A stretch of 64,000 nt of DNA from Pusillimonas sp. TS35 (GTDB lineage Bacteria > Pseudomonadota > Gammaproteobacteria > Burkholderiales > Burkholderiaceae_B), in the NCBI RefSeq assembly GCF_009857885.1, contig NZ_WWER01000002.1:434001-498000 (forward strand), in the 5' to 3' direction. The notes below the pieces were generated by a model. It saw only the letters and a program-made list of their open reading frames with translations, was not told where the DNA came from and made no database searches. Below, piece by piece: positions 1 to 64,000 of this stretch. Positions within the stretch are counted from its first letter, which is position 1. Each line of letters starts with the position of its first letter. Made by a program: the position numbers and the translations under genes.

Positions 1-371
1 GCTGCGCGCGCCACGCCGGTCCAGTCGATGCCGCCGTGCTTGTAAAAACTGTCGTCCTCGGCTGCTAGAATGGCCGATTTCATGACATCGGGGATTTCAT
101 CGAAACGCAGCACGTTGCGTCGCTCTTCGCCGAATTCGCCTATAAGGACTTTGTCGGCCGTATAGATGCGCAGGGGCACCCGGGGACGGTAGTCGATCAT
201 GGCGCTCAGGTCGGGCAGATTGGGCCATGCGAGCGCCAGCGCAAGCGACAGCAGTAATGCGCCGCAGACGCCTAGCCCCACCACGAAGATGGCCGCCTTG
301 AACACGAAGCGGCCGATCCATGAATGGGGCGTGCCGGTGCTGTCGTTTTGGGAATTTGTAGAAGAACTCAT
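1..371 (-). CDS. mrcA: Penicillin-binding protein 1A, N-terminal part (partial)
   Basis: Bifunctional class A penicillin-binding protein that polymerises and cross-links peptidoglycan in the periplasm. Only about 123 N-terminal residues are in the window; the gene runs off the left edge. The start ATG is at 369-371 on the minus strand. A short cytoplasmic N-terminus is followed by one membrane anchor (about residues 22-50). The family-typical IYTADKVLIGEFGEERR stretch follows, then the start of the glycosyltransferase domain with AAEDDSFYKHGGID, which contains the catalytic Glu of the EDxxFxxHxG motif. It is divergent from aroK, a common arrangement in proteobacteria. The transpeptidase half cannot be checked here. 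Confidence 0.93.
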   Translation of the reverse strand, partial: MSSSTNSQNDSTGTPHSWIGRFVFKAAIFVVGLGVCGALLLSLALALAWPNLPDLSAMIDYRPRVPLRIYTADKVLIGEFGEERRNVLRFDEIPDVMKSAILAAEDDSFYKHGGIDWTGVARA

Positions 372-485
372 CAAGGGCGATTTTAAGTCTAACCGCGATC
401 AGACTATGATTTGCACAACAGGTTTATGTAACCGAGTGATGCTGGAAGGCCGGGACGGGCGGATTGCAAGTGGGATAATACACAA

Positions 486-1070
486 ATGACTCATTCTTTA
501 CCTGACGGCGAGGCGGGGCCACAGCGCCAGCCTGCCACACCGGCCGCTAGCTGCCCGATATTTCTGGTTGGCATGATGGGGGCGGGCAAAACCACCATCG
601 GCCGCCAGCTTGCACGCTTGCTGCATCGCGAGTTCATCGACCTGGATCATGAACTAGAAGCGCGCTGCGGCGTACGGGTTACGCTGATCTTCGACATTGA
701 AGGCGAAGAAGGGTTCCGCAAACGCGAATCCAGTGTCCTCGAAGAATGCACCCGGCGCCGCGATATCGTACTGGCCACCGGCGGCGGCGCCGTGCTGGCA
801 CCTGAAAACCGTCGTCATCTCAAAGAGCGCGGGCTGGTCGTGTACCTGCGCGCCAGCGCGGATGAGCTCTATCGTCGTGTGGCGCGCGATCGCAGCCGCC
901 CCCTGCTCCAGACGGCAGACCCAAAAGCGCGCCTGCGCGAACTGCTGGCTCAGCGCGAGCCCCTTTATGAAAGCGTGGCCCACATTACGGTCGACACCGG
1001 CGACACCCCCGTGGCGCAGATCGCCCGCAACCTGCTTACCTTGCTGCAGCAACATGAGGTCGAAACATGA
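486..1070 (+). CDS. aroK: Shikimate kinase
   Basis: Phosphorylates shikimate with ATP in the cytoplasmic chorismate pathway. The 194-residue protein has a Walker A loop GMMGAGKTT near residue 30, the substrate-binding stretch [15 protein letters not shown] around residues 75-90, and the GGGAV glycine cluster near residue 100. An arginine-rich lid (RDRSRPLL) lies near residue 140. The N-terminal 25 residues are a poorly conserved extension rich in Pro and Ala, so an internal start is possible, but the ATG at 486 is the one expected. The stop overlaps the aroB start by four bases (ATGA), so the two genes are translationally coupled. Confidence 0.96.
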
Positions 1071-2149
1071 TTACCGTGCCTGTTGACACGCCGGGCGGCG
1101 CATATCCCATTCATATCGGTGCAGGCCGGCTCGATGCCCTGGCCCAGAGCATCCCGGCCGATGCTACCGCGATCGCCATCGTCACCAACCCCACCATTGC
1201 TGCGCTGTACGGCACACGTGCCGAGCGTGCCCTGGCGGCCGCGGGCAAGCCGGTGATCCGCATCGAGCTGCCCGATGGCGAAGCCCACAAAGACTGGCAG
1301 ACCCTGAACTTGATCTTCGATGCGCTGCTGCGACACAAGTTCGACCGCAAGGCGGTTCTGGTGGCGCTGGGTGGCGGCGTCATCGGCGACATGTGCGGCT
1401 TCGCGGCCGCCAGCTATATGCGCGGCATCCGCTTCGTCCAAGTGCCCACCACGCTGCTGGCGCAGGTGGACTCCTCGGTGGGCGGCAAAACAGCCATCAA
1501 TCATCCTTTGGGCAAGAACATGATCGGCGCGTTTTATCAGCCGATCGCGGTCGAGATCGATACAGACGTGCTGGCCAGCCTGCCCGCGCGCGAAATCTCC
1601 GCCGGCCTGGCCGAGGTGGTGAAGTATGGCCTGATCATCGACCGCTCGTTTTTCGAGTGGTGCGAGGCAAATGCGGCGGGTATGCGGGCCCTGGAGCCCG
1701 AGGCAATCGCCTATGCCATTCGTCGCTCATGTGAACTCAAGGCTTACGTGGTGTCGCAGGACGAACGCGAATCCGGACTGCGGGCCATTCTCAATCTGGG
1801 CCATACCTTCGGCCATGCGATCGAATCCGGCCTGGGCTATGGCGTATGGCTGCATGGCGAAGCCGTGGGCTGTGGCATGGTTCAGGCTGCGGAACTTTCC
1901 GCGTTGGAGCTGGGTCTGCCGCAGGCCGATGTGCAGCGGGTGCGCGACATGGTGCAGGCCATAGGCTGCCCTGTCTCGCCGCCTGATCTCGGCCTGGCCC
2001 GCTGGCTTGACTTGATGCAGGTGGATAAAAAGGCAGAGGGCGGGCAAATACGGTTTGTGTTGCTGCCCGAGGTCGGTAAAGCCTGCGTACAGCCGGCCGC
2101 CGAAGCGGCGCTGCACGAAGTGCTGGCCCGAGCGGGCGCGCCGGCCTGA
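1067..2149 (+). CDS. aroB: 3-dehydroquinate synthase
   Basis: Converts DAHP to 3-dehydroquinate, the first ring-forming step of the chorismate pathway, using NAD and a divalent metal. At 360 residues the length is normal. The NAD-binding [13 protein letters not shown] stretch is near residue 105 and is followed by [20 protein letters not shown]. The metal ligands are visible as the Glu in [10 protein letters not shown] and the His residues in [10 protein letters not shown] and LHGEAV. It overlaps aroK by four bases and is followed after 16 bases by dgt, so aroK-aroB-dgt is probably one operon. Confidence 0.97.
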
Positions 2150-2165
2150 CGCGCCGGAGGCAAGA

Positions 2166-3279
<1,114 letters not shown>

Positions 3280-3308
<29 letters not shown>

Positions 3309-6180
3309 AGGTCGGCACCGGGCCTGGTGAGGGCGTGTCTTGGTGGCGCCGCAGCAGCGGTGCAAGATAGCGGCCGGTGTGGCTGCCGGCCGTGGCTGCG
3401 ATATCGCGCGGCGTACCCTGTGCAATGATGCGCCCGCCTCCGTCGCCGCCTTCGGGGCCCATGTCCACCACCCAATCCGCCGCCTTGATCATGTCCAGGT
3501 TGTGCTCAATGACGACAACCGTATTGCCGCCTTCCACCAGCTTGCGCAGCACATCCAGCAGCAGGGCAATATCCTGGAAATGCAGGCCCGTGGTGGGTTC
3601 GTCGAGAATGTACAGGGTGCGCCCGGTGCTGCGCTTGGATAATTCCAGCGAAAGCTTCACGCGTTGCGCTTCACCGCCCGACAGCGTGGTGGCGCTTTGG
3701 CCCAGCCGCAGATAAGACAGGCCAACGTCCATCAGCGTTGTCAGCTTGCGCGCCACCGAAGGCACGGCGTCGAAATAATCCAGCGCCTGCGCGACGGTCA
3801 GGTCCAGCACCTGGTTGATGTTGCGGCCGCGGTAGCGGATATCCAGGGTTTCGCGGTTGTAGCGCTTGCCGCTGCATACGTCGCAGGGCACATACATGTC
3901 GGGCAGAAAGTGCATCTCCACTTTGACCACACCGTCGCCCTGGCACGCTTCGCATCGGCCGCCCTTGACGTTGAACGAGAACCGGCCCGGGTCGTAGCCG
4001 CGCGTGCGTGACTCGGGCACACCGGCAAAGAGTTCGCGGATGGGTGTGAACATGCCCGTATACGTGGCCGGATTGCTGCGTGGCGTGCGGCCGATGGGGC
4101 TCTGGTCTACGTTGATGATTTTGTCGAAATGCTCCAGGCCTTCCAGTGTGTCGTAGGGCGCTGGCTCGGTCTGGGCGCGGTGCAGCTTCTGTGCCACAGC
4201 GGTGGCCAACGTGTCATTGATCAGGGTGGATTTACCCGACCCTGAGACGCCCGTGATGCACACCAGGCGCCCGGCGGGGATGGCCAGGTCGACGTTCTTC
4301 AGGTTATTGCCGCGCGCGCCCTTGAGCACCAGCCAGTCCTGGTCTGGTGTAACGGGCCGGTGCGTGCCGATATTGATACGGCGCGCGCCGGTAAGGTATT
4401 GGCCGGTCAGTGAGTTGGGGTTGGCGGCGAGCTCGATGGGGCTGCCTTGCGCCACGATCTGCCCGCCATGCTCGCCTGCGCCAGGCCCCATGTCCAACAC
4501 AAAATCGGCGGCCCGTATCATGTCTTCGTCGTGTTCCACCACGATCACGCTGTTACCCAGGTCGCGCAGGTCATGCAGGGTGTGGATCAGGCGATCGTTG
4601 TCCCGCTGGTGCAGGCCGATAGAGGGCTCGTCCAGTACGTACATCACGCCCGTCAGGCCCGAGCCGATCTGGCTGGCCAGGCGGATGCGCTGCGCTTCGC
4701 CACCCGAGATCGTGTCGGCACTGCGGTCGAGCGACAGGTAATTGAGCCCGACATTATTCAGAAACTGCAGCCGAGCTTCGATTTCGCGCACAATGCGTTG
4801 GGCGATTTCTTTCTTGGCGCCCGTTAGCGCCAGATTCTGGAACCACGACAGGCAAGTCGCCAGCGACAGTGCCTCGATTTCGTAGATCGCGCGACCGCCG
4901 TCGCCGGGCCCGCCGCCCAACAGCACGTTGCGTGCTTCGGGCCGCAGACGCGAGCCGTGGCAATCGGGGCACACTTTGATTTGGCGGTATTTGCCCAGCT
5001 CTTCGCGCACTGCGCTGGAGTCAGTTTCGCGCCAGCGACGCTCCAGATTGGGCAAGACGCCTTCAAATGGGTGCTTCTTGACGGTGGTGCGGCCTTTCTC
5101 GTTGATGTACAGAAACGATATCTGCTCGTCGCCCGAGCCGTACAGCACCCGCTGGCGGATGTCTTCCGGCAGCGCCTCAAAGGGTGTGTCCAGGTCGAAG
5201 CCGTAATGCGCGGCCAGGCTGGCAAGCAGCGTATGCGTAAAGGCATTGCGCTTGTCCCAGCCGCTGATAGCACCGCTGGCCAGACTAAGCTCAGGGAAGG
5301 CGACCACCCGCCTGGGATCGAACACTTCAACGACGCCCAGACCGTCACAGGTGGGGCAGGCGCCGATGGGATTGTTGAAACTGAACAGCCGCGGCTCGAG
5401 CTCAGTGAGGCTGTAATGGCAGACGGGGCAGGCGTAGCGGCTGGAAAACGGTATTTCCTCACCGTTGTCCATGTTGAGCGCAATGGCGCGCCCATCAGCC
5501 AGCTTGATTGCAGTTTCAAAGCTTTCGGCCAGGCGCTGCTGGCTTTCGGGCCGTATGCGCAGACGGTCCACCACAACGTCCAGGTCGTGCTTTTCGGTTT
5601 TCTTGAGCGGCGGCTGCTCGTCGATGGACACCATTTCGCCGTCGATGCGCAGGCGCACAAAGCCCTGTGCCTGCAACCCAGCGCATTCTTCTTCGAAACT
5701 GCCCTTGCGCGCGCGGGCAATGGGCGCCAGGATGGCCACCCTGGTTTCGGGAGCCAGAGCCAGCACCTTGTCGACCATCTGGCTCACACTCTGCGCCTGC
5801 AGGGGTAAGGCGTGATCAGGGCAATAGGGGGTGCCCACACGGGCGTACAGAAGGCGCAGGTAATCGTGGATTTCTGTGATCGTGCCCACAGTGGATCGCG
5901 GGTTGTGGCCCGCGGACTTCTGTTCGATCGAAATGGCCGGCGACAGGCCCTCGATCAAGTCCACGTCAGGCTTGTCCATCAGTTGCAGAAACTGGCGCGC
6001 ATAGGCCGACAGGCTTTCGACGTAGCGCCGCTGGCCCTCCGCGTACAGCGTGTCAAATGCCAGCGACGACTTGCCCGAACCCGACAGCCCCGTGACCACG
6101 ACCAGCTTGCGCCGGGGCAGATCCACGGAGATGTTCTTGAGGTTGTGCGTCCGGGCGCCACGGATGCGTATCGATTCCAT
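3280..6180 (-). CDS. uvrA: UvrABC excision nuclease subunit A
   Basis: Damage-recognition ATPase of nucleotide excision repair, working with UvrB and UvrC. I start it at the ATG whose complement is 6178-6180, giving [17 protein letters not shown], the usual UvrA N-terminus; a TTG 48 bases upstream would only add a non-conserved extension. The protein is about 966 residues with two ABC ATPase modules. The first has Walker [10 protein letters not shown] near residue 30 and signature ISGGEAQRI. The second has GVSGSGKST and LSGGEAQRV. Zinc-finger cysteines are present (CPVCHYS with CPTCDGLG, and CEACQGDG with CDVCSGKR). The C-terminus is slightly longer than usual and overlaps dgt. No LexA-type box was seen upstream. 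Confidence 0.97.
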
Positions 6181-6329
6181 ATGCTTGCTGTCTGGCTCTG
6201 TCTGGCTGGTTGCGTGCGGGGATTTCAAAAGGCCAACTTGTTACTATAACGCGCCGGGCCATCCATCGCCCGTGCCACCCTGGCCGGCACGCGCGCGGCG
6301 GGCCTTATGGTTTAATTGATCGTTCCCTT

Positions 6330-7538
6330 ATGAGCACGCACAACTCCTCCTCCACGCAAAGGCCTCGCGCCAAACTGCGGCTTACGCCTACAGAGCGCCG
6401 GGCCAGTGTCATGCTGGCCATGCTGTTTGCCGCCCGTATGCTGGGCCTGTTTCTGCTGACGCCGGTGTTCGCCGTGGTGGCGCAGACGCTGCCGGGGGGC
6501 AACGATGCCGCACGTGTCGGCCTGGCACTTGGGGCATACGGCCTTACCCAGGCTGTGATGCAGATTCCGCTCGGCATGGCGTCCGACCGCTACGGCCGCC
6601 GTCCGGTCATCATCTTCGGGATGCTGTTGTTCATCATCGGCGGGGTCATCTGTGCGCTGGCCGAAAACATCAACTGGGTGCTTGCCGGGCGCATCATCCA
6701 GGGCCTGGGCGCCGTATCGGCGGCCATCACCGCCTGGGTGGCCGATGCCACCCGCCCCGAGGTGCGCACACGCGCCATGGCCATGGTGGGCGGCTCTATC
6801 GGCATATCCTTCGCCGTATCGCTTGTGCTCTCGCCCATGCTGGTGGGCGAATTCGGCCTCTCGGGCCTGTTCTGGGCCATTAGCCTGCTGGGCTTCGCCT
6901 GTCTGTTGATCGCCGCCTTCGCGGTGCCGTCCGTGCCCCAGGCTGGCACGCCCATCGTGCAGGCCAGCCCGCGCGATGTACTCGGGCACACCGACCTGCT
7001 GCGCCTGAATTTCGGTGTGTTCTGCCTGCACTTCATCTTGATGGCGCTGTTCATCGTGGCGCCCGGCCTGCTTGAAAAGCTGGGTGGGTATGCGTCGTCC
7101 AGCCTATGGGAAGTCTACCTGCCTGTCATTTTGCTGTCCTTCGTGCTGATGGTGCCTGCGGTGTTCTACACCGAAACACGGCACGCCCACAAAGTCGCCC
7201 TTGAGATCTCGGTGGCGGCGCTGGTCGTGGTGCTGGCGCTCATGCCGCTGGCCAGCCAGAGCTTCCTGGCCATTGTTGTGGCCCTCATCGGTTTTTTTAT
7301 CGCTTTCAATATTCTCGAAGCGCTGCAGCCTTCCCTGGTGTCGCGCGTTGCGCCGCCTGAATACAAAGGCTTGGCGCTGGGCTTCTATAACACGGCCCAG
7401 TCCCTGGGGGTTTTCCTGGGGGGCGCCACTGGCGGGCTACTGGCCGCGAGCGGCCGCAGCTCGGCGGTATTCCTGCTGGCCTCCGGCCTGGCTTTCGTCT
7501 GGTTTCTCACCTCGCGCGGCTTCCGTCAACCCAACTGA
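6330..7538 (+). CDS. Major facilitator superfamily transporter (multidrug-efflux-like)
   Basis: A 402-residue inner-membrane transporter with about 12 hydrophobic segments. The loop 2-3 MFS signature is visible as ASDRYGRRPVI near residue 75. The family is commonly annotated as an arabinose-efflux or Bcr/CflA-like drug exporter; the substrate cannot be told from sequence. The start at ATG 6330 gives a short Ser/Thr-rich tail before the first helix. An in-frame frame extends upstream to 6210 but overlaps the uvrA promoter region and has no conserved content. The order uvrA, MFS, ssb is common in Burkholderiales, so it is probably an old neighbour rather than a functional partner. Confidence 0.9.
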   Translation: MSTHNSSSTQRPRAKLRLTPTERRASVMLAMLFAARMLGLFLLTPVFAVVAQTLPGGNDAARVGLALGAYGLTQAVMQIPLGMASDRYGRRPVIIFGMLLFIIGGVICALAENINWVLAGRIIQGLGAVSAAITAWVADATRPEVRTRAMAMVGGSIGISFAVSLVLSPMLVGEFGLSGLFWAISLLGFACLLIAAFAVPSVPQAGTPIVQASPRDVLGHTDLLRLNFGVFCLHFILMALFIVAPGLLEKLGGYASSSLWEVYLPVILLSFVLMVPAVFYTETRHAHKVALEISVAALVVVLALMPLASQSFLAIVVALIGFFIAFNILEALQPSLVSRVAPPEYKGLALGFYNTAQSLGVFLGGATGGLLAASGRSSAVFLLASGLAFVWFLTSRGFRQPN

Positions 7539-7708
7539 CCAGGCGGGGCTGTTTTGTCATGCGTGCTTGTACCAAGGCTGGTGGAAAGGCGCGGATTTAT
7601 CGTCGATAATGATGCATTGGCCGGCCGTGGTTTTCGCCCGGTCTTCTTCAAATAGCCGTCGTGGTTATTGCGCGCGCCGGTTTTCCAGTTCTCATAGGTA
7701 TTACTGTC

Positions 7709-8200
7709 ATGGCCTCAGTCAACAAAGTCATTCTCGTCGGCAACCTCGGCCGCGACCCCGAAGTCCGCTACAGCCCCGACGGCGCGGCTATCTGCAATGT
7801 TTCGATCGCCACCACATCGACATGGAAAGACAAGGCCACCGGCGAACGCCGTGAAGAAACCGAGTGGCACCGCGTCGTGTTCTACAACCGCCTGGCCGAA
7901 ATCGCCGGCGAATACCTGCGCAAGGGCCGTTCCGTCTACGTCGAAGGCCGCCTCAAAACCCGCAAGTGGCAAGACAAAGAAACGGGGCAAGATCGCTTCA
8001 GCACCGATATCGTTGCCGACCAAATGCAGATGCTCGGCGGCCGTGAAGGCGGCGAAATGGGCGGCGGCGGTGGTGGCGGCGATTTCAACCAGGCACCTCC
8101 CCAGCGCAGCCAGCGCCCGGCGCAGCAGCAGCAACGTGGCGCCGCACCCCAGTCCGCCCCCGCAAACCTGGCCGACATGGACGACGATATTCCGTTCTAA
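7709..8200 (+). CDS. ssb: Single-stranded DNA-binding protein
   Basis: Binds single-stranded DNA during replication, recombination and repair. The 163-residue protein starts at ATG 7709 ([20 protein letters not shown]), the usual start; the upstream 16 codons are not conserved. The OB fold spans about residues 1-110. It is followed by a Gly-rich then Gln/Pro-rich flexible linker. The acidic C-terminal tip DMDDDIPF recruits partner proteins. A strong terminator follows directly. No LexA box was found in the 170-base upstream gap. Confidence 0.97.
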
Positions 8201-8258
8201 GGTAGCCCCGGGGCAGCGTCGCGAACCAACCACCGGCGCGCCTTGGGCTTATGGTCTA

Positions 8259-8300
8259 CGCCCCAAAAATTGAACATGGCTTCAATTTTTGGGGCGTTTT
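8259..8300 (+). terminator. Rho-independent terminator of ssb
   Basis: A perfect 16-base-pair stem (8259-8274 with 8281-8296) closes a six-base loop and is followed by TTTT. The stem begins CGCCCC and ends in an A/T-rich half. It lies 58 bases after the ssb stop. It may also stop transcription from the leftward SDR gene that ends at 8351. Confidence 0.93.
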
Positions 8301-8350
8301 GCATGCAAAATGCGATAAAACGCCGTGCTGGGTGTACTTGAGCTTCATGC

Positions 8351-9112
8351 TCAGGTCATCAACCACCCGCCCGCCACATCCAGTATCTGGCCCGTTACAA
8401 ACCGCGCTTGGTCTGACGCAAAAAAAACGCAGGCGTCCGCAACCTCCTCAGGCGTGCCCAGGCGTTTCAGGGCTGTGACCTGTGCGACAGCATCGTTGGT
8501 TTCCTGGGATACCATTTTCAGCAAGGGCGTGCTGATGCGGCCGGGCGCCAGGCCATTGACGGTGATGTTGTATTCGCCCAGGTCAGCGGCCCAGTGCCGT
8601 GTCGCTCCGATCAGTGCCGCCTTGGTGGCGGCGTAATGGGCGGCGACGATATCGCAGTAGGCCTTGCCTGCCACGGACGACATATTGATGATGCGCCCTT
8701 CGCGCTTGCGCATCATGTCCGGCGCGGCGAGCCGGGTCATATAGAAGGCGCTGTTCAGGTTGACCGACACCACGGTATCCCATTCCTGCGGCGGCATCTC
8801 CCAGACCTTTAATGCCCTGCCGTTCTGTTTGGGCGAGATGCCTACGTTATTGACCAGGATATCGACGGCGCCAAGCTCTGCCTTGATGGCGGAAAAAGCC
8901 GCTTCGCATTCGGTAAATTCGCCAACGTTGGCGCTTACGTACAGCACTTTGTGGCCGGCCGCCTTCAGTTCCGTTTCCAGGGCCTTGCCTGCACCGGCAT
9001 TGGTGTCGACCATGCCCACGCGGGCGCCTTCGGTGACTAGGGCTCTGACGATGGCGGAACCGATGCCGCCTGCGGCGCCTGTGACCAGTGCAGTCTTATT
9101 CTCGAATTTCAT
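8351..9112 (-). CDS. Short-chain dehydrogenase/reductase
   Basis: NAD(P)-dependent oxidoreductase of the classical SDR family, 253 residues. It shows the cofactor motif TGAAGGIGSA near residue 12, the NNVG motif near residue 88, the catalytic Tyr and Lys in HYAATKAAL near residue 155, and the C-terminal TGQILDVAGGW. The start has a ribosome-binding sequence AAGGA. It is the last gene of the leftward importer operon (9112-13878), which suggests it oxidises or reduces a hydroxyl or keto group of the imported compound. The substrate is unknown. Confidence 0.9.
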   Translation of the reverse strand: MKFENKTALVTGAAGGIGSAIVRALVTEGARVGMVDTNAGAGKALETELKAAGHKVLYVSANVGEFTECEAAFSAIKAELGAVDILVNNVGISPKQNGRALKVWEMPPQEWDTVVSVNLNSAFYMTRLAAPDMMRKREGRIINMSSVAGKAYCDIVAAHYAATKAALIGATRHWAADLGEYNITVNGLAPGRISTPLLKMVSQETNDAVAQVTALKRLGTPEEVADACVFFASDQARFVTGQILDVAGGWLMT

Positions 9113-9222
9113 GCTTCATCCTTGATGTTCAGCGCGGTCCTGCCGATATGCCGGTTGCTCGCCGTCGCCGCCGCCGTCGCCGTCGCAAATGGCCATGATC
9201 GATGCTTGACTGGCTTCAGCAT
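9109..9222 (-). CDS. Possible 37-residue small protein upstream of the SDR
   Basis: A short frame begins at an ATG (complement 9220-9222) behind a GGGAAG ribosome-binding-like sequence and ends in an ATGA overlap with the SDR start. It contains a low-complexity ATATAAATAS segment that comes from a GCCGTC-type DNA repeat. It may be a coupling peptide or simply spacer. There is no recognisable domain and the call is weak. Confidence 0.25.
   Translation of the reverse strand: MLKPVKHRSWPFATATAAATASNRHIGRTALNIKDEA
9161..9186. repeat. Short GCCGTC/GCCGCC tandem repeat
   Basis: Four hexamer units (GCCGTC, GCCGCC, GCCGTC, GCCGTC) plus two bases lie in the 129-base gap between livF and the SDR gene. 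Such a tract can slip and change length. No function can be assigned. Confidence 0.6.
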
Positions 9223-9241
9223 GTTTACTTCCCGCTTGCTC

Positions 9242-9946
9242 TTAGTGGCCCAGATAGGCCTTTTTGATATGTGCGCTGCCCAGAAGCTCTTCACCGGTGC
9301 CCGTCATGACGATGGCGCCGTTCTCGAGTACGTAGCCGCGATCGGCCAGGCGCAGCGTCTTGAACACGTTCTGCTCAACAAGCAGTACAGTCACGCCGTG
9401 GTTGGTGATGTCGCGCACAATATCGAACATCTGTTGCACCAGAATCGGTGAGAGCCCGAGCGAGGGCTCGTCGAACATGAGCAGCTTGGGATCGGCCATC
9501 ATTCCGCGTGCGATGGCCACCATTTGCTGTTCGCCGCCCGACAGGGAGCCTGCCAACTGGTTCAGGCGCTCCTTGACCCTAGGAAAGAGTTGCAGCACCT
9601 CTTCCATTTTCTGGTTGACGATAGGCCGTGCCGAGCGTTTGAACGAACCCATGATGAGGTTGTCGCGCACGGTGAAGTTGGGAAACAGCTGCCGCCCTTC
9701 AGGAATCATGCTGATGCCGCTTTCCACGATGTCATGGGTGTTTTTGCCGGCCAGATTCTGGCCTTCGAACTCTATGGTGCCCGACATGGCGGGAATAACG
9801 CCGCATAATGTTTTCAGCGTCGTAGTCTTGCCCGCGCCATTAGCGCCGATCAAGGTGACGATCTCGCCTTTGTTGACTTCAAAATTCAGGCCGTTGAGTA
9901 TCTGTGTCTTGCCATAGCCCGAATGCAGATTGGAAACCTTAAGCAT
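9242..9946 (-). CDS. livF: Branched-chain-type ABC transporter ATP-binding protein LivF
   Basis: Second ATPase of a hydrophobic amino acid (HAAT)-family ABC importer. At 234 residues, with the start at MLKVSNLHSGYGKTQ, it has Walker A GANGAGKTT near residue 35, signature LSGGEQQMVAIA near residue 135, Walker B LLMFDEPSLGL and the switch His in LLVEQNV. The start overlaps the end of the upstream LivMG gene by eight bases, so the operon is tightly coupled. Such transporters carry branched-chain amino acids but also many aromatic and short organic acids, so the substrate is open. Confidence 0.93.
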   Translation of the reverse strand: MLKVSNLHSGYGKTQILNGLNFEVNKGEIVTLIGANGAGKTTTLKTLCGVIPAMSGTIEFEGQNLAGKNTHDIVESGISMIPEGRQLFPNFTVRDNLIMGSFKRSARPIVNQKMEEVLQLFPRVKERLNQLAGSLSGGEQQMVAIARGMMADPKLLMFDEPSLGLSPILVQQMFDIVRDITNHGVTVLLVEQNVFKTLRLADRGYVLENGAIVMTGTGEELLGSAHIKKAYLGH

Positions 9947-11720
9947 CGGCGAACTCCTTGCCCAGATATGCTTCGATGACGGCCGGGTTCTCGACCACTT
10001 CCTTGGGTGGCCCACTGACCAGAACTTTGCCTTCATTGATGACGATGATCCGGTCGGACAAGGCCATGGTGGCCTGCATCATGTGCTCAATGAGCAAGAT
10101 GGATACCCCCGAGTCGCGGATGCGGCGCAGCATCTTGACGGCTTTTTCCAGGTCCGCTGGGTTCAAACCTGCCATGACCTCGTCCAGAAGCAGGACCTTG
10201 GGGCGGATGGCAAGCGCGCGGGCGATCTCCAGGCGCTTCATGCCGCCCACGGTCAGATTGCGCGCTTCGGTCTGCAGATACCGGGTCAGGTCGGTTTGCT
10301 CGGCGATCCGCAGGGCGACCTGTTCCGCCTCATCGCGATTGGACGTGTTGATGAAGGCGCCCAGCATAATGTTCTCGAGCACCGTGAGCCCTGTGAATGG
10401 CTTTGCTGTCTGAAAGGTGCGGCCCAGCCCTCTATGTGCGAACTCGTCCGGTGTCTTGCTATGCACCCAGTTGCCTTCACGGTCGAGCAGCGAGACCGTG
10501 CCTTTGTCTGGCCGCAGAAACCCCGACATCTGGTTGAAGACTGTAGTCTTGCCTGCCCCGTTTGGCCCGATGATCGCCAGGATCTCGTTCTGATACAGCT
10601 CCAGAGAGACATCATCGGTAGCCTTCAGGCCGCCAAAGCTCTTGAAGAGCCTGTCGGCTTTCAGCACCACTTGCCCACGGTTTATGACATGGCCACTGGC
10701 CATTTCTTCCTTGTGCTCAACCCGTGTGGGCCGGGTGCCCAGGTAGGGAAGCCTGTTCAGCATCCGTTCGATGCGGGGGCCAAACGCACCCGCCAACCCA
10801 TGGGGAATGGTCAATACCACGACGACCAGGATGATGCCGTAGACCAGGCCATGCATACCGTTGCCCACGGCGCTCAGCCAGCCGCGCGCAAGTTCCGCGA
10901 CGGGTACGACGAGGAACGCGCCGGCAATTGGCCCCGAGATGGTACCCAGCCCACCAATCAGCGCGAACATGGCGATCTGGATCGACAACTCCAGCGAGAA
11001 GGCAGAGGCAGGATCGACAAAAGTCAGGTAGGTAATGTGGAAGGTGCCGATGACACTGGTGAGCATGGCGGAAATCACAGCGGCCCGGATCTTCATCCTG
11101 GCCGTTGCGATGCCCACGGCCATGGCGGCGTCCTCGCGTTCGCGAATAGCAATAAGGTAGTGGCCCATGCGCGACTTGCGCACCATCCATGAGGCCCATA
11201 CGACCATGACGAAAAGAAAGAACGCGATGTAGACGTAGTTCATCTTTTCGCGGAACACGATCCAGGCCCAACCGATGTTAAGGGGCAGGCTGATGCCGCT
11301 CGAACCGCCCGTCCAGCTTTCTTCGTGGATCACGAGCAGACGCACCACCTCAAGGATGGCGATGGTGGCCAGGGCAAAGAAAGGCCCTTTCAGGCGCAAG
11401 GTGGGGTAGCTGATGATGACGGCCACCGCGCCTGAGATGATGGCGCCGGCAAACATCCCCACCCAAGGCGTGATACCAAAGTTTTGGGTGAGCAGTGTGG
11501 CGGTGTACCCGCCTATGCCATAGAACACGGCGTGCCCGAGCGATAGCTGGCCGGCGTAGCCGCCCACGATATTCCACGCTACCGACAGGGCGGAGAAGAC
11601 AAAAAGCAGGACAAATAGATTGGTCCAGAATGCGGTGCCCATGATCACAGGGATCAGGAGCATGATGGCCATCAGAATGACGCTGACATAGGCCTTGGGG
11701 CTGCGAAAGTCGGGAAACAA
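9939..11720 (-). CDS. livMG: Fused ABC importer permease LivM and ATPase LivG
   Basis: A single 593-residue chain holds a LivM-type permease (about residues 1-325, eight or more hydrophobic segments, with GGYAGQLSLGHAVF near residue 55) and a LivG-type ATPase (about 350-593). The ATPase shows Walker A GPNGAGKTT near residue 388, signature LTVGGMKRLEIARAL and Walker B LLLDEVMAGL. The usual LSGG signature is replaced by VGG, which is typical for LivG proteins of this type. The start is a TTG with an ideal AGGAG six bases upstream. Such fusions occur in Betaproteobacteria. It lies 12 bases after livH. Confidence 0.93.
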   Translation of the reverse strand: MFPDFRSPKAYVSVILMAIMLLIPVIMGTAFWTNLFVLLFVFSALSVAWNIVGGYAGQLSLGHAVFYGIGGYTATLLTQNFGITPWVGMFAGAIISGAVAVIISYPTLRLKGPFFALATIAILEVVRLLVIHEESWTGGSSGISLPLNIGWAWIVFREKMNYVYIAFFLFVMVVWASWMVRKSRMGHYLIAIREREDAAMAVGIATARMKIRAAVISAMLTSVIGTFHITYLTFVDPASAFSLELSIQIAMFALIGGLGTISGPIAGAFLVVPVAELARGWLSAVGNGMHGLVYGIILVVVVLTIPHGLAGAFGPRIERMLNRLPYLGTRPTRVEHKEEMASGHVINRGQVVLKADRLFKSFGGLKATDDVSLELYQNEILAIIGPNGAGKTTVFNQMSGFLRPDKGTVSLLDREGNWVHSKTPDEFAHRGLGRTFQTAKPFTGLTVLENIMLGAFINTSNRDEAEQVALRIAEQTDLTRYLQTEARNLTVGGMKRLEIARALAIRPKVLLLDEVMAGLNPADLEKAVKMLRRIRDSGVSILLIEHMMQATMALSDRIIVINEGKVLVSGPPKEVVENPAVIEAYLGKEFADA

Positions 11721-11732
11721 GGCTCGCTCCTA

Positions 11733-12599
11733 TTATTCTGTGCCAAAGCCGAACAGACCGTTAGGCTTGACGACAAGTATCAAGAGGAAAATGCCGAAGT
11801 AGACGACCTCCTTCAGGTCGGGAGCGATGTAATAGCCAGCCAACGTGTCAACGATACCGATGATCATGGAGCCGGCGACGGCGCCGTACAGGCTGCCCAT
11901 GCCGCCCAGCACCACGATGACAAATGCGGTCAGAACAAAATAGGTGCCCACCGTCGGAAAGACGGGATACTGCGGCGCCAGCAAGCCTGCGGCGATCCCG
12001 ACGAAGGCGGTGCCCAGCCCAAACGCGATGATATAGACATGCTTGACGTTCACGCCCATTAGCATGGCGGCATAACGATGCTGGGCCACGGCGCGCAGCG
12101 CGCGGCCAAGATAGGTGCGGTGCATGAATATATGCAGCAGTACGGCCAAGCCTATGGCTACCAGAAAGGTGAGGATCTGGCCCGAGACCATGGTATAGCC
12201 GCCGACAGAAATTGGCGTGATCCCGGTTTCGACGGATGCCCGAAACACGTTTGCCCCAAACACAACCAGTGCCAGGTTCAGCAGCATGGTGGACAGGCCG
12301 ACCGTGGCGAAGATCTGTATGCTCTCGTCGGCGTCGAGCAGCGGCTCGATGATGACTTTCTGCGTGAGCGCACCCAGCGCAAACAGAATGATCGCTATGG
12401 GGACCAGGCCTGCATAGGGGTGAATTCCGATATTGGCGGCAAGCAGGTAAACCATATACATGCCGATCATCAGAAACTCACCGTGGGCAAAATTGACGAC
12501 CCGCACGACGCCAAAAATCAGCGTCAGGCCGAGGCTGATGATGGTGTAGGCGCCACCCAACAGCAGTCCGTTGATGAGCAGCTGGATGAAGATATCCAT
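11733..12599 (-). CDS. livH: Branched-chain-type ABC transporter permease LivH
   Basis: Membrane permease of the HAAT-type importer, 288 residues, with about eight hydrophobic segments. Family features are GLTLIFGVVRVVNFAHGEF near residue 28 and the conserved VVLGGMGSLYGAVAGS block near residue 230. A GAGGT ribosome-binding site precedes the ATG. A strong terminator-like hairpin separates it from the binding-protein gene upstream, which should lower its expression relative to that gene. Confidence 0.94.
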   Translation of the reverse strand: MDIFIQLLINGLLLGGAYTIISLGLTLIFGVVRVVNFAHGEFLMIGMYMVYLLAANIGIHPYAGLVPIAIILFALGALTQKVIIEPLLDADESIQIFATVGLSTMLLNLALVVFGANVFRASVETGITPISVGGYTMVSGQILTFLVAIGLAVLLHIFMHRTYLGRALRAVAQHRYAAMLMGVNVKHVYIIAFGLGTAFVGIAAGLLAPQYPVFPTVGTYFVLTAFVIVVLGGMGSLYGAVAGSMIIGIVDTLAGYYIAPDLKEVVYFGIFLLILVVKPNGLFGFGTE

Positions 12600-12619
12600 G
12601 GCACAACCTCAAGTAATCA

Positions 12620-12657
12620 GAAAAAACCAGGCATCCCGAAGGATGCCCATGTTTTTT
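12620..12657 (-). terminator. Partial terminator between binding protein and permease genes
   Basis: On the minus strand a GGCATCC stem closes on a TTCG tetraloop (12630-12636 with 12641-12647) and is followed by TTTTTT. Flanking A and T tracts on both sides make it look bidirectional. It sits inside the operon between the binding-protein stop and livH, so it probably attenuates transcription into the membrane components. Confidence 0.8.
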
Positions 12658-12672
12658 AAAGCGCAGCGATCA

Positions 12673-13878
12673 TCATTGCTTATTGAAAATAGGCTTGCCC
12701 AGAGCGAGATCGGGAGGTGCAATAGTGACCAGTTTGTTATCCTGCCATTGCATCAGGTAGAACGTGGAGGCGTTGTTCTGGCCGTCTTCGCCGAATGAGA
12801 AGGCCCAGCCGTTGGCCGTGGTGCCAGGTGCTTTCTTGTATGCGAGGACGGCTTGGCGGATCTTGTCCGGGTTGGTGGATTTTGCATTGGCCATGGCTTC
12901 CAGAAAGGCTTTTGCGCCGACATAGTTGGCCAGGCTGTGACCCGATTGGGGCTCGGCGTTGTAGGCGGCCTTATAGGCGCTCAGGAACTCCTTGAGGCCG
13001 GGCGCGCCTGCGGGGTTGATCGATGCCTGCGGGAAGTCGAGATCGAACACGCCGTTGATGCCGGGCCCAACCGCCTTGGCAGTGTCGGCCAACGAATAAC
13101 CGCCACCGGCGCCGATGATGATCTTGGGCTCGAAACCTGCTGCCTTGGCCTGGCTGAAGAACAGGATAGCGTCGTTCTGATATGCCGTGTGAAGCACGAC
13201 GTTCACATTGGCGCCCTTGAGCCGCAGTATCAGGGATGATAGGTCAACGGTTTTGGCCGAATAGGGCAACACTTCGGCAACCTTGTAGCCCAGCTCGGCC
13301 GCGCGAGCTTTTTCGGTGGCTGCGACGTCGGTGCCGTAGGGGCCATCTTCGTGGATGATGCCGATGACGATGTTGTCCTTGTTCATGCCCATGCCCGGGG
13401 CAATGGTTTCATGCAGCGCATTGACGACGGAAACGCCATACAGCCCGGTATTGGGGTTGCTGCGGAACAGATACTTATAGCCCCGCGTCGTGATCTTGTG
13501 TGCTGTGGCCCCGAGCTCGAAATAGGGAATGCCTGCCAGCTCGGTGACGGGCGTTGCGGCATACGAAATACCCGAGGCGTAGCTGCCGAACACCGCCGCT
13601 ACCCCCTGCGAGGTAAGCCGCTTGGTTTCGGATACAGCTTGCGTAGGATCAACGGCGTCGGCCTTGATGATATCGATCTTCTCGCCATTGAGCCCGCCGG
13701 CTTTGTTGACTTCGTTGACGGCGATTTCCAGTCCGCGGAAGCTTTCCTGACCCAGCAAGGCAAGGGCGCCGCTGAATGGATATACCGCACCGATCTTGAC
13801 ATCGGCAGACGCCGCGGTCGTCACGAGGACGCCACAGGTTGCGAATGCCAGCGCAAAGCTCTTCAACTTGATCATCAT
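12673..13878 (-). CDS. Periplasmic substrate-binding protein of the first HAAT-type importer
   Basis: A 401-residue Leu/Ile/Val-binding-protein family member (type I periplasmic fold) that delivers ligand to LivH-LivMG-LivF. The start at 13878 has AGGAG seven bases upstream, and the next codon is also ATG. A signal peptide (about residues 1-26, ending TTAASA) is followed by DVKIGAVYPFSGALALLGQ. The ligand is unknown; neighbouring oxidoreductases and a shikimate-dehydrogenase-like gene point to a small hydroxylated or cyclic acid rather than a simple amino acid, which is inference. A palindromic candidate operator lies about 60 bases upstream. Confidence 0.9.
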   Translation of the reverse strand: MMIKLKSFALAFATCGVLVTTAASADVKIGAVYPFSGALALLGQESFRGLEIAVNEVNKAGGLNGEKIDIIKADAVDPTQAVSETKRLTSQGVAAVFGSYASGISYAATPVTELAGIPYFELGATAHKITTRGYKYLFRSNPNTGLYGVSVVNALHETIAPGMGMNKDNIVIGIIHEDGPYGTDVAATEKARAAELGYKVAEVLPYSAKTVDLSSLILRLKGANVNVVLHTAYQNDAILFFSQAKAAGFEPKIIIGAGGGYSLADTAKAVGPGINGVFDLDFPQASINPAGAPGLKEFLSAYKAAYNAEPQSGHSLANYVGAKAFLEAMANAKSTNPDKIRQAVLAYKKAPGTTANGWAFSFGEDGQNNASTFYLMQWQDNKLVTIAPPDLALGKPIFNKQ

Positions 13879-13938
13879 CTGCAGGCTCCTTTGTTCGTAT
13901 GTAAGGTCAGCGAATTGCATCCCTACGTTTGTCTCAGA

Positions 13939-13951
13939 ATATATGATATAT
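13939..13951. promoter_or_regulatory. Candidate GntR operator upstream of the first importer operon
   Basis: ATATATGATATAT is a perfect six-one-six palindrome in the 144-base gap before the binding-protein gene. A near-identical palindrome is at 14823-14835, in front of the regulator and the divergent aroE-like operon. The shared site suggests control of both units by the GntR protein encoded between them. Confidence 0.5.
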
Positions 13952-14022
13952 GTTTATCAAAGGCACACCACCTCTTTCTTCATTCTAGTTATGGAGACAT
14001 ACCCGCGAATCGGGAGTTTCCC

Positions 14023-14757
14023 CTAGCGTTTGCGAGGAGCCTTTTTTGCACGGGCGGCGCCCGCCGGGGTGTCTGCAAGTACCTGCTCGGCTTCCCGCTC
14101 GGCCAGCCAATCGACCATTATTTTTCCACCCCACACCAGGTCTGCCTGAATCGCTTTTCTGGCCGCTTCGGGATCGTGTGCTTTAAGCGCATCAAGCACA
14201 GCCTCGTGGCGGTGCTTTCTGCCTGAGTAATCCAGGCCCGAGGTCTTTACGTGGAATATTTTCAGTATGGGGCCGGTAATCACCCAGAATGTCTCAACCG
14301 TGCTGATCAGCGTCGGCATACGGCTCGCTTCCAGGATGGCGAAATGAAATTTGCGATTCAGGTAACTGGCACGACCGGGGTTGGTTGAAGTCAGACTGAT
14401 GAACTCGGCCTGTAGGGCCGTTAGATCGTCGAGCTCTTTGGTGGTGATCTTGCGCGCGGCCTCGGCGGCACCCATGCCTTCAAGATGAAAGCGGATCTGC
14501 TGGATTTCGGCCAGGCGCGCCGAATTCACAAAGGGCACATAGACTGCGGTAGCCGCCTGCATTTCCAGCCCTTGCTCGCTGATCAGGCGGAAAATGGCTT
14601 CGCGCACCGGAGTGATGGAAACCCCCATCTCGCGTGCAAGCTCGCCAATGACGAGCCGTTCGCCCGGCTCGTACTTTCCGTTAATCAGGGCCTCGCGTAT
14701 CTGCTTGTAAACCCTTATGGAAAGGTTTTCTTTCTGTATAGGCTTGAGACTGGGCAT
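14023..14757 (-). CDS. GntR-family transcriptional regulator, FCD type
   Basis: A 244-residue DNA-binding regulator. The N-terminal winged helix (about residues 10-75) contains the GntR pattern YEPGERLVIGELAREMGVS followed by TPVREAIFRL. The C-terminal FCD helical domain (about 90-220) has the metal or ligand-binding His pattern. The tail is rich in Lys and Arg. It is encoded between the importer operon and the divergent aroE-like/GMC operon, and matching palindromes are in front of both, so it probably controls them in response to the transported substrate. Whether it represses or activates cannot be told. Confidence 0.9.
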   Translation of the reverse strand: MPSLKPIQKENLSIRVYKQIREALINGKYEPGERLVIGELAREMGVSITPVREAIFRLISEQGLEMQAATAVYVPFVNSARLAEIQQIRFHLEGMGAAEAARKITTKELDDLTALQAEFISLTSTNPGRASYLNRKFHFAILEASRMPTLISTVETFWVITGPILKIFHVKTSGLDYSGRKHRHEAVLDALKAHDPEAARKAIQADLVWGGKIMVDWLAEREAEQVLADTPAGAARAKKAPRKR

Positions 14758-14822
14758 ACGAAATACATTGAAGAATTGATCAGATTTTATCCGTATTCAA
14801 TTTGCAATACGAGAACACCGTT

Positions 14823-14835
14823 GTATATCATATAT
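14823..14835. promoter_or_regulatory. Candidate GntR operator between regulator and aroE-like gene
   Basis: GTATATCATATAT has a perfect TATAT-C-ATATA core and is the reverse-complement match of the palindrome at 13939-13951. It lies in the 145-base divergent promoter region, about 65 bases from either start codon, so it could act on both promoters. Confidence 0.5.
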
Positions 14836-14902
14836 CTTCGTGGGGTTATGTGCCCAATCATGCTTGGGAGCACAATAATCAAATCTCAACAGGAGGCAAG
14901 TA

Positions 14903-15706
14903 ATGATACAAATAACGGGCCAAACAAAGCTGTTTGGCATCTTGGCGCACCCCATCCACCACGTGAAAACCCCGCAGCGCATGAACGAGTATTTTTCGCG
15001 CATTGGATACGATGGCGTGCTGGTCCCTTTTCATGCGACGCCGGAAAATCTGGCGACTGTCCTTGAAGGCTTGCGGCGACTGGAAAACCTTGTGGGTGTT
15101 ATCGTCACCGTGCCGCATAAAACAACAGTGCTGGAACTGTGTGATGATGCCTCGGATACCACCCGCAAGATTGGCGCCGCAAATGTGGTGCGCCGCGAAC
15201 CCGACGGCCGGCTGACCGCCCATATGTTGGATGGCGAAGGCTTTGTACGCGGCCTGCAGTCCTGTGGGCACGATATAAGGGGCAAATCGGCTTATATGGC
15301 GGGGGCCGGCGGTGCGGCCAACGCCATTGCCTTTGCGCTGGTGCAGTATGGGGTCAGCCGCCTGACGATTGCAAACCGTACCGCCGCCAAGGCCGAAGAT
15401 CTCAAGGCACGCATTCTTGATATTCATCCGCAAGCGCGCATTGATATCGGCACACCCGACCCATCCGGCCATGATTTGGTCATCAATGCCACGTCGCTGG
15501 GGTTGAAGGAGGGCGACGCGCTGCCCATGGACGTCAACAAGCTGGAAGCGCGTCAATTGGTCTGCGACGTGATTATGCAGCCGGAAGAAACCGCGCTGCT
15601 GCGCGCCGCTCGCGAGCGTGGCTGCCCTGTGCATTACGGGGCGCCGATGTTGGCCTGTCAGATTGAGCTGATGGCCGAGTTCCTTGGTGTCTCGGCTGCG
15701 AAATAA
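14903..15706 (+). CDS. Shikimate/quinate dehydrogenase-family protein, catabolic paralogue
   Basis: A 267-residue AroE-family oxidoreductase with an ideal AGGAGG ribosome-binding site. The catalytic Lys is in VIVTVPHKT near residue 68 and the catalytic Asp is in MLDGEGF near residue 105. The nucleotide motif GAGGAANAIA is near residue 133. The substrate-binding loop that normally reads HSxSPxxHN is HVKTPQRMN here, so both substrate-binding Ser residues and the His are changed. This argues against ordinary shikimate as substrate. It is four bases upstream of a GMC oxidoreductase gene. A role in degrading an imported hydroxylated acid is inferred from context. Confidence 0.82.
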   Translation: MIQITGQTKLFGILAHPIHHVKTPQRMNEYFSRIGYDGVLVPFHATPENLATVLEGLRRLENLVGVIVTVPHKTTVLELCDDASDTTRKIGAANVVRREPDGRLTAHMLDGEGFVRGLQSCGHDIRGKSAYMAGAGGAANAIAFALVQYGVSRLTIANRTAAKAEDLKARILDIHPQARIDIGTPDPSGHDLVINATSLGLKEGDALPMDVNKLEARQLVCDVIMQPEETALLRAARERGCPVHYGAPMLACQIELMAEFLGVSAAK

Positions 15707-15709
15707 ATT

Positions 15710-17305
15710 ATGGCCGATTACGATTACGTCATTGCAGGTGGCGGCACCGCTGGCTGCATCCTCGCCAACCGCCTGACCGCGTGCGGCCGGTATCGGGTTT
15801 TGCTGCTTGAGGCGGGGCGCGACGCCAGCTCCATGTGGGTGCATATACCGGCCGGCTTCAGCAAGCTCATGGTCGATTCCCGCTTCAACTGGGGCTTCCA
15901 GACCGAGCCCGAAGATAATGTGCATGGCCGCAGCATTGCCGTGCCGCGCGGCAAGGGCCTGGGAGGCTCCACGCTGATCAACGGCATGATTTATGTTCGA
16001 GGCCAGGAACAGGACTATGACGCCTGGCAGGCTGTGGGCGCGCGGGGATGGGCCTTTGGCGATGTAGAGCCGTATTTTCGCAAGCTCGAAAACTATGCGA
16101 GAGGTGGCGAAGCGCGAGGCCATGACGGCCCCATGCATCTGGAGCAGGTAGCTGAACGTTTTCCGATAGCCGATGCCTTCCTGAAGGCGGCCGATGAAGA
16201 CGGCCAACCGCGCAACGATGACTACAACGTCGGTGACCAAGAGGGTTTTGGCTACTATCAGGTGGTGCAGCACCGCGGCAGGCGTTGGAGCGTTGTTGAC
16301 GGCTACCTGAACCCTGCCCGCCACCGCAAGAACCTTGTGATCGAGTGCGATGCGCATATTCTGCGGCTGACGTTCGAAGGCAAGCGGTGCTCGGGCCTGG
16401 TTTATCGCAAAAACGGGAAAGACGTAAGCATCAAAGCGGGCCGCGAGACGCTGGTGTGCCTGGGGGCGGTCCAGACGCCGCAATTACTGGAGTTGTCGGG
16501 TGTGGGTGACCCCGATGTTCTCCAAGCCCACGGAATCCCGCTGCAGCATGCGTTGAAAGGGGTGGGAAACAACTATATCGAGCACTTTGCCACGCGCATG
16601 AACTGGCGTGTCCGCAATACAACGACGCTCAATGAAATGTCGCGAGGCTGGTCGCTGGGCGGCCAGGTCGCGCGCTACTACCTGCAGCGCAAAGGGATAC
16701 TGACACTCGGTACCGGCCTGGTCCATGGCTTCGTCAAAACTTCGAAGCAGCTCGAGACACCGGACGTGCAATACTTTTTTGTGCATGCAAGCTATGCCAA
16801 CGCGGCCAATCGCGTGCTCGATAAAGAACCGGGCATGACAATAGGGGTTGCGCAGCTGCGTCCCCAGTCGCGCGGAACCATACATATCAAGTCGCCCGAT
16901 CCATTCGCCAGCCCGGCCATCCGGCCCAACGTCCTGGACGTTGCCGCCGACCAGGAATCTCTTGTCAAAGGCATGCAGATCGCACGCCGTATCGTGGGCC
17001 AGCCGGCGATGCAGCGTTATGTGGCATCTGAAATGAACCCGGGCAAGGCCGTCAATACCTTCGATGAGTGGCTGGAGTTTGCGCGGCAAACTGGGCAGAC
17101 CATTTACCACCCCATCGGTACATGCCGGATGGGCGTGGATGATGGCGTGGTTACTGATCCGCGCCTGCGGGTCAAGGGCATGGAGGCCCTGCGGATTGTC
17201 GACGCTTCCGTCATGCCGCTAATGGTGTCAGGCAATACCCAGGCAGCCGTCATGATGGTAGCCGAGAAGGGCGCCGACATGATCCTGCAGGACGCAAGAT
17301 CTTAG
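15710..17305 (+). CDS. GMC-family FAD-dependent alcohol oxidoreductase
   Basis: A 531-residue glucose-methanol-choline family flavoprotein, closest in appearance to choline or alcohol dehydrogenases. The FAD-binding Rossmann motif VIAGGGTAGCILANRL is at the N-terminus. GMC signature 1 is seen as GKGLGGSTLINGMIYVRG near residue 90 and signature 2 as GAVQTPQLLELSGVG near residue 258. The catalytic His-containing YHPIGTCRMG is near residue 470 and VVDASVMP-like sequence near the end. It is probably co-transcribed with the aroE-like gene. It should oxidise a primary or secondary alcohol; the substrate is unknown. Confidence 0.92.
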   Translation: MADYDYVIAGGGTAGCILANRLTACGRYRVLLLEAGRDASSMWVHIPAGFSKLMVDSRFNWGFQTEPEDNVHGRSIAVPRGKGLGGSTLINGMIYVRGQEQDYDAWQAVGARGWAFGDVEPYFRKLENYARGGEARGHDGPMHLEQVAERFPIADAFLKAADEDGQPRNDDYNVGDQEGFGYYQVVQHRGRRWSVVDGYLNPARHRKNLVIECDAHILRLTFEGKRCSGLVYRKNGKDVSIKAGRETLVCLGAVQTPQLLELSGVGDPDVLQAHGIPLQHALKGVGNNYIEHFATRMNWRVRNTTTLNEMSRGWSLGGQVARYYLQRKGILTLGTGLVHGFVKTSKQLETPDVQYFFVHASYANAANRVLDKEPGMTIGVAQLRPQSRGTIHIKSPDPFASPAIRPNVLDVAADQESLVKGMQIARRIVGQPAMQRYVASEMNPGKAVNTFDEWLEFARQTGQTIYHPIGTCRMGVDDGVVTDPRLRVKGMEALRIVDASVMPLMVSGNTQAAVMMVAEKGADMILQDARS

Positions 17306-17351
17306 GCTTCGTCCCGCCCGGGAAGTTGCCGGCTGGCTTCTGCTGCGACAA

Positions 17352-18077
17352 CTAGGCGGGCGGGAACGCCAGATACGTGTTCAGACGCTCCGCCGCCTTG
17401 CGCAAATGGGTTTCAGCCGCCTTGGCCGCAGCCTCGGGATCCCTGGCCTCGATGGCATCGACGATGGCTTGATGTTCCTTCTGCACTTCTTCCACGAGAT
17501 CGTGGTGATACTGCGCTGTATTGCTTCGGGCACTGCGGATCAGATGCCGGACATGCCGCTCCAGGTATTCGTTGAGCGCAATGAAGTGGGGATTGCGTGC
17601 TGCATCGACAATAGCCTGATGGAATGCGTAGTCTTCGGTGTCGCCCAGTTGGTCATTGACGATGGCGTACTGCATGCACACCAGCGCCCGCTTGATGTTC
17701 TTCAGGTCGTCCGATGTGCGGCGCAAGGCCGCGAGCCGGGCGGCAGCCACTTCGATTGCGATCAGGAGCTCCAGCACATAGGCCACGTCTTCCTTGTCGT
17801 CCAGGCGAGTGGGATCCAGCCTGAATGTCTGTCTGGTGCCCCGCTCGTTCACAAACACGCCCCGCCCCTGCTGCGAGATCACCAACCCTTCGGACTTCAG
17901 TTGCGATACGGCTTCGCGAACAACTGAGCGGCTGACGGAAAACTGTTCGCCGAGTTGTTTTTCGCTGGGCAGCTTGTCGCCCGGTTTAAGACGTTGTTGT
18001 TCTATCTCTTGGATCAGCCATTCGACAATAGGCGTGGTAAGAGAGGGCGTCGATGTGGAAGTGCTGCGGTCGTCCAT
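17352..18077 (-). CDS. GntR-family transcriptional regulator, FadR/FCD type
   Basis: A 241-residue regulator with a winged helix at about residues 15-80 (LKPGDKLPSEKQLGEQFSVS then SVVREAVSQL) and a C-terminal FCD domain. It lies 52 bases after the SDR gene on the same strand, so SDR-regulator is probably one transcript. A pair of TTGTCTGATAA sites lies in the divergent promoter of that unit and the second importer operon. These resemble FadR-type TNGTnnnACNA operators, so this protein is the best candidate to bind them. Confidence 0.9.
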   Translation of the reverse strand: MDDRSTSTSTPSLTTPIVEWLIQEIEQQRLKPGDKLPSEKQLGEQFSVSRSVVREAVSQLKSEGLVISQQGRGVFVNERGTRQTFRLDPTRLDDKEDVAYVLELLIAIEVAAARLAALRRTSDDLKNIKRALVCMQYAIVNDQLGDTEDYAFHQAIVDAARNPHFIALNEYLERHVRHLIRSARSNTAQYHHDLVEEVQKEHQAIVDAIEARDPEAAAKAAETHLRKAAERLNTYLAFPPA

Positions 18078-18129
18078 GGCGTGTTGTGTTGCTTCGTTCT
18101 TGCGGGAGGCTCCCGGTATTGGCAGACGA

Positions 18130-18864
18130 TCAGACGATATAAAGCCCGCCGTTGACGTGTATGGTTTCCCCGTTCACGAAACTGGCCAGTTCGGAACACA
18201 AAAACAAAATGACGTTGGCGACTTCATCGGCGCTGCCGAAGCGCTTGAGTGGCGTCGCCTCAATGAGGGCCTTGCCTTTCTGCTGCATCAGGCTGGACGC
18301 CATAGGGGTATCGATGATCCCGGGCGAAACAATATTGACGCGGGTCTTCGGGGCCAGCTCCAGTGCCAGGCTTTTGCTCAGGCTGGTCACCGCGCCTTTG
18401 GATGCGGAATAGTGAGCGTGCGAATGGCTGCCGCGGTGCCCCGCCATGGAGGCCAGGTTAACGATGGAGCTGTTCTCGGCAAGGTAAGGGATGACGGCTT
18501 GGCACATATGGAAAGTGCCATTCAGATTAATGCTCATGAGACGACCCCAATCATCCTCCGTCATATCGGCGACCAGCTTCTCGGGGTAAATGCCGGCGCA
18601 GTGCACAAGGTGATCGATCTTGCCATAGCGTTGCGCAACGTTGGCGACGGTCTGCTTGCAGGATTGTGCGTCGGCTACGTCTGTGCGGTATGCATTGACC
18701 GAGCCGGTGGCCCCAATTTCTTTGCGCACTGCCTCGACGGCCTCCAGGTTCACGTCGCAGATAGCAAGCTCGGCCCCGAGCGCTGCCATCTTCTTGGCTA
18801 CTGCGTGGCCAATTCCGCCGGCTGCGCCGGTGATGAGTACCGTTTTTCCGGTGAAAGAAATCAT
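18130..18864 (-). CDS. Short-chain dehydrogenase/reductase
   Basis: A 244-residue classical SDR with TGAAGGIGHAVA near residue 12, the catalytic pair in HYSASKGAV near residue 152, and a C-terminal VNGETIHVNGGLY. In this protein the usual NNAG motif reads HCAG, a modest change. It is divergent from the second importer operon and followed by its likely regulator gene. It probably acts on the same substrate as the importer operon; the reaction is unknown. Confidence 0.9.
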   Translation of the reverse strand: MISFTGKTVLITGAAGGIGHAVAKKMAALGAELAICDVNLEAVEAVRKEIGATGSVNAYRTDVADAQSCKQTVANVAQRYGKIDHLVHCAGIYPEKLVADMTEDDWGRLMSINLNGTFHMCQAVIPYLAENSSIVNLASMAGHRGSHSHAHYSASKGAVTSLSKSLALELAPKTRVNIVSPGIIDTPMASSLMQQKGKALIEATPLKRFGSADEVANVILFLCSELASFVNGETIHVNGGLYIV

Positions 18865-19006
18865 TTTTGATGATTAGGGGTTTATCCCTATCCTCTCTAA
18901 CTTATTGTTCTGAAAGAAAAATCAGGGTTTTTGGCTGCGAATGCCGTGCTTTCCGCAATCTGAGCTTTGACATGGTTTTTTCGCATACGTAGAATTTCTC
19001 CGCAAC

Positions 19007-19038
19007 TTGTCTGATAAGTGAAAAATGTTATCAGACAA
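19007..19038. promoter_or_regulatory. Paired FadR-type operators in a divergent promoter
   Basis: TTGTCTGATAA (19007-19017) and its exact inverse TTATCAGACAA (19028-19038) are separated by ten bases, giving a perfect 11-base inverted repeat with centres 21 bases apart. Each arm is itself close to the TNGTCnGACNA palindrome bound by FadR-type GntR proteins. It lies 68 bases before the second binding-protein gene and 143 bases from the SDR start. Confidence 0.65.
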
Positions 19039-19105
19039 ATAGAAAAATCAGAAGGTCGTGCCCTATGCACTGCATTTTTTTTAGAAGAGAACAGGAGATA
19101 ACAGC

Positions 19106-20344
19106 ATGAACTTTACCAAATTGACCTTGCCGATTTCGATTTGCGGCATGATCGCAATGGCTTCGGCCCAGGCCGCACCCCTGAAGATTGCCCTGGTTGA
19201 AACGCTTTCGGGTCCGCAGGCGTCGACGGGCCTGATGTATCGCAGCGCAGCCACCTACGGCCTGCAGCAACTGAACGACACAGGCGGCTGGAACGGTGCA
19301 CCCATCCAGATAGCCGAATATGACAACCAGGGCGGGCCGGCTGGCGCATCCGACAAGGTCAAGGCGGCCATTGCCGATGGCGCCCGCATTATCATCCAAG
19401 GCTCTTCTTCCGCTGTCTCAGGGCAAATCACCGAGGACGTGCGCAAATACAACCTGCGCAACCCTGGCAAAGAAGTGCTGTTCCTGAATATGGGTGGCGA
19501 GGCGCTCGAACTGACGGGCGACAAATGCCACTTCTATCACTTCCGCTTCACGACGAATGCGCCTATTCGTGTCAAGGCGCTCGTCAATGCCATGAAGAAG
19601 TCGGGCGACCTGGGCACCAAAGTCTATTCGATGAACCAGAATTATTCCTGGGGCAACGACATGCAGACCTCAATCCAGGAATTTGCCAAAGAAGGTGGCT
19701 ACGAGGTCGTGGAAAGCACGCTGCACGACGTCAACCGCATACAGGACTTCTCGCCCTATGCCGCCAAAATCAAGGCCAGCGGCGCGCAGACTGTCATGAC
19801 AGGAAACTGGTCCAACGACTTGCTGCTGTTGATGAAAGCAACGCGCGGCGCCGGCCTGAATGTGCGGTTCGGCACGGTGTTTCTGGATCAGCCTGGCAAC
19901 TTGGCCAATGCGGGCGAAACGGCGCTGGGCCACTATATCGCCAATGCGTTCAATATGGCTGCCAGCCCCGAAACCGAGAAATTTGGTGAAGAATACAAAG
20001 CCAAGACGGGGCACTATCCCACCTATATCGAACCGCAAACCGTGTTTGGCATCGAGATGCTGGCCGAAGCCTTGAAAGCGACGGCGCCGAAGAATGGCGA
20101 ACTCGATGTAACCCAGCTTGCCCTGAATCTCGAGAAGGTCAAGATCACCACCCCCATGGGGGAGACATCGATCCGCGCCGAGGATCACCAGGTGATTCTG
20201 CCGATCGTGGTGTCCAAAGTCACCAAGGATGCCAAGTACAAGGCTGACGACACTGCCATGGGCTTCGAGGTGGTGGCGAAGTTCGCCGGCCCTGACGCGG
20301 TAAACCCGCTGCAGAAAACCTGCAAGATGAAGCGTCCCGCCTAA
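19106..20344 (+). CDS. Periplasmic substrate-binding protein of the second HAAT-type importer
   Basis: A 412-residue type I periplasmic binding protein with a signal peptide (about residues 1-25, ending in MASAQA) followed by APLKIALVETLSGPQAST. A strong AGGAGA ribosome-binding site precedes it. It begins the rightward operon livKHMGF-SDR-E1-VOC-E2-E3. Although it belongs to the branched-chain amino acid receptor family, its partners suggest delivery of a compound that becomes a 2-oxo acid or acyloin. The exact ligand is not known. Confidence 0.9.
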   Translation: MNFTKLTLPISICGMIAMASAQAAPLKIALVETLSGPQASTGLMYRSAATYGLQQLNDTGGWNGAPIQIAEYDNQGGPAGASDKVKAAIADGARIIIQGSSSAVSGQITEDVRKYNLRNPGKEVLFLNMGGEALELTGDKCHFYHFRFTTNAPIRVKALVNAMKKSGDLGTKVYSMNQNYSWGNDMQTSIQEFAKEGGYEVVESTLHDVNRIQDFSPYAAKIKASGAQTVMTGNWSNDLLLLMKATRGAGLNVRFGTVFLDQPGNLANAGETALGHYIANAFNMAASPETEKFGEEYKAKTGHYPTYIEPQTVFGIEMLAEALKATAPKNGELDVTQLALNLEKVKITTPMGETSIRAEDHQVILPIVVSKVTKDAKYKADDTAMGFEVVAKFAGPDAVNPLQKTCKMKRPA

Positions 20345-20352
20345 TGTCGGTT

Positions 20353-20378
20353 CCGGCACTGGCGCAAGCCAGTGCCGG
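20353..20378 (+). other. Intercistronic GC-rich hairpin after the second binding protein
   Basis: An 11-base-pair perfect stem (20353-20363 with 20368-20378) closes a GCAA tetraloop, a GNRA type. No T tract follows, so it is not a normal terminator. Its place between binding protein and permease genes fits an mRNA-stabilising element that raises binding-protein expression. Confidence 0.75.
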
Positions 20379-20410
20379 CAAGGTGAAGCCAGCGGCAGAA
20401 AGGTGCAATT

Positions 20411-21352
20411 ATGGAATTTTTTACGGTTTCCCTATTGAATGGCACCGTGTATGGCTTATTGCTGTTCATGGTGTCAGCGGGGTTGACCCTGATCTTCGGG
20501 ATGATGGGCGTCCTGAACTTCGCTCATACGTCGTTTTATATGGTGGGTGCCTACCTGGCCTACAGTCTTGAAAAAGTACTGGGGTTCTGGCCCGCGATTA
20601 TTATTTCGCCGCTGATTGTGGGCGTGCTGGGTGCCGTGGTCGAGCGCTATCTGCTGCGCCGCGTCCATCGCTACGGCCACGGCCATCAGTTGCTGCTTAC
20701 CTTCGGCGTGTCATTCATCATTGCTGAAGTCATCAAGCTGTTCTACGGCAACTATCCCGTCAATTATCGTGTGCCCGAGTCGCTGTCGTTCTCGGCCTTT
20801 TCGGTGTTTGGTGCGGACTATCCTTTCTATCGCCTGCTCATCGGCGGTACGTCCATCCTGATGTTCGTGCTGATTTACCTGCTCTTGACCAAAACAAGAG
20901 TGGGTATTGTGGTGCGCTCAGCCATCTATAAACCGCGCATGGTGGAGGCATTGGGACATAACGTGCCCATGGTATTCATGGGCGTGTTTGCCATCGGCGC
21001 TGGCTTGGCTGGCCTGGCAGGCGCTGTCGCGGGCGCGTTTTATACGACCAACCCCAATATGGCGCTGGAGCTTGGTGTGCTGGTATTCGTGGTCGTCGTG
21101 GTCGGCGGCCTGGGGTCGCTGGCGGGCGCCATGGTCGCATCGCTGCTTATCGGGCTGATCACCTCATTCTCCGTGGGGATCGACCATAGCCTTGCCGACT
21201 TGCTCGCTTATGTTGGCGCGCGTGAGTGGGCCGAAAGCGTGGGCGGCGTACTGACGCTGAAGGTGTCGTCACTGTCGGCAACGATTCCGTTCTTCCTGAT
21301 GCTCTTGATTCTGATGCTTCGCCCATCCGGGCTCATGGGCGACAGGGAGTAG
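20411..21352 (+). CDS. livH: Branched-chain-type ABC transporter permease LivH
   Basis: Membrane permease of the second importer, 313 residues, about eight hydrophobic segments. The family motif GLTLIFGMMGVLNFAHTSF is near residue 27 and VVVVGGLGSLAGAMVAS is near residue 232. It starts at ATG 20411 behind AAGGTG. It is followed after four bases by livM. Sequence differs clearly from the livH at 11733, so the two importers are not recent duplicates. Confidence 0.93.
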   Translation: MEFFTVSLLNGTVYGLLLFMVSAGLTLIFGMMGVLNFAHTSFYMVGAYLAYSLEKVLGFWPAIIISPLIVGVLGAVVERYLLRRVHRYGHGHQLLLTFGVSFIIAEVIKLFYGNYPVNYRVPESLSFSAFSVFGADYPFYRLLIGGTSILMFVLIYLLLTKTRVGIVVRSAIYKPRMVEALGHNVPMVFMGVFAIGAGLAGLAGAVAGAFYTTNPNMALELGVLVFVVVVVGGLGSLAGAMVASLLIGLITSFSVGIDHSLADLLAYVGAREWAESVGGVLTLKVSSLSATIPFFLMLLILMLRPSGLMGDRE

Positions 21353-21356
21353 ACAG

Positions 21357-22589
21357 ATGAAATTATCACGACTCATTATTCTGTTGATCCTGTCCGGTTT
21401 GCTGCTGGCCCTACCGTTTTACCTGTCTGCCTCATTGGTCAATGCGGCGATTCAGATGCTGATCGCGGCATTGTTTGCAACGGCGTTCAATGTGCTCGCC
21501 GGGCAGGGAGGGATGCTCTCGTTTGGGCATTCCGCCTATTTCGCCATTGGTACGTTCGCAACCATCCATGCGATGAATGCCCTGGAAGGGACGGGCTTGC
21601 TTCCCACCCCCTTCATGCCCTTGATGGGGGCGCTGGCCGGTTGCGGTCTGGGGCTTGTCGCGGGATGGTCTTCAACGCAGCGTAGCGGCGTGTATTTTTC
21701 GATGATCACGCTGGCGTTGGCGGAGCTGCTGCATACGCTGGCACCCCATTTGAAGGGGGTCTTCGGAGGCGAGGGCGGCGTATCGGCAATGCGCATGCCT
21801 GCCTGGGGCTTGACGTTCGGCACGTCGGTCGAGGTGTATTACCTGACCTTGGCGTGGGTGGCGCTGGGTATTGCGCTTCTGTACTACTTCACGCGGACGC
21901 CGCTCGGCAGGCTGTGTCTCGGCCTGCGCGAGAACAGCCACAGGCTGAAGTTCCTGGGCTACAACGTGCACAAGCTGCGCACGCTGGTCTTTACCATCTC
22001 GGCCACATTTTCGGGGCTGGCCGGGGCCTTGTTGGCCATGAACAATGAAGCGGCCAACTATGTTTTGTTTGACATGAACCTGTCGGCCCAGGTCGTGCTG
22101 AACGCTTATATCGGCGGTATAGGTGCTTTCTTTGGGCCGGGGCTTGGCGCCGCCGTCATGACCTTCTTTGGGTATGCGGTCTCTGACATGACGCGCACCT
22201 GGTTGCTGTACCAAGGGGTCATTTTCGTCCTGGTCATGATGTTCATGCCCGCCGGCCTGTTCAGCGTAGGAAAGTGGTGGGGCGACAATCGGCGCCGCTT
22301 CAGTACCGCGCGATTGGCCAGCGTGCTATCGGGCTGGGTCATTGGTTGCATTGTGGCGGCGGCAGGCTTTGTGTTCCTGGTTGAGTTCCTTGCCTTGATA
22401 CTGGCGCTTGATTATCAATCCAAGTTGGCGCCTGGGGCTGCCTGGCCTGGGGTGATGCTGTTTGACCATCAGTGGTTGCCGGGCGCATTCATGACATGGC
22501 TCGTGCCTATTGTCTTGATGGTTGTGGGGATCGCAATCATCCTGTACGTGAACCGCGCATGGCGGTTGCTGTGCGAGGAGAACGCATAA
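21357..22589 (+). CDS. livM: Branched-chain-type ABC transporter permease LivM with C-terminal extension
   Basis: Second permease of the importer. The core (about residues 1-305) has the LivM block LAGQGGMLSFGHSAYFAIG near residue 48 and the EAA-like region near residue 240. At 410 residues it is roughly 90 longer than usual. The extra C-terminal part begins near GKWWGDNRRRF and contains two additional strongly hydrophobic segments (about 325-350 and 380-402). The stop TAA shares its last base with the livG start. Confidence 0.92.
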   Translation: MKLSRLIILLILSGLLLALPFYLSASLVNAAIQMLIAALFATAFNVLAGQGGMLSFGHSAYFAIGTFATIHAMNALEGTGLLPTPFMPLMGALAGCGLGLVAGWSSTQRSGVYFSMITLALAELLHTLAPHLKGVFGGEGGVSAMRMPAWGLTFGTSVEVYYLTLAWVALGIALLYYFTRTPLGRLCLGLRENSHRLKFLGYNVHKLRTLVFTISATFSGLAGALLAMNNEAANYVLFDMNLSAQVVLNAYIGGIGAFFGPGLGAAVMTFFGYAVSDMTRTWLLYQGVIFVLVMMFMPAGLFSVGKWWGDNRRRFSTARLASVLSGWVIGCIVAAAGFVFLVEFLALILALDYQSKLAPGAAWPGVMLFDHQWLPGAFMTWLVPIVLMVVGIAIILYVNRAWRLLCEENA

Positions 22590-23368
22590 TGAACCCATCA
22601 GTGAATGACGCCGGCAATCAGCCGGTGCTGAGCTTGCGCAATGTGCACAAGTCGTTCGGTGACACACAGATCATTCGTGGTGTGGATCTAGCGCTGCGCC
22701 AGGGCGAGCGCCATGCCATCATTGGTCCCAACGGCGCCGGGAAATCCACATTGTTTCATCTGATCTCGGGGCAGCTCCGGCCGTCTTCAGGCGAGATCTT
22801 TCTGCATGGAAATCCCATACACGGCCTGGATGCGCGCGTGATCAATCGCCTGGGCATGGCGCGCTCCTTCCAGATCACCAATATTTTTCCCGGGTTGACC
22901 GTATTCGAGAACCTGCGGTTTGGCGTCATGCGCCGGTACGGCCTGGAATACAACTTCTGGCGGCGTATTTCGGGTGCACGCACAGTGACGCGGGAAACCG
23001 AGAAATTGCTTGAGCGGGTCCGCCTGACACGGTGCCGCGATACGCTGGGCGGCGAACTGTCGTATTCCGAGCAGCGCTCTCTGGAAATCGGCATGTCGCT
23101 GGCATCGGATCCGCAAGTGCTGTTGTTGGACGAACCCATGGCGGGCATGTCCCGCGAGGAAACCGAGTACACCGTGGGATTGATACGCGAACTATCAGAA
23201 GGGCGGTCGCTGATGCTGGTCGAGCACGACATGGAGGTTGTGTTTTCTTTGAGCGACCGGATCAGCGTGCTGGTGTATGGAAAGATTATCGCTACCGGTG
23301 CGCCGGATGAGATCCGCAACAACGCACAAGTCCAGGAAGCTTATCTGGGCACGGAGGTAACGGCATGA
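22589..23368 (+). CDS. livG: Branched-chain-type ABC transporter ATP-binding protein LivG
   Basis: First ATPase of the second importer, 259 residues from ATG 22589, with GAGGAG upstream. Walker A GPNGAGKST is near residue 48 and Walker B LLLDEPMAGM near residue 178; the switch His is in LMLVEHDM. The ABC signature is degenerate (LSYSEQRSLEIG in place of LSGGQ), as often seen in LivG-type ATPases. It overlaps livM by one base and livF by four, so the five transporter genes form one tightly packed unit. Confidence 0.93.
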   Translation: MNPSVNDAGNQPVLSLRNVHKSFGDTQIIRGVDLALRQGERHAIIGPNGAGKSTLFHLISGQLRPSSGEIFLHGNPIHGLDARVINRLGMARSFQITNIFPGLTVFENLRFGVMRRYGLEYNFWRRISGARTVTRETEKLLERVRLTRCRDTLGGELSYSEQRSLEIGMSLASDPQVLLLDEPMAGMSREETEYTVGLIRELSEGRSLMLVEHDMEVVFSLSDRISVLVYGKIIATGAPDEIRNNAQVQEAYLGTEVTA

Positions 23369-24090
23369 GCGGGACAGGCGCAATGCCTTTGCTGTCGGTG
23401 CAGGATTTGCATGTGCACTATGGCAAAAGCCATATTCTTCACGGCGTGAGTTTTGATGTTCAAAAAGGCGAGGTCATGAGCCTGCTGGGCCGTAACGGCT
23501 CGGGGCGCTCGACCACGATCAAGTCCATCATGGGTCTCGTGCCACCCACTTCAGGCCAGATCAGGTTTGATGGTCAGGACATAGCGGGTGCACCGCCATA
23601 TACGGTGGCACGGGCCGGCATGGCCTATGTGCCGGAGGAGCGTGATGTATTTGCCAACCTGACGGTAGACGAGAATCTCGTCATGGGCATGCAGCGTGCG
23701 CGCGATGGTGTTCCGGCATGGACCATCGAAGAAATGTTCAATTACTTTCCGCGCCTGAAAGAGCGTCGCAATACGCGGGCGGGCAACCTGTCCGGGGGAG
23801 AGCAGCAGATGCTCACGATCTGCCGCTCCTTGCTGGGGAATCCGCGGCTGATCATGATCGATGAACCGACCGAGGGTCTGGCGCCCAAGATCGTGGCGGT
23901 TGTGGGTGAAGCGATTCAGGATATTCACAGGCAAGGCGTGTCAGTCATACTGGTTGAGCAGAAGCTCACTATTGCCATGAAGATCTCCACGGCCGTGTGT
24001 TTGCTTGGCCATGGCAAGATCGTTTTTCGTGGTGGGCCTGATGAGCTGGCTGGCAACCCGCAACTGCTGAAGGACTGGTTGGCCGTATGA
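23365..24090 (+). CDS. livF: ABC transporter ATP-binding protein LivF with Walker A Arg
   Basis: Second ATPase of the importer, 241 residues. It has LSGGEQQMLTIC near residue 142, Walker B LIMIDEPTEGL and the switch His replaced by Gln in ILVEQKL, as is normal for LivF. The P-loop reads GRNGSGRST: the invariant Lys is Arg at residue 48 (codon CGC at 23506-23508). All other motifs are intact. ATP hydrolysis at this site may be reduced, with LivG providing the active site, or Arg may be tolerated. It overlaps both neighbours by four bases. Confidence 0.9.
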   Translation: MSGTGAMPLLSVQDLHVHYGKSHILHGVSFDVQKGEVMSLLGRNGSGRSTTIKSIMGLVPPTSGQIRFDGQDIAGAPPYTVARAGMAYVPEERDVFANLTVDENLVMGMQRARDGVPAWTIEEMFNYFPRLKERRNTRAGNLSGGEQQMLTICRSLLGNPRLIMIDEPTEGLAPKIVAVVGEAIQDIHRQGVSVILVEQKLTIAMKISTAVCLLGHGKIVFRGGPDELAGNPQLLKDWLAV

Positions 24091-24914
24091 CTGAGCAAAC
24101 TATCGCTGCGCAAGTACTTGCCCGCCTTGCACAAGGCAAGGCGTTCCATGATCTTGCCGACAAGGTGGTATTCATTACCGGTGCTGGCAGCGGCATCGGG
24201 CTGGCCATGGCACAGGCATTTGCCGCGTGTGGCGCGCGCCTGGCGCTGCTGGATATCGACGATGCCGCGTTGCAGGCCGCATGCGTGGCCCTGCGGTCGG
24301 AATTCCCAGGCGTGCAGGCGCAGGGCTGGGCCGCGGCTGTCAATGACGAGGCTGCGGTAAATGATGCAGTCCGCGCGGCCCATGAGGCCTTTGGCCGCAT
24401 CGATGTGTTGCTGAACAACGCAGGCATATCCATGAACCAGCCAACACTCGAGCTATCCGGCGCACAGTGGCGCAGGGCCATGGATGTCAATGTGAACGGT
24501 GTCTTTTACTGTGCCCAGGCGGTGGGGCGCTACATGGTCGAGCAGGGTAGCGGCGTCATCGTGAATATGTCGTCTATGTATGGCGTGGTTGCCGCACCCG
24601 AGCGAGCAGCCTATTGCACCAGCAAGGCCGCAGTGGCCATGCTGACGAAGGTTCTGGCGATTGAATGGGCCAGGCACGGCGTCAGGGTGAACGCCATTGC
24701 ACCGGGCTACGTCAAGACGGCCCTGGTTGATGAATTGGTGGCTGCGGGTCGGATGGACCTGGGCGCCCTGTCACGGCGCACACCCGTCGGCCGCCTGGGC
24801 GAACCACACGAAATCGCCATGCTGGCCGTGTTTCTGGCCTCGGAACATGCAGCATTCATCAATGGCCACGTTGCCGTGGCCGACGGCGGCTGGTCTGCCT
24901 ACAGCTATACCTGA
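24087..24914 (+). CDS. Short-chain dehydrogenase/reductase in the importer/E1-E2-E3 operon
   Basis: A 275-residue classical SDR with an N-terminal extension of about 25 residues before VVFITGAGSGIGLA. NNAG is near residue 112, the catalytic Tyr and Lys are in AYCTSKAAV near residue 172, and FINGHVAVADGGW is at the end. ATGA overlap with livF shows it belongs to the operon. It lies directly before the E1 gene, so it probably makes the keto compound that the 2-oxoacid dehydrogenase complex cleaves. Confidence 0.9.
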   Translation: MTEQTIAAQVLARLAQGKAFHDLADKVVFITGAGSGIGLAMAQAFAACGARLALLDIDDAALQAACVALRSEFPGVQAQGWAAAVNDEAAVNDAVRAAHEAFGRIDVLLNNAGISMNQPTLELSGAQWRRAMDVNVNGVFYCAQAVGRYMVEQGSGVIVNMSSMYGVVAAPERAAYCTSKAAVAMLTKVLAIEWARHGVRVNAIAPGYVKTALVDELVAAGRMDLGALSRRTPVGRLGEPHEIAMLAVFLASEHAAFINGHVAVADGGWSAYSYT

Positions 24915-24945
24915 ATTTGAAGTACTTCGTCCGGAGACGACACTC

Positions 24946-27147
24946 ATGCCTAAGATAATTGAACTTTCCCCATCATCCAGATGGGTTGAGCTGCACACCC
25001 TCAAAGAAGACTGGAAAAAGGCCAACCCGAAGCTGCTGGGGACGTTGCTGGTCCATATGCACCTGATCAGGGCATTTGAAGAGACGGTGCTCGACCTGGC
25101 CATGCAAGGGTTGGTGCATGGCCCGGCCCACTCCAGTATTGGCCAAGAGGGCGGCGCGGCAGGCTCAATCGTATCGTTGACGGTTGCAGACCAGGTCAAT
25201 GGCTCGCATCGCGGCCATCACCAGTTCCTGAGCAAGGCGCTCGCATTTCTTACGCCGGGCGGGATTGACCCCAGGCTGGAACTGTCCGCCGATATCGATA
25301 TGCTGCTGCAGCGTACGTTGGCGGAGATTATGGGCCTGGCCCAAGGGTTCTGCCGGGGGCGCGGCGGCTCGATGCACCTGCGCTGGGACGAAGCAGGTGT
25401 GCTGGGTACCAATGCGATTGTGGGCGGCGGCGTCCCGCTTGCCGCTGGTGCGGCCTGGGCGCACAAGCATGCAGGCACGGATGCGGTGGCTGTAACGTAT
25501 TTCGGGGATGGCGCCACCAATATTGGCGCCGTCCTGGAAACCATGAATCTGGCTGCGGCATGGAAGCTGCCGTTGTGTTTCTTCATTGAGAACAACCGCT
25601 ATGCGGTTGCTACACACGTTGAGGAGGCTACGGCGGAGCCTCGCCTGTCGGCGCGCGGTCAGGCCTTCAATATCCCGAGTTGGAAGGTTGACGGGATGGA
25701 TCCGCTGGCGGTGCATCTGGCCATGGAGCAGGCGCTGCTTCACATGCGCGCGGGCCACGGGCCCACCATCATTGAGGCGGATGTATACCGCTACTTCCAT
25801 CAAAATGGGGGCTTCCCTGGCAGCGCGTTCGGATATCGGACCAAAGAAGAAGAGCAGGCGTGGCGCCAGCGAGATCCGCTGGATGCGCTCGGTAAGCAGA
25901 TGCTTGCGCGCAAACTGATTACCACCGAGGAAATCGCCGCGCTGCGCCAGCGCATGCAAGTGTCAATGCAGAAGGCGGTGACGGCGTTGACCGAGGCCGA
26001 TCCTGACGGCAAGCGTGGCAAGAAGCGCATACGTCCCGACCTGTGGCCCAGTGCGGATTTCCGTGACGTAGGCATACGCGGCGACTTGTCAGAACTCGAT
26101 GGTGCGCGGACTGAAGAGCAGGCTTCCTATCAGGGCAAACTGGCAGAACGCAAGTTCATCGATGTGGTTGCCGACGTGATGGCGCGGCGCATGGAAACGG
26201 ATGAGGGTGTTGTCGTGATGGGCGAGGATGTGCATCGCCTGAAGGGCGGCACCAATGGTGCAACGCGTGGCCTGAAAGAACGGTTTCCGGGTCGGGTGCT
26301 GGGTACGCCCATCAGCGAGAATGCGTTCGTGGGGCTGGGCGGCGGTATGGCGATGGACGGGCGTTTCAAGCCTGTGGTCGAATTTATGTATCCCGACTTC
26401 ATGTGGGTGGCCGCCGATCAGGTATTCAACCAGATTGGCAAGGCGCGTCATATGTTCGGCGGCGACATAGAAATGCCGTTGGTGCTGCGCAGCAAAGTGG
26501 CCATGGGCACGGGCTATGGGTCGCAGCACTCGATGGACCCCGTCGGCGTTTTCGCGACCAGCCCAGGCTGGCGCATTGTGGCCCCTTCCACGCCTTTCGA
26601 TTACATAGGCTTGCTGAATGCCGCACTGACATTGAAAGACCCCGTTCTGGTGATCGAGCACGTCGATCTCTATGCATCCAGCGGCATGGCGCCCGTTGAT
26701 GATCTGGACTACCAGATCCCCTTTGGCAAGGCGGCTGTACGCCGCAGCGGCAGCGACGTGACGATTCTGACGTATCTTTCCATGGTTGCGCACAGCCTGG
26801 AAGCCATCGAACAGACCGGTGTGGACGCCGAAGTCATTGACCTGCGCTGGCTGGACCGCGCCAGCATCGACTGGGACACCATAGGCGCCAGCATACAGAA
26901 AACCAACAATGTGCTCATTGTGGAGCAAGGTGCTCAAGGTACTTCGTATGGCGGCTGGCTGTCGGACGAAATCCAGCGCCGCTTTTTCGACTGGCTGGAT
27001 CAGCCCGTGCAGCGCGTCACGGGTGGCGAGGCGTCCCCGAGCATCAGCAAAGTGCTTGAACGGGCAGCATGCGCCCGTACCGAAGAAGTCGTTGCAGCGC
27101 TGCAAGCGTGCATGCGGGCGCAGGGCGCCGGCAGTGACAGAGCCTGA
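24946..27147 (+). CDS. Fused E1 alpha-beta of a 2-oxoacid (or acetoin-type) dehydrogenase complex
   Basis: Thiamine-diphosphate decarboxylase/dehydrogenase component, 733 residues, with both subunits in one chain. The alpha part (about 1-350) has HSSIGQEGGAAG near residue 65 and the ThDP motif GDGATNIGAVLETMN near residue 187, then ENNRYAVAT. The beta part (about 400-733) has GEDVHRLKGGTNGATRGL, PISENAFVGLGGGMAM with the catalytic Glu, and VEFMYPDFM. The start at ATG 24946 has GGAGA upstream. Substrate candidates are a 2-oxo acid or an acyloin such as acetoin; sequence alone does not decide. Confidence 0.9.
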   Translation: MPKIIELSPSSRWVELHTLKEDWKKANPKLLGTLLVHMHLIRAFEETVLDLAMQGLVHGPAHSSIGQEGGAAGSIVSLTVADQVNGSHRGHHQFLSKALAFLTPGGIDPRLELSADIDMLLQRTLAEIMGLAQGFCRGRGGSMHLRWDEAGVLGTNAIVGGGVPLAAGAAWAHKHAGTDAVAVTYFGDGATNIGAVLETMNLAAAWKLPLCFFIENNRYAVATHVEEATAEPRLSARGQAFNIPSWKVDGMDPLAVHLAMEQALLHMRAGHGPTIIEADVYRYFHQNGGFPGSAFGYRTKEEEQAWRQRDPLDALGKQMLARKLITTEEIAALRQRMQVSMQKAVTALTEADPDGKRGKKRIRPDLWPSADFRDVGIRGDLSELDGARTEEQASYQGKLAERKFIDVVADVMARRMETDEGVVVMGEDVHRLKGGTNGATRGLKERFPGRVLGTPISENAFVGLGGGMAMDGRFKPVVEFMYPDFMWVAADQVFNQIGKARHMFGGDIEMPLVLRSKVAMGTGYGSQHSMDPVGVFATSPGWRIVAPSTPFDYIGLLNAALTLKDPVLVIEHVDLYASSGMAPVDDLDYQIPFGKAAVRRSGSDVTILTYLSMVAHSLEAIEQTGVDAEVIDLRWLDRASIDWDTIGASIQKTNNVLIVEQGAQGTSYGGWLSDEIQRRFFDWLDQPVQRVTGGEASPSISKVLERAACARTEEVVAALQACMRAQGAGSDRA

Positions 27148-27157
27148 GGAGACAACC

Positions 27158-27643
27158 ATGACACTGGAAATGGCATCGCCGCTCGAAGTCGGCATAGCCT
27201 GCCGCGATCTAACCCGGATGCGCAGGTTCTACGAGCAGGTACTGGGTTTCAGCTTTATCAGTGAATATCATGTTGCGGCCGATAAGGCGGCGGAATCGGC
27301 GTTGTCGGCGGGAAGCTACACGGTAGTCCGGCTGCAAACATCGAACGGTGAACGCATCAAGCTGCTGGCGCCCGCCACGCCCGTGCCGGCGGAGGCGCCG
27401 GCGGCTTACATCCTTGATAAATCGAACGCGACCTATCTGACGTTCATCATTGAGGATATTCAGGCGGCTATTGCACGACTCTTGCAGGAAGGCATCGTGT
27501 TCATGACCGGAGACAAGCCAGTGGAAGTGCGCCCCGGCGTTTACCTGGCCTTTTGCAGGGACCCCGAAGGCAATGTGCTTGAACTGGTGCAGTACGAAGA
27601 CATCTCCACCTACCGCACCGATCTGAAACAAAGGAACTTCTGA
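27158..27643 (+). CDS. VOC-family (glyoxalase/dioxygenase fold) protein
   Basis: A 161-residue vicinal-oxygen-chelate protein with paired beta-alpha-beta modules: IACRDLTRMRRFYEQVLGF near residue 10 and the C-terminal PGVYLAFCRDPEGNVLELVQ near residue 128. The usual metal-ligand Glu is seen in the last motif. The first-module His is not obvious, so metal binding is uncertain. It lies between the E1 and E2 genes, starting 11 bases after one and ending one base before the other. A lyase, isomerase or epimerase step acting on the substrate before E1 is possible. Confidence 0.8.
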   Translation: MTLEMASPLEVGIACRDLTRMRRFYEQVLGFSFISEYHVAADKAAESALSAGSYTVVRLQTSNGERIKLLAPATPVPAEAPAAYILDKSNATYLTFIIEDIQAAIARLLQEGIVFMTGDKPVEVRPGVYLAFCRDPEGNVLELVQYEDISTYRTDLKQRNF

Positions 27644-27644
27644 C

Positions 27645-28889
27645 ATGGCGATTCTCATACGTATGCCCGAAGTGGCTGCCAACACGGATTCCGCTGTGAT
27701 TGTGTCCTGGGCCAAGCATGAAGGAGAGGCGGTCGCACCGGGTGATTGCCTGGCGGAAATCGAAACCGAGAAAGCTGTCATTGAGTTCAACGCGGAAGAT
27801 TCGGGCGTGTTGGGGAAGATACTGGTCCCGGCTGGCCAGGCAGCCGACGTGGGCACGCCTATTGCCGTTTTGTTTGCGCCGACAGAGACGGATGTGGATA
27901 TCGCCGCACTGTTGTCTGATGGTGCCGGCGTGGGCAACGCCCCAGAAGCCAGGGTGGCGACGCCTGATACGGGCGGCGGGCAGCCAAACGCGCAGTCACC
28001 AGCTCCCGTCGCCACGGCCAGCCAAACGCGCATCTTCGCCAGTCCGCTGGCCAGGCGCCTGGCGGGTGCCGCCGGGATAGCGTTGTCAGGCCTGCGCGGC
28101 AGCGGCCCGAAAGGACGCATCGTCAAGCGCGATGTGCTGGCGGCGCAGTCTGCCAGCCGGGCGACGGAGGCTGTCATTCCGCTTCCTCACGCGACAGGCG
28201 GAGCAGTGCAGTCTTATACCGATGTCCCGCACACAAGCATGCGCCGCACGATTGCGCGCCGCCTGAGCGAGAGCAAGCAGACTGTGCCGCACTTCTACCT
28301 GCGTGCCGATTGCCGCATGGATGCCTTGCTGGCCATGCGCGCCCAAATAAACCATTCGGTCTCTCGCAAGGTTTCCGTCAATGACATCATTGTGAAAGCA
28401 GTGGGCGTCGCTTTGCGCGACCTGCCCGGGATGAACGTAAGCTGGACCGAATCCGCCTTGCGTCAATACCAGGACATTGACATATCGGTGGCTGTCTCTA
28501 CGCCGGGCGGGCTGATCACGCCGGTGGTGAAGGGGGTGGATACCAAGCCTTTATCGCGTGTCAGCCTCGAGATTGCCGACTTGGCGCACAGAGCGCGGGA
28601 AGGCAAGCTGGCGCCGCAGGAGTATCAGGGCGGCAGCTTTACGGTCAGTAATCTGGGCATGTATGGCGTTCAGGAGTTCGCGGCCATCATCAACCCGCCG
28701 CAGGCAGCCATTCTTGCGGTAGGCAGTTTCGAGCAGCGGCCAGTCGTGGCCGACGGGACGCTGGGCATTGCCTCAGTCATGACTGTCACTTTGTCAGTGG
28801 ATCATCGCGCCATCGATGGCGCGCTGGCGGCGAAGTGGCTGGGCATCTTCAAGTCGATTATCGAGAATCCTGTGGCCGCACTTATCTGA
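27645..28889 (+). CDS. Dihydrolipoamide acyltransferase (E2) of the complex
   Basis: A 414-residue acyltransferase that passes the acyl group to CoA. One N-terminal lipoyl domain (about 1-78) carries the lipoylated Lys in EIETEKAVIEF at residue 43. A flexible Ala/Pro/Gly linker follows. The peripheral subunit-binding domain (about 127-163) contains SPLARRLAGAAGI and GSGPKGRIVKRDV. The catalytic domain ends with SVDHRAIDG, catalytic His near residue 387. AAGGAA precedes the ATG. Confidence 0.94.
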   Translation: MAILIRMPEVAANTDSAVIVSWAKHEGEAVAPGDCLAEIETEKAVIEFNAEDSGVLGKILVPAGQAADVGTPIAVLFAPTETDVDIAALLSDGAGVGNAPEARVATPDTGGGQPNAQSPAPVATASQTRIFASPLARRLAGAAGIALSGLRGSGPKGRIVKRDVLAAQSASRATEAVIPLPHATGGAVQSYTDVPHTSMRRTIARRLSESKQTVPHFYLRADCRMDALLAMRAQINHSVSRKVSVNDIIVKAVGVALRDLPGMNVSWTESALRQYQDIDISVAVSTPGGLITPVVKGVDTKPLSRVSLEIADLAHRAREGKLAPQEYQGGSFTVSNLGMYGVQEFAAIINPPQAAILAVGSFEQRPVVADGTLGIASVMTVTLSVDHRAIDGALAAKWLGIFKSIIENPVAALI

Positions 28890-28898
28890 GCAAGACGT

Positions 28899-30290
28899 AT
28901 GAAACCAGAGAATTTTGATGTCGTTGTCGTGGGCGCAGGCCCGGGCGGCTATGTGGCTGCAATCCGCGCAGCCCAGCTTGGCATGCGCACCGCCATCGTC
29001 GAGAAGTCGGAGTTGGGCGGCATATGCCTGAATTGGGGCTGCATTCCAACGAAGGCAATGCTGCGTTCGGCCGATGTGCTGCGTCTCATGCGACAGGCCG
29101 GCGAGTTCGGCATCAAGGCTGGTGAACCCGCAGCCGATCTGCAAGCCATCGTGGCCCGTTCCCGCAAGGTGGCGGCACAGCTTCAGCGAGGGGTCGGCCA
29201 TCTAATGAAGAAGAATGGCATCACCGTGATAAAGGGCCAGGCCCGGCTGGCGGGCAAAGGGCGTTTGGCCGTCTCGGGCGACGGCACTGACGCACTGATT
29301 AGTGCTTCGCATATTGTGTTGGCGACGGGCGCGCGGGCGCGGGTCTTGCCGGCGCTGGACGCGAACGCCGATAGCGTGTGGTATTACCGCGAGGCATTGA
29401 CGCCATCCCGCCTGCCCCGGAGCATGCTGGTGGTGGGCGCGGGCGCCATCGGCATTGAGTTTGCCAGCTTCTATCACGCCCTGGGTGTGCAGGTGCAGGT
29501 TGTCGAGATGGCCGATCGCGTACTGCCGGTGGAAGATGCCGAGGTGTCTGAGTACGTGGGCCAAGCCTTGCGTAAGCAAGGCTTGGCGCTGCATCTGGGC
29601 AGTGGCATTGCCGACACGCAAAAGCACAGCGGTGGCTGGAAAGTCAAACTTGATGGCCAAGGCGGCAAAACGCTCGACGTCGAGGTCATTCTCGTTGCCG
29701 CCGGTATCGTCGGTAACGTCGAAGGGCTGGGCTTGGAAGGCACGGCCATCAAGGTAGAAAAAAGCCATATCGTCACAGACAGCTACGGTGCCACCGACGA
29801 GCCAGGCGTGTATGCCATTGGCGATGTGGCGGGCGCCCCGTGGCTGGCCCACAAGGCCTCGCACGAAGCCATGGTCTGCATTGAAAAAATTGCGGGCCTG
29901 TCACCGCAAGCCATTGATGCAAGCCGGATCCCCGCCTGCACTTACAGCCATCCGCAGGTGGCTCATGTAGGCCTGACTGAGCAGCAGGCCCGCGACGCGG
30001 GGCATTCCATAAGGGTGGGCAAGTTTCCGTTCTCGGCAAATGGCAAGGCCATTGCGTTGGGGGCGACCGAAGGCTTCGTCAAAGTGGTGTTTGATGCCAG
30101 CAGCGGCGAACTGCTCGGCGCCCACATGGTGGGCGACGAGGTCACCGAGATGATTCAGGGATACGTGGTGGCTAAACAGCTCGAAACCACTGAAGCCGAA
30201 CTGATGCATGCGATCTTTCCGCACCCGACGCAATCCGAGGCCATGCATGAGGCGGTGCTGTCGGCCTATGAACGTGGCCTGCACTTTTGA
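28899..30290 (+). CDS. lpdA: Dihydrolipoyl dehydrogenase (E3) of the complex
   Basis: FAD-dependent disulfide oxidoreductase that reoxidises lipoamide with NAD, 463 residues. The FAD motif VVGAGPGGYVAA is near residue 10. The redox cysteines are C43 and C48 in GGICLNWGCIPTK. The NAD motif VVGAGAIGIEFA is near residue 180 and the C-terminal active-site HPTQSEAMHE near residue 443. It completes a dedicated E1-E2-E3 set at the end of the importer operon and is convergent with nadB. Confidence 0.95.
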   Translation: MKPENFDVVVVGAGPGGYVAAIRAAQLGMRTAIVEKSELGGICLNWGCIPTKAMLRSADVLRLMRQAGEFGIKAGEPAADLQAIVARSRKVAAQLQRGVGHLMKKNGITVIKGQARLAGKGRLAVSGDGTDALISASHIVLATGARARVLPALDANADSVWYYREALTPSRLPRSMLVVGAGAIGIEFASFYHALGVQVQVVEMADRVLPVEDAEVSEYVGQALRKQGLALHLGSGIADTQKHSGGWKVKLDGQGGKTLDVEVILVAAGIVGNVEGLGLEGTAIKVEKSHIVTDSYGATDEPGVYAIGDVAGAPWLAHKASHEAMVCIEKIAGLSPQAIDASRIPACTYSHPQVAHVGLTEQQARDAGHSIRVGKFPFSANGKAIALGATEGFVKVVFDASSGELLGAHMVGDEVTEMIQGYVVAKQLETTEAELMHAIFPHPTQSEAMHEAVLSAYERGLHF

Positions 30291-30370
30291 ACGCCGTGTC
30301 CGCTCGCCATACGTCCGCTTGCTGGCCGGGCGTGCCACACGACATTGCAGCATTGGTCTGTCAAGCGTAG

Positions 30371-31990
30371 CTAGGCCGCCAACGGTGCAGTGATGTCTGG
30401 CATGGCGGCCGCCTCATGCTTCAGCACGCTCGCTCGCGCGTCGGTCAAGGTGTCGGGCCAGTCGCAGTTGCAATGCGCACCGCGGCTTTCGTGGCGGGTG
30501 ATGGCGCTGCGCACGATCAGTGCGGCGACTTGCAGAAGGTTGCGAAGTTCCAGCAGTTCGCGGCTCACGCCTTCGTTCCGCCACTGCCTGGCTGTGATGG
30601 CTTCCCATTGTGCAATGTGTTGTTCCGCGCGGGTCAGCGAGGCGTTGCTGCGCACGATGCCCACGTCGTTGCTCATCAGGGCCCGCAGGGCCTGGCGGGT
30701 GTGGGCGATTGTCTCGTCGGGCCGCTTGTCGGCCCGCATGTGCCAGGCCGGGGCATCAATGTGCGGCGCGTCAGTCGCCGTGGGCTGCTTGTTAGCCGTC
30801 ATGGGCTGCGCCCGGATGGCCTGTGCAGCGGCCCGCCCCATCACCACACACTCCAGCAGCGAATTGCTGGCCAGCCGGTTGGCACCGTGCAGGCCCGTGC
30901 AGGCGGATTCTCCGATCGCATACAGGCCAGGTATGTCGGTTCGGCCATCCGGGCCGGTGACAATCCCACCGCAGGTGTAGTGGGCGGCGGGCACGACGGG
31001 GATCGGATCGGTGGCCATGTCGATGCCCTGACTCAGGCAGTGTGCGTAGATGTTGGGAAAGTGTGCCAGCAAGAAGTCGCGCGGCCGGTGGCTGATGTCC
31101 AGGTATACGCAGTTCAGGCTGTGGCGCTTGATTTCCCGGTCGATGGCGCGAGCCACGATGTCGCGCGGCGCCAATTCCGCGCGCGTGTCGTAGGCGGGCA
31201 TGAAGCGTGTCCCATCGGGCAGGCGCAGCAGGCCGCCCTCGCCGCGCACGGCCTCGGAAATCAAAAAGGCATCGTCTGCAGGCGGGTACAGGCTGGTGGG
31301 GTGGAACTGGATGAATTCCATGTTGCTGACGCGGCAGCCGGCGCGCCAGGCCATGGCAATGCCGTCACCCGTTGCGATGGCGGGCGTGGTGGTGTGCGCA
31401 TATACCTGCCCCGCGCCGCCGGTGGCCAGCACCACGTGCGGCGCTGTCAGGGTCGCGATGCGGCCATGCAGCAAGTCCAGCACATGCAGGCCTGCGCAGC
31501 GCACGCCGTGCGCGCTCGCGAGGTCGATGGCGCAGTGGTGTTCCATCAGGGTGATGTTGGGGTGCCGCCGCGCCTGTGCGGCCAAGGCGGCGACGACGAC
31601 TCGACCGGTGGCGTCGTCGGCGTGCACGATACGGCGGCGGCCGTGGCCGCCTTCGCGGGTCAGGTCCAGCGCATCGCGACTGGAATCATCGGTGGAGAAA
31701 CCTGCACCCAGGCCTTGAAGCCAACGGATGGCATCAGGTGCGCCGGCGGCAATCAGCCGCGTGGCCTGCGTATCGCACAGGCCCGCGCCGGCAACCAGGG
31801 TGTCGCGCACGTGTTCGTCCACGCTGTCTTGCGGATCCAGCGCAGCAGCGATACCGCCTTGCGCGCGATTGCTTGCGCTGTCATCGAACGCGCCCTTGGC
31901 GATGAGGGCTACGCGTTGATGCGGCGCCAGCTCCAGCGCAGCAGTCAGGCCCGCCAGGCCGCTGCCGATGATGATTGCGTCGTAGCGCAT
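30371..31990 (-). CDS. nadB: L-aspartate oxidase
   Basis: FAD enzyme that oxidises aspartate to iminoaspartate, the first step of de novo NAD synthesis. The 539-residue protein shows the FAD motif IIIGSGLAGLTAALEL, the conserved SNRAQGGIAAAL near residue 40, the active-site stretch EFIQFHPTSLY near residue 225, and GLYAIGESACTGLHGANRLASNS cut into its usual order near residue 355. GGAGC precedes the ATG. It follows nadA by 18 bases in one operon. No nadC follows, as the next gene is convergent lpdA. Confidence 0.96.
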   Translation of the reverse strand: MRYDAIIIGSGLAGLTAALELAPHQRVALIAKGAFDDSASNRAQGGIAAALDPQDSVDEHVRDTLVAGAGLCDTQATRLIAAGAPDAIRWLQGLGAGFSTDDSSRDALDLTREGGHGRRRIVHADDATGRVVVAALAAQARRHPNITLMEHHCAIDLASAHGVRCAGLHVLDLLHGRIATLTAPHVVLATGGAGQVYAHTTTPAIATGDGIAMAWRAGCRVSNMEFIQFHPTSLYPPADDAFLISEAVRGEGGLLRLPDGTRFMPAYDTRAELAPRDIVARAIDREIKRHSLNCVYLDISHRPRDFLLAHFPNIYAHCLSQGIDMATDPIPVVPAAHYTCGGIVTGPDGRTDIPGLYAIGESACTGLHGANRLASNSLLECVVMGRAAAQAIRAQPMTANKQPTATDAPHIDAPAWHMRADKRPDETIAHTRQALRALMSNDVGIVRSNASLTRAEQHIAQWEAITARQWRNEGVSRELLELRNLLQVAALIVRSAITRHESRGAHCNCDWPDTLTDARASVLKHEAAAMPDITAPLAA

Positions 31991-32008
31991 GCTGTGGGGC
32001 TCCTTGCG

Positions 32009-33163
32009 TCAGGCGGGGCCGACGCTGTCGAACAGTGCCATGTCGCGGGCAAGGTCGCCGCTGGCTTGCACGCGCTGCTTGCGTTGCTCGGCAAACGCAA
32101 GCATGCGGTCGATAGGTAACTTGGCGCGCCGGCCGAGCGCCGGATCCAGGGTGACTTCACCACGGCCGTGTTCCAGTACGTCGGCCAGGCCTGCCAACTC
32201 GTTCATGGCCATCCAGGGGCAGTGCGCGCAGCTTTTGCAAGTGGCGCTGTTGCCGGCCGTGGGGGCGGCAATAAATGTCTTGCCGGGTGCGGCGGCGCGC
32301 ATCTTGTGCAGAATGCCTTGGTCGGTTGCTACGATGAAGGTTGACGCATCGCGCTTGCAAGCGGCGTCGATCAATTGCGTGGTCGAGCCCACCACATCGG
32401 CCTGAGCCAGCACAGATTCTGGCGACTCGGGATGCACCAGCACCTCGGCCCCGGGGTGATGTGCACGCAGTACTTCCAGCTCGGTGCCTTTGAATTCGTC
32501 ATGGACAATGCAGGCGCCCTGCCACGAAATCATGTCGGCGCCGGTCTGGCGCTGTACATAGCTGCCCAGGTGTCGGTCAGGCGCCCACAGAATGCGTTCG
32601 CCGCGCGCGTGCAGGTCGGCCACCACATCCAGCGCGATCGATGAGGTGACGACCCAGTCCGCCCGTGCTTTGACCGCCGCGCTGGTGTTGGCATAGACGA
32701 CCACGGTGCGATCGGGGTAGGCGTCGCACCAAGCGGTGAAAGCGTCGTCGGGGCAGCCGAGGTCCAACGAACAGGTGGCCTGCAGGTCTGGCATCAGGAT
32801 GCGCTTGTCGGGACTCAAGATCTTGGCGGTTTCGCCCATGAAGCGCACGCCGGCCACCACCAGAGTTTCGGCTGTATGATCGCGGCCAAAGCGCGCCATT
32901 TCCAGCGAATCGCCCACGCAGCCTCCGGTGGCTTCAGCCAGATCCTGAAGGTCTGCATCGACGTAGTAGTGCGCCACCAGCACGGCGCGCTCGCGCGCTA
33001 GCAGCGCACGAATGCGTTCAATCAGCGCGGCCTTTTGCGCTGCCGGCACAGGCTGTGGCACGCGGGCCCAGGCCAGGCCCACTGGCGTGGGGCAGCTCGC
33101 GCCCGCTTGGTCTACTACCGCGGGCAGGTCGAATTCAACGGGGCGGGTAGCTAGCGATTCCAT
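32009..33163 (-). CDS. nadA: Quinolinate synthase A
   Basis: Iron-sulfur enzyme that condenses iminoaspartate with dihydroxyacetone phosphate to quinolinate. The start at 33163 (MESLATRP) is behind AGGAGA; it gives 384 residues. The [4Fe-4S] cysteines are seen in [15 protein letters not shown] near residue 150 region, in SCTTQ-equivalent [10 protein letters not shown] context, and in [14 protein letters not shown] near residue 325. [12 protein letters not shown] near residue 62 is also typical. Two palindromic operator candidates lie 44-121 bases upstream. Confidence 0.96.
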
Positions 33164-33206
33164 AGAGCAACGTCTCCTGGGGTGGGCAGCCGATGCGACT
33201 GCCAAC

Positions 33207-33227
33207 TTATGCTCAGTTAGAGTATTT
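33207..33227. promoter_or_regulatory. NAD-biosynthesis operator candidate, copy 1
   Basis: TTATGCTC-AGTTA-GAGTATTT has an eight-five-eight palindrome layout and lies 44 bases before the nadA start. It matches copy 2 at 33264-33284. The layout fits a dimeric repressor such as NadQ, which controls de novo NAD genes in relatives of Bordetella. No regulator gene is in the window. Confidence 0.6.
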
Positions 33228-33263
33228 ATGCGACAAAAAAGAAGCGCGTTGATGCGCGAATAG

Positions 33264-33284
33264 TTATGCTACTTCTGAGCATAA
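33264..33284. promoter_or_regulatory. NAD-biosynthesis operator candidate, copy 2
   Basis: TTATGCTA-CTTCT-GAGCATAA repeats the pattern of copy 1, with centres 57 bases apart. The outer seven bases on each side are perfectly complementary. The two copies probably frame the nadA promoter. Confidence 0.6.
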
Positions 33285-33342
33285 ATCAGTGTCAACCCAT
33301 CTTGTCGTTATGAACAGGATGGTGTTGCGTGGCAGGCGGGCA

Positions 33343-33375
33343 TATAATTAATTCAATAAACGTTGTATTATTGAA
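33343..33375 (+). promoter_or_regulatory. arsR promoter -10 and ArsR operator
   Basis: A consensus TATAAT (33343-33348) is followed by TTCAATA (33352-33358), a ten-base spacer and its inverse TATTGAA (33369-33375), ending two bases before the arsR start. ArsR repressors usually bind such TTCAA-type palindromes close to the -10 box. No good -35 was found. Confidence 0.6.
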
Positions 33376-33377
33376 CA

Positions 33378-33707
33378 ATGAATGAAGCGCAAACCGTTCG
33401 TGCACTCAGCGCCCTGGCCCACACACAGCGGCTACGCGTGTTTCGCGCCCTCGTCGCTCAGGGGGGCGAGGGCCTTACACCCAGCGCGCTGGCAGACCAG
33501 TTGGGCGTGGCCCGCAATGCCTTGTCTTTTCACTTGAAAGAGCTTGCCAATGCTGGTCTCGTCACGGTCGAGCAACAAGGCCGCAACCTGATCTACCGTG
33601 CCGATTTCCCGCAAATGAACAACCTGCTCGGTTATCTCACAGCGTATTGCTGTCAGGGCGAGGCCTGCGAGGTATCGGATATCTACAACAGCCACCCAGT
33701 GTCGTAA
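33378..33707 (+). CDS. arsR: ArsR-family arsenic-responsive repressor
   Basis: A 109-residue winged-helix repressor with the helix-turn-helix around residues 34-60 (LTPSALADQLGVARNALSFHLKEL). Metalloid-binding cysteines are not in the helix but at the C-terminus: C91, C92 and C97 in CCQGEAC. This resembles the Acidithiobacillus-type ArsR, where As(III) is bound by C-terminal cysteines. It heads arsR-arsC-acr3 with its own palindromic operator overlapping the start region. Confidence 0.92.
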   Translation: MNEAQTVRALSALAHTQRLRVFRALVAQGGEGLTPSALADQLGVARNALSFHLKELANAGLVTVEQQGRNLIYRADFPQMNNLLGYLTAYCCQGEACEVSDIYNSHPVS

Positions 33708-33716
33708 ACACCTACC

Positions 33717-34217
33717 ATGTCACACACACCCTATAACGTTCTATTTCTCTGCACGGGCAATTCCGCCCGTTCCATTCTTGCCGAGGGCATTCTCAATGGC
33801 TTGGCGAGCGATCGCTTTCACGCCTATTCCGCCGGCAGCATGCCTAAGGGGCAGGTGCACCCCATGGCCATCGGCACACTGAATGACTTGAGGCTGCCTG
33901 CGGAGGGTTATCGCAGCAAGAGCTGGGATGAGTTCGCGGCGTCGGACGCACCGCGCATGGATTTCATCATTACAGTGTGCGATAACGCGGCGGGTGAAGT
34001 GTGCCCTGTCTGGCCGGGCCAACCTATCACCGCGCACTGGGGTGTGCCCGACCCTGCCGCCCACACGGGCACCGAGGCGGAGCGAATCCAGGCCTTTCAT
34101 GATGCCGCGCGCATGCTCAAGCGCCGTATCGAGCTGCTTCTTAGCCTGCCCTTCGAACGCCTGGATGCCATGTCGCTCCAGGCCGAATTGCGCGGCATTG
34201 GTCAGACGCGAGGTTGA
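33717..34217 (+). CDS. arsC: Arsenate reductase, low-molecular-weight phosphatase type
   Basis: Reduces arsenate to arsenite. The 166-residue protein has the P-loop FLCTGNSARS with catalytic C12. Two further cysteines, C88 and C96 in ITVCDNAAGEVCPVW, fit the thioredoxin-coupled disulfide relay type rather than the glutaredoxin type. DP near residue 115 (GVPDP) provides the general acid. The C-terminus is about 25 residues longer than the shortest homologues. It follows arsR by nine bases. Confidence 0.93.
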   Translation: MSHTPYNVLFLCTGNSARSILAEGILNGLASDRFHAYSAGSMPKGQVHPMAIGTLNDLRLPAEGYRSKSWDEFAASDAPRMDFIITVCDNAAGEVCPVWPGQPITAHWGVPDPAAHTGTEAERIQAFHDAARMLKRRIELLLSLPFERLDAMSLQAELRGIGQTRG

Positions 34218-34220
34218 GCC

Positions 34221-35330
34221 ATGCAAGCAGGAGCGCAGAATGTCGCAACACTGCCCCGTCCGCAGCCGGCCATGAGCGTCTTTGAACGCTATCTCACGCT
34301 GTGGGTATTCTTGTGTATCGTACTGGGCGTCACATTGGGCCAGTGGCAGCCGTCAGCCTTCCAGGCGCTCGGGCGCATGGAAGTCGCGCAGGTCAACCTG
34401 CCGGTTGGCATCCTGATCTGGGTGATGATCATACCCATGCTGCTGAAAGTGGATTTTGGCGCGCTGGGCCAGGTGCGTCAGCATTGGCGCGGCATTGGCG
34501 TGACTTTGTTCATCAATTGGGCGGTCAAGCCTTTCTCCATGGCCCTGCTGGGCTGGCTGTTCATCCGTCACGTGTTCGCCCCCTGGCTGCCTGCGGGCGA
34601 GCTGGATAGCTACATTGCCGGTCTCATTCTGTTGGCGGCCGCTCCGTGCACGGCCATGGTGTTTGTCTGGAGCCGCCTCACTGGCGGCGACCCGGTATTC
34701 ACGCTGTCTCAGGTGGCGCTCAATGACACCATCATGGTGTTTGCCTTCGCGCCCATCGTCGGCCTGTTGCTGGGGCTGTCGTCCATCACCGTGCCTTGGG
34801 ATACGCTGCTCGTGTCCGTAGGGCTGTACATAGTGGTGCCTGTCATGCTGGCGCAATGGTGGCGCCGTGCGCTGCTGCGCAAGGGGCAGGCAGCCTTCGA
34901 CGCGGCACTGGCGCGCCTGGGGCCACTGTCTATCGGGGCGCTGCTGCTCACGTTGGTGTTGCTGTTCGCCTTCCAAGGCGAAGCCATCATCCGCCAGCCG
35001 CTGGTCATTGCCATGCTGGCGGTACCCATCCTGATCCAGGTGTTCTTTAATGCCGGTCTGGCATACTGGCTCAACCGACGCGCGGGCGAGCAGCACAGCG
35101 TGGCCTGCCCCTCCGCGTTGATTGGCGCCAGCAACTTCTTCGAGCTGGCCGTAGCGGCTGCGATCAGCCTGTTCGGCTTCCAATCCGGGGCCGCGTTGGC
35201 TACTGTTGTGGGTGTGCTGATCGAAGTACCGGTGATGCTGCTGGTAGTGCGCATCGTCAACCAGAGCAAGGGTTGGTACGAAGCGGGCGCACAATGCGGG
35301 CGCACGCAGGCAGGCAGCGGTACGCCGTAA
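34221..35330 (+). CDS. acr3: Arsenite efflux transporter Acr3
   Basis: A 369-residue membrane protein with about ten hydrophobic segments. The key family motif LAAAPCTAMVFVWS near residue 140 holds the conserved Cys required for As(III) export, and GGDPVFTLSQVALND follows. SALIGASNFFELAVA near residue 296 is also typical. It is three bases after arsC. An alternative ATG at 34272 would remove 17 non-conserved residues. With the two upstream genes it forms a complete arsenate-resistance operon. Confidence 0.94.
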   Translation: MQAGAQNVATLPRPQPAMSVFERYLTLWVFLCIVLGVTLGQWQPSAFQALGRMEVAQVNLPVGILIWVMIIPMLLKVDFGALGQVRQHWRGIGVTLFINWAVKPFSMALLGWLFIRHVFAPWLPAGELDSYIAGLILLAAAPCTAMVFVWSRLTGGDPVFTLSQVALNDTIMVFAFAPIVGLLLGLSSITVPWDTLLVSVGLYIVVPVMLAQWWRRALLRKGQAAFDAALARLGPLSIGALLLTLVLLFAFQGEAIIRQPLVIAMLAVPILIQVFFNAGLAYWLNRRAGEQHSVACPSALIGASNFFELAVAAAISLFGFQSGAALATVVGVLIEVPVMLLVVRIVNQSKGWYEAGAQCGRTQAGSGTP

Positions 35331-35469
35331 GCGCTAACACAAGCGGTGGCAGAGTCATGGCCCCGCGCGCGGTGTGCGTCATGCAATACACAGCGCGCGG
35401 TATGCTATTGCAGGCGTGCAAGCGTGCGTCGCACAGAAGCGTTCACTTCCCTCATGCAAGGAGATCGCC

Positions 35470-36045
35470 GTGGCATTGCTCATCATTGGCTGTGTATTGT
35501 TTTTCGGCGTACATTCGCTGCAAATCGTCTGGCCCGGCATCCGCCCGGCCGCGATTGCAAGGTTTGGTGAAGTACCCTGGAAGCTGGCGTATACGCTAAT
35601 CGCCATAGCAGGCCTGATCGCCATTATTGTTGGATACGGCCAGGCCCGGATGGCCAGCACGCCGCTATACGCACCCGTTGGCGTGGGTCGGCACATCGCC
35701 ATGTTACTCATGTTGCCTGTGTTTCCGCTTTTGGTGGCCGCCTATATGCCCGGCCGGATACAGCGCGCCATGCACCACCCGATGCTGTGGGCGACCGTAC
35801 TTTGGGCCGGGGCGCACCTGCTGGTTAATGGCACGGTGGCAGACGTGGTGCTCTTTGGCTGTTTCGGCGTTTGGGCGCTGGCCGACTTGCTGTCCTTCAC
35901 GTGGCGTGTTGCCCGCCCCATCCAGCAGGCGCCCGCCTGGCGCGGCAACGATGTGGTGGCCGTCGTGGCGGGCCTGGTCATCTACGCCGCCTTTGTGCTT
36001 ACGCTGCATGGTTGGCTGATCGGCGTGCCGCTTTTTGCACGATGA
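35470..36045 (+). CDS. nnrU: NnrU-family membrane protein
   Basis: A 191-residue membrane protein with about six hydrophobic segments. I start it at GTG 35470, since AAGGAG lies just upstream and the first helix begins at once (VALLIIGCVLFFGVHSL). The family pattern HHPMLWATVLWAGAHLLVNG is near residue 95. NnrU proteins are linked to denitrification or heme-related functions in some bacteria, but the activity is not known. It is 139 bases after acr3 and need not belong to the arsenic operon. Confidence 0.85.
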   Translation: MALLIIGCVLFFGVHSLQIVWPGIRPAAIARFGEVPWKLAYTLIAIAGLIAIIVGYGQARMASTPLYAPVGVGRHIAMLLMLPVFPLLVAAYMPGRIQRAMHHPMLWATVLWAGAHLLVNGTVADVVLFGCFGVWALADLLSFTWRVARPIQQAPAWRGNDVVAVVAGLVIYAAFVLTLHGWLIGVPLFAR

Positions 36046-36446
36046 CCTCGCACTGCCCGTCGCGGCAAGGGGCCGATCCGTAACAATCGCCCTTGGATGA
36101 TTGTCATTTTGTAAGCCGGCCCATGCGCTGCGTGCAGCCAGATTCCCCTCTTGATTTCGGCCATTCATCGGGGGGAGTCTGGCCGATTGTCGCGTTTCTT
36201 TCAATTACATTACAGTGCATGTGAGTAACACATGTATTGCTATGATTTTTAAGCGAAAACCGCCTAGCTTTTGCGGTTCTGCGCTATACGCGTCAATAAC
36301 CAATACTAACGCGCATCCTCGTTCCGCTCGCTTCAAAAACCACGCGAGCAAAAGGCCGGTTTCGTACATCGACCCTCACATCGACGCAAGTATTCAGAGG
36401 CCAGCCTCTGACGATATGAGTATGGCCAAGGGATGCCCCTGGGCCG
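36046..36446. other. 401-base intergenic region with one short palindrome
   Basis: No convincing gene. A CATGTG-AGTAA-CACATG palindrome is at 36218-36234, and a weak hairpin (AACCGC with GCGGTT) is near 36256-36276. An 82-codon frame at 36215-36463 lacks a ribosome-binding site and recognisable content. The stretch is more AT-rich than its neighbours and probably carries the promoter of the transglycosylase gene. Confidence 0.5.
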
Positions 36447-37184
36447 ATGATCGTCAACCATAGCCATTCGAACGTATTCATTTCCATTCGCAGCGTGACG
36501 CTGCGCGCACATCGTCGCCGATTGCTTGCCGCACTCTGTGTGGCAGGCGGCATGCTCGCGCCGCAAGCGCTGCTCGCCGCAGAGCGATCCCCGGCCGATA
36601 ACTATGCATCTGCTGCGACGCAAGTGGCTTACCTTGATCTACCCGACAGTGCAACGCTGCCCGAGCCTGACAAGGACGGGTTGGCGGAAGAGGCACTGCA
36701 GTCGCTGGCTGATGAGGCCAGCAAGCAGGCGCAAACAAAGTATCTGGCGGCAAAATGGCGCAAGTCGCCGAACACGGTGCGTAAGTATGTGAATCTCGCC
36801 TGGGCGGAAGCGGACAAGCGCGAGGGGCTGGAGCCAGAGCTGATCATTGCAATCCTTCAAAAGGAAAGCGCATTGCGGCCGAATGTTCAAAGCAGCTACG
36901 GCGCGCAAGGCTTGATGCAGGTGGTGCGCCGGTGGCATCGGGACAAGGTCCAGCCATCGGAGTCGCTGTTTGACCCGGCGGTGAATATTCGCGTGGGGGC
37001 GCATATTCTGGAGGAGTACCTCGACCAGGCGGACGGGAACCTTTCCAAGGCGCTTGCGAAATATTCGGGGAATGCGCGGGGGTATGCGACGACCGTCATG
37101 AAGGAATCGCGCAAGCTCGCCCGGGTGGCAGAGCATGCAGCGGCGACGGTGGCTGCGGCGCAGAGTGCGGCTGCTTCAGGGTAA
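36447..37184 (+). CDS. Lytic transglycosylase (SLT domain)
   Basis: An exported peptidoglycan-cleaving enzyme of 245 residues. An N-terminal signal sequence ends near QALLAAE (residue 45). The SLT domain (about 125-215) has the catalytic Glu in IIAILQKESAL, then SSYGAQGLMQV and NIRVGAHILEEYL, and finally AKYSGNARGYATTV. The start is uncertain: no clear ribosome-binding site exists at 36447, and GTG 36495 would give a more compact signal peptide. The C-terminus is Ala-rich. Confidence 0.88.
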   Translation: MIVNHSHSNVFISIRSVTLRAHRRRLLAALCVAGGMLAPQALLAAERSPADNYASAATQVAYLDLPDSATLPEPDKDGLAEEALQSLADEASKQAQTKYLAAKWRKSPNTVRKYVNLAWAEADKREGLEPELIIAILQKESALRPNVQSSYGAQGLMQVVRRWHRDKVQPSESLFDPAVNIRVGAHILEEYLDQADGNLSKALAKYSGNARGYATTVMKESRKLARVAEHAAATVAAAQSAAASG

Positions 37185-37517
37185 AAGGCCTTGTGGTTCC
37201 TGTTTTGAGCCGAGACGCTGCGATAAGCAGGCCAGGCGCTTAAGCCGCTCGCCCCCCGCTGCGAAGTGCAGCGAGCCATCCGCCGCCAAAAAAATCAAGA
37301 CGGTGCCTAAGCCCTTGCTTACTACGATGGCGATCCATTCGCGACGTGACATCGAATAGATGCCTACGAATGGGAGGTACGTATCGATGGTGCCTCCTTC
37401 ATGAGTGGACTCTCATGCATCCAGCTTCGCCGACTGACGCGACACTGAAACGGCTCGCCGATTTAGTGGAAGGTAGCTTGCATACTGATATTGGCTTGGG
37501 TAACTGGCTGCCGAGGC
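37185..37517. other. Intergenic region without a recognised gene
   Basis: No coding frame with a ribosome-binding site or conserved content was found. A run of seven A residues occurs near 37291. The downstream end leads into a structured leader. Confidence 0.5.
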
Positions 37518-37578
37518 GAGGTTGAGTCGGTTCTATTTCACCGGTGCGTTCCGGTGGTATCAGTTGAAACCCAACCTC
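37518..37578 (+). promoter_or_regulatory. Candidate structured leader of the dienelactone hydrolase gene
   Basis: An outer stem pairs GAGGTTG (37518-37524) with CAACCTC (37572-37578). It encloses a hairpin of CACCGG (37539-37544) with CCGGTG (37551-37556). The outer stem ends a few bases before the ribosome-binding site AAGGGGAT, so folding could affect translation. No known riboswitch class was recognised. Confidence 0.35.
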
Positions 37579-37591
37579 AACAAAGGGGATC

Positions 37592-38485
37592 ATGATGAAG
37601 CAGTTTCAAGGTTTGGATTTTGCGTCGGAGCTTGATAGCCTGCGCCCCGCGCTGCGGTTGGATCGCCGGGGTTTCATCGCTGGCACGCTGGCGAGCGGTT
37701 TCGCCCTGGCGGCGGGGCCGGTGTGCGCTGACACCGTGGTCAAGACGCCCGATACCGGGCTGGAGACGGGGATGGTGGACGTGCCCGCGAAAGACGGAAA
37801 GCTGCCCGCCTACTATGCCATGCCGGCAGGCAAGACGGGGTTGCCGCTGGTATTGGTGGTGCATGAGATTTTCGGCGTGCACGAGTACATCAAGGATGTC
37901 TGCCGCCGCCTGGCACACCAAGGTTATATGGCTGTTGCGCCGCAATTGTTCTTTCGCCAGGGCGACCCATCGCGATACACCGAGATTGCGCCCTTGTTTC
38001 AGGAAGTCGTAAGCAAAGTACCCGACGCACAAGTCATGGCCGATCTCGATGCGTCAGCCGCCTGGGCCGGTGTCAATGGCGCTGATACCAGCCGGGTGGC
38101 CATCACAGGTTTTTGCTGGGGCGGACGTATTGTGTGGCTTTATGCGGCGCACCGCCCGGGCCTGAAAGCGGGGGTGGCCTGGTATGGCCGCCTGGATGGC
38201 CGCTCCGACGACCTGCACCCCAAGCAACCCGTGGACGTGATCGGCGCGCTGAAAGCGCCTGTCCTGGGGCTATACGGTGGAAAAGATACGGGCATCCCCG
38301 TCATGTCTGTCGAGGTGATGGAGATGAAACTGATGGATGGCTCGGAGGCCGCCGCCGACAGCCGCTTTCATATTTACCCTGAGGCGGGCCACGCTTTTCA
38401 CGCCGACTATCGGCCCACCTATCGCAAAGATGCGGCCGAGGACGGGTGGCGACGCACCCTGGCCTGGTTTGGCGAGTATCTGTAG
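37592..38485 (+). CDS. Dienelactone hydrolase-family protein, Tat-exported
   Basis: A 297-residue alpha/beta hydrolase. The N-terminus has a twin-arginine signal, RLDRRGFIAG followed by a hydrophobic stretch ending near residue 46, so export in folded form is likely. The catalytic triad is visible: nucleophile Cys in ITGFCWGGR near residue 175, Asp in YGGKDTGIP near 232, and His in EAGHAFHADYRP near 270. Family members hydrolyse dienelactones or other esters. The gene stands alone, behind a possible structured leader. A Cys nucleophile favours a true dienelactone-hydrolase fold over a Ser esterase. Confidence 0.9.
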   Translation: MMKQFQGLDFASELDSLRPALRLDRRGFIAGTLASGFALAAGPVCADTVVKTPDTGLETGMVDVPAKDGKLPAYYAMPAGKTGLPLVLVVHEIFGVHEYIKDVCRRLAHQGYMAVAPQLFFRQGDPSRYTEIAPLFQEVVSKVPDAQVMADLDASAAWAGVNGADTSRVAITGFCWGGRIVWLYAAHRPGLKAGVAWYGRLDGRSDDLHPKQPVDVIGALKAPVLGLYGGKDTGIPVMSVEVMEMKLMDGSEAAADSRFHIYPEAGHAFHADYRPTYRKDAAEDGWRRTLAWFGEYL

Positions 38486-38551
38486 AGCTTGCGGTAATCG
38501 TACGTATCAGCCCCAAGGCGGCCGAACCGGCCGGTGCACTGAGACGGCGTA

Positions 38552-39382
38552 TCAGGCCGCACTGCGGCCTGGCATACGATGCATCAGGCTGTCCAGTATG
38601 GAGGCCTCGGCTTCGCGTGTGAAGGCGTCGGCTTCAATCATGGACCACAGTTCTTTGACTGATACCAGCCTTATATCGCTGACTTCTCCGTCTTGGTTGG
38701 CAGGGCGGATGCCGTCGGCCAGCACGCAGTCACTCACCAGCACGTCTTCGACCTGATAGCCTTCGGGCAGGCGGCGATGGATGCGCACAACCATGCGCAA
38801 GGCACCACGACGGCTGATGTCAGGGGCGTTCAGGCCCGCTTCTTCGTGGCTTTCGCGCAACAGCGAGGTGTCGAGATCTTCGGCGGCGCTGGCGAGGCCG
38901 CCCACCAGGGTATCCCACATGCCGGGATCGGTGCCCTTGGTAAGCGCGCGCCGCGCTACCCACAGCCGGCCATCGCTCGACCAGGCATTAAGATGCACGG
39001 CCTTGGTCAGCAGGCCGAGCGGGCGAACGGCGGCGCGTTCAATGACGCCCAGACGACGGCCTTCGCCATACACATCGAGCAATTCATTGCGCCATGCACG
39101 CAGGCAATCGTTATCGCGCAGTGTTGTGGCGACCCGCTCCAGTACTGCGTCCAGGCGCATACGCTCGTGGGGGGCGGCGTTGATACGTACGGCTTCGTGT
39201 TCGATGCGCACACCCGGCAGCCCACGCAGGCAATCTGTGGCTCGCGCGGTGATCCAGCCCGCAACACGGCCCGCCACGGTAAGCGGCCGGCAGCCGATGG
39301 GTGGCAATTGTTGTATGCGCGGAGCGAGCTTGCGCTGACGCACGGCCAAGCCGTCGAGCGCGCTAGCGGGAAGGGAATTCAT
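38552..39382 (-). CDS. Nudix hydrolase (DUF4743-type N-terminus)
   Basis: A 276-residue protein. The C-terminal half contains a perfect Nudix box, from GGLASAAEDL to RESHEEAGL near residues 178-200, which binds Mg and hydrolyses nucleoside diphosphate-linked compounds. The N-terminal 110 residues match the domain seen in plant and bacterial thiamine-pyrophosphatase-like Nudix proteins. I start at MNSLPASALDG (39382); the longer frame upstream lacks conserved residues. Substrate is unproven. Confidence 0.88.
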   Translation of the reverse strand: MNSLPASALDGLAVRQRKLAPRIQQLPPIGCRPLTVAGRVAGWITARATDCLRGLPGVRIEHEAVRINAAPHERMRLDAVLERVATTLRDNDCLRAWRNELLDVYGEGRRLGVIERAAVRPLGLLTKAVHLNAWSSDGRLWVARRALTKGTDPGMWDTLVGGLASAAEDLDTSLLRESHEEAGLNAPDISRRGALRMVVRIHRRLPEGYQVEDVLVSDCVLADGIRPANQDGEVSDIRLVSVKELWSMIEADAFTREAEASILDSLMHRMPGRSAA

Positions 39383-39481
39383 GCCGTAATTGTAGTGTAT
39401 GCATGGGTGTGCGGTGATGCCGAATCGGGCGGCAACCATACTGCCACCGATGCTAAAACCCCACAGCGAATGTGAGTTCGC

Positions 39482-39487
39482 TATAAT
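39482..39487 (+). promoter_or_regulatory. Possible -10 box of the cytochrome oxidase operon
   Basis: A consensus TATAAT lies 155 bases before coxB in the divergent gap with the Nudix gene. No matching -35 was found at the normal distance, so an activator or an alternative promoter is possible. Confidence 0.35.
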
Positions 39488-39641
39488 TCCGGCGGTCTTT
39501 ACGTAAATTCGAGCAGGTATTCCCAGCAATACTAATTTTAAGCCTGCCATCCAATAATTCAGTGTTCTCCCGGGTTGATTTCGTCAGCAACCTTTGACCA
39601 GAATCAACCTTTGGTGAAGACACGCCGTAATCGAGGTCAGC

Positions 39642-40799
39642 ATGAAGAAGTGGAGAGGGTGGTCCGGGGCGAGTGCATTGCTGATGGCAGGCATGGCGCA
39701 GGCGCAAGTCCAGGATATGCCGGGAGGCCCAAGAGTCAACCAGCTCAACCTGCACGAAGGTGTCACGGAAATTTCCCGGGACATCATGTGGGTGCACTGG
39801 ATGATGATGATCATCTGTGCGGTGATTTTCGTCGTTGTATTTGGGGTGATGGTTTATTCCATCATCTATCACCGCAAGTCGCGCGGCGCTGTGGCATCCA
39901 AGTTCCACGAGCACGTAGGCATCGAAATCGCCTGGACGGTCATCCCTTTCCTGATCGTCATCGGCATGGCGCTGCCAGCCACGCGCACGGTGGTGGCCAT
40001 GAAAGACACCAGCAGCGCCGACCTCACCGTCAAAGTTACCGGCTATCAGTGGAAGTGGGGTTACGAATACCTCGATGGCTCGGCACAGGGGGTGAAGTTC
40101 CTGTCCAACCTGGCAACGCCGCGCGATCAAATCGAAGGCAAGGCGCCCAAGGGCAACCTCTACCTGATGGAAGTCGACCGCCCGCTGGTCGTGCCGGTCG
40201 ACAAGAAAGTACGTATCGTGCTCACAGCCAACGACGTCATCCACTCCTGGATGGTGCCTGAGTTCGGCGTGAAGCAGGATGCCATCCCGGGCTTCTTGCG
40301 CGATACTTGGTTCCGCGCCGAAAAGATCGGCACCTATCGTGGCCAGTGCGCGGAACTCTGCGGCAAGGATCACGCCTTCATGCCCATCGTGGTCGACGTC
40401 GTATCCCAGGCAGACTATGATAAGTGGGCCGCCGAGCAGAAAAAGGCCATGTCCGCGGTGGCGGACGATCCCAATAAAGCGTGGACTAAGGACGAGCTGA
40501 TGGCTCGTGGTGAGAAGATCTACGCTACCACCTGTGTCGCCTGCCACCAGGCAAACGGCAAAGGCCTGCCCAACACCTTCCCTGCGCTCGACGGCAGCAA
40601 GATCGTCATGGGCGCCAAGAAAGATCAGATCCACACCGTGCTCAACGGCGCCCCAGGTACTGCCATGGCAGCGTTCAAGGATCAACTGAATGACGTCGAG
40701 ATCGCCGCCGTCATCACCTACACCCGCAATTCCTGGGGTAATGCGGGCAAGGGTACCGATCCGGTCGTGCAGCCCAAGGATGTCACCGCGCAGCGTTGA
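39642..40799 (+). CDS. coxB: Cytochrome c oxidase subunit II with fused cytochrome c domain
   Basis: A 385-residue subunit that accepts electrons from cytochrome c. A signal peptide (about 1-22) and two membrane helices are followed by the CuA cupredoxin domain. Its ligands are in DVIHSWMVPEFGVK and in RGQCAELCGKDHAFM near residue 235. A C-terminal class I cytochrome c domain (about 280-370) has the heme site TTCVACHQANG near residue 300 and a distal Met in TAMAAF. This subunit II-cytochrome fusion marks a caa3-like oxidase. GAGG precedes the start. Confidence 0.96.
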   Translation: MKKWRGWSGASALLMAGMAQAQVQDMPGGPRVNQLNLHEGVTEISRDIMWVHWMMMIICAVIFVVVFGVMVYSIIYHRKSRGAVASKFHEHVGIEIAWTVIPFLIVIGMALPATRTVVAMKDTSSADLTVKVTGYQWKWGYEYLDGSAQGVKFLSNLATPRDQIEGKAPKGNLYLMEVDRPLVVPVDKKVRIVLTANDVIHSWMVPEFGVKQDAIPGFLRDTWFRAEKIGTYRGQCAELCGKDHAFMPIVVDVVSQADYDKWAAEQKKAMSAVADDPNKAWTKDELMARGEKIYATTCVACHQANGKGLPNTFPALDGSKIVMGAKKDQIHTVLNGAPGTAMAAFKDQLNDVEIAAVITYTRNSWGNAGKGTDPVVQPKDVTAQR

Positions 40800-40886
40800 T
40801 GCGGCGCAGGTAAATACGAATTTCAACGATTTTCTGAAGGGCGGCGCCATCCACAGCCCGCCTGGTGGAGCAGGAAGGAGTACACA

Positions 40887-42488
40887 ATGAGCAGTGTTAC
40901 CGCCGATCACGTCCCGGCGAGTCACGGGCACGAAGATCACCACGATCACAAGCCGCATGGTTGGCGGCGTTGGCTGTTTGCCACCAACCACAAAGACATC
41001 GGCACGATGTATCTGTTGTTTTCGTTTTGCATGCTGCTCGAGGGCGGTGTGCTGGCGTTGCTGATACGCACGGAGCTGTTTGCGCCGGGGCTGCAGTTCT
41101 TCCAGCCTGAGTTGTTCAACCAGTTCACCACCATGCATGGCCTGATCATGATCTTTGGTGCGATCATGCCGGCGTTCGTGGGCTTCGCCAACTGGATGAT
41201 TCCGCTGCAAATCGGGGCGTCCGACATGGCGTTTGCGCGGATGAACAACTTCAGCTTCTGGTTGCTGCCGATCGGCGCCATTCTGATGACGGTGTCGTTC
41301 TTCGTGCCAGGGGGGGCCAATGCCGCCGGCTGGACGATGTATGCGCCGCTGACGCTGCAGATGGGGCCTGGCATGGATTTCACCATCTTTGCCGTGCACA
41401 TCCTGGGTGCGTCGTCCATCATGGGGGCGATCAATATCATCGTTACAGTATTGAATATGCGCGCGCCCGGCATGACGCTCATGAAGATGCCGTTGTTCTG
41501 CTGGACCTGGCTGATCACGGCGTATCTGCTTATTGCCGTGATGCCCGTGCTGGCCGCCGCCGTTACGATGCTGCTGACGGATCGCCACTTTGGCACCTCG
41601 TTCTTCAATGCGGCAGGCGGGGGCGATCCTGTGCTGTACCAGCACGTGTTCTGGTTCTTCGGCCACCCCGAGGTCTACATCATGATCCTGCCGGCCTTCG
41701 GGATCGTGTCGGCCGTGATTCCGGCCTTCGCCCGCAAGCCGCTGTTCGGCTATGCCTCCATGGTGTATGCCACCGCCGCCATCGCCATCCTGTCCTTCCT
41801 GGTGTGGGCGCACCACATGTTCGCTACCGGCATGCCTGTCACCGGTCAGCTCTACTTCATGTATGCCACCATGCTGATCTCCATCCCCACCGGGGTGAAG
41901 GTGTTCAACTGGGTGGCCACTATGTGGCGCGGTTCGCTCACATTTGAAACGCCCATGCTGTTCGCGGTTGGCTTCATCTTCGTGTTCACCATCGGCGGCT
42001 TCACCGGCCTGATCCTGGCCGTGGCGCCCATCGATATCGCGGTGCACGACACTTACTACGTAATTGCGCACTTCCATTACGTGATGGTGGCGGGCTCGCT
42101 GTTCGCGATGTTCGCGGGCGCCTATTACTGGCTGCCTAAATGGACGGGCCGCATGTATGACGAGAAACTGGGCAAGGTCCACTTCTGGTCGAGCATGATC
42201 TCGTTCAACCTCACTTTCTTCCCCATGCACTTCCTGGGCTTGGCCGGCATGCCCCGTCGCTATGCGGACTACGCCGCCCAGTTCACCAACTTCAACGAAA
42301 TCGCCTCGATCGGCGCGTTCTGGTTCGGCCTGTCGCAGCTGCTGCTGCTGTACATCGCCGTCAAAGCCTGGCGCGGCCATGGCGATCCGGCGCCCGCCAA
42401 ACCCTGGGAAGGCGCTACGGGCCTGGAGTGGACGGTGCCCTCGCCCGCGCCCTTCCATACGTTTGTCGAACCACCCATCGTGAAATAA
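40887..42488 (+). CDS. ctaD: Cytochrome c oxidase subunit I
   Basis: Catalytic heme-copper subunit, 533 residues, 12 transmembrane helices. Heme a and heme a3/CuB ligands are visible: His in FTTMHGLIMIFGA, the CuB/Tyr pair in VFWFFGHPEVYIMILP, the double His in VWAHHMFATGM, and the two His in VIAHFHYVMV. An AAGGAG site precedes the ATG. An acidic, His-rich stretch (HGHEDHHDHKPHG) at the N-terminus is unusual in amount but occurs in relatives. Confidence 0.97.
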   Translation: MSSVTADHVPASHGHEDHHDHKPHGWRRWLFATNHKDIGTMYLLFSFCMLLEGGVLALLIRTELFAPGLQFFQPELFNQFTTMHGLIMIFGAIMPAFVGFANWMIPLQIGASDMAFARMNNFSFWLLPIGAILMTVSFFVPGGANAAGWTMYAPLTLQMGPGMDFTIFAVHILGASSIMGAINIIVTVLNMRAPGMTLMKMPLFCWTWLITAYLLIAVMPVLAAAVTMLLTDRHFGTSFFNAAGGGDPVLYQHVFWFFGHPEVYIMILPAFGIVSAVIPAFARKPLFGYASMVYATAAIAILSFLVWAHHMFATGMPVTGQLYFMYATMLISIPTGVKVFNWVATMWRGSLTFETPMLFAVGFIFVFTIGGFTGLILAVAPIDIAVHDTYYVIAHFHYVMVAGSLFAMFAGAYYWLPKWTGRMYDEKLGKVHFWSSMISFNLTFFPMHFLGLAGMPRRYADYAAQFTNFNEIASIGAFWFGLSQLLLLYIAVKAWRGHGDPAPAKPWEGATGLEWTVPSPAPFHTFVEPPIVK

Positions 42489-42498
42489 AGGAGCAGCC

Positions 42499-42609
42499 AT
42501 GACGCCTGAACAACGCCGCAAGAATCGCAACACTGCACTTGTTTTGGTGCTGGTGGTGATCGCGGTAGTCGTCTGGGCGGTCTGGCGCGGCGTGGGCACC
42601 GGCGGTTGA
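42499..42609 (+). CDS. Cytochrome oxidase small assembly protein
   Basis: A 36-residue peptide: a basic N-terminus (MTPEQRRKNRN), one transmembrane helix (TALVLVLVVIAVVVWAVW) and a short Gly-rich tail. It has AAGGAG upstream and lies 10 bases after ctaD. This matches the small protein that many Burkholderiales encode at this position and that is annotated as an oxidase assembly factor. The usual next gene, ctaG/cox11, is not present. Confidence 0.8.
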   Translation: MTPEQRRKNRNTALVLVLVVIAVVVWAVWRGVGTGG

Positions 42610-42614
42610 TTGGT

Positions 42615-42839
42615 ATGACCGATGACATCAACCGCCTCGCGCGGCGCAAGCTTAATTTCTTCCAGACGATGAAGGCGGTAGCGTGGGGTTTTTTCGGGGT
42701 GCGCAAGGGCAAGGGCTACAACGAGGATATCTCCAGCCTGAACCCGGTGCACCTCATCATTGCGGGCGTCATTGCCGCAGTGGTGTTTGTGGTGGGGCTG
42801 GTCCTGATTGCACGCTGGCTGACGTCCAGTCTGGCCTGA
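42615..42839 (+). CDS. DUF2970 small membrane protein
   Basis: A 74-residue protein with an amphipathic N-terminus (LNFFQTMKAVAWGFFGVRKG) and one C-terminal membrane helix (about 45-68). The DUF2970 family sits in cytochrome oxidase operons of Betaproteobacteria; its function is unknown. It starts five bases after the preceding small gene. A TTG at 42606 would add three residues. Confidence 0.82.
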   Translation: MTDDINRLARRKLNFFQTMKAVAWGFFGVRKGKGYNEDISSLNPVHLIIAGVIAAVVFVVGLVLIARWLTSSLA

Positions 42840-42875
42840 AACATTAAATTATTCGAACATTCGCAGGAGAACACC

Positions 42876-43751
42876 ATGAGTGCAAGTCACTCGGCTCAGG
42901 GGAAAGAGGCACCTTACTATTACGTGCCGGCCGATTCGAAACACCCGGTTCGTGCAAGTTTCTGCTTGCTGCTCACACTGTTGGGCGCGGCGATGTGGAT
43001 CAACAGCTCACAGGTTGGCTTCTGGCTGTTCCTGGTCGGTATTCTGGGCCTGTTCACCGTGTTGTATGGCTGGTTCGGCGATGCGATTCGCGAATCCGAA
43101 GGCGGCCTGAACAGCGCGCGCGTCGATCACTCCTACCGTTGGAGCATGGCTTGGTTTATCTTTTCCGAGGTCATGTTCTTTGCCGCTTTCTTCGGTTCGC
43201 TGTGGTATGCGCGCGAAGTCACGACGCCCTGGCTCAGCGACCTGGATCACCAAACGCTGCTGTGGCCAAACTTCAGCGGCGCCTGGCCGAACTTCGGCCC
43301 GGCCGGTACGGTACCCGAATTCCAGACCGTAGGCCCGTTCTGGCTGCCCACCATCAACACCGCGCTGCTGCTGACGTCGGGGCTGACGCTTACGATTTCG
43401 CACCATGCGCTGCGTGCCAGCAACCGCGGCAAGGCGATCTTCTGGCTGGCGCTCACCGTCATTCTGGGCGCATCATTCGTGGCGTGCCAGGCGTATGAGT
43501 ACCACCATGCCTACACCGACCTGAACCTGCGGTTCAATTCAGGTGCTTATGGGTCGCTGTTTTACATGCTGACGGGCTTCCATGGCTTCCACGTGATTCT
43601 GGGCGCCACCTTTCTTACTGTTATTCTCGTGCGCCTGATCAGGGGCCACTTCACAGCCGACCATCACTTCGGTTTCGAAGGCGCGGCCTGGTACTGGCAC
43701 TTTGTCGACGTTGTGTGGCTGGGCCTGTATTTGTTCGTATACTGGTTCTGA
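42876..43751 (+). CDS. ctaE: Cytochrome c oxidase subunit III
   Basis: A 291-residue integral membrane subunit with seven helices. Family motifs are RWSMAWFIFSEVMFFAAFF near residue 88 and HGFHVILGATFL near residue 228, ending with WHFVDVVWLGLYLFVYWF. AGGAGA precedes the ATG. It closes the structural genes of the oxidase operon. Confidence 0.96.
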   Translation: MSASHSAQGKEAPYYYVPADSKHPVRASFCLLLTLLGAAMWINSSQVGFWLFLVGILGLFTVLYGWFGDAIRESEGGLNSARVDHSYRWSMAWFIFSEVMFFAAFFGSLWYAREVTTPWLSDLDHQTLLWPNFSGAWPNFGPAGTVPEFQTVGPFWLPTINTALLLTSGLTLTISHHALRASNRGKAIFWLALTVILGASFVACQAYEYHHAYTDLNLRFNSGAYGSLFYMLTGFHGFHVILGATFLTVILVRLIRGHFTADHHFGFEGAAWYWHFVDVVWLGLYLFVYWF

Positions 43752-43797
43752 CGGGCAACCGGTTGCCGCCCTTGGGGCGGCGGGCATTTCACACGCT

Positions 43798-43819
43798 AAG
43801 GCCGGCGCCGCCGGCCTTT
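43798..43819 (+). terminator. Probable terminator between ctaE and the DUF2909 gene
   Basis: A nine-base-pair perfect stem (AAGGCCGGC with GCCGGCCTT) closes a three-base loop, ending in TTT. It sits in the 89-base convergent gap, so it may act on both strands. The T tract is short. Confidence 0.55.
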
Positions 43820-43840
43820 GTGCTGCGTAGCGTATACAGC

Positions 43841-44047
43841 CTAGCGGCCTGGGATGCCGGTGCTGTCGATCCAGCCCATATGGTGCGCGAACAGCACAAA
43901 AAGAAACAGCGCAATCGAGAGGCCGATGCGCACAGTCAGCGCATTGACGGTGCGGTTGGTACCGCCCTTGTCGCGCATCAGGTAAACCAGGGCGGAGCCC
44001 AGGCTCCCGATAATGCCCAGGAAAACCAAGATGACGATGATGCGCAT
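43841..44047 (-). CDS. Twin transmembrane protein, DUF2909 family
   Basis: A 68-residue protein with two helices (about 1-23 and 40-57), joined by a basic loop (MRDKGGTNRTVNALTVR). It starts at 44047 behind GGAGG. DUF2909 proteins are commonly found beside cytochrome oxidase genes; the role is unknown. It is read against the operon, between ctaE and SURF1. Confidence 0.8.
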   Translation of the reverse strand: MRIIVILVFLGIIGSLGSALVYLMRDKGGTNRTVNALTVRIGLSIALFLFVLFAHHMGWIDSTGIPGR

Positions 44048-44081
44048 TATTTGCCTCCGAGAAATTTGAATTATCACAGAC

Positions 44082-44981
44082 ATGGTACGCCCACACATAC
44101 GTTCTCGCACACTGGCCGCGCTGATAGTGCTGGCCGTGATGGCAGCCGTGTTTGTGGCGCTGGGAAACTGGCAGTTGCGGCGCGCCGCCGAGCGCACCGC
44201 CTTGCGTGCAAGCATTGAAGCAGGCCGCGCCGCAGCGCCGTTGGTGCTGGACGCGGCCACGCCGCCTGCCGCGCTGCAGCCCTGGCGGCCGGCAAGCGTG
44301 CGCGGCACATGGCGGCCTGAGCTAACGGTGTTGCTGGAAAATCGCAATCATGAAGGGCGTCCCGGCTACTGGGTGGCAACACCACTGCTGCTGCACGCGC
44401 ACGAAAGTACAGCCGTGTTGGTATTGCGCGGTTGGCTACCCCGCTTTGGCGGCCCTGGGCCAGTTGGGCAGGCCGGGCAGCCGTCGGTGCAGCAGCCTCA
44501 AGAGGCGTCGGCTGCTCAGCGCCCGGCTGCGCGGTCGAATGCCTTTGGGGCCGAGGCTGACGCGCTGCGCGCCGATGCCATTGCACCCGGTTCGGGCGAG
44601 CACACCATACAGGGCGAACTGCTGGCGCGCGTACCGCGCCTGTTCGAGTTGGCATCATGGGCCGGCGGCGGCGCAGGGCTGCCCGTGCGGCTGCCGCGCG
44701 ACAATGGCACCCTGCCCGTGCTTCAGAATCTAGACTTAGCCGACTACCAAGCTGCTACGGGTTTAAAATTGTTGCCAGCCGTGCTGGCGCAGACTGCGCC
44801 GCAAGACAGCGCGGCTTCATCAACGAACCAACCTGTATTGGTTCGCGACTGGCCCCAGCCTTCACTGGACGCCGACCAGAACCGCGGCTATGCGCTGCAA
44901 TGGTTTGGCTTTGCCGCCATTGCTGCCGGGGCGTGGCTCACCATCGCCTGGCGCGCCCTGCGCCGGGCGCGCAAACCCTGA
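44082..44981 (+). CDS. SURF1-family cytochrome oxidase biogenesis protein
   Basis: A 299-residue membrane protein that helps heme a insertion into subunit I. N- and C-terminal helices (about 10-28 and 272-290) flank a periplasmic domain. Family features include GNWQLRRAAERTALRA near residue 28, LTVLLENRNHEGRPGYWV near residue 85, and the C-terminal NRGYALQWFGFAA. It has a long low-complexity Gln/Ala-rich loop (about 125-155). It is divergent from the DUF2909 gene by 34 bases. Confidence 0.9.
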   Translation: MVRPHIRSRTLAALIVLAVMAAVFVALGNWQLRRAAERTALRASIEAGRAAAPLVLDAATPPAALQPWRPASVRGTWRPELTVLLENRNHEGRPGYWVATPLLLHAHESTAVLVLRGWLPRFGGPGPVGQAGQPSVQQPQEASAAQRPAARSNAFGAEADALRADAIAPGSGEHTIQGELLARVPRLFELASWAGGGAGLPVRLPRDNGTLPVLQNLDLADYQAATGLKLLPAVLAQTAPQDSAASSTNQPVLVRDWPQPSLDADQNRGYALQWFGFAAIAAGAWLTIAWRALRRARKP

Positions 44982-44998
44982 CTTTACAAGGATCCATT

Positions 44999-45643
44999 GT
45001 GTCCAGCACGAACTCCCAGCCTTCGCAAGGCGCGCCGCGACAGCGCTCGATGCTGCCGCTGTACCTGATCGTCTTGATCTGCCTTGCGCCCATTGCATTT
45101 GCCCTGTTGGCTTATTACGTGCCGGCCTTGGGCTTGCGCCCCGAGGGCCATACCAATTATGGCTCCTTGGTTGACCCACAGCGCCCGATGCCGGCTGCCA
45201 CTGCACTGCCGCTCAAGACGCTGCAGGGTGAAACCTTTGATCTGGCGAGCCTGAAGGGGCAGTGGGTGCTGGTAAGCGCCGACGCCGCAGCCTGCCCGGA
45301 ATCGTGCGTGCGCAAACTGTTCATTCTGCGCAACTCGCACGCCAGCCAGGGCAAGGAGGTGGAGCGTTTATCGCGCGTATGGTTTGTGCTGGATGATGGC
45401 CAGGTTCCTGAGCAAGTGCTTGAGGCATACCAGGGTACGCACATGGTGCGTGTGCACCCAGACCGCCTGGCGGCCTTCCTGGCGCCTGATGCCACGCCCG
45501 CGGAGCGCGAGGCGGCTCTCAAGCAGCCAATGTGGATCATCGACCCGCTGGGCAACCTGATGATGCAATACCCAGCCGATGCGGAGCCGACCGCCGTACG
45601 CGACGACCTGCGCAAGTTGATCCGCAATTCACGCATAGGCTGA
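44999..45643 (+). CDS. Sco-like membrane-anchored thioredoxin-fold protein
   Basis: A 214-residue protein starting at GTG 44999, 17 bases after SURF1, with AAGGA upstream. One membrane anchor (about 20-42) precedes a periplasmic thioredoxin-like domain. A CPESC motif in AAACPESCVRKLF near residue 102 matches the CxxxC copper or redox site of Sco proteins. It is standard in oxidase operons of this group and usually listed as a hypothetical transmembrane protein. A copper-site role is inferred. Confidence 0.78.
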   Translation: MSSTNSQPSQGAPRQRSMLPLYLIVLICLAPIAFALLAYYVPALGLRPEGHTNYGSLVDPQRPMPAATALPLKTLQGETFDLASLKGQWVLVSADAAACPESCVRKLFILRNSHASQGKEVERLSRVWFVLDDGQVPEQVLEAYQGTHMVRVHPDRLAAFLAPDATPAEREAALKQPMWIIDPLGNLMMQYPADAEPTAVRDDLRKLIRNSRIG

Positions 45644-45650
45644 TTCACGC

Positions 45651-46661
45651 ATGTCCCGCATTTTGCAGCGCTATCGCAAGACGGTTTTCCTGACGTGGTT
45701 TCTGACGCTGGACCTGATCATGTTCGGGGCGTTCGTGCGCCTGACTGATTCCGGGTTGGGCTGCCCGGACTGGCCGGGTTGTTACGGCAATGTCACGCCG
45801 TTCGGCGCCAGCGAGCATATCGAGCAGGCGCTGGCGTCCATGCCCTATGGCGCGGTCAGCCATTCCAAAGCCTGGATCGAGATGATCCACCGCTACGCGG
45901 GGTCCATCCTGGGCATGCTCATCATTGCCATCGTGTACATGGCCTGGCGCTATCGCCGCGAGCTGGGGCATACGCCTCGGCTGGCGGCCTGGACGCTGGT
46001 GGCCGTGTGCGTGCAGGGCGCGTTTGGCGCCTGGACGGTCACACACCAGCTCATGCCGCTTGTGGTCACTACGCACCTGTTGGGCGGCATGCTGCTGCTG
46101 GGGCTGATGACCTGGCTGGCCGCCCGCGAGAAAACGCACGATTCGGTGCCGGCATTCGCGCTGCGTTGGCGCCCCTGGATTGCCGGCGCTCTGGTGCTGT
46201 TGTTTATACAGATCGCCCTGGGTGGCTGGGTCAGTACCAATTATGCGGCGCTGGCCTGCATGGATTTTCCCACCTGCCATGGGCAATGGGTGCCCGAGAT
46301 GGATTTCCAGGGCGGCTATTCGCTGGTGCGCGGCCTGGGCGTGCTGCCATCGGGGGAGATGATCTCCCAGCAAGCGCTCACGGCTATTCATTGGGTGCAT
46401 CGTAATTTCGCGTTTGTGGTGTTTGTGTATATGGCTGCGCTGGCACTGCGCCTGCAGGCCATACCCGGCCTGCGTGGGCCAGCCCGCCTGTTGCTCGCGC
46501 TGCTGTTTGTGCAGCTGCTCACAGGCCTGACCACAATCTTCTTTCAGTGGCCGCTGCTGATCGCGGTATTGCACAATGGTGGCGCGGCCGGGCTGACACT
46601 GGCCACCGTTACGTTGATGGTGCGGGTTTCACGGGCCGGGGAGGCTAAAATAGCGTCATGA
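45651..46661 (+). CDS. ctaA: Heme A synthase (COX15/CtaA)
   Basis: Converts heme O to heme A for the oxidase. The 336-residue protein has eight membrane segments. Heme-ligand His residues are in [14 protein letters not shown] near residue 82 and in [11 protein letters not shown] near residue 247, with further His in [30 protein letters not shown] near residue 37 is the family hallmark. The stop overlaps the ctaB start (ATGA). Confidence 0.95.
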
Positions 46662-47548
46662 CTACCGCCACTCTTTCTCACCAGTCGCTGCTGCGGCAGT
46701 ACTTGGTGCTCACCAAGCCGCGTGTTACGCAACTAGCTGTATTTTGCGCCGTGATCGGTATGTTTCTTGCCACGCCGGGCATGCCCGACCTATGGCGCGT
46801 GCTGGCTGGCACTGTGGGCATCTGGCTGCTCGCCGCTGCCGCGTTTGCTGTTAACTGCCTGATCGAACAAGAAATCGACGCTCGCATGCTGCGCACCGCG
46901 CGGCGTGCCACGGCCCGCGGCACGATCAGCAATGTTCAGGTGCTCATGTTTTCGGGCCTGTTGGGCGGCCTGGGCATGCTGGTGCTCTACACGTTGGTCA
47001 ACCCGCTCACCATGTGGCTCACGTTTGCCACTTTCGTGGGTTATGCCATCATCTATACCGTCATTCTCAAGCCCCGCACCTCGCAAAACATTGTCATCGG
47101 CGGCTTGTCGGGCGCCATGCCGCCGGCGCTGGGCTGGGCTACGGTAGCTGACGCGGTGCCGGCCGAGGCATGGATACTCGTCCTGATCATCTTTATCTGG
47201 ACGCCGCCGCATTTCTGGGCACTGGCCCTCTACCGCAACAACGATTATGCCAAGTCGGGGCTGCCAATGCTGCCTGTCACGCATGGCCAGTCATTCACGC
47301 GCCTGCACATCCTGCTCTACAGCCTGACACTCTTCGCCGCAACCATGCTGCCCTTTGTCGTGCGCATGAGCGGGCTGTTCTATCTTGCCTGCGCTGTTGT
47401 ACTCAGCGGCACCTTTGTGGCGTACGCATGGCGCCTGTATCGCAATTATTCCGACGCGCTCTCGCGCACGCTGTTTCGTTTCTCTATCTTGTATCTGGCG
47501 CTCCTGTTCGCAGCCTTGCTGGCAGACCACTGGTTGGCGCTGGTATGA
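46658..47548 (+). CDS. ctaB: Protoheme IX farnesyltransferase (heme O synthase)
   Basis: Prenyltransferase that adds a farnesyl group to heme b, making heme O for CtaA. The 296-residue protein has eight or nine membrane segments. Signature motifs are LTKPRVTQL near residue 14, [18 protein letters not shown] near residue 65, and [19 protein letters not shown] near residue 178. It is translationally coupled to ctaA. Confidence 0.96.
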
Positions 47549-47598
47549 CCCTCGTGCGCCCAAGGGCGCATCCCCGGTTTTTTGTAGTGGAAGGTTTC

Positions 47599-48207
47599 AT
47601 GTCTCGGTTCAATAGCAGGTTTTCTCAGGGGCGCCGTCTTCTGGCCGCTGCCACCGTAGTGTTAGCCACCGGGCTGGCAGCCTGCGGTGAAAAACCGCCG
47701 GCGTTTCGCGGCACGGATATATCGGGCACGCATTTGGGCAAGGATATGGCCATGCAGGATACTGCCGGCCAGCTACGTACACTGGCCGACTATAAAGGCA
47801 AGGTAACAGTGGTTTTCTTTGGCTATACGCAGTGCCCCGATGTCTGCCCAACGTCAATGGTCACGCTGGGCCAGGCCGTGGAGACGCTGGGTAGCAATGC
47901 CGGCCAGGTACAGGTGCTGATGATCACGGTGGATCCGGACCGCGACACGCCTGAAATCCTCGATGCCTACGTCAAGGCATTCAATCCGGCTTTCGTGGGC
48001 CTGCGCGGCACGCCACAGCAGACTGCTGACACGGCAAGATCATTCAAGGCCTTTTACGCCAAAGCCAAGGGCGCTACGCCCGACCAGTACGCCATGGACC
48101 ACGCGGCGTCGTATTACGTGCTGGACAAGAAGGGCGAAGCGCGGGTGCTGATCAGCAACAATGCGCCGCCTGAAGACATCGCGCACGATCTCAAACAGCT
48201 GATGTAA
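47599..48207 (+). CDS. SCO1/SenC family copper chaperone lipoprotein
   Basis: A 202-residue exported protein that delivers copper to CuA of subunit II. The signal ends in a lipobox (ATGLAACGE), so it is likely a lipoprotein anchored at Cys 29 or nearby. The copper site CPDVCP is in FFGYTQCPDVCPTSM near residue 82, and the third ligand His is in AMDHAASYYV near residue 170. It ends the oxidase assembly cluster. Confidence 0.94.
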   Translation: MSRFNSRFSQGRRLLAAATVVLATGLAACGEKPPAFRGTDISGTHLGKDMAMQDTAGQLRTLADYKGKVTVVFFGYTQCPDVCPTSMVTLGQAVETLGSNAGQVQVLMITVDPDRDTPEILDAYVKAFNPAFVGLRGTPQQTADTARSFKAFYAKAKGATPDQYAMDHAASYYVLDKKGEARVLISNNAPPEDIAHDLKQLM

Positions 48208-48274
48208 GCGGTGGTTGCCGCCGTTTGTTGTTGAGGCTGTGGCGCGGCCAATGGCAGTGCCACGCCGCCTGGCG

Positions 48275-50899
48275 TCACAGCTTGTTTACGACGGCTTCAT
48301 CGCTTGAAGACGGGTTCGCCGGCCAGCCAATGGCCGTCTCATCGCTCGCCGGCGATGCATTCGCGGGTGGCTCATTCAGTTCGGGCAGCGGCTCGTGCTG
48401 ACGTTCGCCCGACTGGAACTCGCGCCATACCTCCAGCGCGCGCAGGCGCTGCTTCACGATGGTGTCGATGCGCTCTTTAAGCGCAGGGTTGCGCTCCAGC
48501 AGCGTGTTGAAATCTTTTTCGCGCAACATCAGCAGGCGGCTGTAGCCTAGCGAGGTTGCCTTCAGCTCAAACGTCGAACCAGTTGCCAGGCTGATTTCGC
48601 CAAAGATTTCACCCGTGCCGAGCTCGACGGTGGAGTGGTCGGGCAGGTGCAGTGTGACCGCGCCAGAGGCGACGATGTACATAGCCCGGTAGCGCCCGAA
48701 CTGCATCGTAATTTCCTGGTCGGGCACTGCTAGCCTGGGCTTGAGCACTTTGCACAGCGCCTGGATCTTCTCCTGCGGCAGCCTGTCGAACATAGGCACG
48801 CGCTTGATCAAGTCCGCCGCGGTCATGGCGATGTCGAGGCTGGGGCGTTGTTGCACGTGCTCCCAGCGCGCTTCTGTTTGTTTGATCAAGTCTGCATACA
48901 TTTCACCTGTGATCAGAAACTGCGACAGCATGTCGCGGTAGCGCAGGCGCTCCAGGGCCCGCGCCATGCGGCCCAGGTAGGCTTCCTGGAGCCACAGGGC
49001 GAACTTGGGATACTGCAGGCTCATGGCCTGCAGGGCATGGTCGATCTGGGCCAGGCGGAATCTGTGTACGTCGGTGATCATGACGGTGGCCTCATCGCCC
49101 AGCAGCGGGGTGATTTCTTTCTGTGCAAACTCCACGATGTGGCGTGCCACGGTGCGCTTGCTCATCAGGTTGGTGAAACGCTTGGCCAGTTCACTGGCCA
49201 GCCAACCCTGGAAACCGAACAGGTAATGCACGCGCAAGGCCATCCTGAAGGCTGGCGAATAGCGAAGGTCTGCCGCAACGGCCGAATGAAAACCTGCCAG
49301 CCCGCCTGCACGCACGGCGTCGCTCATGCGTTCCGCGCGCGCTAGCAGGGATTCGGCTGCGCGCCAGTCCACAACCTGCGCCTTGAGCGTGTCGTAGAAC
49401 ATTTCTTCTTCGCGAGCAGCCAGTATGCCCAGCCCGATCGCCACTTTCTGGTCCACCGTCAGGCGCACGAGCTCGCCGCCGTCAATGCTGGCTTGGGTAG
49501 CGTCGAACACCGCGTCCACACTGTTGCGCGCGTTATCGCCCAGGTGCTCTTGGCGTGCGATCTCGGCGGTGTGTTCGCGTATGTCCTCCAGCGCGACCAC
49601 AACGGCTTGATTGCGCAGCACGCGCTCCAGCAGCGGTAGTTCGTTGAGCCGCAGTTTGCGGATGAGCGGCCGCAGGCTTGTGCCATTGACGAACAGGGTC
49701 AGCAGCACGAAACCAGTGGTGGCCACGGCGATGAACTGACGTGCTTCATAAGGCACGTTGTGCTGTTCCGTTACCGCTAACGCCAATGCCAACGATACAG
49801 CGCCGCGCAGCCCGCCCCACCACATCACGATGCGATACGAGCGGCTTACCTTGGTGCCGAAGCGCGTAAGGCCCAGCAGCGGCAGCATGCCAAATACCAT
49901 GAAGCCGCGCGCCATCAGGGTGACCGCAAACAACAGCACGATCAACAATACCTGGGTCCAACTGATGTCGGCCATCATCCTGGGGATGAGCATGGCCGCG
50001 AACACAAAGATCAGCGAGTTAGCCCAGAAACCCAACTGTGCCCACGCGGCAGCCAACTGTTCGAAGGTGGCCGGCGACATGCGGGTGCGCCCTGTGGTGC
50101 CCACGACCAAGCCTGCAATCACGGTTGCCACCACGCCGGATACACCCAGATAGTGCTCGGAGATATAGAACGCGAGATAGGCCAGCGCGATGGTAAGGGT
50201 GATCTCGGCTGTAGGCCAACCCCGCAACGCAATGAACAGCCCGCTGGCCAGCCGACCCATGAGCAGGCCCGCCAACCCGCCGCCCAGGAAGCTGACGACA
50301 AAGCTGGAGAATATCTTGCCCGTGGAGATAGGCCCGCCGCTGAAAATGACCGACAGCAGCACTGTATAGAGCGCGATGGACGCGGCGTCGTTGAACAAGG
50401 ATTCGCCTTCGACCAGCGTGGTCAAGCGCTTGGGCGCGCCAACATCGCGAAAAACGCCTACCACGGCGGCCGGATCGGTGGTGGCAACGATGGCGCCCAG
50501 CATCAGGCACACCACCAGTCCGTAATCCGACACCATGCTCAGCGACATGCCGACTGCGACGGTGCAGACCACGACGGCGACGATAGCCATCATAAGGATG
50601 GGCCCGATGTCGTCCAGCAGGCGGCGCACGTTGAGCGCCAGCGCAGTTTCGAACAACAGGATGGGCAGGAAGACGAACAGGAAAGTCTCGGAAGAAACTT
50701 CGAAGTTCTGCAGGGAGTCGAGGAAGTCGGACATGACGACCGGCGCCCAGCTGTGCACGTGAATGATGAGGCCCAGCACTATGCCAACGATGGCAAGGAG
50801 TACGGAATAGGGCAAGCTGAGCCTGCCCGCGAGGGGCGGCATGAACGAAACCAGTGCGAGCAGGCCGGCGAGGCCAAATACCACGTGCCCGATATCCAT
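48275..50899 (-). CDS. Na+/H+ antiporter (CPA1/NhaP-like) with cyclic-nucleotide-binding-like domain
   Basis: An 874-residue protein. The N-terminal 410 residues hold about 12 helices of a CPA1 exchanger, with the ion-site motif ATTDPAAVVGVF near residue 140 and EGESLFNDAASIALY near 165. A long cytoplasmic helical region (about 430-700) follows. The C-terminal part (about 720-830) is a cNMP-binding-like fold with GTGEIFGEISLATGS. The last 40 residues are Pro/Glu-rich. The phosphate cassette Arg typical of true cAMP binding is not obvious (LATGS replaces RAA), so ligand binding is uncertain. Confidence 0.9.
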   Translation of the reverse strand: MDIGHVVFGLAGLLALVSFMPPLAGRLSLPYSVLLAIVGIVLGLIIHVHSWAPVVMSDFLDSLQNFEVSSETFLFVFLPILLFETALALNVRRLLDDIGPILMMAIVAVVVCTVAVGMSLSMVSDYGLVVCLMLGAIVATTDPAAVVGVFRDVGAPKRLTTLVEGESLFNDAASIALYTVLLSVIFSGGPISTGKIFSSFVVSFLGGGLAGLLMGRLASGLFIALRGWPTAEITLTIALAYLAFYISEHYLGVSGVVATVIAGLVVGTTGRTRMSPATFEQLAAAWAQLGFWANSLIFVFAAMLIPRMMADISWTQVLLIVLLFAVTLMARGFMVFGMLPLLGLTRFGTKVSRSYRIVMWWGGLRGAVSLALALAVTEQHNVPYEARQFIAVATTGFVLLTLFVNGTSLRPLIRKLRLNELPLLERVLRNQAVVVALEDIREHTAEIARQEHLGDNARNSVDAVFDATQASIDGGELVRLTVDQKVAIGLGILAAREEEMFYDTLKAQVVDWRAAESLLARAERMSDAVRAGGLAGFHSAVAADLRYSPAFRMALRVHYLFGFQGWLASELAKRFTNLMSKRTVARHIVEFAQKEITPLLGDEATVMITDVHRFRLAQIDHALQAMSLQYPKFALWLQEAYLGRMARALERLRYRDMLSQFLITGEMYADLIKQTEARWEHVQQRPSLDIAMTAADLIKRVPMFDRLPQEKIQALCKVLKPRLAVPDQEITMQFGRYRAMYIVASGAVTLHLPDHSTVELGTGEIFGEISLATGSTFELKATSLGYSRLLMLREKDFNTLLERNPALKERIDTIVKQRLRALEVWREFQSGERQHEPLPELNEPPANASPASDETAIGWPANPSSSDEAVVNKL

Positions 50900-50975
50900 G
50901 TGTAGCGGCGTTTAGTATGCGAGGAGTCTCAAGCATACTTTCTTTGCCAGTATGGTGGCGGTGCGGACGGGCATA

Positions 50976-51002
50976 AAAATGGGACACCCATGCAGGTGTC
51001 CC
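50976..51002 (-). terminator. Rho-independent terminator of the candidate small RNA
   Basis: An eight-base-pair perfect stem with loop TGCATG on the minus strand, followed by ATTTTT. It is 34 bases past the distal end of the proposed RNA's first stem and is not needed by rpoH, which has its own terminator at 51270-51302. Confidence 0.8.
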
Positions 51003-51092
51003 AAAAACATCCACTTCAATAGGGAGGGGAAGAGGAGAAGCCGAAGTGGATGGAGAACAATGGCTCGCGCATCGCAGCAGAAGCTTTGTTCA
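50976..51092 (-). ncRNA. Candidate small RNA with CU-rich loop
   Basis: A proposed leftward RNA of about 117 bases between rpoH and the antiporter gene. A possible promoter reads TTGAAC (complement 51123-51128), 18 bases, CCTAAT (complement 51099-51104). A perfect ten-base stem (51043-51052 with 51008-51017) closes a 25-base loop rich in C and U that contains CTCCTC and CCCTCCC, complementary to Shine-Dalgarno sequences. TTTTT follows. Next comes a second hairpin, GGGACACC with GGTGTCCC (50981-51002), followed by TTTTT. No start codon with coding content is seen. Confidence 0.55.
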
Positions 51093-51269
51093 CAGTGAAT
51101 TAGGCTACGCGGGAATGGGGAAGTTCAATTTTTTGGGGCGAATGAGTAAGATATTGTTTCTCAATTCAATCCGTGGGCGACCCCAACGGGGCGATACGCA
51201 CGGGTGCGGGCGCTGCCGCAGCCTGCCCCGTCATGGCGCTCGGGTTAAGAAACGACATCTTCGGGCAAT

Positions 51270-51302
51270 AAAAAAGGCCGCACTTGTTACCGAAGCGCGG
51301 CC
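51270..51302 (-). terminator. Rho-independent terminator of rpoH
   Basis: On the minus strand a GGCCGCGCTT/AAGTGCGGCC stem (one G-T pair) closes a seven-base loop and is followed by TTTTTT. It starts 17 bases after the rpoH stop. Confidence 0.9.
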
Positions 51303-51318
51303 GGGAAGCAGGGAAGAA

Positions 51319-52209
51319 TCAGGCCGTGAGCGCAGTGCGCAGCTTTTTGAACGCGGCGGCTTCGATTTGGCGGATGCGTTCAGCGGAGACACCGAATTCG
51401 GCGGCGAGCTCATGCAGCGTGGCACCGCCCTCGTCTTGCAGCCAGCGTGCCTCAACAATGCGGCGCGAGCGGTCGTCCAATACACCCAACGCGTTGGCCA
51501 AGCCTTCGCCTTGCAATGTGTAGTAGGCATTGCGTTCAAGCACAGCGGAAGGCTCATGGTCGCCGTTGTCGGACAGGTACGAAATGGGCGCAAACGATGC
51601 GTCGTCGTCATCGCGGGTCTCGAGGGCCATTTCCTGGCCCATCATGCGCACCTCCATTTCGGAGACGTCCTGTGGGCGAACGTTGAGCTCGCGGGCGATC
51701 GCGTCTACCTGGTGCGAATCGAGGCTTTGGCCGCTGTCTTCGGGCCGCATGCGGCGCAGGTTGAAGAACAGCTTGCGCTGTGCCTTGGTGGTGGCTACTT
51801 TTACCAGCCGCCAGTTGCGCACGATGTATTCATGGATCTCTGCTTTGATCCAATGCACCGCGAAGGATACCAAGCGTACCCCGCGGTCAGGGTCGAAGCG
51901 CTTGACTGCCTTCATGAGGCCCACATTGCCTTCCTGGATCAGGTCGGCGTGCGCAAGGCCATAACCCAAGTACTGCCGGGCGATGGATACGACCAGGCGC
52001 AGGTGCGCGGTAATGAGTTGGCGTGCGGCATCGAGATCGGATTCGTCGCGCAAGCGCCGCCCCAGTTGCATTTCCTCGTCGTGGGTCAGCATGGGCAGGC
52101 GATTGACGGCACTGATATAGGCTTCGATCGTGCCGAGCGCACCAGGATTGGAAACGGCAACCGCCAACTGGGCGTTGGACAGGGCCAGCGAATGGGAGGA
52201 TTGCGTCAT
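51319..52209 (-). CDS. rpoH: RNA polymerase sigma factor RpoH (sigma-32)
   Basis: Heat-shock sigma factor, 296 residues. Region 1.2-2.4 includes AHLRLVVSIARQYLGYGLAHADLIQEGN near residue 68, followed by the -10 recognition part RGVRLVSFAVHWIKAEIHE. The RpoH box is seen as QRKLFFNLRR near residue 145, which is specific for sigma-32. Region 4.2 is at the C-terminus (ELAAEFGVSAERIRQIE). A perfect CIRCE operator lies in its promoter region, so HrcA control adds to the usual heat control. Confidence 0.97.
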   Translation of the reverse strand: MTQSSHSLALSNAQLAVAVSNPGALGTIEAYISAVNRLPMLTHDEEMQLGRRLRDESDLDAARQLITAHLRLVVSIARQYLGYGLAHADLIQEGNVGLMKAVKRFDPDRGVRLVSFAVHWIKAEIHEYIVRNWRLVKVATTKAQRKLFFNLRRMRPEDSGQSLDSHQVDAIARELNVRPQDVSEMEVRMMGQEMALETRDDDDASFAPISYLSDNGDHEPSAVLERNAYYTLQGEGLANALGVLDDRSRRIVEARWLQDEGGATLHELAAEFGVSAERIRQIEAAAFKKLRTALTA

Positions 52210-52246
52210 CGTTATGGGTGTTCCTTACGGAAGTTCATAGCCAATA

Positions 52247-52273
52247 TTAGCACTCTATGCGATCGAGTGCTAA
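52247..52273. promoter_or_regulatory. CIRCE element (HrcA operator) upstream of rpoH
   Basis: TTAGCACTC, nine bases, GAGTGCTAA: a perfect match to the CIRCE consensus on both arms. It begins 38 bases before the rpoH start codon, well placed to act as an operator or in the 5' untranslated region. Confidence 0.93.
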
Positions 52274-52563
52274 TGCCTGGAAAGAATTCAAAAAGATACC
52301 CATAAGAGCAGTTTTTTGATGAAAAAGTTCCGTTTTGAAGGGTATTTGTGTGCAGAATGCGCCCCAAACCAGCAACCCGTCGCAAGGGCTGCTATTAGCG
52401 AACCTGGGTAGTGATCCTTCGATGTTCCTTATGTCCGTATCGCCCACCAACTCGATCAGCTGAAACACCGCACTGATGCGGTCGATTCTGCGAGTGCGGG
52501 GGCCGTACTTGAGGTATCTTTAGTGTTTCCCGGTTTCCTCATTATCTTGAAGGCATTCCCATC
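52274..52563. other. Intergenic region between rpoH and the binding-protein gene
   Basis: No convincing gene. A 73-codon minus-strand frame passes through the CIRCE element and has no conserved content. The region should hold the rpoH promoter and the promoter of the rightward binding-protein gene; I could not place -35/-10 boxes with confidence. Confidence 0.5.
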
Positions 52564-53712
52564 ATGCGACTGAAGTTCCTGGCCTGCGCCACTGTACTGG
52601 CGGCCCTGGCGTCCGCTCCCGCGTTGGCGCAAGTAAAAATTGGTGTTATTACCTCGTCCACCGGGCCTACCGCTATGGTGGGCATCCCGCAAAAGAACGC
52701 AGTGGCCCTGCTGCCCAAGAAGTTCGGCGACCTGTCGGTTGAGTATATTTCTCTGGACGACGCGAGCGACACCACGCAGTCGGTCACCAGTTTCAAGAAG
52801 TTGATCACTGAAGAGAAAATCGATGCGCTGATCGGCCCCACGGGTTCGCCCAATATCATGAGCATGATCCAGTTCGCGGCCGAATCGGGTACGCCTGTGC
52901 TGGCGCCGGTAGGTACGGCTGCGGCGGTGCAGCCGATGACGCCCGAGAAAAAGTGGGTATTCAAGACCACGCAGAATGATGACATTATTGCCGAGGCCCT
53001 GGTTGGGCACATGGTGCGCAAGGGCATAAAGACGCTGGCGTACATTGGTTTTAACGACGCCTATGGCGAAAACTGGCTGAAGGTAATCACAGGTCTGGCG
53101 CAAAAACATGGCATCAAGCTTGGGCCGGTTGAACGCTATCAACGCTCCGACAGTTCTGTCACCGGGCAATCGCTCAAGATCCTGGCGGCCAACCCCGATG
53201 CGGTGCTGGTGGGTGGCACGGGCACGGCAGCGGTGCTGCCGCAGGCCACCCTGGTCAAGCAAGGCTACAAAGGTCAGGTCTACCAAACCCACGGCGCGGC
53301 GCTGCCGGCCTTCCTGAAGATGGGCGGCAAGGACGTCGAGGGCACCATACTGGCGGCCAGCCCCATGCTGGTGTTGTCCGAGGTCGATGACAGCAATCTG
53401 TCCAAGAAGGTGGCCGAGGAGTTCGTCAAGCGCTACAAGGCGATCTATAACGAGCAGCCCGCAACCTTCGCTGCCAACGTATACGACGCTGGCTTGCTGC
53501 TTGAGCAGGCGGCGCCGCTGGCGGCCAAGGCGGGCAAGCCGGGCACGCCCGCATTCCGCAGTGCATTGCGCGATGCGTTGGAGCAAACCAAGGGTTTGGT
53601 GGCCACACAGGGCGTCTACAACATGACGCCGGAAGATCACAGCGGCTTCGACGAGCGCGGCCGTGTGCTCATTACGGTCAAGGACGGGCAGTGGCGTTTG
53701 CTGAAGGACTGA
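52564..53712 (+). CDS. Orphan ABC transporter substrate-binding protein (HAAT type)
   Basis: A 382-residue type I periplasmic binding protein with a clear signal peptide (about 1-22, ending APALA), then QVKIGVITSSTGPTAMVG. ABC permease or ATPase genes are not nearby, so it must use a transporter encoded elsewhere or act as a sensor. A GC-rich hairpin follows at 53727-53751. Ligand unknown; aromatic or branched-chain acids are usual for the family. Confidence 0.88.
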   Translation: MRLKFLACATVLAALASAPALAQVKIGVITSSTGPTAMVGIPQKNAVALLPKKFGDLSVEYISLDDASDTTQSVTSFKKLITEEKIDALIGPTGSPNIMSMIQFAAESGTPVLAPVGTAAAVQPMTPEKKWVFKTTQNDDIIAEALVGHMVRKGIKTLAYIGFNDAYGENWLKVITGLAQKHGIKLGPVERYQRSDSSVTGQSLKILAANPDAVLVGGTGTAAVLPQATLVKQGYKGQVYQTHGAALPAFLKMGGKDVEGTILAASPMLVLSEVDDSNLSKKVAEEFVKRYKAIYNEQPATFAANVYDAGLLLEQAAPLAAKAGKPGTPAFRSALRDALEQTKGLVATQGVYNMTPEDHSGFDERGRVLITVKDGQWRLLKD

Positions 53713-53726
53713 ACGCCTGTAGAGGG

Positions 53727-53751
53727 GGCGGCGGGCGGTAAGGCCGCCGCC
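53727..53751 (+). other. GC-rich hairpin after the orphan binding protein
   Basis: GGCGGCGG (53727-53734) pairs with CCGCCGCC (53744-53751) around a nine-base loop. There is no T tract, so it is more likely an mRNA 3'-end protecting hairpin than a terminator. Confidence 0.55.
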
Positions 53752-53886
53752 TGGTTCGTGGTCGGGGTTGATTAAGCGGGCCGGCCCGGCGCGTCAGTTG
53801 TGGCCCGAGCGACCGACGCATACCGTTCAGATGCCGCCGTCGTGGACACGGCGGGCGGCGTTGGTTATTTCGACGCTCAGGCCGGG

Positions 53887-54957
53887 TCAGAACTGGTGGA
53901 ACAAACCGATCGCAACGCCGGACTGGTGGGTTTTGCCGCTGTCCAGTTTGTAGGCCGCGCCGCCGGTGTCGGAGGTGAAGCCCAGGTTGATGGGGCCGCT
54001 GCGGGCATGCACGGCCATCAAATAGACGTTGGTGCGCTTGCTGAAACGGTGCATGGCGCGCGCGGCAAACTGTTGCCAGGTGTCGTCCGTCAGGCCCAGG
54101 TACCCGGTGGGGGCGTTCTTGAAATGCTCGCGATAGTAGGCCAGCTCGATGCTATTGGCGGGCGTGAATTGATACATGGCGCCAAGCGAGAAAAAGTGGC
54201 TGACAATGTCCGCGGCTTGGCGTTGTTCAATTTCGCGATAGCGGTAGACGCCTGAAATCTTGTATGAGCCGAATTTTGCCTGCAGGCCCGCGAGATAATT
54301 GTCCGTGTCGCCGGTGCGTGTGGATGTCGGCGTTGCCTCCAGGTGGTCATAGCCAAGCATGGCGCGGATGGGGCCGAATTTATAGCTTGCCGCCGCGCCA
54401 TAGGCGGACGTCTTGCCGGCATCGTAGCGCATCTGGTCTTCCTGGCTGCGGAAGCCGTAGTAGGCGCTGGCATCCAGTTTCTCGAAAGTACCGCGATACT
54501 TTACCGAGTTGTTGGAGCGCGAGGTCACATACCGTGAAATCGGGTCATACTGGCCAGACCATCCGAACGGTGTGAACGCGCCGGTGATGCTGAAGGCAGA
54601 GGTGTATTGCCGGCCGAGGGTGAGTTCGCCCCACTCGCCCTTCAGGCCGACCATGGATGTACGATTGAACAACCCGCTGCTGTCGCCCTTGCCGGTGCCG
54701 ACGTTGAAGCCGCTCTCCAGGCGGAAAATGGTTTTCAGGCCATTGCTCAAGTCTTCGCTGCCATGCAGCCCCCAGCGTGTACCGCGCTGGCCGCTGGAGC
54801 GCATGCCTGTTTCCGTGCCGCCGGGCGCATTGTTGTAGCTTTCCACGCCGGCATCGACAATGCCATAGAGCGTTACCGAGCTGGCCTGGGCCATGCTGGC
54901 GGATGTCAGGCCGCACAAAGCCAGTGCGGCCACGGTGGCCGCGTTCGTGTACTTCAT
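53887..54957 (-). CDS. Outer-membrane porin (Burkholderiales general porin type)
   Basis: A 356-residue beta-barrel porin. A signal peptide (about 1-25, ending SMAQA) is followed by SSVTLYGIVDAGVE, the typical first strand. The constriction-loop PxFGxW-like part is seen in TPFGWSGQYDP near residue 130. It ends in Phe (GLFHQF), as required for outer-membrane insertion. GGGAGA precedes the start. It may allow uptake of the substrate of the downstream operon, but it is read away from it. Confidence 0.94.
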   Translation of the reverse strand: MKYTNAATVAALALCGLTSASMAQASSVTLYGIVDAGVESYNNAPGGTETGMRSSGQRGTRWGLHGSEDLSNGLKTIFRLESGFNVGTGKGDSSGLFNRTSMVGLKGEWGELTLGRQYTSAFSITGAFTPFGWSGQYDPISRYVTSRSNNSVKYRGTFEKLDASAYYGFRSQEDQMRYDAGKTSAYGAAASYKFGPIRAMLGYDHLEATPTSTRTGDTDNYLAGLQAKFGSYKISGVYRYREIEQRQAADIVSHFFSLGAMYQFTPANSIELAYYREHFKNAPTGYLGLTDDTWQQFAARAMHRFSKRTNVYLMAVHARSGPINLGFTSDTGGAAYKLDSGKTHQSGVAIGLFHQF

Positions 54958-55451
54958 TGTGATGTCTCCCTGTGTTTATCGGAGGCGCCCGACGGAGAAG
55001 TCCGGATATGGGCGTTTGCGGGGAGGCCTTGCCTTTGCGTCAGGGCGTATCCCTTGAAGGGCCGCAATCTTGGCATCCGGAAAATAGCGTGGCAATCACA
55101 ACCGCCCGCAATTCCGCACAGTGAAAATTTGAAGCTTCAAACACAGTAGAAACCCGTAGCCCCCGTAGCTGGCCCATGTGGTCTGCCGTAGCAGGTGACG
55201 AAACATGACGCCGTAGGACGCGAGACGCCACGGCTCCGGAAGTCGGACACAGGAAGATGCTACTTGCTTAAATAATTTATAGGGAAAATACTGATATTTA
55301 AATATCAATAACTTAAAAGAGCTTCTTCCGCACAGCGGTATTTGATGGAAGAGTGTTTGGTGTTGTCGCAGTGCGCTGGCATTCTGACTCCACTTTCCGG
55401 TGGCGGGTTGCGTAGGCGCACAACAACCCCTTCCGTATAGTGAGATAAGAC
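54958..55451. other. 494-base divergent intergenic region
   Basis: Holds the promoters of the porin and IclR genes. It includes an AT-rich 16-base perfect palindrome (TGATATTTAAATATCA, 55292-55307). No coding frame with a ribosome-binding site and conserved content was found. Confidence 0.55.
55292..55307. promoter_or_regulatory. Perfect 16-base palindrome, possible operator
   Basis: TGATATTTAAATATCA reads the same on both strands. It lies 144 bases before the IclR gene, in an AT-rich stretch unlike its surroundings. It could be an operator for IclR or another dimeric regulator. Confidence 0.4.
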
Positions 55452-56315
55452 ATGATCAAGCGCGCTGAGCACCAAGTCATTAATGCCGAAGAGTCCGAGC
55501 GTCGCAGTGAGCGCAAGTTTGTGACGGCGCTGGCCCGCGGGCTGCAGATTCTGGAATCATTTCATGCCGACCGTGAACTGGGTAACCATGACATCGCGCA
55601 ACGCACAGGTCTGCCGCATACGACGGTGACACGATTGACCTACACCCTGACCGAACTGGGCTATTTGCGCCGGGCGGGGCACCACGGCAAGTACGTGGCG
55701 GGCGCGGGTTTTCTGGGCCTGAGCGCGTCGATCAACCGCAACCTCGGTGTGCAGCGTGTTGCCAGGCCTTATATGGAGCGGTTGTCGTCCAAGCTCGATT
55801 GCTCCGTCATCCTTGGTATGCGGGATCGGCTGTCGATGGTGTTTCTGGAAGTAGTGCGGCCCCAGCGCAGCCAATTGGTGGTCAACACGGATATCGGCTC
55901 TCGAGTGCCCATCACGACGACCGCGATTGGCTTGGCGTATTTGGTGGGCGCGCCCTTGGCGGATCGCACTCGGCTGCTCGCGCAGTTGCAGGCGGAGAGC
56001 AATGAGGACTGGGCGGAGGCGCGTGGCCGGATAGAGCGAGCCTATGCCAACTATGACCGCAGGCGCTTCGTGTTGCACGAGAAATCATGGTCGCGGGAAG
56101 TCAGTGCGGTTGCGACGCCGCTGGTGCATGGCGGAGACGGCAATGTGTATTCGTTCATGTGCGGTGGCCCCAGCAGCGCGATGACGCGCGCCAGGCTGAT
56201 CAATGAAGTGGGGCCGTGCCTGGTCACGGCTGTCAATGAGATACGTGCGGCGCTGGCGCGTACCTCTATTCCGAAACTGCCCGCCGATACACATGTGGCA
56301 TACGGGCGGCAGTAA
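55452..56315 (+). CDS. IclR-family transcriptional regulator
   Basis: A 287-residue regulator. The N-terminal winged helix (about 20-80) contains ALARGLQILESF and NHDIAQRTGLPHTTVTRLTYTL. The C-terminal effector-binding GAF-like domain (about 100-265) includes GSRVPITTTAIGLAYL near residue 152. IclR proteins commonly control adjacent aromatic or organic-acid degradation operons. It is immediately upstream of the hydrolase-TctC-oxygenase genes, in the same direction, and is likely their regulator. Confidence 0.9.
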   Translation: MIKRAEHQVINAEESERRSERKFVTALARGLQILESFHADRELGNHDIAQRTGLPHTTVTRLTYTLTELGYLRRAGHHGKYVAGAGFLGLSASINRNLGVQRVARPYMERLSSKLDCSVILGMRDRLSMVFLEVVRPQRSQLVVNTDIGSRVPITTTAIGLAYLVGAPLADRTRLLAQLQAESNEDWAEARGRIERAYANYDRRRFVLHEKSWSREVSAVATPLVHGGDGNVYSFMCGGPSSAMTRARLINEVGPCLVTAVNEIRAALARTSIPKLPADTHVAYGRQ

Positions 56316-56362
56316 ACCGTTTGCAGGATTTTTACAATTTCGTTAGCAGGATTAGTACATCC

Positions 56363-57151
56363 ATGAATCCCTATCGCTTTCCCGATTATCAGGTAACCGG
56401 CGACGCCGACACAACAGTGTTTCTGCTGCACGGTGCTTATGGTTCCAAAACATATTTCGAGCATGAGATCAACACCCTGGCGAGCAACGGCTACCGCGTT
56501 GTGGCCTGGGATGCACCGGGCTACGGTGTGAGCCCGCTGCCTGCGGACGGCTTGAGCATCGAGCGTCTTGCCGATACCGCAGCCACAATGGTGGAGCGCC
56601 TTGGCACCCGCCGTAATGTCGTGCTGGGCCACAGCATGGGCGGCATCATTGCCCCCGGCGTTGCGGTTCGCCTGCCCGGCAAGGTGCACGGGCTGGTGGT
56701 GTCGGCCACCGTCGCCAGCTTCAGTCGGAAAAGCGAGGAAGACAAGAAGACGTTTCTCGAAGAGCGCATCGCGCCGCTCAAGCAGGGCAAGTCTTTCCGC
56801 GAAACGGCGATGCCGGTGATCCTGTCCATGTTTGCGCCGGGCTCGTCGGGGCCGATGGTCGACCTGGTGCAGCGCATTGCCGCAGGCACCCACGCCGATA
56901 CATTCTGCGCCGCAATCACAGCCATCACAAACTATGACGGGCTGGATACGCTCAAGCAGGTTGCTGTGCCGACATTGCTGTTGGCGGGGGCGCACGACAA
57001 GGTCGGCCGTCCAGATGGTATGGAGCAGCTTACCGAGCTGATCCCGCACGCCGAGTTCGTGTGTATTCCAGATGCGGCCCACTACGCTTTCGCCGAGCAG
57101 CATGATGCGTTCAACAGCCATGTGCTGCGGTTCTTGTCCGCGCTGAACTAA
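56363..57151 (+). CDS. Alpha/beta hydrolase
   Basis: A 262-residue alpha/beta-fold hydrolase. The oxyanion HG motif is LLHGAYGS near residue 22, the nucleophile Ser is S91 in LGHSMGG, the acid is in LLAGAHDKVG near 210, and the His in PDAAHYAFA near 240. It is of the MhpC/lactone-hydrolase kind. I use ATG 56363; a TTG at 56321 would add 14 residues. In this operon it may open a lactone or hydrolyse an ester or a C-C bond. Confidence 0.88.
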   Translation: MNPYRFPDYQVTGDADTTVFLLHGAYGSKTYFEHEINTLASNGYRVVAWDAPGYGVSPLPADGLSIERLADTAATMVERLGTRRNVVLGHSMGGIIAPGVAVRLPGKVHGLVVSATVASFSRKSEEDKKTFLEERIAPLKQGKSFRETAMPVILSMFAPGSSGPMVDLVQRIAAGTHADTFCAAITAITNYDGLDTLKQVAVPTLLLAGAHDKVGRPDGMEQLTELIPHAEFVCIPDAAHYAFAEQHDAFNSHVLRFLSALN

Positions 57152-57214
57152 GCAGATTTTCCAGCCATTCTTCTGATTTATTGATGCGGCGAGATGCCGC
57201 ACTGCTCAACCACC

Positions 57215-58207
57215 ATGAAACTGTTCAATGTTAAGTTCGCCGCGGCGTTGGTCGCGGCGGTAGGGGGCTTTTGCGCCATCCAGCCCGCTTTTGCCGACGA
57301 TGCCGCTACCTGGCCCACGCGCGATGTGCGCATGGTGGTGCCTTATCCTCCCGGCGGCCTGGCCGATTCAGTGACGCGTATTATTGCCGAGCAGATGGCC
57401 AAGGATACGGGGTACGGAGTCGTTGTCGAGAACAAGCCCGGCGCCAATGGCCAGATTGGCTTGAATGAAGTGATACGCGCGCCCAAGGATGGGCATACGC
57501 TTGGCCTGATCGTGCCCGCCACGATGATCACCCTGCCGTTGACGGACCCTAACTACAAAATCAAGCCGCTGTCGCAGCTCGAACCCCTGACCATCGCTGT
57601 CGATACGTACCTGACGTTGGTCGTCAACCCCGAAAGCGGGGCGAAGTCGATCAAGGAATTTGTCGAGTATGCCAAGTCCCAGAAGGAGCCGCTGATGTAT
57701 GGCATCCCTGGCATCGGCTCGAGCTTTCACTTCAACAACGTGACCATGGCCCACAAGCTGGGCTACAAGGCGACCAGTGTGCCGTATACCGGCGAGTCGG
57801 CCATTTTGATCGACATCGCCGGCGGCCATATCGACTACGCCCTGGTGAGCAATGCCGGAAAGACGTATATCGAGGGCGGCAAAGTCACGCCGCTGGCTGT
57901 GACGTCCCGCAAGCGTGTTTCGGCGCTGCCGGATGTGCCGACCTTTAAAGAGCTCGGCTACGACTTTGTGTCTGACGGTTGGGTAGGGTACGCGGCGGCC
58001 GCCGGCACGCCGCAACCCGTGCTTGACAAGGTTAGCGCCGCGCTCGTCAAGGCACTGAAAGCGCCCCGCGTGCAGGAGCTGCTCGGCAACATGGGCTATA
58101 CGGTGACCGCGAACTCGCGCCATGAGCTGACCGAGCTGATTATTGCACGCGGCCGCAGCTACTCCGACGTGATCAAGTCGGGCCAGATTGTACTGAAGGA
58201 AGAATAA
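57215..58207 (+). CDS. Bug-family (TctC) tripartite tricarboxylate transporter binding protein
   Basis: A 330-residue periplasmic receptor with signal peptide (about 1-28, ending QPAFA) and the family start WPTRDVRMVVPYPPGGLADSV. PGANGQIGLNEV near residue 76 is also typical. I start it at 57215 for the better signal peptide; ATG 57194 would add seven residues. TctA/TctB membrane genes are absent, as often in this group. Ligand probably the substrate or a product of the adjacent oxygenase operon. Confidence 0.92.
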   Translation: MKLFNVKFAAALVAAVGGFCAIQPAFADDAATWPTRDVRMVVPYPPGGLADSVTRIIAEQMAKDTGYGVVVENKPGANGQIGLNEVIRAPKDGHTLGLIVPATMITLPLTDPNYKIKPLSQLEPLTIAVDTYLTLVVNPESGAKSIKEFVEYAKSQKEPLMYGIPGIGSSFHFNNVTMAHKLGYKATSVPYTGESAILIDIAGGHIDYALVSNAGKTYIEGGKVTPLAVTSRKRVSALPDVPTFKELGYDFVSDGWVGYAAAAGTPQPVLDKVSAALVKALKAPRVQELLGNMGYTVTANSRHELTELIIARGRSYSDVIKSGQIVLKEE

Positions 58208-58272
58208 CGCCGGTCAGTATTCGGCGCATCGAGACAGCGACAACGTCGCCATTACTAAGCAAGGAAGAGACC

Positions 58273-59787
58273 ATGTACGAAATAATCAACACGGTTGCCA
58301 GTTCATTGGATCCCAATACCGACCACCCGTTTCTGCGCGGCGCGTTTCAGCCCCAGTTCGACGAGGTAACGGCAAACACCGACACCATGAAAGTCATCGG
58401 CGAAATTCCAAAGGATCTTGCCGGCATCTACATCCGCAACACGCACAACCAGGTGCATGAGGCGCTGGATATTTATCACCCCTTCGATGGCGATGGCATG
58501 CTGCACGCCATGCATTTCCAGGATGGCAAGGCGACGTACCGCAACCGCTTTGTGCGCACCACCGGCTTTCTGGCGGAACAGGCCGCCGGAAAATCGCTGT
58601 GGCCCGGCATTCTGTCGCCGCAAAAATACACGCGCCGCGGCTGGGGCTCAATGGGGGCCATGAAGGACAACGCAGGCACGGACGTGATGGCGCACTGTGG
58701 CAAGCTGCTGGCGTCAATGTCGCAGGGCAGCGAGCCCTGGCGCCTTGATCCATTGTCGCTGGAAACGTTGGGCGTGGATGGCAACTGGGCTCAGCGCGTA
58801 CCCGACGGCGTGGCGTCGCACTACAAAGTTGACCCTGCGACGGGCGAGATGATGTTCTTCAATTACCCTGAGCGCTGGCCGCACATGCACTACGGCGTGA
58901 TCGACAAGAACAACCAACTGGTGCACTACGTGCCCATCGAGCTGCCCGGCGCGCGCTGGCCGCACGATATCGGTGTCACCAAGAACTACACCATTTTGCA
59001 TGACCTGCCCTTCTTCTTCGATCCCGAACTGCTCAAGAAGGGCCAACGCAAGATTACGTTCTTCCCCGACGTCCCTGCCCGCTTCGGCATTCTGCCGCGC
59101 CATGGCGACAACTCGACCATCAAGTGGTTCGAGGGCACGCCCTGCCACATTCTTCACCTGGCGAACAGCTACGAGGACGGCGATGAAATAGTGATGGACG
59201 GTTGCATCATGCCCAATCCGCACAAGCCGGCCGTCGGCCAGACCGAAGGCGGGCGGCAGGGCGCCTACCAGCGCATCCGCGCGCACCTGGACAAGCACAA
59301 CAACCCGACCCATATGTACCGCTGGCGCTTCAACCTGCGGACGGGACAGACGCGCGAAGAAATGATCGACGACGAGATCACCGAGTTCCCCGTGATCAGC
59401 AACGATTACGTTGGCCGGCCGTATCGCTACAGCTACAACGTGCTGTACGAAAAGGGCGAGTGGCTGTTCCGCGGCCTGAAGCGCTACGACATGCAGGATC
59501 GCAAGACGCAAACCTTCGAGTACGGCCCGGGCCGCTACGGTAGTGAGCCGCAAATTGCACGCCGCATCGGCGCCAAGGCGGAGGATGACGGCTATCTGCT
59601 GACCTTCCTGAACGATATGAACCTCAACCGTTCGGAGTGCCTGATCCTGGACGCCAGCAATATCTCGGCCGGCCCTGTCGCCCAGATCATTCTGCCGCAC
59701 CGTATTTCGGCCGGGACGCACGCGTGTTGGGTGGAAGCCGATCGCATCAGCGGAGAAGGCCGCGATCCGGCTTACATTCCGGGCTAA
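58273..59787 (+). CDS. Carotenoid oxygenase-family (RPE65/lignostilbene dioxygenase-like) enzyme
   Basis: A 504-residue non-heme iron dioxygenase that cleaves a C=C bond to two carbonyl products. All four iron-ligand histidines can be placed: H183 in ASHYKVDP, H231 in WPHDIGVT, H295 in CHILHLANSYED and H483 in GTHACW. Supporting Glu residues (E301 and E425) are also visible. GGAAGAG precedes the ATG. Next to an SDR and an aldehyde dehydrogenase, a stilbene or apocarotenoid substrate giving an aldehyde is plausible. The exact substrate is not decided by sequence. Confidence 0.9.
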   Translation: MYEIINTVASSLDPNTDHPFLRGAFQPQFDEVTANTDTMKVIGEIPKDLAGIYIRNTHNQVHEALDIYHPFDGDGMLHAMHFQDGKATYRNRFVRTTGFLAEQAAGKSLWPGILSPQKYTRRGWGSMGAMKDNAGTDVMAHCGKLLASMSQGSEPWRLDPLSLETLGVDGNWAQRVPDGVASHYKVDPATGEMMFFNYPERWPHMHYGVIDKNNQLVHYVPIELPGARWPHDIGVTKNYTILHDLPFFFDPELLKKGQRKITFFPDVPARFGILPRHGDNSTIKWFEGTPCHILHLANSYEDGDEIVMDGCIMPNPHKPAVGQTEGGRQGAYQRIRAHLDKHNNPTHMYRWRFNLRTGQTREEMIDDEITEFPVISNDYVGRPYRYSYNVLYEKGEWLFRGLKRYDMQDRKTQTFEYGPGRYGSEPQIARRIGAKAEDDGYLLTFLNDMNLNRSECLILDASNISAGPVAQIILPHRISAGTHACWVEADRISGEGRDPAYIPG

Positions 59788-59790
59788 GCC

Positions 59791-60480
59791 ATGAAAACGC
59801 TCGTGTTGATTCCCGGCCTGAACAATACAGGCGCGGTATTTGATGGTGTGGCGGCGGCCATGCGTGAGTGTGCGGATGTTCGCACGCCCACGTGCGACGC
59901 GCTGCCGAGCGTTGAAGCCATTGCGGACGCGCTGGTGGTGGACTTGCCCGACCGTTTCTGGCTGGGCGGGTTTTCTTTCGGCGGCTACGTTGCCCTGGCG
60001 ATGCTGGAGCGCTATCCGGAGCGCATCGAAGGCATCGCGTTGATCTGCACTGCGCCGTTCGCCGATGCACCGGCCCAGAAAACCCGACGCCAGCAGGCGA
60101 TCGAACGGGCGCGGGCCGGTGGGTACAGCGAAATGATCGCGCAACAGGCTGCCAATGCGTTTCACCCGGACAGCCTGGCCGATGCATCACTGATGGCGGC
60201 GCGTTCGGCCATGGTTGCCGACTACGGTGCGGAGCGTTTCATCGCCCATACCGAAGCGGTCATGGCGCGGCCGGATCGGCAGTCGCTGCTGACGGGAGAC
60301 ATCCCGACGCTCGTGGTGGCGGCCAGCCATGACAAGGTATTTCCGCCTTCCAGCGTGACTGGCTTTGGGGCGGCGATACCGGGTGCCACCGTGGCCTGCA
60401 TCGAGGGCGCAGGGCATCTGGCGCCGATGGAGCGGCCCCAAGCGCTGGCGGACACCTTGCGCGCCTGGATGAATGCCTGA
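59791..60480 (+). CDS. Alpha/beta hydrolase, short form
   Basis: A 229-residue hydrolase of the MenH/carboxylesterase-like kind. It begins directly with the first strand (MKTLVLIPGLNNTG), has nucleophile S62 in GGFSFGGY, the acidic residue in VVAASHDKVFPP near 182, and His in IEGAGHLAPMERP near 210. It starts three bases after the oxygenase stop, so they are co-translated. It may hydrolyse a product ester or lactone. Confidence 0.88.
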   Translation: MKTLVLIPGLNNTGAVFDGVAAAMRECADVRTPTCDALPSVEAIADALVVDLPDRFWLGGFSFGGYVALAMLERYPERIEGIALICTAPFADAPAQKTRRQQAIERARAGGYSEMIAQQAANAFHPDSLADASLMAARSAMVADYGAERFIAHTEAVMARPDRQSLLTGDIPTLVVAASHDKVFPPSSVTGFGAAIPGATVACIEGAGHLAPMERPQALADTLRAWMNA

Positions 60481-60497
60481 CCGCAAGACGCCACTTC

Positions 60498-60527
60498 GTC
60501 CCATTCACCGCGTCTAGTGGATGGGAC
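60498..60527 (+). other. Intercistronic hairpin before the second TctC gene
   Basis: GTCCCATTCAC pairs with GTGGATGGGAC (one G-T pair) around CGCGTCTA. No T tract follows. It lies in the 77-base gap between the hydrolase and the second binding-protein gene and may protect mRNA or slow transcription. Confidence 0.5.
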
Positions 60528-60557
60528 ACATTCAATGAAAAGTTAGGAGATAACGAG

Positions 60558-61526
60558 ATGCAAAGGCGTGTCTTTTGCGTTGCCGCTGTCGTGGCGGCAG
60601 CTTCGATAACGTGGACGAGTGCGGCGCTTGCCGCATATCCTGATAAACCGATACGCGTTGTGGTGCCCTATCCGGCGGGCGGCGCCGCCGACACCATTGC
60701 ACGGGTATTCGGCGAACGTCTGGCTGCCATTGCGGGCCAACCGGTCATTGTGGAGAACAAGGGCGGCGCATCGGGGATGATCGGCGCCGAGGCAGTTTTG
60801 CGAGCCGAGCCGGACGGATACACACTGTTGCTCACGCCGACCACGCAGTTGACCAACACAGGTTTCAATATCAAGCCGTCTTATGATGCCGTGGATGATT
60901 TCGCGCCTGTGGTCGGCCTCACGCGTGCGCCTATGGTGTTGGCGGCGGGCAAGCAGTCGGGCATCACGGATCTGGCCAGCTTGGCCGAAGCGGGCAAAAA
61001 GCGTCCGATCGCCTATGGCTCTTACGGCGCAGGCACCTCGACCCATATTGTGCTGGACGTGCTTAGCAAGCAACTAGGCCTGGACAGCACACATGTGCCG
61101 TACAAAGGCGAGGCGCCGATGCTCAACGACATGCTGGGTGGCCAGATCGACATTGGCCTGTATTCGGTCAGCGTTGCGCGCGCCCAGGCGCAGGCGGGCA
61201 AGCTGAACCTACTCGGGCTGCTGGGGATCGCGCGTAGCCAACTGCTGCCGCAGCTTGCCACTCTGCAAGAACTGGGGCTGCGGGACATGGACTGGCAGTA
61301 TGGCGTGGGTGTGTATACGTCCTCCCGTGTTCCGGCGGCGCAGTTGACGAAGCTGCAGGCAATGTCGATGCAGGCTGTCCGCTCCGATGAGGTGGGTAAA
61401 CGCTTTCAGGATCTTTCCCACGAGCGCTGGGCAGGCTCGCCCGAGGAGATGCAGGCATTGCTGATCAGTGACAGCAAGCGATGGGCCGCATTGATACAGC
61501 ATGTTCAAGCAGGAGAACAGAAATGA
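60558..61526 (+). CDS. Bug-family (TctC) binding protein, second copy
   Basis: A 322-residue periplasmic receptor with signal peptide (about 1-26, ending AALAA) and AYPDKPIRVVVPYPAGGAAD. GGASGMIGAEAV near residue 70 matches the family. It is only distantly similar to the first TctC, so it probably binds another ligand. It overlaps the SDR start by four bases (ATGA). Confidence 0.92.
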   Translation: MQRRVFCVAAVVAAASITWTSAALAAYPDKPIRVVVPYPAGGAADTIARVFGERLAAIAGQPVIVENKGGASGMIGAEAVLRAEPDGYTLLLTPTTQLTNTGFNIKPSYDAVDDFAPVVGLTRAPMVLAAGKQSGITDLASLAEAGKKRPIAYGSYGAGTSTHIVLDVLSKQLGLDSTHVPYKGEAPMLNDMLGGQIDIGLYSVSVARAQAQAGKLNLLGLLGIARSQLLPQLATLQELGLRDMDWQYGVGVYTSSRVPAAQLTKLQAMSMQAVRSDEVGKRFQDLSHERWAGSPEEMQALLISDSKRWAALIQHVQAGEQK

Positions 61527-62344
61527 GTGGAAACGGTGGCGAGGATCGTATGGGCGGCGGGCTGCCGCTGCCTGCAATGACACCGCAGGCTGGATATCGG
61601 CTGCTTGTGGTGGGGGGCTGCGGGGGGATGGGACGCCAGTTGGTTCGGGCCGGTGTGGGCCTTGGCTTGGACATCTGCGTGCTGGATCTGGAGGCTTCGT
61701 GCAGCCAGACGGAAAAGATTGCTGGCGTCGAGTATATCCCTTGCAATGTGTCCAGCGAGGCGGATGTGACCGCCGCATTTGCGCGGATCGGCGAGAAATG
61801 GGACGCCTTGGATGGATTGGTGAATCTGGTCGGCTATACCGGCGAGCGGGTTGCACTTGAAGACATGGAGACCGATGGCTGGCACGGCATCATTGATGCC
61901 AGCCTGCATGGCATGTTCTACGTGGCGCGGGCGGCTGCGCCACTGCTGCGGCGTGCACAAGAGCAGGGTCGACAGCCGGCTGCCGTGCTGGTTTCGTCGA
62001 CGTTTGGCGTCCGCGTTGCGCACACGGGCTATGCCGCCTATGCGGTCGCCAAGGCGGGTGTGATGAATCTGGTACGCGCGTTAGCCAGCGAATGGTCGCC
62101 GGCGATTCGTGTCAACGGTATCGCGCCGGGCGTGATCGAGACAGCGTTCCTGAAAGGTGGAACCGGCCGCCCCGAGAAAAAGACACATCTGGATATTGAT
62201 CGCTTTATGCATACCGTGCCAATGGAGCGGTTGGGCCAGCCAGAGGAGATCGTCTGGCCGACCCTGTTTTTGTTGGGAGCGGGCGCAGGCTATATCACTG
62301 GCCAGACGCTGCATGTGAACGGTGGAACATGGATGGCGGCATGA
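61523..62344 (+). CDS. Short-chain dehydrogenase/reductase of the oxygenase operon
   Basis: A 273-residue SDR starting at ATG 61523 behind AGGAGA. The cofactor loop reads VVGGCGGMGRQL rather than TGxxxGxG, an atypical form. The Tyr and Lys are in AYAVAKAGV near residue 172 and GQTLHVNGGTWM is at the end. The N-terminal 25 residues are Gly-rich. It couples to the ALDH by ATGA. It probably converts an alcohol product to a ketone or aldehyde. Confidence 0.87.
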   Translation: MSGNGGEDRMGGGLPLPAMTPQAGYRLLVVGGCGGMGRQLVRAGVGLGLDICVLDLEASCSQTEKIAGVEYIPCNVSSEADVTAAFARIGEKWDALDGLVNLVGYTGERVALEDMETDGWHGIIDASLHGMFYVARAAAPLLRRAQEQGRQPAAVLVSSTFGVRVAHTGYAAYAVAKAGVMNLVRALASEWSPAIRVNGIAPGVIETAFLKGGTGRPEKKTHLDIDRFMHTVPMERLGQPEEIVWPTLFLLGAGAGYITGQTLHVNGGTWMAA

Positions 62345-63828
62345 TGCACAAACTTTCGATACCTGAGATTGTCACCAGCTATATCCAAGGTGGCTGGGAA
62401 CCTGCGGGCAGCACGCGGCTGCCTGTGCTCAATCCTGCCACCGAAGAAACCATTGCCTGGGTGTCCGAAGCGGATGAAGCGCAGACCGCGCGTGCCGTCG
62501 AGGCCGCCCACGCCAGTTATCGTGCGGGGGTCTGGTCGCGGATGCCGGTCGCGCAGCGGCGTGCCGTATTCCGCCGCATTGCCGAGCTTACCGCGCAGCA
62601 CTTTGACGAGCTGGCGGGCCTGGAGGTGATCAACACAGGCCTGCCCTTTGCATATGCGCGCAACCGGCAAATTCCGCGCATTGTGCGCAACTTTGAATTT
62701 TTTGCCGACTGGATGTCGCAGAACACAGAACGCAGCGGGATCCAGGACGATGCCTACCTGCGCTATGTGGTGCGTGTTCCGGCAGGCGTTGCGGCGCTCA
62801 TATCGCCCTGGAATGCGCCGCTTGCGCTGGCGTCGACCAAGATTGCCGCCGCCTTGGCCTTCGGCAACAGTTGTGTGGTCAAGACGGCTGAGCAGACACC
62901 GCTTGCGGTGGCGCGTTTCATGGAGCTGCTGACTGAAGCGGGCGTGCCGCCGGGTGTGGTCAATATGGTCAACGGACGGGGCGATGTCACGGGCGATGCG
63001 CTGGTGCGTCATCCGCTGGTCAACGTCGTGTCGTTTACCGGCGGCACTCATACCGGCCGCATGATTGCTGCCGCCGCGTCGCCGCAGCTCAAGCGCGTGG
63101 ATCTGGAACTCGGCGGCAAGTCTGCCAATATCATTACTGCGTCGGCTGATCTGGATGCGGCCCTGGACGGCGCCTTGAGCGCTATCTACACCAATAACGG
63201 CCAGCAATGCTTTGCGGGCTCGCGTATCCTGGTGCAGCGTGAGATTGCCGACGCCTTCATCGGTGCTTTTATTGAGCGAGCACGCAGCATCCGGGTGGGC
63301 AGCCCCGACGACCCGGACACCGAATTGGGGCCTTTGGCGAACGCGCAGCACTATGCGCGTGTCATGTCGTTTGTCGAAACCGCCAAGGCCGAAGGTGCGC
63401 GGATTCTCACGGGCGGGCAGCGCCCCGCGCACTGCCCCAAGGGTTACTACATCGAGCCGACAGCGGTGCTTGTGGACTCGAATCAAAGTCGACTTTGCCA
63501 GGAAGAAATCTTCGGGCCATTTGCGGCAATTCAGATCTTCGACACATTTGACGAAGCAATCCGCATTGCCAACGACTCGGCGTTCGGCCTGGTTTCGTAC
63601 CTGTGGTCCTCCGACCTGGAACAGTGTATGCGAGCCGGCAATGAGATCGAGGCGGGTGTGGTGCTGGTCAATACGCCGATGCTGCTTGACCTGCGCTTCC
63701 CTTTTGGTGGGTTCAAGGATTCGGGGTTGGGCCGCGAAGGCATAGAAGGCATGCGGCATTTCTATACCGAAGAGAAGACGGTCACGATTGCCCTGCGCAG
63801 GCCCGACATGGTCAGGTTTGGCGCATAA
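62341..63828 (+). CDS. Aldehyde dehydrogenase
   Basis: NAD(P)-dependent aldehyde dehydrogenase, 495 residues. It has the cofactor region LISPWNAPLALASTK near residue 155, SFTGGTHTGR near 228, the catalytic Glu in LELGGKSANI near 255 and the catalytic Cys in NNGQQCFAGSR near residue 290. EIFGPFAAIQ near 390 is also normal. It overlaps the SDR by four bases. In context it most likely oxidises the aldehyde released by the oxygenase to an acid. Confidence 0.95.
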   Translation: MMHKLSIPEIVTSYIQGGWEPAGSTRLPVLNPATEETIAWVSEADEAQTARAVEAAHASYRAGVWSRMPVAQRRAVFRRIAELTAQHFDELAGLEVINTGLPFAYARNRQIPRIVRNFEFFADWMSQNTERSGIQDDAYLRYVVRVPAGVAALISPWNAPLALASTKIAAALAFGNSCVVKTAEQTPLAVARFMELLTEAGVPPGVVNMVNGRGDVTGDALVRHPLVNVVSFTGGTHTGRMIAAAASPQLKRVDLELGGKSANIITASADLDAALDGALSAIYTNNGQQCFAGSRILVQREIADAFIGAFIERARSIRVGSPDDPDTELGPLANAQHYARVMSFVETAKAEGARILTGGQRPAHCPKGYYIEPTAVLVDSNQSRLCQEEIFGPFAAIQIFDTFDEAIRIANDSAFGLVSYLWSSDLEQCMRAGNEIEAGVVLVNTPMLLDLRFPFGGFKDSGLGREGIEGMRHFYTEEKTVTIALRRPDMVRFGA

Positions 63829-63835
63829 GGCTCGG

Positions 63836-63862
63836 GTGCCGGGCGCTGTGATCGCCCGGTGC
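63836..63862 (+). other. GC-rich hairpin after the aldehyde dehydrogenase
   Basis: CCGGGCG (63839-63845) pairs with CGCCCGG (63853-63859) around a seven-base loop, with extra G-T pairs outside. No T tract is present. It is a likely 3' end of the operon. Confidence 0.5.
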
Positions 63863-63926
63863 CTGGCGCCTGGCATCGGGCGGGTGGGCAGCATGTACCG
63901 CGGCCCATCCGGCCTTGGTTTGCCAA

Positions 63927-64000
63927 TCAGTATTCCGACGACTTGCCCGTCAGGGCCACGCCGATGCGCAGCATGAGGTAGGATAGGCCATCGATGAAGT
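63927..64000 (-). CDS. C-terminal end of an unidentified gene
   Basis: A leftward frame enters from the right edge and ends at TGA (complement 63927-63929). The 23 visible residues end SYLMLRIGVALTGKSSEY. The pattern is loosely like the tail of phospholipase D-type cardiolipin synthases, but that is a guess. Confidence 0.4.
   Translation of the reverse strand, partial: FIDGLSYLMLRIGVALTGKSSEY

What the first reader, a model, noticed from the sequence alone, without database searches (positions are those of the whole stretch)
50976..51128. Candidate small RNA with an anti-Shine-Dalgarno loop next to rpoH
A leftward unit has a possible promoter (TTGAAC, 18 bases, CCTAAT), a ten-base perfect stem whose 25-base loop is almost purely C and U (CTTCTCCTCTTCCCCTCCC), a U tract, then a second perfect hairpin with its own U tract. 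rpoH already has a terminator upstream, so this terminator needs another transcript. The exposed CU-rich loop could pair with GGAGG ribosome-binding sites, as described for alphaproteobacterial CcsR-type RNAs. I know of no described member here.
Basis: partly seen in the sequence, partly recalled or inferred. Interest (0 to 1): 0.75.

Follow-up and report, generated by a model that had tools for sequence, protein, structure and literature searches.

The report
Small anti-ribosome-site RNA beside rpoH
The stretch next to the heat-shock sigma factor gene very probably makes a small regulatory RNA, the counterpart of one already described in the whooping-cough bacterium, and comparing relatives adds a clue about what switches it on.

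Summary
On the minus strand at 50975-51126 lie a promoter motif, a 10-bp hairpin with a 25-nt C/U loop, and a terminator. It behaves as a gene: stem and terminator covary while the loop hardly changes, and of 56 distinct fetched copies 54 sit downstream of rpoH on its strand.

It is not a new kind. CT_521, a ~120-nt Hfq-dependent sRNA beside rpoH with a C/T-rich seed matching Shine-Dalgarno motifs, was published for Bordetella pertussis in 2025 (PMC12235514); 9 of 9 genomes of the inferred Bordetella genus carry our element. The nearest Rfam family, RF02278, scores 25.6 bits, threshold 50.

Corrected: the conserved promoter is ECF/sigma-E-like, GAACTT-N16-[A/C]CTAA (53 of 56), not sigma-70. 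Added: a covarying 5' hairpin, and no terminator found between rpoH and the sRNA in 28 of 34 loci by a simple scan, so there it may double as the rpoH 3' end. Predicted: a Hfq-assisted translational regulator under envelope-stress control; the sigma factor, expression and targets here are inferred.

The parts
51100..51126 (-). ECF/sigma-E-like promoter: GAACTT (51126-51121), 16-nt spacer, CCTAA (51104-51100)
   Evidence: Pattern .AAC[TC][TA]-N16-.C[TC]AA found 64-91 nt upstream of the CU hairpin in 53 of 56 distinct loci; spacer poorly conserved
50975..51096 (-). sRNA gene (CT_521-type), about 117-122 nt; 5' end inferred at about 51093-51096
   Evidence: Promoter motif and terminator; size agrees with ~120 nt of CT_521; covariance model R1 96.7 bits, only match in the genome at E<=1
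51055..51091 (-). 5' hairpin, variable in sequence, stem GAACAA 51091-51086 with TTGTTC 51060-51055
   Evidence: 78.5% of cells paired against 60.6% in shuffles, 50 cells with change on both sides against 17.2
51008..51052 (-). CU-loop hairpin: 10-bp stem and 25-nt loop
   Evidence: 100% of cells paired in 35 sequences, 6 of 10 pairs with change on both sides, 4 never vary
51022..51040 (-). Pyrimidine seed CTTCTCCTC-TT-CCCCTCCC; blocks TTCTCCTC and CCCCTCCC with a linker of variable length
   Evidence: Blocks invariant in the 35 sequences of A2; changed in L130, L194 and L195; C/T-rich seed of CT_521 in RIL-seq
50975..51003 (-). Intrinsic terminator of the sRNA (stem 51003-50980, T tract 50979-50975)
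   Evidence: 8 of 9 pairs with change on both sides, 89.5% of cells paired
51276..51302 (-). Separate rpoH terminator, present here
   Evidence: a simple scan finds one in 6 of 34 loci
51319..52209 (-). rpoH, the linked upstream gene
   Evidence: ORF of 296 aa; homologue upstream on the same strand at 54 of 56 sRNA loci
52301..52331 (-). Putative sigma-E-type promoter of rpoH, GGAACTT at 52331-52325, TC after 17 nt
   Evidence: SigE transcribes the rpoH (fam) promoter of B. bronchiseptica in vitro (PMC3490749, passages)

Best explanation
This is the orthologue, in a relative of Allopusillimonas ginsengisoli, of the Hfq-dependent trans-acting sRNA CT_521 of Bordetella: a single-copy sRNA gene just downstream of rpoH. 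RNA polymerase with an ECF sigma factor, most likely RpoE/SigE, starts at about 51093-51096 and stops at the terminator ending at 50975, giving an RNA of about 117-122 nt with three hairpins. The middle hairpin presents a two-block C/U seed that, with Hfq, pairs with Shine-Dalgarno regions of several mRNAs and mostly blocks their translation. Shown here: sequence, predicted structure, covariation, linkage, promoter motif. Shown by others for CT_521: transcript, Hfq dependence, contact with mRNAs sharing an SD-like motif. Inferred: the orthology, the sigma factor, expression in this organism, its targets and the sign of its effect.
For: Fold z -4.03. Covariation: 95.0% of cells paired against 86.8% shuffled, 14 of 19 pairs with change on both sides against 6.7, slid controls 0-6 pairs and 36-47% paired; 5' helix likewise. 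Model R1 in 89 of 121 genomes of the family, 35 of 43 genera, one match in each genome listed (some of these genomes gave the model its sequences). 54 of 56 distinct fetched loci have rpoH upstream on the same strand and 53 of 56 the ECF-like promoter; the pattern occurs 45 times in 1.46 Mb (both strands of L001-L104), the sRNA sites included. Inferred Bordetella genus: 9 of 9 genomes. CT_521: ~120 nt, between bp3747 and rpoH, conserved C/T-rich region next to the terminator, 22 RIL-seq partners, SD-like target motif, level reduced without hfq (PMC12235514 section 20). RpoE is encoded in the genome (TIGR02939, 298.8 bits). In the window the loop prefers regions upstream of starts; 3 of 100 shuffled loops do as well (a weak test).
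Against: No expression data for this organism. The CT_521 sequence itself was not in hand; orthology rests on place, size, seed and terminator, and on genomes assigned to Bordetella through one named record. The covariation control 'further standard pair types' does not stand out (91 of 500 shuffles as high), nor strongly the number of changed pairs in the 5' helix (43 of 500). The -10 begins with A or C in all 53 loci, where any letter was allowed, whereas 12 of the 14 rpoH motifs read TC after 16 nt (counted by eye). GGAACTT upstream of rpoH was found in only 14 of 35 distinct loci. The exact form GAACTT-N14/15-KGACTAA gave 33 matches in 101 genomes, 22 at the sRNA, and no regulon emerged. 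For CT_521, tcfA fell in the mutant, and FHA and PT protein amounts did not change, so simple repression does not cover all its effects. 32 of 121 genomes of the family have no match.
Confidence: 0.85

Rival explanations
1. It is mainly the 3' end of the rpoH mRNA: the hairpins are the rpoH 3' UTR and terminator, and any short RNA is released from it by a nuclease.
For: In 28 of 34 loci a simple scan found no terminator between rpoH and the sRNA; 33 of the 54 loci with rpoH have 160 nt or less from stop to hairpin; in L045, L061 and L079, outside the family, a similar hairpin pair begins about 40-55 nt after the rpoH stop with no ECF-like promoter found.
Against: Here rpoH has its own terminator. 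A promoter motif at a near-fixed distance is kept in 53 of 56 loci. CT_521 gives a band of the expected ~120 nt, was studied by deleting its -10 region, and its level rises in RNase E and RNase III mutants, which speaks against release by RNase E.
Confidence: 0.12
2. It is a divergent member of the RF02278 double-hairpin ('toxic') sRNA family, like S17/CT_433 and the Burkholderia ncS RNAs.
For: Best Rfam match of this stretch, 25.6 bits, E 0.0042, aligned over all 64 positions; same hairpin-plus-terminator plan and CU-rich seeds.
Against: Below the 50-bit gathering score; the same genome has another locus at 69.3 bits; R1 finds only the rpoH locus in this genome at E<=1.
Confidence: 0.2
3. The promoter is a housekeeping sigma-70 promoter (TTGAAC-18-CCTAAT) as first read.
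For: 4 of 6 and 4 of 6 letters match TTGACA and TATAAT by eye in this genome.
Against: TT before GAAC is not kept in relatives, while GAACTT, the 16-nt spacer and CTAA are; A at position 2 of the -10 is absent; one search does not list it.
Confidence: 0.1

Closest known systems
CT_521 sRNA of Bordetella pertussis (PMC12235514)
   Same: Place beside rpoH, ~120 nt, C/T-rich conserved seed just upstream of the terminator, a promoter of its own
   Different: Organism; the next gene here is an NhaP-like antiporter. In the passages I saw, the paper gives no promoter class, no 5' hairpin covariation and no shared 3' end with rpoH
RF02278 Betaproteobacteria toxic sRNA / double-hairpin RNAs ncS03, ncS05, ncS27, ncS62; S17 (= CT_433) is related
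   Same: CU-rich seeds, hairpin followed by terminator, predicted pairing with ribosome-binding sites
   Different: Sub-threshold score; different locus; seed partly 5' of the stem in the model; three to five copies in Burkholderia; S17S is processed from a longer RNA
CcsR-type RNAs of alphaproteobacteria
   Same: Anti-SD-like pyrimidine loop (recalled)
   Different: Different class and locus (recalled); not compared by sequence here
NmsR sRNAs of Neisseria
   Same: CU-rich unpaired stretches complementary to ribosome-binding sites, as told in PMC5688073
   Different: Tandem copies; not compared by sequence here

Membership tests
CT_521 | Located beside rpoH | tested here: met
   54 of 56 distinct loci on the rpoH strand, the other 2 without rpoH in the fetched stretch; CT_521 lies between bp3747 and rpoH (its strand is not stated in the text I saw)
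CT_521 | C/T-rich conserved seed just upstream of the terminator | tested here: met
CT_521 | About 120 nt with its own promoter | tested here: inconclusive
   Predicted 117-122 nt from sequence; not measured in this organism
CT_521 | Sequence homology to the B. pertussis RNA itself | tested here: inconclusive
   No record named B. pertussis was in hand; Bordetella genomosp. 4 (L033) matches beside rpoH and 9 of 9 genomes of the genus inferred from it match
CT_521 | Hfq dependence and SD-like targets | not testable with these tools
   Reported for B. pertussis
RF02278 Betaproteobacteria toxic sRNA | Score at or above the gathering threshold of 50 bits | tested here: not met
   25.6 bits
RF02278 Betaproteobacteria toxic sRNA | CU-rich hairpin plus terminator hairpin | tested here: met
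CcsR (alphaproteobacteria) | Homology to described CcsR RNAs | tested here: inconclusive
   No Rfam match at gathering score in the window, but whether Rfam holds a CcsR model was not checked
sigma-E (RpoE, ECF02) promoter | GGAACTT-like -35, spacer near 16, TC-type -10 | tested here: inconclusive
   -35 core and spacer met in 53 of 56; the -10 starts with A or C in all 53

The most novel reading that the evidence does not exclude
A rpoH-sRNA module kept across much of the Alcaligenaceae in which an envelope-stress ECF sigma factor drives both rpoH and, from a second promoter in the rpoH 3' region, a Hfq-dependent anti-SD sRNA, so that heat-shock induction and broad translational control are wired together; the sRNA may have arisen from the rpoH 3' UTR, perhaps still its only form in some outside lineages.
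Probability: 0.4. Interest if true: 0.6.

Novelty: new member of a known kind. Interest (0 to 1): 0.4.

Why it matters
CT_521 is one of two sRNAs that its authors call central riboregulatory hubs of B. [quoted passage not shown] The conserved ECF-type promoter and the rpoH linkage give a testable answer in harmless relatives, and the alignment and model could fill a gap in Rfam.

Tried and rejected
Rfam at gathering score gave nothing for the whole window. AniS and alphaproteobacterial ar15 appear only as sub-threshold matches (22.9 and 17.9 bits against 50 and 40). A loose sigma-E pattern gave no hit upstream of rpoE; the one match lies inside the rpoE coding stretch. Looking for a wider regulon with the sRNA promoter failed: in the own genome GAACTT-N15..17-MCTAA has 2 matches, this one and one not followed, against 6 for the reversed pattern; in 101 genomes 11 of 33 matches lie away from the sRNA, which does not look above the reversed-pattern control (columns not summed; the split of 22 and 11 is by comparing coordinates). 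Two model hits outside the family in the order search (L196 and L197, E 1.1e-4 and 6.2e-4) show no rpoH in their stretch and were set aside. Other CU-rich stretches after rpoH (L040, L042, L048, L064) were not counted because the model does not match them. The NhaP antiporter was rejected as the conserved partner: its distance varies or it is absent from the fetched stretch. The test of loop pairing in the window uses mechanically chosen starts of 46 ORFs and is weak. Structure prediction and fold searches were not used.

Rows dropped or outside counts: L025 and L027 as duplicates of L002 and L005; L076 as a chance BLAST match. In one search the pattern excluded T at the first -10 place and missed L013, L017 and L030; by eye L017 reads GAACTT-N16-TCGAA. 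In one search, which allowed any letter there, L035 and L130 gave no hairpin by the strict pattern; L130 does carry the RNA, promoter and rpoH with a changed loop, L035 has no match. L193, L194 and L195 are not among the 56: L193 and L195 have promoter and rpoH; L194 has neither the pattern nor a rpoH match in its stretch. Of the 89 genomes with a model hit only the best 30 loci were fetched.

Full report
What is there. The minus strand carries, in order, rpoH (52209-51319), its terminator (51302-51276), the motif GAACTT-N16-CCTAA (51126-51100), a 5' hairpin (51091-51055), a hairpin with a 10-bp perfect stem and a 25-nt pyrimidine-rich loop (51052-51008), and an intrinsic terminator (51003-50975). 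An NhaP-like antiporter gene follows (50899-48275; the name is my reading of the sequence). The plus strand has no T tract after either hairpin, so the direction is minus. The stretch folds better than all 200 shuffles (z -4.03).

Is it a gene? A DNA search of 61 genomes found it in 24, all in the window's own family (24 of 37 there, 0 of 24 outside). The nearest named relative is Allopusillimonas ginsengisoli (L025, 86% rpoH identity); its sRNA region equals that of genome G002, which shares the window's genus. Of the 14 named loci L025-L038, taken by their rpoH, 13 have the RNA downstream of rpoH; L035 does not, nor does Taylorella, L094. In an alignment of 35 distinct sequences stem 1 is paired in 100% of cells with 6 of 10 pairs changed on both sides and 4 never varying; the terminator is paired in 89.5% with 8 of 9 such pairs. 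None of 500 shuffles reaches the covariation score, though 91 of 500 reach the count of further pair types; slid controls fall to 36-47% paired. The 5' hairpin covaries too: score 0.471 against 0.224, 0 of 500 shuffles as high, but 43 of 500 reach the number of changed pairs, 4 sequences have gaps there, and 3 to 10 sequences break each pair. The loop blocks TTCTCCTC and CCCCTCCC do not vary in the 35, while the linker between them does; L130, L194 and L195 show changed blocks. A covariance model (R1) finds one copy in the own genome at E<=1 and hits 89 of 121 genomes and 35 of 43 genera of the family, partly the genomes it was built from. In 250 genomes drawn across the order it hits 9, of which 7 are in the window's family.

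Where it sits. From the fetched loci (30 of the 89 hits, plus those) I collected 56 distinct copies by a strict loop-and-stem pattern, so loop conservation among them is partly by selection. 54 have rpoH upstream on the same strand at 108-347 nt; 2 have no rpoH in the fetched stretch. In the window rpoH has its own terminator; a simple scan, which can miss weak ones, finds such a terminator in 6 of 34 loci, so in many relatives the sRNA terminator may also end the rpoH mRNA. In three loci outside the family (L045, L061, L079; model E 1.5e-6 or better) a similar hairpin pair begins about 40-55 nt after the rpoH stop, with no ECF-like promoter found. This hints at a 3' UTR origin but rests on three metagenome contigs.

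What drives it. With any letter allowed at the first -35 and first -10 place, 53 of 56 loci have the pattern 64-91 nt upstream of the hairpin, and in all 53 the -10 starts with A or C. In both strands of L001-L104 (1.46 Mb counted) a slightly narrower pattern occurs 45 times, the sRNA sites included. This looks like an ECF promoter. RpoE is encoded in the genome. GGAACTT lies upstream of rpoH here (52331) and in 14 of 35 distinct loci in all, 12 of these with TC after 16 nt by eye (the window's has it after 17). SigE of B. bronchiseptica transcribes the rpoH (fam) promoter in vitro (PMC3490749, passages). Against a simple assignment: the A or C in the sRNA -10, and no wider regulon with the exact motif.

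What it does. In B. pertussis a ~120-nt sRNA between bp3747 and rpoH, CT_521, has a conserved C/T-rich region before its terminator, is reduced without hfq, rises in RNase E and RNase III mutants, and has 22 RIL-seq partners whose common motif resembles a Shine-Dalgarno sequence. Deleting its -10 lowered tcfA and raised plrR and bp0913; ptxA and fhaB mRNA appeared raised without change in protein (PMC12235514, section 20 whole and other passages). The same paper says that other bordetellae and related bacteria conserve its 3' region. The genus of G018, which I infer to be Bordetella because G065 matches Bordetella genomosp. 4 (L033) at 100% over 131 nt, has our element in 9 of 9 genomes. I therefore take the window's RNA as the CT_521 orthologue acting by Hfq-assisted pairing at ribosome-binding sites. 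In this window the loop binds the 25 nt upstream of 46 mechanically chosen starts better than stretches inside genes; 3 of 100 shuffled loops do as well.

Relation to known families. RF02278 is the closest Rfam model (25.6 bits, threshold 50). The Burkholderia double-hairpin RNAs carry that accession (PMC5688073, passages), and S17, which is CT_433, is said to have significant homology to them (PMC11722255, passages). The own genome has a separate RF02278 match at 69.3 bits. So the element works like that family but is not filed in it. CcsR kinship was not tested by sequence. In print: a search for 'CT_521' with Bordetella finds one paper. Broader searches (of which I saw capped lists of 20 of 30, 15 of 107 and 12 of 252 titles, none found) showed no other description of a rpoH-linked sRNA of this kind in titles or abstract starts; older B. 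pertussis sRNA lists such as PMC3110155 were seen in listing only, and supplements were not readable.

Verdict. Very probably a real, well conserved sRNA gene of a kind already described in Bordetella; new here, as far as those searches go, are the wider host range, the ECF-like promoter, the covarying 5' hairpin and the likely shared 3' end with rpoH.

Noticed in passing
window 52301-52331 (-): Sigma-E-like GGAACTT motif 122 nt upstream of rpoH; such a motif was found in 14 of 35 distinct loci.
   Followed up: partly
L155 (own genome, C24:183822-183886): An RF02278 sRNA gene, probably S17/CT_433-type, in the same genome, 69.3 bits.
   Followed up: no
L045, L061, L079, downstream of rpoH: CU-loop hairpin plus terminator directly after rpoH outside the family, preceded by GGTTGGTTG.
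   Followed up: partly
about 20-30 nt upstream of GAACTT in many relatives: A weakly conserved T-rich element such as TTTACA or GATACAA, of unknown role.
   Followed up: no
L060: A metagenome record named Bordetella parapertussis has only 64% rpoH identity to the query and no model hit, so the name looks doubtful.
   Followed up: no
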